This document shows positions 1 to 21,820 of a stretch of 21,820 nucleotides of DNA, in pieces. Below the pieces are notes generated by a model. That model was given only the letters and a program-made list of their open reading frames with translations, did not search any database and was not told where the DNA came from. Position 1 is the stretch's first letter. Every line of letters starts with the position of its first letter. Source of the DNA: a virus; IMG/VR virus record IMGVR_UViG_3300008963_000040, positions 1 to 21,820 of that record; one strand, 5' to 3'. The position numbers were made by a program, and so were the translations under genes.

Positions 1-528
1 CGAGGTCCTGATGGCATTCGCAATGTGCTGTCAAAATTATCTCCGGAAGCGAGAAACACTATCACAATCGAAAACGACGAAAACTCCTGGGGTCTTGACG
101 CTTCCCTTGAACTTGAAAAAGAAGTTGCACTCGTGCCGGACATACATCACCACTGGGTACGAACAGGAGAATACATCCAACCCGACGACGACAGAATTCG
201 TCGAGTAATAGATTCATGGCGAGGTGTGCGTCCTGTTATGCACTATTCATATAGTCGCAATGAACATTTACCAAAAGACTTTGCTCACAACAGTTTGCCT
301 GATATGGCAGAATTGCTTGAAGCAGGATATAAGAAGCAAAAGCTTAGAGCACACAGCGACTATTATCCTAACCCTGTTGCCAACGATTGGGCATTGAGTT
401 TTTGGGACGATTTTGATATCATGGCAGAATCAAAAATGAAAAACTTAGCAAGTATTAAACTATGGGAATATGCTAATGATAAAAGGAAAGATCTCACCAG
501 TTACGAAATGGTATCTGAGTACATATAA
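1..528 (+). CDS. uvsE: UV-damage endonuclease (UvsE/UvdE family), 3' part
   Basis: The reading frame is open from the first base, so the gene starts upstream and only the C-terminal ~175 residues are visible. UvdE enzymes are TIM-barrel, metal-dependent nucleases that nick DNA 5' of UV photoproducts and start an alternative excision repair. Family-like stretches seen here are the TITIENDE segment, the metal-site-like DIHHHW segment, RPVMHYS and the late FDIMAESKMKNLA segment, in the expected order. Full-length family members are usually about 300 residues, so roughly 40% is missing. The 3' end overlaps the next plus-strand ORF by 59 nt in another frame. A repair enzyme of this kind fits a phage of sunlit surface water. 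The family call is firm from motif order; phage use of it is inference. Confidence 0.85.
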   Translation, partial: RGPDGIRNVLSKLSPEARNTITIENDENSWGLDASLELEKEVALVPDIHHHWVRTGEYIQPDDDRIRRVIDSWRGVRPVMHYSYSRNEHLPKDFAHNSLPDMAELLEAGYKKQKLRAHSDYYPNPVANDWALSFWDDFDIMAESKMKNLASIKLWEYANDKRKDLTSYEMVSEYI

Positions 529-886
529 AGATGTGTTTGATGACAAAGATGCAGATTTTAAACTACGCTGGTTAGAAGCTAACGAACATAAATCAGGCTA
601 CTGGCAACAGTGGTTAAGACTGAACGTTATAAAGGAAATAGGCCGAGATATGTATAATCCTGACACAGTAGAAATTGCAGATTGGATGATACGAGAACGC
701 AAAGTTAAAGTTCTTGAAAAGCGTATATGCTTTAATCCTCGTGCTTTTTGCTGGGACAGTGGAAAACGTTTATTCCTAAGACCGGCAACAGTTGTTCACA
801 CTGTGATTACAGGACCAGGTGATCCGCTTAAAGAAACTTTTTATTTCGAACCTAAGCGATATACACACTGGTTGTTGAAGAATTAG
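470..886 (+). CDS. hypothetical protein overlapping the uvsE end
   Basis: I do not recognise this 138-residue product. It is rich in Trp, Arg and Lys and has no signal peptide, membrane segment or metal-binding cluster. The first possible ATG lies inside uvsE and has no well-placed ribosome-binding site. A GTG at 533, just past the uvsE stop, is another possible start. The residues just after the overlap (KDVFDDKDADFKLRWLEAN) would follow smoothly from the uvsE C-terminus (EMVSEY) if the ribosome, or a sequencing error, shifted by +1 near 523-528. It may therefore be a C-terminal extension of UvsE rather than a separate gene. It converges on the minus-strand peptidase gene, and the two stop codons overlap by 4 nt. 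The frame is well supported; start and function are not. Confidence 0.5.
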   Translation: MLMIKGKISPVTKWYLSTYKDVFDDKDADFKLRWLEANEHKSGYWQQWLRLNVIKEIGRDMYNPDTVEIADWMIRERKVKVLEKRICFNPRAFCWDSGKRLFLRPATVVHTVITGPGDPLKETFYFEPKRYTHWLLKN

Positions 887-1404
887 CCGCCACCATGAAA
901 GTGTTCTTTACAAGCACGAGACAGCATAAACAAAAACAGTTTGTTAGGTTGTTGCCCCGGATGATCGACATCGTCCATCCATTTTAACTGTAACTCATAT
1001 GCAATAGGTTCGAGACTAGTAATACATTCTTCAGCTTCAGGAGTATTGTAATCTCCGTTTATCTTTTGTAGATAATGTACAAGTTCATGTACTATAATAT
1101 GATGATTTTTATAGTCATTGATATCTAAATCTTCAGGTAATATAAACTGATTATTTATATCGTCGTAAAGAGCTAATATTCCAGGAAGTGTTGTACCAGA
1201 TTTTTCTGATTCTGCTACAGTCTCTGATCCGTAAGCATATACCTGCATCTGTTCACGGGGTATTCGTTTTACAGTTGGTAGTTCTTCACCATTATATTCG
1301 AAATCTGAATTTGTAACTAACCAGTTGATATATTTTTCAAAAACAGGATTGGCATATAATGGAGAAGCGGCCATGATTAAAAATGCTATTAAAAATATTT
1401 TCAT
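883..1404 (-). CDS. exported HExxH zinc metallopeptidase-like protein
   Basis: The 173-residue product begins with a clear Sec-type signal peptide: Lys2, a hydrophobic core at about 3-13 and a likely cleavage after LYA at 16-18. A zincin motif HELVH follows at 106-110, supplying two His ligands and the catalytic Glu; E132 or E137 could be the third ligand. C127 and C165 could form a disulphide in the periplasm. This makes a small periplasmic or secreted metallopeptidase likely, perhaps acting on the cell envelope during lysis or on a surface protein; the substrate is unknown. The minus-strand leader has GGAG a few bases ahead of the ATG and a late element at 1427-1434 about 22 nt upstream. 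It is divergent from the next gene and convergent with the previous one. Motif and signal peptide are seen; the role is inferred. Confidence 0.75.
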   Translation of the reverse strand: MKIFLIAFLIMAASPLYANPVFEKYINWLVTNSDFEYNGEELPTVKRIPREQMQVYAYGSETVAESEKSGTTLPGILALYDDINNQFILPEDLDINDYKNHHIIVHELVHYLQKINGDYNTPEAEECITSLEPIAYELQLKWMDDVDHPGQQPNKLFLFMLSRACKEHFHGGG

Positions 1405-1426
1405 TTGACTTACTCCATTGTTTTTA

Positions 1427-1438
1427 TATTTATAAATA
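1427..1438. promoter_or_regulatory. bidirectional T4-type late promoter in a palindrome
   Basis: TATTTATAAATA is a perfect 12-bp palindrome, so TATAAATA is present on the plus strand (1431-1438) and on the minus strand (1434-1427). TATAAATA is the -10 element of T4 late promoters, read by phage sigma gp55. The site lies between two divergent genes, the minus-strand peptidase (ATG at 1404) and the plus-strand coiled-coil protein (ATG at 1444), and can serve both. Confidence 0.7.
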
Positions 1439-1443
1439 ATAGT

Positions 1444-1737
1444 ATGAATTATTTAAATCGAATGTACAGTAGAAAAGGTCCTACATCTCAGTCCACAGGG
1501 GAAAAAAATCCTAATCGTGTAATCGGTGGCTTAAAAGGCGCTGGCGTAAACAGTTTTACTATGCTGGACGAACAAGGTTCCGAAAAACATATTCCAACCA
1601 CTGCTTATGTTCAAGCATTAGAGGAAAAATTTTTAATGTTGGAAAGGCAGATTAAAGAACAGGATAAAAAAATACGTCGATTAGCCAATGATCAAAAATT
1701 AGATAGAGCAGCTAATCAAAAAAACAAAACTGTATAA
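1444..1737 (+). CDS. small phage protein with C-terminal coiled coil
   Basis: The product is 97 residues from ATG 1444, or 91 from the in-frame ATG at 1462; the frame also extends upstream through the late promoter to a TTG at 1405, which is unlikely to be used. The sequence has a Gly-rich middle (NRVIGGLKGAGVNSF), then QALEEKFLMLERQIKEQDKK, a long charged helix with coiled-coil character, and a basic tail. This suggests an oligomeric structural or scaffold-like protein, but I cannot name it. The late element ends only 5 nt before ATG 1444, so the predicted transcript would start at or very near that ATG. Neither candidate start has a ribosome-binding site. It is followed after 19 nt by the SGNH-like gene. 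Confidence 0.6.
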   Translation: MNYLNRMYSRKGPTSQSTGEKNPNRVIGGLKGAGVNSFTMLDEQGSEKHIPTTAYVQALEEKFLMLERQIKEQDKKIRRLANDQKLDRAANQKNKTV

Positions 1738-1756
1738 TATATTATTTAAACTTAAA

Positions 1757-2401
1757 ATGAAAATTATTACATACGGATGCAGTTTTACAAAATATAAATA
1801 TCCGAGTTATGCAGATATATTAGCAAATGATTATGAAGTTGATAATTTTGGACGAAGTGGTTGCGGAAACGACTACATTCATTATAATGTTTTAAAGGAT
1901 TTTCGTAATAATAAATTATCAAAATACAATATTATCATTGTGCAATGGACTGCATACACTCGATATAATTACTTGAACAGACATAATCAGTGGATGGGAA
2001 TGGACGGTTGTATATGGGATAATTATCAAAACATTCCATTATGGAAAACTATAAGACATATATACAACGACAGATACGAATATGACAGACAGACTAATTA
2101 TATTATAGGAACAAAAAATACACTGGATAATCTCGATGCAAAAGTTATACATATGTGTCTTTTTAAATCGAATTTAAATTTCATGCTGCATGATAATATG
2201 TTAGAAAAATTTCGTGGCAATTATGAATTTAGTCCTACATATTTTTCAAAAACAAATTGGGTCGATAATCATCCTACAGTTCTTGATCATCTAAAAATTG
2301 CAGAAAGTATACTTGATATTTCAAAAGAAACTGTAACAAAATCTAAAAATTTAGATTTAGAAATCAGACGTGATAAAAAATTTATCACGAAAACTCTATA
2401 A
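1757..2401 (+). CDS. SGNH/GDSL-hydrolase-like protein
   Basis: This 214-residue protein shows the SGNH blocks in order. Block I is YGCSFT with the nucleophile Ser9. Block II Gly lies around FGRSG (31-35). The block III Asn is in CGND (N38). The C-terminal Asp/His pair is in VDNHPT (D170, H172). IVQWTAYTR at 61-69 resembles a central strand seen in many phage members. SGNH enzymes cleave ester bonds, including O-acetyl groups on surface glycans, so a role in trimming host LPS or capsule is plausible but not shown. No signal peptide or membrane segment is present, consistent with action in the cytoplasm or packaging in the particle. There is no ribosome-binding site ahead of the ATG; TTTAAACTTAAA precedes it. 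The 3' end overlaps the convergent minus-strand gene by 6 nt. Confidence 0.7.
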   Translation: MKIITYGCSFTKYKYPSYADILANDYEVDNFGRSGCGNDYIHYNVLKDFRNNKLSKYNIIIVQWTAYTRYNYLNRHNQWMGMDGCIWDNYQNIPLWKTIRHIYNDRYEYDRQTNYIIGTKNTLDNLDAKVIHMCLFKSNLNFMLHDNMLEKFRGNYEFSPTYFSKTNWVDNHPTVLDHLKIAESILDISKETVTKSKNLDLEIRRDKKFITKTL

Positions 2402-2683
2402 CTTGCCTATTGGCAAATTACTACTAGCAGTAATATTCCAAATCTTTCTTCTTTCGACTCCACGGTTTTGAGCAAATCTATAATTATCGCAGTTATTGCA
2501 AACATGAAAATAATTATTACTTAGTCTTTTAGGATCTATTTTTCCACGTTCTCTTGTAAATTCTGTGTTGCAATTGTCGCAACGAAACACGCAATATGTA
2601 CGTTTTCTTGTATACCAATGTGTATTTCCTAGTTTGCTAGTTCTTTGATATCTAGTTTGATCTGTAAATTCTTTTAAAAACAT
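2396..2683 (-). CDS. Cys4 zinc-binding small protein
   Basis: This 95-residue protein carries two knuckles, CDNC (residues 35-38) and CNNC (62-65), about 24 residues apart, the layout of a Cys4 zinc ribbon or treble clef. The protein is basic (many Arg and Lys) and has the pattern FRCDNC...ERGK, often seen in small phage zinc-finger proteins thought to bind nucleic acid. No other domain is visible. The ATG lies 5 nt downstream of a minus-strand late-like element and has no ribosome-binding site. It converges with the SGNH-like gene and is divergent from the IscA-like gene. The zinc site is well supported by spacing; the DNA/RNA-binding role is inference. Confidence 0.65.
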   Translation of the reverse strand: MFLKEFTDQTRYQRTSKLGNTHWYTRKRTYCVFRCDNCNTEFTRERGKIDPKRLSNNYFHVCNNCDNYRFAQNRGVERRKIWNITASSNLPIGKL

Positions 2684-2688
2684 AAGTA

Positions 2689-2696
2689 TATTTACA
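2689..2696 (-). promoter_or_regulatory. late promoter-like element TGTAAATA (minus strand)
   Basis: The reverse complement reads TGTAAATA, one base from TATAAATA, and lies exactly 5 nt ahead of the minus-strand ATG at 2683. The same spacing occurs at 1431-1438/1444. T4 late transcripts start about 6 nt beyond the element, which would place the start at the ATG itself. Confidence 0.45.
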
Positions 2697-2716
2697 TTAA
2701 GATTACAAAAATATAC

Positions 2717-2724
2717 GATAAATA
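2717..2724 (+). promoter_or_regulatory. late promoter GATAAATA ahead of the tail operon
   Basis: GATAAATA matches the marine T4-like late consensus NATAAATA. It lies 20 nt ahead of the IscA-like ATG, with a strong GGAAAGG at 2731-2737 between. The next late element on this strand is at 9851, so this one probably drives the IscA-like gene, the 2116-residue protein and the 120-residue protein. Confidence 0.7.
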
Positions 2725-2744
2725 TCTACAGGAAAGGTCAAAAT

Positions 2745-3119
2745 ATGAATATATGTCAACTTACTACAGCAGCTAAGCAACAAATTATTTCATTGTGTAA
2801 AAATAACAATGTTTGGGGTATAAGTCTAAATCTCAAAGGCGGAGGATGCGCAGGATTTGAATACGATTGGGACACAGTGCAAAACGCTGATGATTTAAAC
2901 GCGGGCGATCATGTAATAAATGTAGATACAAATGCTAATTTTGTTATAGGATCACACAGTCTTATGTTCCTTGCTGGCACAGAAGTCGACTATGTAAACA
3001 GCCTAGTTGGATCAAATTTTGAAATTCGAAATCCTAATGCACAATCAAGCTGTGGTTGTGGCGTTAGTGTAAACTTTGATGTAGACAAACTACCAGACCT
3101 TACAAACTCAGCAGTATAA
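2745..3119 (+). CDS. A-type Fe-S cluster carrier (IscA/HesB-like)
   Basis: This 124-residue protein has the three conserved cysteines of A-type carriers. C35 is in LKGGGCAGFEY and C103/C105 are in SCGCG, a layout almost identical to that of E. coli IscA (C35, C99, C101). These proteins hold Fe or [2Fe-2S]/[4Fe-4S] clusters as homodimers and pass them to apo-proteins. The N-terminus (LTTAAKQQI) is also family-like. It has a strong ribosome-binding site and its own late promoter, and ends 11 nt before the giant fibre gene, so it is expressed with the tail. It could support the host's Fe-S supply late in infection, or load iron into tail proteins; the sequence does not decide. Family assignment is firm. 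Confidence 0.88.
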   Translation: MNICQLTTAAKQQIISLCKNNNVWGISLNLKGGGCAGFEYDWDTVQNADDLNAGDHVINVDTNANFVIGSHSLMFLAGTEVDYVNSLVGSNFEIRNPNAQSSCGCGVSVNFDVDKLPDLTNSAV

Positions 3120-3130
3120 CGGAGAACCCA

Positions 3131-6100
3131 ATGGCAAGACAAGAAGTAGATATCGGTGTTGAGGGCAACGACGGCACCGGTGATAGCATTAGAGAAAGTT
3201 TTAAAAAAGTAAATGAAAACTTTACTGAACTTTATGCAGTGTTTGGACTTGGTGGAACAATTGGGTTTACTCGCCTTGACGATGTTCCTGATACTTATCT
3301 CGGAAATGAAACCAGTGTTCCTCTGGTAAGAAGCGACGCAACAGGCATAAGTTTTTATGAATTGGTAAGTGACAGCAACGAAAACAACAATAATACATCA
3401 AATCCGTCGTCTACAACTAATAGTGTATTTTTTGAGTTTGATGATCCAGATCCTGCAACACCCAACGAAAGTGGTAAACTTAAAGTAATCATTAATGATC
3501 CTCATATTGACAGAGACCCAGATCCTAATGTTAAAAATCCTTTGAATGCAGAAGCAGCATTTGCATACAGCAACAGTATTGATAATGTGTTAAGAAATAC
3601 CAGTAGCGGTCCTGACATCGACACATTGGTTAGCGACTGGAACACTACACACTCAAACGCATCTCCGATTACCAGTGACAATATTATTATCAACAAAGGT
3701 TTTGCTGACGATAATTATGTCAATGAATCAGGCGATTCTATGTCAGGATTTTTAGAATATGACTCGTCAGTAGGCTTGGCAACTGGAAATCAATTACCAA
3801 GAGTCAATGAAGTAATAACTCGCGGCGGCGCCAAAGATAATCGTACTATGTTAGATGATCTGTTTCTAGCTGATCATCCTGAACCTTTGCAGGGAGCAGG
3901 CACTCCTAACGGTGAAGATGATCTGTTAGCAGTAAGTAAATTGTACGTAGATACACAAGGCTATAGCAGTACAACCAATTTATATGTGAGTACATCTGGT
4001 GATGACGATCAGACATTTACTCCTGCAGGTAAAGAAGGACGTTCAGAAAGCTATGCATACAGAACTATTTCTGCGGCTATGCGTCAAGCAGAGAGAATTA
4101 TAGAATCTACACCTTTTGAACCAGGTCCTTACGTACAAACAGTGACTTTTGGCAGAGGAAGATCCAACAGTGAAATAGACAGTGTTGCAGGAGTTGTTTC
4201 TCCTGTTGCAACCAGTGAAGCAGCTTCACAGTTAATAATTGATAATTCATCTACTATACAAACTATTGTCACTGATTATATTAATTCAGAGTATCCAGAT
4301 TTTGTATACGACAGTGCAATATGTCAGCGTGATATTGGATTAATTCTTGATAGCATTAGACTTGATGTACAATCAGGATTAACAGCAAATTATCTTACTC
4401 GCTGGGCCGGATTGAGATACAATAGTAATCCAAGTGCCATAAAAGCAAAAACAACACAGTATACTCAAACAAGAGATGGAATATTAAGAGCAAAAACCGA
4501 AGTCAATGATATTCTTACCAATGACGGGACTATAAGTGCATCAGTTATCGATGCTTATGATAATAGATTTGACGAACTGTTGCGTTACATTGACAGCGAT
4601 CTCGACAATGATGACCCATTGGTTACAGGTAATAATTATATATTTGAACTAACCAATGGCGGATTTGATAGTGTTGATCAAGGAGCAGAAAGTAATCCTG
4701 ATTTAATTCCTGGAAAAATTATAGTTGGTAGAACAACAGGTGCCAAAGGTGAAATTATCAACTATGAAAGAAGTTTTACTGGAACAACTGATCGTATAAC
4801 TGTGCAACTTTTAGAGCCAATAGAATTTTCGACAAACGAAGAACTAGAATTTGGAAATATAACAAAAAGCAACCAAATTACTGTAAGAGTTGAATCAGGA
4901 ATCTATGACGAACATTTTCCAATTAAATTGCCAGAAAATGTTAGTATCAAAGGAGACGAATTTAGAAGAGTAGTAGTAAGACCAAAAGCAGGCGTCAGTG
5001 AATCTCCATGGGCAAAAACTTATTTTTATAGAGATACTGTTATTGATGGTTTAGTTGCAGCACAAAGTAATATAACTGCAATTTATAACTTCCAAAATAC
5101 AGCATCAGATCCAAACAGAGTTGATGGTGTTTATTCCGTAAATCAATTTGTTACAAATGGAATAGGATCAGGAGCGGAATTTCAAGTTACTGTTTCAGGC
5201 GGCGAAGTTACATCTATTACAGTGGAAAACGGCGGCGACGGCTTTTTGTTGGATGAAATTATTACCATTGATGACAGTCAGTTAGGCGACGGGGGCGCAG
5301 CAGACATTGATTTTCAAGTTCAAACGACCGGCGGAGGATTTGATTTTATACATCCAGTAAATGGTAAACAGGGCAAATATGGATATCATTATTTAACTGA
5401 TCCTCTTGATTCAGAAAGTACGCCTTTAGAAAATAAGGAAATGGATGTATTTCTCTGTAACGACGGTGTGATAGTGAGAAACATTACAGTTCAGCGTCAT
5501 GGCGGATTTATGATGACTCTTGACCCTGAAGGACAGATTTTAACAAGATCGCCATACTGTCAAACAGGTTCAAGTTTTTCTCAATCAAAAGGAACACGTA
5601 GAAATTTCGCAGGAGGATTGTTTATTGATGGATATGCAGGTAATATGCCTGCAACTATTGATAACGTAGTTAACGGATTTACTTTAGAAGTCAGTTCTCC
5701 TGCAGGCCAAGGTTTGTTTGTTCGCAGACCCCCTACCCCGTTTCCGTTCTTTATAAACGGTGCCAGATACCAAGTTAACGCAGTTACTGATTATGATCAA
5801 GATAATGGCACAGCTACATTAATATTAGACGAAAGCAGTAATCCAGATAGTGTAATATCAAGAAACATTGTTAATATTACTAAAAATAACCCGGCAGTGG
5901 TAACCACATCAGATGACCACGGATTTAATTCAGGTACACTAATAACAATCAATAGTGTAAATGGTATGGTCGAACTAAACGGTAATAATTATTATATTAA
6001 TGTTATAGATTCGACCAGCTTTGAATTATATATTGATGATGCATTAACAGTTGGTGTGGACAGTACTACATTTAATAACTATATCGACGGCGGCATTGTT

Positions 6101-9100
6101 TCTGCTGGAGGAAGTGGTCTAGGTTATCAAGGCGGTTCAGGACAGGATATTTTTATACAAAGCGGTGGCAACCGAAGCATGCTTGCAAATGATTTTACAC
6201 AAATCAATGATTTAGGGTTTGGATGCTTGGCTATTAATAATGCATTAAGTGAACTTGTTAGTATGTTTACTTATTACTGCCATACAGGTTATATAGCTGC
6301 CGACGGTTCGCAAATACGCAGTATCAGTGGTAATAACAGTTATGGTGTATATGGACTAGTAGCAGAAGGCAGTGATCCAGATGAAGTTGCAACTGATGTA
6401 TCATTGAATTCTAATATGGTATTTCCAGGAAAAACGTTCAATGCTAGCACAAAAATAACTTTTTCTAGCAGTGTTCCAGGATCGGTTGATATCAATGAAA
6501 CTATCAGTCAAGAAGTTTCTGGTGCTGAAGCAAAAATTGCATTTTTCCTTAATAATAGAACCGAAGCATTTGTGTATGATGTAACAGGAAACTTTAACAC
6601 ATCTGATCAAGTGTTTGGTGATGATAGCACTACATTGATTGGCGTTCCATCTGAAGTAGAGTTAATTGATGCAAGTGCTTCTGAAAACAGTTTGTTCATG
6701 TACGCTTATGATTTAACTGAATTGCCGCATAATGTAAGCGAAGTTGAAATTTTACACGACAGTGGATTATATCAGCCATATGAAATAACCAATGCCAGTT
6801 TAACAGGACTTACACTCAACAGTTACAACATTAATAGTAGTATCTACACTTACAATGGAAATATAGGCACTGGTGCAAGTTTTATAATTGCTAAAAATCG
6901 CACTGATGGATATAAAATAATATCTTTTGATAGCGGATCTGATTATGTAATCGGTGAATCTTTTACTGTTTCAGGAACACAATTAGGCGGCGCTACACCT
7001 GCAAATGATGCCACTGTTACTGTCGACAATGTTGATGATAACGGTGCAATATTGGAATTGTCAGTTACTGGAACTATTTTAGAAGAAGCAACAACACCAG
7101 TGGTCGACGGAACAGTATGGAGATTCAACTTTGGTACAGGATTAGAAGGGACAGCTGAAAATGGACTACAAGAACCTACGCTTCATAACACTAGGTTGGT
7201 AATTAGGCATAAACAGAATTTTGTATTTGACGGTGTAAATGAACTGCCAACAAGACCTAGTACTGCTATTGAATTTACAGATGACACTGATGCATTTACT
7301 TATAGAAGTATTGCATTTACACAACAGATCACAGACGGATTTATCGTAGGAAATAATCAAAGTGTAATTACTTTTGACGAAAATTTTCGTTACTTAGATC
7401 TTACAACTGAACAAACTGCAATAGAGTTAGCAGAAAATGATGCCAACATTACTGTACAAGCAGGATTTACAGACATTATTGCTAACAGCACTCCGGATCC
7501 TACAAAGACACTTGGATCTACCATAGGCGATAGATTTATTGCGATTAATACTCTGGGTGATATAAATCAAGATAGAATTGCAGATGGCGAACTGATTGTT
7601 TCTTGGGGCGGAAAAACTCACACAATCGATGCTTACAGTGAATATATATTCGATGATGGAATAAATCCAAGTATACAATTTGCTGTAATAGGCATAACAG
7701 ACATATCAGGCACTGATATAAATGTTCCAACAACGGCATCAGGATTAGCAAATTCATTGTCAAACGAAAGAGGTATTACTCTCAAAGGAGGGTTAGCTGC
7801 CGGTGAAGAAGCTAGTATCACTATTAACATAAGTACATGTCGTGCTACAGGACATGACATGCTAGACATCGGTGTTGGCGGATTTAATCAAGCAAATTAT
7901 CCAGATAGAATTTATGGTCAACCTGTTACAGAACCTGTAAGTACTAACGATGCAATTGATAGCACAGGCAATCGTAGTAGAGCACAAATACAAGAACGAA
8001 ACAAAGGTAGAGTATTTGCTGTAACCACTGACCAGGACGGTTTCTTCCGTGTAGGTAGATTCTTTACAGTTGATCAAGGAACAGGCAGTGTTACGTTCAA
8101 TGCTGCATTGGTTTTAACCAATATTGATGGTATTGGGTTTAAACGAGGTGTTCGCGTTAATGAATTTAGCAATGATGACACTTTTACAGATGCCAAGGGC
8201 GATGCTGTTCCTACACAAACTGCAACTCAGGGTTACATAGATGCTAGACTTGGATTTAACAGAGATGGCATAACAGCTGGTGTAGTACCTATTGGGCCAG
8301 GTGTTATGAGTTTAGGCGGTCCTGGTTTTGATCAAACTCCGATGCAAGATGACATGAATCTTGGAGGATTTCAAATAAACAATCTTGCATTGCCAACAAC
8401 TGCTGATGATGCAGCTACCAAAGGGTATGTTGATTCAAAAACAGACAATCTCAATGATATCGGCGATGTAACTATTACAGGATCTGGCAGTGCTTTAAGT
8501 GCTAATTTATTGTCTTTCACAGGAACTGCACAAGATTCAGAAAATTCTAATGTAATAGGTGATGTGCTGTTTTTCCGAACAGCAGCAAATGAACTTACAA
8601 CAGCAATTAACACTGGCGTTATTGTTAACGATGATATTAACTCTAGTGCAGGAATATTACAAAGTAAATTAACACTCAATGCTGCAAGTACAAGAGCAAG
8701 CGCGACTGGAATTACACAAGCAGACCTTGGTGTAGCCAGTTTTAACAGTGCCAATTTTACAGCCACTGACGGTTTAATAAGCATTGCTACAGGCGGTATA
8801 AGCAACACAGAATTGGCTAACAGCACAATCACTATAGGAAGTACAAACATAAGCTTAGGTAGTAGCAGTACCAGTCTTTCAGGATTGTCTGGATTAGCAT
8901 TTAGCAGCGGCAATATCAGCGGCACCGTTAGTTGGACAGCTTCTGGTAGTATTAGTAATGTTTCTACTATAAATCATACTGGAAATATAACAGGTCCAGC
9001 CAACAGTGGCTCAAACAACGGAGTGAGTATAGGCAGTAGCTCAAACAGATATAACACTGTCTGGGCAAGTGTATTTAATGGCACAGCTACGGAAGCATTG

Positions 9101-9481
9101 TATGCTGACTTAGCAGAAAATTATCTAGGTGATGCAGATTATGAACCTGGTACAGTGTTAGTGTTCGGCGGTGATGAAGAAGTAACTGCATGCTCAGTTA
9201 AAGGCGATACTAGAGTCGCAGGTGTAGTTACTACAAATCCTGCTCACTTAATGAACAGTGCATTGCAAGGCAATTATGTAACAGGTATAGCACTACAAGG
9301 AAGAGTACCGTGTAAAGTAATTGGAAAAGTTGCCAAAGGTGATATGCTGGTTACTAGTGCAGTTCCTGGTTATGCCATAGTAAACAATAATCCGGGTGTA
9401 GGACAAGTTGTAGGGAAAGCCGTAGGAACAAAAGACGATACTGGCAAAGGCACAGTGGAAACAGTAGTAGGAAGAGTTTAA
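3131..9481 (+). CDS. giant tail fibre/baseplate-associated structural protein
   Basis: This is a 2116-residue protein. Residues 1-35 form a short module around NDGTGD (13-18) and KKVNENFTELY (25-35), repeated in two downstream proteins. The body is rich in Asn, Asp, Ser, Gly and Thr, with many short beta strands. About residues 780-835 (RNITVQRHGGFMM, ILTRSPYCQTGSSFSQS) and 1005-1085 (SGGNRSMLANDF, GYIAADGSQIRSI) look like right-handed beta-helix segments known from large fibre proteins of marine T4-like phages. PTTADDAATKGYVDS near 1755 is a common fibre motif. The C-terminal ~130 residues begin with ALYADLAENY and include EPGTVLVFGG, a terminal domain shared by many phage fibres and possibly related to self-cleaving chaperone domains. 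GGAGAA precedes the ATG. The stop overlaps the next start (TAATG). A structural role is strongly supported; the exact position in the tail is not. Confidence 0.85.
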   Translation: MARQEVDIGVEGNDGTGDSIRESFKKVNENFTELYAVFGLGGTIGFTRLDDVPDTYLGNETSVPLVRSDATGISFYELVSDSNENNNNTSNPSSTTNSVFFEFDDPDPATPNESGKLKVIINDPHIDRDPDPNVKNPLNAEAAFAYSNSIDNVLRNTSSGPDIDTLVSDWNTTHSNASPITSDNIIINKGFADDNYVNESGDSMSGFLEYDSSVGLATGNQLPRVNEVITRGGAKDNRTMLDDLFLADHPEPLQGAGTPNGEDDLLAVSKLYVDTQGYSSTTNLYVSTSGDDDQTFTPAGKEGRSESYAYRTISAAMRQAERIIESTPFEPGPYVQTVTFGRGRSNSEIDSVAGVVSPVATSEAASQLIIDNSSTIQTIVTDYINSEYPDFVYDSAICQRDIGLILDSIRLDVQSGLTANYLTRWAGLRYNSNPSAIKAKTTQYTQTRDGILRAKTEVNDILTNDGTISASVIDAYDNRFDELLRYIDSDLDNDDPLVTGNNYIFELTNGGFDSVDQGAESNPDLIPGKIIVGRTTGAKGEIINYERSFTGTTDRITVQLLEPIEFSTNEELEFGNITKSNQITVRVESGIYDEHFPIKLPENVSIKGDEFRRVVVRPKAGVSESPWAKTYFYRDTVIDGLVAAQSNITAIYNFQNTASDPNRVDGVYSVNQFVTNGIGSGAEFQVTVSGGEVTSITVENGGDGFLLDEIITIDDSQLGDGGAADIDFQVQTTGGGFDFIHPVNGKQGKYGYHYLTDPLDSESTPLENKEMDVFLCNDGVIVRNITVQRHGGFMMTLDPEGQILTRSPYCQTGSSFSQSKGTRRNFAGGLFIDGYAGNMPATIDNVVNGFTLEVSSPAGQGLFVRRPPTPFPFFINGARYQVNAVTDYDQDNGTATLILDESSNPDSVISRNIVNITKNNPAVVTTSDDHGFNSGTLITINSVNGMVELNGNNYYINVIDSTSFELYIDDALTVGVDSTTFNNYIDGGIVSAGGSGLGYQGGSGQDIFIQSGGNRSMLANDFTQINDLGFGCLAINNALSELVSMFTYYCHTGYIAADGSQIRSISGNNSYGVYGLVAEGSDPDEVATDVSLNSNMVFPGKTFNASTKITFSSSVPGSVDINETISQEVSGAEAKIAFFLNNRTEAFVYDVTGNFNTSDQVFGDDSTTLIGVPSEVELIDASASENSLFMYAYDLTELPHNVSEVEILHDSGLYQPYEITNASLTGLTLNSYNINSSIYTYNGNIGTGASFIIAKNRTDGYKIISFDSGSDYVIGESFTVSGTQLGGATPANDATVTVDNVDDNGAILELSVTGTILEEATTPVVDGTVWRFNFGTGLEGTAENGLQEPTLHNTRLVIRHKQNFVFDGVNELPTRPSTAIEFTDDTDAFTYRSIAFTQQITDGFIVGNNQSVITFDENFRYLDLTTEQTAIELAENDANITVQAGFTDIIANSTPDPTKTLGSTIGDRFIAINTLGDINQDRIADGELIVSWGGKTHTIDAYSEYIFDDGINPSIQFAVIGITDISGTDINVPTTASGLANSLSNERGITLKGGLAAGEEASITINISTCRATGHDMLDIGVGGFNQANYPDRIYGQPVTEPVSTNDAIDSTGNRSRAQIQERNKGRVFAVTTDQDGFFRVGRFFTVDQGTGSVTFNAALVLTNIDGIGFKRGVRVNEFSNDDTFTDAKGDAVPTQTATQGYIDARLGFNRDGITAGVVPIGPGVMSLGGPGFDQTPMQDDMNLGGFQINNLALPTTADDAATKGYVDSKTDNLNDIGDVTITGSGSALSANLLSFTGTAQDSENSNVIGDVLFFRTAANELTTAINTGVIVNDDINSSAGILQSKLTLNAASTRASATGITQADLGVASFNSANFTATDGLISIATGGISNTELANSTITIGSTNISLGSSSTSLSGLSGLAFSSGNISGTVSWTASGSISNVSTINHTGNITGPANSGSNNGVSIGSSSNRYNTVWASVFNGTATEALYADLAENYLGDADYEPGTVLVFGGDEEVTACSVKGDTRVAGVVTTNPAHLMNSALQGNYVTGIALQGRVPCKVIGKVAKGDMLVTSAVPGYAIVNNNPGVGQVVGKAVGTKDDTGKGTVETVVGRV

Positions 9482-9843
9482 TGGCACAGCGAGTTATCAA
9501 TATAGGAAACAATCCTAACGACGGTACTGGTGATCCTTTAAGATTAGCATATGAAAAAATTAATCAAAATTTTCTAGAATTGTATACAAGAGAGTTAAAC
9601 ACTGACTCACAAACACTGGAGTTAGTAGGCAATACACTTACTATTAGCAACGGTAACAGTATAGAATTAAATATCAGTCCAACAGGTGATTTACAAGGTA
9701 GTGTATTTGCTGATGACAGCACACTATTGGTAGACGGAGTAAATGGCACTATACCAGGGTATGTGAGTTTAGAGACACTTAAAACAGAAGTAGCAGCAAG
9801 TACAGACTTTGCAGATTTTCAGGCACGAATAGCAGCACTTTAA
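9481..9843 (+). CDS. small structural protein with the NDGTGD N-terminal module
   Basis: This 120-residue protein starts with the same module as the upstream giant: NDGTGD at 13-18 and KINQNFLELY at 26-35, in register residue for residue. A short beta-rich stretch follows (LELVGNTLTISNGNSIELNI), then an acidic C-terminus. It is so short that it is mostly docking module, so it could be an adaptor, a plug, or a truncated relative of a longer fibre. The ATG overlaps the stop of the giant gene by one base and GGAAGAG lies just upstream, indicating translational coupling and related amounts. I know no specific name for it. Confidence 0.75.
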   Translation: MAQRVINIGNNPNDGTGDPLRLAYEKINQNFLELYTRELNTDSQTLELVGNTLTISNGNSIELNISPTGDLQGSVFADDSTLLVDGVNGTIPGYVSLETLKTEVAASTDFADFQARIAAL

Positions 9844-9850
9844 CGAATAC

Positions 9851-9858
9851 GATAAATA
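9851..9858 (+). promoter_or_regulatory. late promoter GATAAATA
   Basis: This exact GATAAATA lies in the 39-nt gap between the 120-residue protein and the 407-residue fibre gene, 24 nt ahead of the ATG at 9883. An AGGA at about 9869-9872 serves as ribosome-binding site. Confidence 0.7.
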
Positions 9859-9882
9859 TACTAAAGAATAGGATTTACAAGT

Positions 9883-11106
9883 ATGGCAGACCGTTTTCCG
9901 TTAATAGTTGATGCATTAGACAGTACTATAAAAGAGCTTCCGCAAGGAGATAATCTTGATCTTGACAATTCTAATATTGTAAATTTAAATGATTTAGCAG
10001 CATCTGGTACAATAAGTGCTGCCGCACTGTCTTCTACAGGTACAATAAATGCAGACTCTTTAAATATCACAAACAATATATTAGCAAATTCAATTGTTTC
10101 TAGTACATCGATACAATCGGATACAATTACAATTAATAACGCTGCAACTTTTAATTCAAATGTTGCAATAAGTGGAACAGTTGATGCTACAAATTATACT
10201 GTAAACGGATCTCCGCTTAGCAGTATACAAGTTCAAAGTGACTGGGCCGAAGAAGATGATCAAAATCCTGCTTTTATTTTTAATAAACCTCAGATAGTTA
10301 ATATCAACGAGTTAAATGATATTCCTGATGTATTTGCTGATTCTGCTACTGCTGGACAAATTCTCGAATATGACGGATTCAGTTGGCAAGCAACTACTCC
10401 TTCTAGTGGTATTTCTCTAAATGATTTAACAGTAGAAATTAGTCCAACATCAATCGGTGAAGGCGATCTAAGTTATAACAATTTAACTGGTACATTTACT
10501 TTTACCAGGCCTTCGGTTCCGCAAAATGTAAGTGAACTTGTAAATGATTTAGGATTTGTCGAAGAGGGCGACGTTCCTGTGGTAGTAGAAACAGCTGGTT
10601 TTATTAAATTAACTGATTTATCTACTACTTCCCCTATATCTTATAACAGTACCACAGGAGAAATAGGATTTGACAGTAACGCAGGTGTTAATGTTGGAAC
10701 ACTAGATTCTTCTGGGGCAATAACTGCTCCTCAAGTGAACAGTGCAGTTTTAAGCAATAGCACCGATATTACATTAACTCCAGGAAGCCAAACTAATAGA
10801 ATTAGTATATCGCAGGGGTTTTTAAATATTGCAACCATTGGGGATGATTCTAATGCACAAAACGGTGACCTAAGATTTACTAGTGATTATAATCTTGAAA
10901 TTTACTCTGGTAATGCCAACGTTTGGTATCACATCGGGGGTCAAGGATTTAATGCAAGGCGAGGATTAATTTTGCCAAGATTTACCACTGCCGAAAGAGA
11001 TGCTATACCTACTCCGCAAATTGGTGAAACTATATTAAATAACGACACAGATCAATTACAGATTTATGACGGGACTGGCTGGCTTTCGTTAAACCCTCCA
11101 CCGTGA
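9883..11106 (+). CDS. tail fibre-like protein
   Basis: This 407-residue protein begins with MADRFPLIVDALDSTIKELP and then GDNLDLDNSNI, a start I recognise from fibre-like structural proteins of marine T4-like phages; it differs from the NDGTGD module of its neighbours. The middle is Ser/Thr/Asn-rich with repeated short beta units (ASGTISAAALSSTGTINADSL-type) typical of a trimeric shaft. A WAEEDDQNPAFIFNKP segment at about 120 marks a transition often followed by receptor-binding parts. The C-terminus (RRGLILPRFTTAERDAI, IYDGTGWLSLN) matches a small terminal domain common in phage fibres and probably helps trimerise or bind. It has its own late promoter. Host-surface binding is inference. Confidence 0.8.
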   Translation: MADRFPLIVDALDSTIKELPQGDNLDLDNSNIVNLNDLAASGTISAAALSSTGTINADSLNITNNILANSIVSSTSIQSDTITINNAATFNSNVAISGTVDATNYTVNGSPLSSIQVQSDWAEEDDQNPAFIFNKPQIVNINELNDIPDVFADSATAGQILEYDGFSWQATTPSSGISLNDLTVEISPTSIGEGDLSYNNLTGTFTFTRPSVPQNVSELVNDLGFVEEGDVPVVVETAGFIKLTDLSTTSPISYNSTTGEIGFDSNAGVNVGTLDSSGAITAPQVNSAVLSNSTDITLTPGSQTNRISISQGFLNIATIGDDSNAQNGDLRFTSDYNLEIYSGNANVWYHIGGQGFNARRGLILPRFTTAERDAIPTPQIGETILNNDTDQLQIYDGTGWLSLNPPP

Positions 11107-11112
11107 TAAATA
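11105..11112 (+). promoter_or_regulatory. late promoter GATAAATA overlapping a stop codon
   Basis: GATAAATA begins inside the TGA stop of the 407-residue fibre gene and lies 18 nt ahead of the ATG at 11131. The ribosome-binding site CGGAGAAGG is between them. Overlap of promoter and stop shows how tightly the late block is packed. Confidence 0.7.
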
Positions 11113-11130
11113 TTATAAACGGAGAAGGGC

Positions 11131-11814
11131 ATGACTATTGAATCAATTGACGTAGGCTTAATTGCTAACGACGGTACTGGAGACGATTTACGAGAAGCGT
11201 TTATAAAAGTCAACAATAATTTTGACGAAATTGATTTACGTACCAGTTTAACTACAGTTACAAATATAGGACTAGAATCCGGAGTAGGTCTTTATAAAGA
11301 ATCAGTTGATGCAGATTTAAGATTTAGAAAACTAGCAGTAAATCCTGCTTATCCTAATTCATTGGGTATCGAACTCAGCCCTGACGAAGATACAGTGTAT
11401 ATTTGGTCTCCTACAAGTTCATTATCTTTTACTAACGGTATAGTAACGGAAAGTTCAAGTCTTAATAATCCGGTATTTTTCACTGGAACCGAAGGCGCCA
11501 GTGTTAGTATAACCAGTAGAAACAACGGTGAAAATATTGAAGTCATAGTTGATAGTCAATTAGCAAGAGAAACTGCACCTAAATTAGATGCGTCATTGGA
11601 CGCACAAGGAAACGAATTAGTTAATGTGTCTAAAATTAACGACAGTGATATTAGCAAATTGGAAGAAATTTTAGGTTTTGATTTTGGATCAATAACATTC
11701 GTAAGATCTAGTATTGTAGATTTTATTGTAAACTCAGTTGATGTTGATTTAGGAACTATAACAGAAAGCAAACCAGATATAATAGATTTTGGTAATTTAC
11801 CTAGTGTATCATAA
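11131..11814 (+). CDS. structural protein with the NDGTGD N-terminal module
   Basis: This 227-residue protein shares the N-terminal module of the proteins starting at 3131 and 9481: NDGTGD at 13-18, LREAF at 20-24 and KVNNNFDEI at 26-34, in the same register. The rest is beta-rich and acidic, without recognisable enzymatic motifs; DADLRFRKLAVNP and STSSLSFTNG resemble short shaft or baseplate-protein segments. It sits between a fibre and the 1391-residue Ig-like protein, has a late promoter and a strong ribosome-binding site, and ends 9 nt before the next ATG. A tail or baseplate adaptor is likely. The evidence is the shared module and position; the fold of the body is unknown. Confidence 0.75.
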   Translation: MTIESIDVGLIANDGTGDDLREAFIKVNNNFDEIDLRTSLTTVTNIGLESGVGLYKESVDADLRFRKLAVNPAYPNSLGIELSPDEDTVYIWSPTSSLSFTNGIVTESSSLNNPVFFTGTEGASVSITSRNNGENIEVIVDSQLARETAPKLDASLDAQGNELVNVSKINDSDISKLEEILGFDFGSITFVRSSIVDFIVNSVDVDLGTITESKPDIIDFGNLPSVS

Positions 11815-11823
11815 GGAAAGCAT

Positions 11824-14800
11824 ATGAGTTGGACTGAAAAAAGTGGATACAATCTAGGTACGATAGAAGAAAGAACAACAGTTGATATTGCTCTTCCTAT
11901 ATCAGCCAATGCTGATACTGTTGTATCTAAAATTGCAGGAGAATTACCGCCAGGAATTAGGATACAAAATTTTTCTTTGGTAGGTGTTCCATTTGAAGTT
12001 AAAAGAGTCACTGACTTTGAATTTACACTGAGAGCAAACAACAATGGCGTTATTGCAGATAGAACATTTAGTCTTACAGTGCAAGGCGAAGATTTACCTC
12101 AATGGGTCACTCCTCCTGGAAATTTAAATATTGGTGCACAAGAATTTGAATCATTTTGGCTTGATACAAAAAACAGCAAGTTTGGTTTGTTTGTTACCAA
12201 CGGTACTAATAATTTTTTGCAAACTGACGTAGACCTTTATAACGGAATACCCAGCAGAACACAAGGTAATAATGGTGATTATGCATTTGATTTAATCGAT
12301 AATCAATATTACTTAAAGCAAAATGACCGTTGGATAAAGTTAAATGATAGTGTAATCAAAAGTGTTTTTGGAAATGATCAACAGGTAGTAGTTAGTTCTA
12401 CTGTACCGAATCCGAATATTGTTGATTTTTGGTTAAATCTTAATAATTTAAACAATGGACTAGATTTACGTCTAAGACAATTTGATAGTAATCAATCGTT
12501 ATGGTTACCAGTTGAATATACTATAAGCGAAACTGCTCCAATTGCTCCGTTTGATAAACAAATTTGGTTACAAAGTTTTACAGACCAAATGCGATTTGTT
12601 TTTAAAATTTATAATGCAGCAGAAAGCACATGGCAACCATTTAATTATGATTCAGGAACCGTGCCACCGGATAATTCAAACCGTGCTTTTTTTGTCTTGG
12701 ACAACAGTTTAGTAGATTTTGATTTAGAAGCAGTTGATACTGATTTAGCAGCCGGTGATAATCTGTTTTATTATATAGCCGACGGCGATGGTAGTTTGCC
12801 AGGAGGACTGGAACTCACACCGTCGGGTAAAATAACTGGCATAGTTGATCCTATCTTAGCATTAGATGCTGGTAATAAACCAGGCTATGATCTTGACTTA
12901 TATGATAACTCTCCTTTGGATTTTGGAATCTTAGATAATGGATCAATAATTACTCCTACAAAAATAAACAGATACTTTAATTTTACAGTGACAGTAGCAG
13001 ACGATGTAGGGGAAGTTAAAAGAGATTTTCAAATTTACGTGGTCAGTGACGATTTTCTTAGAGCAGATAACAATATTATGAAATCTGGCACTGGCTTGTT
13101 CACAGCAGATGTTACTTTTTTACGCAAACCAATTTGGTTAACACCGGGATATTTAGGTCTTAAAAGAGCAGATAATTTTCAAACTTTTTTCCTTGAAGTT
13201 TTTGACCCAAACAGTCTTCTTGGTCGTATATCTTATGTTTTAAGAGATATTAATGACGACGGATCTATAAGTGAATTGCCTCCAGGAATGAGTCTTGACA
13301 CTACTACAGGAGAAGTATTTGGAAGAATACCTTATCAACCAGCTGTAACTAAACAGTATCGATTTACCGTCGAAGCTTTACGCAGTGAAAATGATGTAGA
13401 AACTTTAGAAATTTCAGCTAATGTATTCGAAGACACATTAAGTGGAAAACAGAGTTTAAAAATCTTTAAACTGCCGAATACACTAGCAGATAATATTAAT
13501 GATTTACAATCTTTAGTTGGACAAAATATTAATATTGAAAATAATTTATATAAAGTTGTCAGTGTTGACAGCAGTAACACCGAGTTTGATATACTCAATT
13601 TAGATAGAGAATTAATTCCAACTTACAAAGCTAAACCATTAACATTAATCAAAGATCACGCCTTTGGTGAATCCAGTTTATATGTTGCCTTTGAAAGTTT
13701 GGAAAATGATAAAGATTTAAATTATTGGTTTCCTAGTAATATCACAGAAGACAGAACCAAATTGATTTTTAGCAACAACGAACAATACAGTATCGAAAAT
13801 GTTGTTCCTTATATAGCATGGACAATATCAGCTAACAACACAGCTGGTGTGATACAGTTTAATTTCGATGAGGCAGAAATAAATCAAGTACAAGATTTTG
13901 AAACTGCAATTAAAAATTATATAGATCAAATATTATTAAACGATACTGTGTACTCTTCTATAGATTGTAAAATCAATATTGTTTCTCAAGATTTAATTTA
14001 TTTAGAATTACCGAGAACTGCAAAAACATTAAACAAAAGTCTTATAGAAAGACCATTTCATGCCGAAGACAGCTCTGCAATTGATGTGTTCAAAGGCAAT
14101 CCAGAGTTGTCAGAATCTGAATTTTGGCAAGTGTATTTGGATACTTCGTTATCAAGAAGTTTTGTTTCAGGCAAACAACTGGCACTAAGCATAGCAAAAG
14201 AAACAAATATAGTACAGAGAATAAACGTTTCAAATACAGAAATTATTAACAATATAAAAACATTTACTGTTGATATTCTTGGTAATGTAGACAGCACAAT
14301 CGCTTGGCAAACACCTTCGATTTTGCCAGAAATCAAAGCCAATCGTGTTAGTTATCTTAATTTGCAAGCTACCACGACACTTGTAGGCTCAAATCTTAAA
14401 TACGATATTATAAAAGGAAATCTACCAAACGGTTTAGAATTAAAAAGAAATGGTGAAATAACTGGTAAAGTAAATCAATTTTCGCAAAATCCTGTATTAT
14501 ACAAAGGCATTTTCAGGAGCAATCGCATTTACCAAAAAAATGACCTTGTGCGAGTAGACAATAACTATTATAGATGCATTAAAGATTATCCCTTTGACGA
14601 GTTTTTTGATATTAATAACGAAGAATACTGGCAAAATTACAGTTTTCAGAACAATCAAGGATTGGCATATATTGACAGAAATTACAATCAATGGGTGTCT
14701 GGATACGAATACAATGTTGGAAATATTGTAGAATTTGCAGATATATCTTATAAGTGTGTTCAGTCTCATATAGCCAGTAATAACAATAGGCCCGACACCG

Positions 14801-15999
14801 ACAATAATTCTACTTTTTGGCAAGTACTAGATCAAACTACAACATTTGATAATGCTGCGACCAGTTTTGATAGAAAATTCTCATTTACTGCGTTAGCAAG
14901 AGATAATTTTGGTTATAGTGCTTCTACAAAACAGTTTCTACTCACTGTGAGAGATATTGATCAACGAGTTTATACTAATATTTATATGAGGCCATTTTTG
15001 AAAAAAGAACAACGCACAGTTTTTGAAAATTTAATAAACAACTTTACAGTATTTCCGCCAGAATTAATATACCGTCCTTATGATAGAAATTTTGGTATTC
15101 AAAAAGATCTTAAATCTTTAGTGTATGCTGGCATAGAACAAAAAGAAATAAATTATTTTGCAGCAGCAACCGTTAAAAATCACAAAAAGAAAAGATTTAA
15201 TTTTGGAGAAATTAAAACTGCTGTTGCAAAGCAACCAGGATCAAACGAAACTGTTTATGAAGTTGTATATGTAGATTTAATAGATCCACAAGAGCCACAA
15301 TCGGGCACAATTTCGCCAAAATTAAAAATTAAAACTCCGCAAGCTGTAAAAATAAATCAAGTAAAACTAGAAACCAAAGACGATAGCAGTCTAGATTCAG
15401 TCACTAGAGACAGTTTTGTAGTTCAAGGTAGAGAACAATCTGTTAATATTAATACAACAAATGGCGGTTTTGTGATAGTAACAAAAGACAGCGAAAACAT
15501 ACGTGTCGGCGAAGATGGTCAAGTAGGAATAGTACTAAGAAACCAGACAACAGTAACTATTAGAAGTGCTGGATTAACCAGCACTGTGACTAATAGTGTT
15601 GATAGGTACAGACCTAAAAACACTGTTATAACCGCAGATACCACTGCTCATTTAGCTAGTCAAACCAAGGATCAATATAGATATATCAGTAATATAAGCA
15701 ATATGCGTGCAAGAATTGAAAACATTGGTATAAACGAAAGAGAATTTTTGCCATTGTGGATGCGTACCAGTCAACAAGGAGACATAGAGCAAATTAACTA
15801 TGTAACTGCTATTCCGTTGTGCTATTGTAAACCAGGAACAAGTGAAACAATAAAACAGAACATAGAAAATTTTATTGCAACTACAGATTTTTCATTTAAT
15901 CGCATAAATTACGAAATAGACAGATACATCGTAGAAGGAACAGAAGCTAATCCAAACGATCAGTATATACTGTTTGGAAATTATAAACACAACGTTTGA
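11824..15999 (+). CDS. large tail/baseplate protein with Ig-like domains
   Basis: This is a 1391-residue protein. At least four segments resemble the putative Ig domain found in phage and surface proteins, marked by an LPPG/LPxGL turn followed by a G-(E/K)-I/V-x-G strand: residues about 1-95 (ELPPGIRI), 285-410 (SLPGGLELTPSGKITG), 450-525 (LPPGMSLDTTTGEVFG) and 840-890 (LPNGLELKRNGEITG). Two tandem Trp/Tyr/Cys motifs follow at about 895-940 (YQKNDLVRVDNNYYRC) and 956-1003 (YNVGNIVEFADISYKC), similar to small carbohydrate-binding (CBM5/12-like) modules. The C-terminal part contains FLPLWMRTSQQGD and IPLCYCKPG, which look like a conserved end domain. AAGGAAAG precedes the ATG, and no late element is visible immediately ahead, so it is probably co-transcribed with the preceding gene. 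A tail or baseplate protein that touches host glycans is the best reading. Confidence 0.8.
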   Translation: MSWTEKSGYNLGTIEERTTVDIALPISANADTVVSKIAGELPPGIRIQNFSLVGVPFEVKRVTDFEFTLRANNNGVIADRTFSLTVQGEDLPQWVTPPGNLNIGAQEFESFWLDTKNSKFGLFVTNGTNNFLQTDVDLYNGIPSRTQGNNGDYAFDLIDNQYYLKQNDRWIKLNDSVIKSVFGNDQQVVVSSTVPNPNIVDFWLNLNNLNNGLDLRLRQFDSNQSLWLPVEYTISETAPIAPFDKQIWLQSFTDQMRFVFKIYNAAESTWQPFNYDSGTVPPDNSNRAFFVLDNSLVDFDLEAVDTDLAAGDNLFYYIADGDGSLPGGLELTPSGKITGIVDPILALDAGNKPGYDLDLYDNSPLDFGILDNGSIITPTKINRYFNFTVTVADDVGEVKRDFQIYVVSDDFLRADNNIMKSGTGLFTADVTFLRKPIWLTPGYLGLKRADNFQTFFLEVFDPNSLLGRISYVLRDINDDGSISELPPGMSLDTTTGEVFGRIPYQPAVTKQYRFTVEALRSENDVETLEISANVFEDTLSGKQSLKIFKLPNTLADNINDLQSLVGQNINIENNLYKVVSVDSSNTEFDILNLDRELIPTYKAKPLTLIKDHAFGESSLYVAFESLENDKDLNYWFPSNITEDRTKLIFSNNEQYSIENVVPYIAWTISANNTAGVIQFNFDEAEINQVQDFETAIKNYIDQILLNDTVYSSIDCKINIVSQDLIYLELPRTAKTLNKSLIERPFHAEDSSAIDVFKGNPELSESEFWQVYLDTSLSRSFVSGKQLALSIAKETNIVQRINVSNTEIINNIKTFTVDILGNVDSTIAWQTPSILPEIKANRVSYLNLQATTTLVGSNLKYDIIKGNLPNGLELKRNGEITGKVNQFSQNPVLYKGIFRSNRIYQKNDLVRVDNNYYRCIKDYPFDEFFDINNEEYWQNYSFQNNQGLAYIDRNYNQWVSGYEYNVGNIVEFADISYKCVQSHIASNNNRPDTDNNSTFWQVLDQTTTFDNAATSFDRKFSFTALARDNFGYSASTKQFLLTVRDIDQRVYTNIYMRPFLKKEQRTVFENLINNFTVFPPELIYRPYDRNFGIQKDLKSLVYAGIEQKEINYFAAATVKNHKKKRFNFGEIKTAVAKQPGSNETVYEVVYVDLIDPQEPQSGTISPKLKIKTPQAVKINQVKLETKDDSSLDSVTRDSFVVQGREQSVNINTTNGGFVIVTKDSENIRVGEDGQVGIVLRNQTTVTIRSAGLTSTVTNSVDRYRPKNTVITADTTAHLASQTKDQYRYISNISNMRARIENIGINEREFLPLWMRTSQQGDIEQINYVTAIPLCYCKPGTSETIKQNIENFIATTDFSFNRINYEIDRYIVEGTEANPNDQYILFGNYKHNV

Positions 16000-16003
16000 T
16001 TTC

Positions 16004-16011
16004 GATAAATA
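16004..16011 (+). promoter_or_regulatory. late promoter GATAAATA
   Basis: This exact GATAAATA sits in the gap after the 1391-residue gene, 21 nt ahead of the ATG at 16033, with AAAGGAAAT as ribosome-binding site between. Confidence 0.7.
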
Positions 16012-16032
16012 AGAACACAAAAGGAAATTATT

Positions 16033-16647
16033 ATGCCAAGTAATATCATAAGCGAAACTATTGATGATCAATATCCAATTGCAGGAGAAGACAACGATTC
16101 TCAAGGATTTAGAGACAACTTTAGTATAATAAAACAAAATGCTGCAAATGCAAAATCAGAAATAGATGATTTACAGGCAAAGGCAGTTCTTAAAGCCCCA
16201 CTAACAGGTGAAAGTTCAGTAAATAATAACTTCGATAACAATACTATAAGTGTTGTCAATTTTTTACAATCTACAAAAGAAACAAATTCATCAATTGTAC
16301 CAGACCAAAACAGACCTTTAAGTTTTCAAGGCGGTCATTATTATGTGGTCAAAAATGTTAGTACTGATATTGTTCTTACGTTGCAAGATTGGCCCTTGGT
16401 TGATCAATATGCAGAAATTGTTGTACAATTATCTAGCGACGGCGGCAATACTCACAGTGTAACACTAGCCAGCGAATACGCCAGCGGAGCAACCAGTAAT
16501 TTATACACTGATAATACAAGCCCTTGGACAGGATCAAGCATTGACCTTGATCTTTCAACTACTACTGCAACAGTAGTTAAAGCTTGGACTACTAATCAAG
16601 GTCAAGATGTTTATCTTCAATATCTTGGTGAATTCTCACAGGTGTAA
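16033..16647 (+). CDS. structural protein with a diverged N-terminal docking module
   Basis: This 204-residue protein carries near its start GEDNDSQGFRDNFSIIKQN (18-36), which echoes the NDGTGD...F.K.N.NF module of three upstream proteins but with changed spacing. An alpha-helical stretch with DLQAKA follows, then a beta-rich domain of about 110 residues (RPLSFQGGHYYVVKN, IVLTLQDWPLVDQ, AEIVVQLSSDGG, VYLQYLGEFSQV) that looks like a compact virion domain. It is probably a tail or fibre accessory protein. The gene has its own late promoter. Product identity beyond 'structural' cannot be given. Confidence 0.7.
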   Translation: MPSNIISETIDDQYPIAGEDNDSQGFRDNFSIIKQNAANAKSEIDDLQAKAVLKAPLTGESSVNNNFDNNTISVVNFLQSTKETNSSIVPDQNRPLSFQGGHYYVVKNVSTDIVLTLQDWPLVDQYAEIVVQLSSDGGNTHSVTLASEYASGATSNLYTDNTSPWTGSSIDLDLSTTTATVVKAWTTNQGQDVYLQYLGEFSQV

Positions 16648-16650
16648 AAA

Positions 16651-16884
16651 ATGCATCCAAATATGGAAAATTTATCAGAACTAACTGACACCGAGTTAGA
16701 TCAAAAAATAATGAAATTAAATCGATATTATTTTCTTACAAACAATGAACAAGTTAAACAGCAAATGCTTATGGTGCTTGATGATCTTCAGTTAGAAAAA
16801 GAAAACCGTAGGATTCGTGAACAACTTAAACAATCTCAAAACAATGATGATAACGACCTTGACAATTTGATCAATATCAGTTAA
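16651..16884 (+). CDS. small conserved phage coiled-coil protein
   Basis: This 77-residue protein starts LSELTDTELDQKIMKLNRYYF, then a hydrophilic helix VKQQMLMVLDDLQLEKENRRIREQLKQ-type pattern (heptad-like, about 36-62), and an Asn/Asp-rich tail. It is probably helical and oligomeric. I recall similar short proteins in marine T4-like phages near structural genes but know no function. The ATG follows the previous stop by 3 nt; only a weak CAGGTG precedes it, suggesting coupling to the upstream gene. Confidence 0.65.
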   Translation: MHPNMENLSELTDTELDQKIMKLNRYYFLTNNEQVKQQMLMVLDDLQLEKENRRIREQLKQSQNNDDNDLDNLINIS

Positions 16885-16894
16885 ACTTTAGATA

Positions 16895-17455
16895 ATGCTC
16901 ATGAAAACAGATGATTTAGGTATTCCACGTTTTTCTAATCGTGATCTAATAGACATGATTTATTCAGGTCATGCGGATAAAGTCCATGTGGTGTTGTGTG
17001 ATGCAAACGATGATGTAGACAAGTTTAATGCCGCTATGGAAGCGCAAGGCTTTGACAAACTGCAAAAGTATATTCCACTAGATGTAGATCAAAAGACGTT
17101 TGACGGTGTATGCCAAAGTGAATGGTTTATGCCTGATGAATACAAGAACCTAGATATCGGTGCAGAAATAATGTCACGCCTAATACACAAGTTAAACATT
17201 ATTGATGCTTACGAAATGCAAGAAACAGTAGAATGGACGAGAGTTTGTGAAGAACTTGAAGCGTTTGAAGAACGCGGTATGGAAAATCTACTACGCTACA
17301 TGATCTATCTCGTGGACTTTATGCGTGAGAACAATATCGTATGGGGTGTAGGACGTGGATCAAGTGTAGCAAGTTATGTGCTGTATTTGATAGGTGTGCA
17401 TCGCATCGATTCAATTAGGTATAATTTAGACTGGCGTGAATTTTTGCGAGACTAA
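16895..17455 (+). CDS. truncated DNA polymerase III alpha (DnaE)-like protein
   Basis: The last ~75 residues of this 186-residue protein read like the start of the DnaE polymerase core. EELEAFEERGMENLLRYMIY (119-138) matches the helix of the form YELxVIxxMGFxxYFLIV. Next come DFMRENNIVWGVGRGSSVAS (141-160), matching the GPGRGSAAGS turn, and YVLYLIGVHRIDSIRYNLDW (161-180), matching LGIT-DP-RY-LLFERFL. The protein stops at FLRD, just before the place where DnaE has its catalytic PDIDxD, so it cannot be a working polymerase. The first ~115 residues are not recognised. The ATG at 16895 or the in-frame one at 16901 may be used; no strong ribosome-binding site is seen. It could bind DNA, modulate host Pol III, or serve as a decoy; all of that is inference. 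Confidence 0.7.
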   Translation: MLMKTDDLGIPRFSNRDLIDMIYSGHADKVHVVLCDANDDVDKFNAAMEAQGFDKLQKYIPLDVDQKTFDGVCQSEWFMPDEYKNLDIGAEIMSRLIHKLNIIDAYEMQETVEWTRVCEELEAFEERGMENLLRYMIYLVDFMRENNIVWGVGRGSSVASYVLYLIGVHRIDSIRYNLDWREFLRD

Positions 17456-17458
17456 ATA
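17451..17458 (+). promoter_or_regulatory. possible late promoter ACTAAATA
   Basis: ACTAAATA overlaps the stop of the DnaE-like gene and lies 24 nt ahead of the ATG at 17483, with TAGGAGAA between. It keeps the TAAATA core but differs from NATAAATA at one base. It merges with a 14-bp palindrome at 17455-17468. Confidence 0.45.
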
Positions 17459-17468
17459 TACGTATATT
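17455..17468. repeat. 14-bp perfect palindrome AATATACGTATATT
   Basis: The sequence equals its own reverse complement. It lies in the leader just before the ribosome-binding site of the gene at 17483 and overlaps the possible late element. It could be a protein-binding site; in AT-rich DNA chance is also possible. Confidence 0.5.
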
Positions 17469-17482
17469 ATAGGAGAACCAGT

Positions 17483-17881
17483 ATGGTACAAAAATCAAAA
17501 GGTCGTAAAATTTACAGAACGATGCAAGGTAAGCAGGTTGACCTTGATTTGCTTATAAAAAGAAATGAACACGTGCCTGCCGTAGGCAATGCAAAAGTTA
17601 ATGCTCGCGGCGACGAGCTTGGCCCAGGCGGAAAAATTATCCGCAAACGCGAAGAAGTTGTTCAAGATTATTACCAAAAAAATAAACCAGTTGCTGACGA
17701 AGTAGTACTTAAACAATCAAAAACACAACCTATAGCAGATGATATAGCAGAGATGGAACAACTGGATAACGAAACTGTTCCAGAAAAACCGTCAACAAGT
17801 AACAAACGTACTACTTCACAAAAAAAACAAACCTGGATAGAAGATAGCAACGGAAATTTCAAACCCAAGGACAATAAATGA
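17483..17881 (+). CDS. conserved charged phage protein
   Basis: This 132-residue hydrophilic protein has GKQVDLDLLIKRNEHVPAVG at 16-35, then KVNARGDELGPGGKIIRKRE (38-57) and a disordered, Lys/Thr/Ser-rich tail ending in WIEDSNGNFKPK. The central NARGD-GPGGKII block is one I associate with a conserved protein of marine T4-like phages; its function is not known to me. The strong ribosome-binding site TAGGAGAA and a possible late element suggest late expression. The stop overlaps the co-chaperonin start (ATGA), so the two are probably translated together. Confidence 0.7.
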   Translation: MVQKSKGRKIYRTMQGKQVDLDLLIKRNEHVPAVGNAKVNARGDELGPGGKIIRKREEVVQDYYQKNKPVADEVVLKQSKTQPIADDIAEMEQLDNETVPEKPSTSNKRTTSQKKQTWIEDSNGNFKPKDNK

Positions 17882-18282
17882 CTATTAATTTAAATACCAT
17901 AACAGGAACACTCAAACCGGTAAAAAACCGTGTAATAGTTTCAGATATGTATTTCGGAGAACAGCGCACAAAAGGCGGAATTATTATAGCAGACGACGAC
18001 GGTAAGACACGTGGAATTTATCCACGCTGGGGTCGTGTACATGCTAAAGGACCTGAAAACACAGAACCATACGATGTAGGTGATTGGATTCTTGTTGAAC
18101 ACGGTCGTTGGACCAGAAGTGTTAAAATTGATGAAGGCGAAGGTGAAAAAGAACTTCGCATGGTTGAAGCAGAATCAGTTTTAGGTTGGAGTAAAACCAA
18201 ACCTGACGATGTGCAGATAGGAGCAGAATATGCTGATGGAGAAGCAGCAACCATTGATCCTAGCCAATTTGTCAACACATGA
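17878..18282 (+). CDS. 31: GroES-like co-chaperonin (gp31 analogue)
   Basis: This 134-residue protein has the GroES fold pattern. The N-terminal strand LKPVKNRVIVSD is followed by the mobile loop (about 25-41), carrying the hydrophobic GGIII (33-37) that docks on GroEL. Then come RWGRVHAKGP and YDVGDWILVEHGRWTRSVKI, matching the GroES core. It is longer than E. coli GroES (97) and T4 gp31 (111), with an extended acidic C-terminus. In T4, gp31 replaces host GroES so that the major capsid protein fits in the GroEL cage; the same role is likely here. An AAGGAC just upstream and the 4-nt overlap show coupling to the preceding gene. An intrinsic terminator follows 14 nt after the stop. Confidence 0.85.
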   Translation: MTINLNTITGTLKPVKNRVIVSDMYFGEQRTKGGIIIADDDGKTRGIYPRWGRVHAKGPENTEPYDVGDWILVEHGRWTRSVKIDEGEGEKELRMVEAESVLGWSKTKPDDVQIGAEYADGEAATIDPSQFVNT

Positions 18283-18296
18283 CTTAAAAAGCAAAT

Positions 18297-18324
18297 TAGG
18301 CAAATTAGATTCTGCCTATTTTTT
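18297..18324 (+). terminator. intrinsic terminator after the co-chaperonin gene
   Basis: TAGGCA (18297-18302) pairs with TGCCTA (18313-18318) across a 10-nt loop, followed directly by six T. It lies 14 nt past the co-chaperonin stop and separates the late block from the MazG-like gene. The 18282-18404 gap holds nothing else I can support. Confidence 0.75.
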
Positions 18325-18403
18325 AATAAATGATAGACAAGAGCGACAAAAATGTTATTGTTTATAGATCAAATTAAACTTGAACTTATAAAAAGAGGAA
18401 AGC

Positions 18404-18769
18404 ATGACTAATCCATTTAAAGACATTGACAGATTTCATACAGCATGTGATCAGGAGCCAAGCGAAGAAAATTACAAAATGTATATCAGTCTCATTGATG
18501 AAGAACACAACGTAGAACTCAAAGAAGCATTGGATTCCGGAGACAGAGTTGAACAACTGGATGCGTTAATTGATATTTTAGTTGTAACTATGGGTGCTAT
18601 ACGAGCAGGAGGATTCAACGGCGAAGCTGCTTGGCAGGAAGTAATGAAAACCAATTTTGCAAAAATAGATCCTGAAACAGGAAAAGTTCGCAAACGCGAA
18701 GATGGAAAAGTTCTCAAACCTTCAAATTGGATTCCACCCAATCTAACACCATTTGTTAATAGTCATTAA
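18404..18769 (+). CDS. MazG-like nucleotide pyrophosphohydrolase
   Basis: This 121-residue protein has the all-alpha NTP pyrophosphatase pattern. DEEHNVELKEAL (32-43) supplies the Glu cluster (E33, E34, E38, E41), and LDALIDILVVTMGAIRAGG (52-70) gives the Asp ligands D53 and D57 of the Mg2+ site. The C-terminal half (AAWQEVMKTNFAKIDPETGK, VLKPSNWIPPNL) is the substrate-lid region usual in phage members. Such enzymes hydrolyse (d)NTPs to monophosphate and pyrophosphate. Marine phage MazG has been proposed to alter ppGpp or nucleotide pools, but dCTP/dGTP-type activity is better supported. AGAGGAAAG precedes the ATG. It stands alone after a terminator and before a hairpin-promoter region. Confidence 0.8.
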   Translation: MTNPFKDIDRFHTACDQEPSEENYKMYISLIDEEHNVELKEALDSGDRVEQLDALIDILVVTMGAIRAGGFNGEAAWQEVMKTNFAKIDPETGKVRKREDGKVLKPSNWIPPNLTPFVNSH

Positions 18770-18792
18770 TATATACTTTTAATACTAAAAAG

Positions 18793-18821
18793 TTGACACG
18801 GGCTACAGCCCGTGTTATTAT
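18793..18821 (+). promoter_or_regulatory. sigma70-type early promoter with a palindromic spacer
   Basis: TTGACA (18793-18798, perfect -35) and TATTAT (18816-18821, 5/6 -10) are separated by exactly 17 bp. The inverted repeat ACACGGGC/GCCCGTGT (18796-18815) fills the spacer. Transcription should start near 18828, 53 nt ahead of the ParB-like ATG. Confidence 0.7.
18796..18815. repeat. GC-rich inverted repeat (8-bp arms, 4-nt loop)
   Basis: ACACGGGC and GCCCGTGT flank TACA. In AT-rich DNA this is a strong hairpin. It may be an operator, or a terminator for the MazG-like gene; the plus-strand tail TTATTATAA is U-poor, while on the minus strand CAACTTTTTAG follows. Confidence 0.75.
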
Positions 18822-18835
18822 AACTGTATTAGCAA

Positions 18836-18850
18836 AGAGCATTGTGCTCT
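18836..18850 (+). promoter_or_regulatory. leader hairpin ahead of the ParB-like gene
   Basis: AGAGCA and TGCTCT pair across TTG, just downstream of the expected transcript start, with TTTT some 6 nt beyond. It ends 30 nt ahead of the ATG and does not cover the ribosome-binding site AGAGGT. It may be a stabilising 5' hairpin or a weak attenuator. Confidence 0.45.
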
Positions 18851-18880
18851 GAGCAGTTTTATAGTAAAATAGAGGTAATT

Positions 18881-19948
18881 ATGGCTAAAAGAATTTCACG
18901 TAAACTTTCTGATGTAGTAACAGAAGTTAAACTTACTCTTGCAGCAGAACATGAAATTAATCAAGAAAAATTAAACGCACTAAGAGCACGAGTTGATGCT
19001 AACGGACATAGCTTTCCAATTGGTAGTATGATGTTACCAATTGATCTTTTGTGGATCGATTATGAAGTACAAAGAGATGTAATTATTAAACATATTATTA
19101 GCATTATTAAGCGTTATGATCCTCGCTTGTGCTCGCCGGTGAGTGCTTGTACTGATGTTTTTGACATCGAAAATCAGCGTTCTCCTATTATGACATTTGA
19201 CGGTCAACATCGTACCATTGCAACAGCAGTACTAGGATTCGAATACGTTCCGTGTATTGTAATCGAAACCGACGATATTCAATTTCCTAGTTATGCATTT
19301 GAGGAATGTAATATGAGTACTAAAAAACTTAAGCCACAGGATATTCATCGTAACCGATTGACTCGTTATAAGTTAGGCAGCCGAGCACAAAAAGATGTTA
19401 TTGCTCGTACTCTGCAAGATCAATTTGATAAAATCGGAGTTGATTTAGAAGACAAAGGTACACGCAAGTCTCCTAATCTCCGCGGCGATAATGATTACTT
19501 TTTTAGTCACTTTAAATATGCAGAAAAAGCAATCGAAGCAGACAACAGCGGGAAACTGATTTATAATATCTTAAAGTCTATTGTTACAGTGTATCCGCTT
19601 CAAGAAGAAGTAGACCAAGGCGTGTTTATTGGGCTGTATGAACTATCACGACTAGACCAAACTCGACAAGACCTGCCTGACAATTTTATGGAAGATATAC
19701 TGTACACTGTTAAAAAATCATTTAATAGCAGTTATATTGTTCATAGCAAAGCCAAACGTCAATGGGAACATATCAATCCTGGCGCAACTTGGAGTGCTCC
19801 AAGTGCTATGGCAAACTTCCTGCGTGAGGTTTATTTAATGAACGGCGGCGAAATTAATTTGCCTTATCACGGTGAAGGCGCCAAAATGCAGGTTGCTTCT
19901 AATCCAGTTGCAGGACTGTTTCCAAACAAGGAGTTATCCTATGCTTAA
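18881..19948 (+). CDS. ParB/DGQHR-like nuclease-domain protein
   Basis: This 355-residue protein is counted from the ATG at 18881, chosen because AGAGGT lies 5 nt ahead; a longer frame open to 18842 runs back through the leader hairpin. The N-terminal half has the ParB/Srx-like pattern: an entry strand LPIDLLWIDYEVQRDVIIKH (52-71), then IMTFDGQHRTIATAVLG at about 103-119 with the DGQHR signature (107-111). DGQHR and ParB-N domains occur in plasmid partition proteins, DndB-type DNA modification regulators and some nucleases, and bind or hydrolyse nucleotides. The C-terminal half is alpha-helical and unrecognised. It is driven by the sigma70-type promoter and overlaps the next gene by 8 nt. A DNA-related regulator or nuclease is likely; which one cannot be read from the sequence. 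Confidence 0.7.
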   Translation: MAKRISRKLSDVVTEVKLTLAAEHEINQEKLNALRARVDANGHSFPIGSMMLPIDLLWIDYEVQRDVIIKHIISIIKRYDPRLCSPVSACTDVFDIENQRSPIMTFDGQHRTIATAVLGFEYVPCIVIETDDIQFPSYAFEECNMSTKKLKPQDIHRNRLTRYKLGSRAQKDVIARTLQDQFDKIGVDLEDKGTRKSPNLRGDNDYFFSHFKYAEKAIEADNSGKLIYNILKSIVTVYPLQEEVDQGVFIGLYELSRLDQTRQDLPDNFMEDILYTVKKSFNSSYIVHSKAKRQWEHINPGATWSAPSAMANFLREVYLMNGGEINLPYHGEGAKMQVASNPVAGLFPNKELSYA

Positions 19949-20486
19949 AGAAGCATTGGAAAATTTTACACAACCGGTGTATGTACGTACAAAACGTAGC
20001 ACAGAATCATATGCGACAACTGCCGCATATGTTACTGAAAATCTCAGACGGCTCGTTGAACTTTATCGTACTACCAAAAACGACGAACAAACTTATCGTC
20101 TAATACGCGATGATATTGATAACTCTTTGCGTCGTTACCATCAGTACTGTATTAAAGAAAACATCGGTGCCCATTATTTTGAACGTGGCCTTGAAGGAAA
20201 CGGGATTTTTGAACATATGGTTCCAGCAAGTACAATTCGTGACATGCTGATTGCACAAGTGATTACACCAGAACAAGCGTGTAACATGCCAACATGTCGA
20301 CTGAGTAAAGCAAATGATGATAAACTTCGAGAAGCAGGTTGGGCAAGTAAAACTCCTGATATCTACAACTTTTGGAAACGTTATGAATATAGTTTTGACA
20401 CAGAAAATCTGTTCGAAACCTACGATGGAATTGAAGTTGATCTAAATATGACACTCGATGATCATTTTAAAAGATTTATCAGTTGA
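19941..20486 (+). CDS. putative HNH-like nuclease / conserved phage protein
   Basis: This 181-residue protein starts at the ATG at 19941, chosen for the AAGGAGT at 19928-19934. Its N-terminal half is helical (LRRLVELYRTTKND, SLRRYHQYCI). The C-terminal half holds FEHMVP (90-95), followed by C114, MPTCRLSKANDDKL (116-129) and NFWKRYE. An EH-(V/M)-P strand with a downstream Cys/Asn-(D/E)-x-K-L segment is reminiscent of the HNH/His-Me finger arrangement, with H92 as the general base and N125 or D126 near the metal. The metal-binding second His is not obvious, so this is a weak call. It overlaps the ParB-like gene by 8 nt, so the two are translated together and may act together. Confidence 0.5.
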   Translation: MLKEALENFTQPVYVRTKRSTESYATTAAYVTENLRRLVELYRTTKNDEQTYRLIRDDIDNSLRRYHQYCIKENIGAHYFERGLEGNGIFEHMVPASTIRDMLIAQVITPEQACNMPTCRLSKANDDKLREAGWASKTPDIYNFWKRYEYSFDTENLFETYDGIEVDLNMTLDDHFKRFIS

Positions 20487-20511
20487 CTAGAAAACGTTTA
20501 TATACTAATAT
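20483..20511 (+). promoter_or_regulatory. possible sigma70-type promoter for dexA
   Basis: TTGACT (20483-20488, overlapping the upstream stop) and TAATAT (20506-20511, 4/6) are 17 bp apart. They lie 24 nt before the DexA ATG, whose leader AGAGGTAATTA closely resembles that of the ParB-like gene. Confidence 0.4.
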
Positions 20512-20535
20512 AAGATATAACAAAAGAGGTAATTA

Positions 20536-21072
20536 ATGGCTACTCATGGTATGATAGATTTGGAAACACTTGATGTGTTTCCAACTGCAACTGTTCTTAG
20601 TTTAGGTGCTGTAAAATTTGATCCATTTTCAGAAGACGAACCGCATTCAGAACTGTATCTAAAAATTCTTATAGACGACCAAGATCGTCTAGGTCGCACT
20701 ACCAGTGATTCAACTATTGAATGGTGGAGTAAACAGGATCCTGCTGTAATGGAAGAAGCGTTTGATCAAACAGGTGCTGTAACTGTAGAAGAAGCATTAC
20801 GTCAGCTAAACAAATGGTGTGTAGGCATAGACGAACTTTGGGGACAGGGTTACGGATTTGATATGACCATGCTGGAAGATATGTATCGCAGCGTAGGCAA
20901 ACCTATTCCGTGGCAGTTTTGGCAGGTATCGGATGCTCGTACTATTACAAAACGTATGCCTCGTGATCCAAGAAAAGACATGCAAACTGACTTGCATAAT
21001 GCACTTGCTGATGCTTACTTCCAAGCTAAATCAGTACAGAAAATTTTCCATCACTTTGGGTTTGAAAAATAG
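20536..21072 (+). CDS. dexA: 3'-5' exonuclease, DexA-like (DEDDh)
   Basis: This 178-residue protein has the DEDDh exonuclease motifs in order. Exo I is MIDLET with D8 and E10, Exo II is GYGFDM with D109, and Exo III is HNALADA with H154 and D159. STIEWWSKQDP (58-68) matches the STIEWWKNQSP segment of T4 DexA. It is shorter than T4 DexA (227 residues). T4 DexA degrades single-stranded DNA 3'-5'; it may help with host DNA degradation or recombination. AGAGGT and a possible sigma70-type promoter precede it. A string of tiny genes follows after 10 nt. The assignment is strong from the motifs and the T4-like segment. Confidence 0.88.
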   Translation: MATHGMIDLETLDVFPTATVLSLGAVKFDPFSEDEPHSELYLKILIDDQDRLGRTTSDSTIEWWSKQDPAVMEEAFDQTGAVTVEEALRQLNKWCVGIDELWGQGYGFDMTMLEDMYRSVGKPIPWQFWQVSDARTITKRMPRDPRKDMQTDLHNALADAYFQAKSVQKIFHHFGFEK

Positions 21073-21082
21073 GAGTAACATC

Positions 21083-21238
21083 ATGGGAAAACATATTAAA
21101 ACACAAATGGACTATGATATGATTGAACAGCTAGCAAAAGAAGTATTTAGGTTGGACCCTGGCAATGCTGTTCTTGCTAAGTTTATGGAAATGGATAATT
21201 TTGAAGGATCGGAGTTGAGAAAATGTTTAAAGGACTGA
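21083..21238 (+). CDS. small hypothetical protein (51 aa)
   Basis: The ATG at 21083 follows TAGGAG by 6 nt, which sets the start; the frame is also open upstream into dexA. The product MGKHIKTQMDYDMIEQLAKE... is a single charged amphipathic helix region with no known domain. It overlaps the next start by 16 nt, typical of a phage small-gene chain. Confidence 0.6.
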   Translation: MGKHIKTQMDYDMIEQLAKEVFRLDPGNAVLAKFMEMDNFEGSELRKCLKD

Positions 21239-21363
21239 CACTGACTATTTTCATTGTTACTCTAATGCTGATTGCACCAGCATACATCATGGCATTTACA
21301 TCTGACGACTATGCTCGTCAATGTAAAATGAGCATTGCAGTGCCCTGCATAAACACAGAATAA
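21223..21363 (+). CDS. small exported or membrane protein (46 aa)
   Basis: The ATG at 21223 has GGAG at 21211-21214. The product has one hydrophobic segment, LTLTIFIVTLMLIAPAYIMA (5-24), then a short hydrophilic tail with two Cys (C34, C42). It may be a single-pass membrane protein or a cleaved, secreted peptide (APAYIMA resembles a signal-peptide end). The TAATG overlap with the next gene suggests coupling. Confidence 0.6.
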   Translation: MFKGLTLTIFIVTLMLIAPAYIMAFTSDDYARQCKMSIAVPCINTE

Positions 21364-21539
21364 TGACTGTTGTTGATTTAGATAATATCGGTGTCAAAGT
21401 TGAAGACAGGCAAGCTGCTATAGATTGGCTTTTTAAACGCTATGGGCCAGCAGGAGACGAATGGGATATAGACGAATTGACATATGTAATATTTGCAGAT
21501 GATAAAAAAGCAACATACTTTATAATGAGGTTTTCATGA
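21363..21539 (+). CDS. small acidic hypothetical protein (58 aa)
   Basis: The start overlaps the previous stop (TAATG) and the stop overlaps the next start (ATGA). The product has VEDRQAAIDWLFKRYGP then DEWDIDELTYVIFADDKKA, an acidic alpha/beta-like small protein with no motif I know. Overlap at both ends and a fully open frame support that it is real. Confidence 0.55.
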   Translation: MTVVDLDNIGVKVEDRQAAIDWLFKRYGPAGDEWDIDELTYVIFADDKKATYFIMRFS

Positions 21540-21727
21540 TACGTTGGTGGGATTATATCATAGTCTTGTTTTATGCTGATATTATGACAGGATTTTTGTT
21601 AATGGGGTTTGCTGCCACAACATGGTATATGCCTTTTATTGCAGGCGGAGTTGTAGCATTTTTATGGAACAGCTGGACAGATTTTTACTGTCAATGGAGA
21701 CTGCACTATGAGGAAAGGCAACAATGA
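21536..21727 (+). CDS. small membrane protein (63 aa)
   Basis: The product MIRWWDYIIVLFYADIMTGF... has two likely membrane spans, about 7-28 and 32-45, around an aromatic, Gly-rich middle, and a short charged tail YEERQQ. Its size and position suggest a phage inner-membrane protein of unknown role. The start is coupled to the upstream gene by ATGA and its stop overlaps the next start. Confidence 0.6.
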   Translation: MIRWWDYIIVLFYADIMTGFLLMGFAATTWYMPFIAGGVVAFLWNSWTDFYCQWRLHYEERQQ

Positions 21728-21820
21728 GTGGGCAAAGACGTTGGATCAAATTCTGGGCAAGAACCGTAGGAATGCCTATCGGAGACACCGATAGCGATCG
21801 TCCAAGAAATCCACCTATAA
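21724..21820 (+). CDS. hypothetical phage protein, 5' part
   Basis: The start overlaps the previous stop (ATGA) and AGGAAAGG lies just ahead. Only 32 codons are visible: MSGQRRWIKFWARTVGMPIG then DTDSDRPRNPPI. The FWARTVGMP-GDT segment looks like one I associate with small conserved membrane proteins of marine T4-like phages. The gene runs off the window. Confidence 0.6.
   Translation, partial: MSGQRRWIKFWARTVGMPIGDTDSDRPRNPPI

Follow-up and report, generated by a model that had tools for sequence, protein, structure and literature searches.

In almost every case, large uncultured phages possess a joined pair of early genes, one for a ParB-like protein (gene 1) and one for a small HNH-like protein (gene 2). 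Here we describe this pair in a linear IMG/VR virus record of 21,820 bases, referred to as the window. As a whole, the data are best explained by a split, phage-encoded GmrSD-like early pair that is controlled through its mRNA leader and that doubles as a hotspot for homing-type nucleases; we advance this model tentatively, as the leading candidate rather than as a probable one. The two genes would then make up a single early operon that belongs to a large group of jumbo phages, all uncultured. The operon is conserved and uncharacterised, and the group, although widespread, is absent from the cultured-phage collection searched.

Gene 1 (18881..19948, plus strand) encodes 355 amino acids with a helical C-terminal part, and gene 2 (19941..20486, plus strand) encodes 181 amino acids and begins with an N-terminal helical hairpin. 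Both frames are open, with ATG starts at 18881 and 19941 and stops at 19948 and 20486. The 8-nt overlap, ATGCTTAA (19941..19948, plus strand), corresponds to the nuclease insertion slot of relatives and is vacant in the window. Upstream, a sigma70-type promoter, TTGACA-17-TATTAT with an extended -10 TG (18793..18821, plus strand), scores 11/12 consensus bases, and direct reading reveals a Shine-Dalgarno-like AGAGG at 18871..18875 (plus strand) ahead of gene 1. Most relatives also have a TTGAC-type promoter 5' of gene 1. The coordinates and the promoter score bear out the sequence-only reading of this DNA, which had placed two genes overlapping by 8 nt behind a strong promoter. The promoter spacer is filled by a perfect GC-rich palindrome, ACACGGGC-TACA-GCCCGTGT (18797-18816), which is terminator-like on the minus strand. 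It was considered as a conserved operator and rejected, because elsewhere it was seen only in the near relative L123/L003; it is absent from L122.

Several other genes of the window can be named. An Rv2179c-like 3'-5' exonuclease (20536-21072; Pfam E 7e-38) starts 50 nt 3' of gene 2, and a similar protein is encoded 38 nt 3' of gene 2 in contig L092. On the 5' side, positions 16895-17455 encode a 186-aa protein that resembles a portion of DNA polymerase III alpha (phrog_11127, E 8e-40; Pfam DNA_pol3_alpha, 2e-11) and is far shorter than a polymerase, and the 134-aa product of 17878-18282 looks, by eye, like a GroES/gp31-type co-chaperonin.

Searches of IMG/VR with the single proteins returned 40 relatives of gene 1 and 11 of gene 2; alignment searches raised these numbers to 141 and 148, and the best 80 of each were retrieved. 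After removal of duplicates, gene 1 was followed by gene 2 in 90/90 non-redundant pairs. The sequence-only reading had named the failure of the genes to co-occur in relatives as a result that would count against it; what is found instead is co-occurrence in constant order, and together with the 8-nt overlap this makes the coupled pair real, conserved and translationally coupled. Moreover, both genes are present in a single copy in each of ten phage records, which measure 316-374 kb. Three contigs have gene 2 with no adjoining gene 1. Two of them are L068 and L109 (an HNH-like gene precedes gene 2). The third, L069, is a 96-kb contig in which gene 1 was not found anywhere; here, within 9339-10540, gene 2 shares an overlap with the 3' end of a gene for what, by eye, is a Cas4-like PD-(D/E)XK nuclease. 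Gene 2 may therefore partner other nucleases.

Among the cultured phages of INPHARED, a single-protein search at E<=0.01 gave no relative of either gene, and close relatives of gene 1 or gene 2 were not found in INPHARED or in GTDB bacterial and archaeal genomes. The sole weak echo is a ParB-like protein of a Microcystis phage (E 8e-4, covering 23% of the query). The earlier statement that neither gene is a standard T4 early gene is in keeping with these searches, in that no likeness to a cultured-phage early gene emerged at the sensitivity used.

What kind of protein does gene 1 encode? The DGQHR sequence lies at residues 107-111 and includes H110. All of 40 gene-1 proteins (40/40) share Q64, R65, D107, Q109, R111, F140 and N144; position 108 is occupied by G (12 proteins) or A (28), and position 110 by H (36) or Q (4). 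DGQHR and GmrS proteins share three motifs, QR, DGQ(H/Q)R and FxxxN (PMC4619093), and gene 1 has all three as Q64-R65, D107-R111 and F140...N144. AlphaFold2 gives a confident model (pLDDT 88.5), and nearly all leading Foldseek matches among solved structures are ParB-CTPase, KorB, Noc and sulfiredoxin; the top probability is ~1.0, but the best E is 1.6e-3 and the whole-chain TM is low. Comparison with the DGQHR-domain model TIGR03187 gives 13.1 bits (E=0.061), below its cut-off of 58.85, the DndB Pfam (PF14072) is matched by 1/40 members at E=0.2, gene 1 stays below every Pfam and NCBIfam cut-off, and the gene-1 consensus matches no family. A sequence-profile search of solved structures yielded nothing credible for either protein. 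Since the motifs and the fold fit while the curated HMMs assign no family, gene 1 is placed, from its sequence and its model, as a divergent ParB/sulfiredoxin (Srx)-fold protein on the DGQHR/GmrS side. Its description as ParB/DGQHR-like is upheld by the three invariant motifs and the ParB/Srx-type predicted fold.

In gene 2, H92 sits within FEHMVP. All of 41 gene-2 proteins share E91, H92, P95 and N115; at position 126, 30 of them have H and 11 have D (D126 in the window). The model (pLDDT 93.9) has a strand at 89-92 that ends at H92, followed by another strand (118-121) and then a helix (123-131), and this strand-strand-helix order is that expected of a His-Me finger. HNH_4 is the Pfam family most often matched, by 9/41 members, all below cut-off; neither Pfam nor NCBIfam gives a match above its cut-off, and the comparison with PADLOC gives a weak helical match alone (E=0.005). 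A Foldseek search of the model against PDB and BFVD returned no HNH structure and no meaningful match. The proposal that gene 2 is HNH-like draws on the motif and the predicted strand-strand-helix; Foldseek lends it no backing, and HNH_4 is matched below cut-off. Based on sequence and model, an HNH-type site in gene 2 is probable, and the protein may act as a nuclease.

The closest known parallel is the GmrSD type IV restriction system (DUF262/GmrS plus DUF1524/GmrD; PMC4619093). Both have a ParB/Srx-fold NTPase-type protein with QR, DGQ(H/Q)R and FxxxN, and in both the ParB-fold gene lies directly ahead of an HNH-like (E/D)HxxP...N gene (90/90 pairs here, with the HNH likeness at the level of the motif). 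The pattern described for GmrD is (E/D)HxxP...N...N (PMC4619093), which E91-H92-P95, N115 and H/D126 of gene 2 resemble. Unlike GmrSD, however, the present pair is encoded by jumbo phages, is always split, often has a swappable gene between its two members, and has an H/D as the third gene-2 motif, 11 residues past N115. Furthermore, the GmrSD_N and GmrSD_C Pfam models were unmatched by 40 gene-1 and 41 gene-2 proteins (for gene 2, among the 25/28 families listed), a search of the window with PF07510 (GmrSD_C) was empty while controls gave matches, and a DUF1524 consensus found no match when used as the query. The pair is not filed as GmrSD because the GmrSD sequence models are unmatched; by analogy, it may work like GmrSD, as a split, phage-borne relative or functional analogue.

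In the proposed mechanism, gene 1 would be a nucleotide-binding switch from the DGQHR/GmrS branch of the ParB/sulfiredoxin fold and gene 2 an HNH-like (His-Me finger) endonuclease subunit. Most likely, gene 1 would bind both NTP and DNA and would gate cleavage by gene 2, as in enzymes of the GmrSD/SspE type. Binding of NTP by gene 1 would have a counterpart in a DndB-like protein, which binds ATP and GTP (PMC12704722). Cleavage would take place early in infection and be aimed at non-self DNA, either the host chromosome or a competing phage; we infer both the formation of a complex and this target. Such an arrangement would connect a switch of the DGQHR/GmrS type with the biology of phages instead of that of hosts. 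If a phage-borne GmrSD-like nuclease is indeed at work, it would be a case of phages turning an architecture of host defence to conflicts of their own.

The DndB connection can also be read differently. Gene 1 could resemble DndB/DpdB and gene 2 could be an accessory nuclease or nickase that opens phage DNA to base or backbone modification. The DGQHR core motif and its associated conserved residues are common to gene 1 and to DndB/DGQHR-domain proteins (TIGR03187, PF14072), and the nucleotide binding of the DndB-like protein would suit this role. On the other hand, the score against the DGQHR-domain model and the single DndB match are as weak as noted above, the pair was not found beside dnd-type genes, and among the relatives' loci, modification genes are not a consistent neighbour of the pair. 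A helper of DNA modification is improbable.

Another reading takes the pair out of conflict altogether and assigns it to core DNA metabolism or genome maintenance (replication, recombination or partition), in which case gene 2 would have an HNH-like fold with a structural role or be a nuclease of the resolvase type. That the pair is single-copy in every long record would be in line with this, as would the finding that gene 1 matches no PADLOC defence family; moreover, conserved essential genes are typical targets of homing nucleases (PMC2988022; PMC10448857). However, the neighbourhood varies between relatives, with no replication genes consistently adjoining the pair and no conserved neighbours that might betray a function, and DGQHR-type motifs are known chiefly from modification and restriction contexts. 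We regard such a housekeeping role as rather unlikely.

Returning to the preferred model of a leader-controlled GmrSD-like pair, the leader of gene 1 contains a regulatory candidate that the sequence-only reading had overlooked, as it had the nuclease-swapping slot discussed below. A first hairpin, AGAGC-AUUGU-GCUCU with an AUNGU loop, lies at 18836..18850 (plus strand). A possible second hairpin, GUUUU-AUAGU-AAAAU (18856..18870, plus strand), which emerged from a hairpin scan and folding, is AU-rich and abuts the Shine-Dalgarno; second AUNGU hairpins that resemble it are present in L122, L123, L126 and L129. Most relatives have at least one short AUNGU-loop hairpin between promoter and gene 1. 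For the analysis of covariation, the loop was picked by position and pairing was not required, and 77 loci gave 57 distinct 21-mers. Across the five stem pairs, 86.7% of cells are paired, compared with 52.4% in shuffles, and double-changed stem cells number 110 vs 36.5. The stem covariation score of 0.855 (0.228 in shuffles) was reached by 0/500 shuffles, the signal vanishes when the partner strand is slid, and pairing is at background level past the fifth pair. The stem covaries in these 57 distinct relatives; therefore, the leader element is an RNA rather than a DNA operator.

The element is also nearly confined to the operon. Strict hairpins number 45 in 85 leaders vs 28 in the other 1.26 Mb, and a covariance model run over 3.4 Mb of ten phages places 6/8 of its best hits in the gene-1 leader. 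Because of this confinement, the likeliest binder would be one of the operon's own products, and translation of the operon is probably restrained by protein bound to the AUNGU hairpins, which would amount to autoregulation. The translational operators of the T4 gp32/RegA type are comparable in that a structured element of a phage mRNA leader is nearly confined to one operon. They differ from the present element, which consists of AUNGU-loop hairpins with freely varying, covarying stems and has no match in Rfam; it is thus a covarying, putatively regulatory RNA element that this database lacks. The short leader of the window folds into both hairpins, with a stability not far beyond that of shuffles (z -1.76).

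The second feature that had been overlooked is the joint between the genes. Gene 1 and gene 2 abut in 34/90 pairs, and an extra ORF lies between them in 56/90. These inserts form 13 unrelated sequence families, mostly nucleases. I0 and I1 are HNH proteins (phrog_3322, E 1e-24 to 1e-27, and phrog_14736, 1e-7, respectively), I4 and I5 are endonucleases according to PHROG (phrog_1111/681), and I8 is of the MvaI/BcnI type (Pfam MvaI_BcnI, E 2e-8). By motif only, I2 is GIY-YIG-like and I3 and I6 are restriction-enzyme-like; I9 (SGNH-like), I7 and I11 are not nuclease-like. The spacing is mostly +1, -4 or -1 nt between gene 1 and the insert and mostly -8 or -4 between the insert and gene 2, and therefore translational coupling is kept on either side. 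Similar nucleases are found directly 5' of gene 1 in L033, L061, L067, L134 and L143 and directly 3' of gene 2 in L081, L150 and L179.

The turnover of inserts is rapid, even among gene-1 proteins that are 97-99.7% identical. L149 has a vacant joint and L119 a filled one, with gene-1 proteins 99.7% identical, and L144 and L034 (97.3% identical) have inserts of different families. One joint thus offers a natural experiment in rapid nuclease exchange. In 15 phage records, 9/9 strong matches (E<1e-20) to I1, I2 and I3 lie in or directly beside the operon, with weaker, generic HNH matches elsewhere; the I0 family model matches none of the 15 phages and is therefore silent on specificity.

Homing nucleases are known from joints between conserved phage genes (PMC2988022), and loci that tolerate different homing genes have been described (PMC10448857). 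For this reason we read the inserts as an unusually dense homing hotspot, which by analogy is the simplest account. The pair would have been colonised repeatedly by unrelated site-specific (homing-type) nuclease genes because it is conserved and single-copy, with coupling surviving insertion. As expected for homing endonucleases, nuclease genes occupy a joint between conserved genes and are present or absent between close relatives (L149/L119). Co-conversion or a resistant target was not detected at the 5' flank of gene 2. The idea that each insert comes with its own resistant gene-2 5' half was rejected, in that no linkage was found (permutation p=0.73, 56 close pairs) in a test of low power that covered the flank in the 5' half of gene 2 only. 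The free-standing seg/mob homing endonucleases of T4-like phages (PMC2988022), with GIY-YIG and HNH genes in conserved-gene joints, and the HEG loci of ICP1 (PMC10448857), which tolerate different HEGs, are the nearest likenesses. In contrast to these, one joint here has taken up 13 unrelated families in 56/90 relatives, restriction-enzyme-like inserts are included, and coupling is preserved on both sides.

These very differences could be taken to mean that the swapped nuclease is the working subunit of a tripartite module, with the constant pair loading, licensing or restraining this nuclease for use against other phages or the host. The clustering of nuclease-type genes in three operon slots (before gene 1, between the genes and after gene 2), the lack of strong matches to three insert families anywhere else in the 15 records, the coupling at both joints and the several restriction-enzyme-like inserts, which are uncommon among homing genes, would all agree with such a module. 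It sits less well with the sizeable minority of operons, the window included, that have no obvious nuclease insert, with others that hold two, and with the inserts that are not nuclease-like; moreover, a vacant and a filled joint with near-identical neighbours, as in L149 and L119, is the classic pattern of a mobile gene. We regard a module of this kind, too, as rather unlikely. Its extension to a weapon of the phage, whose chassis stays constant while the warheads are exchanged and in which the hairpin-controlled switch/HNH-like pair would load the nuclease of the slot onto a phage-specific target set against relatives, we consider unlikely.

Two further observations concern the inserts and their surroundings. 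In L149, a gene with an SPPYF methyltransferase-like motif (11605-12753, by eye) directly follows gene 2, whereas in L119, which is near-identical, the joint contains an HNH insert. Finally, the I1 HNH, I2 GIY-YIG-like and I6 restriction-like inserts, which have no mutual sequence similarity, share a C-terminal LF[E/D/G/S] tail. Within the last 16 residues, it was found in 16/25 proteins vs ~1% expected (loci L034, L070, L080, L095, L103, L120, L128, L132, L146, L159, L169, L171 and L175). The tail resembles a sliding-clamp-binding peptide, and, if clamp-binding, it would tether unrelated nucleases to the replisome.
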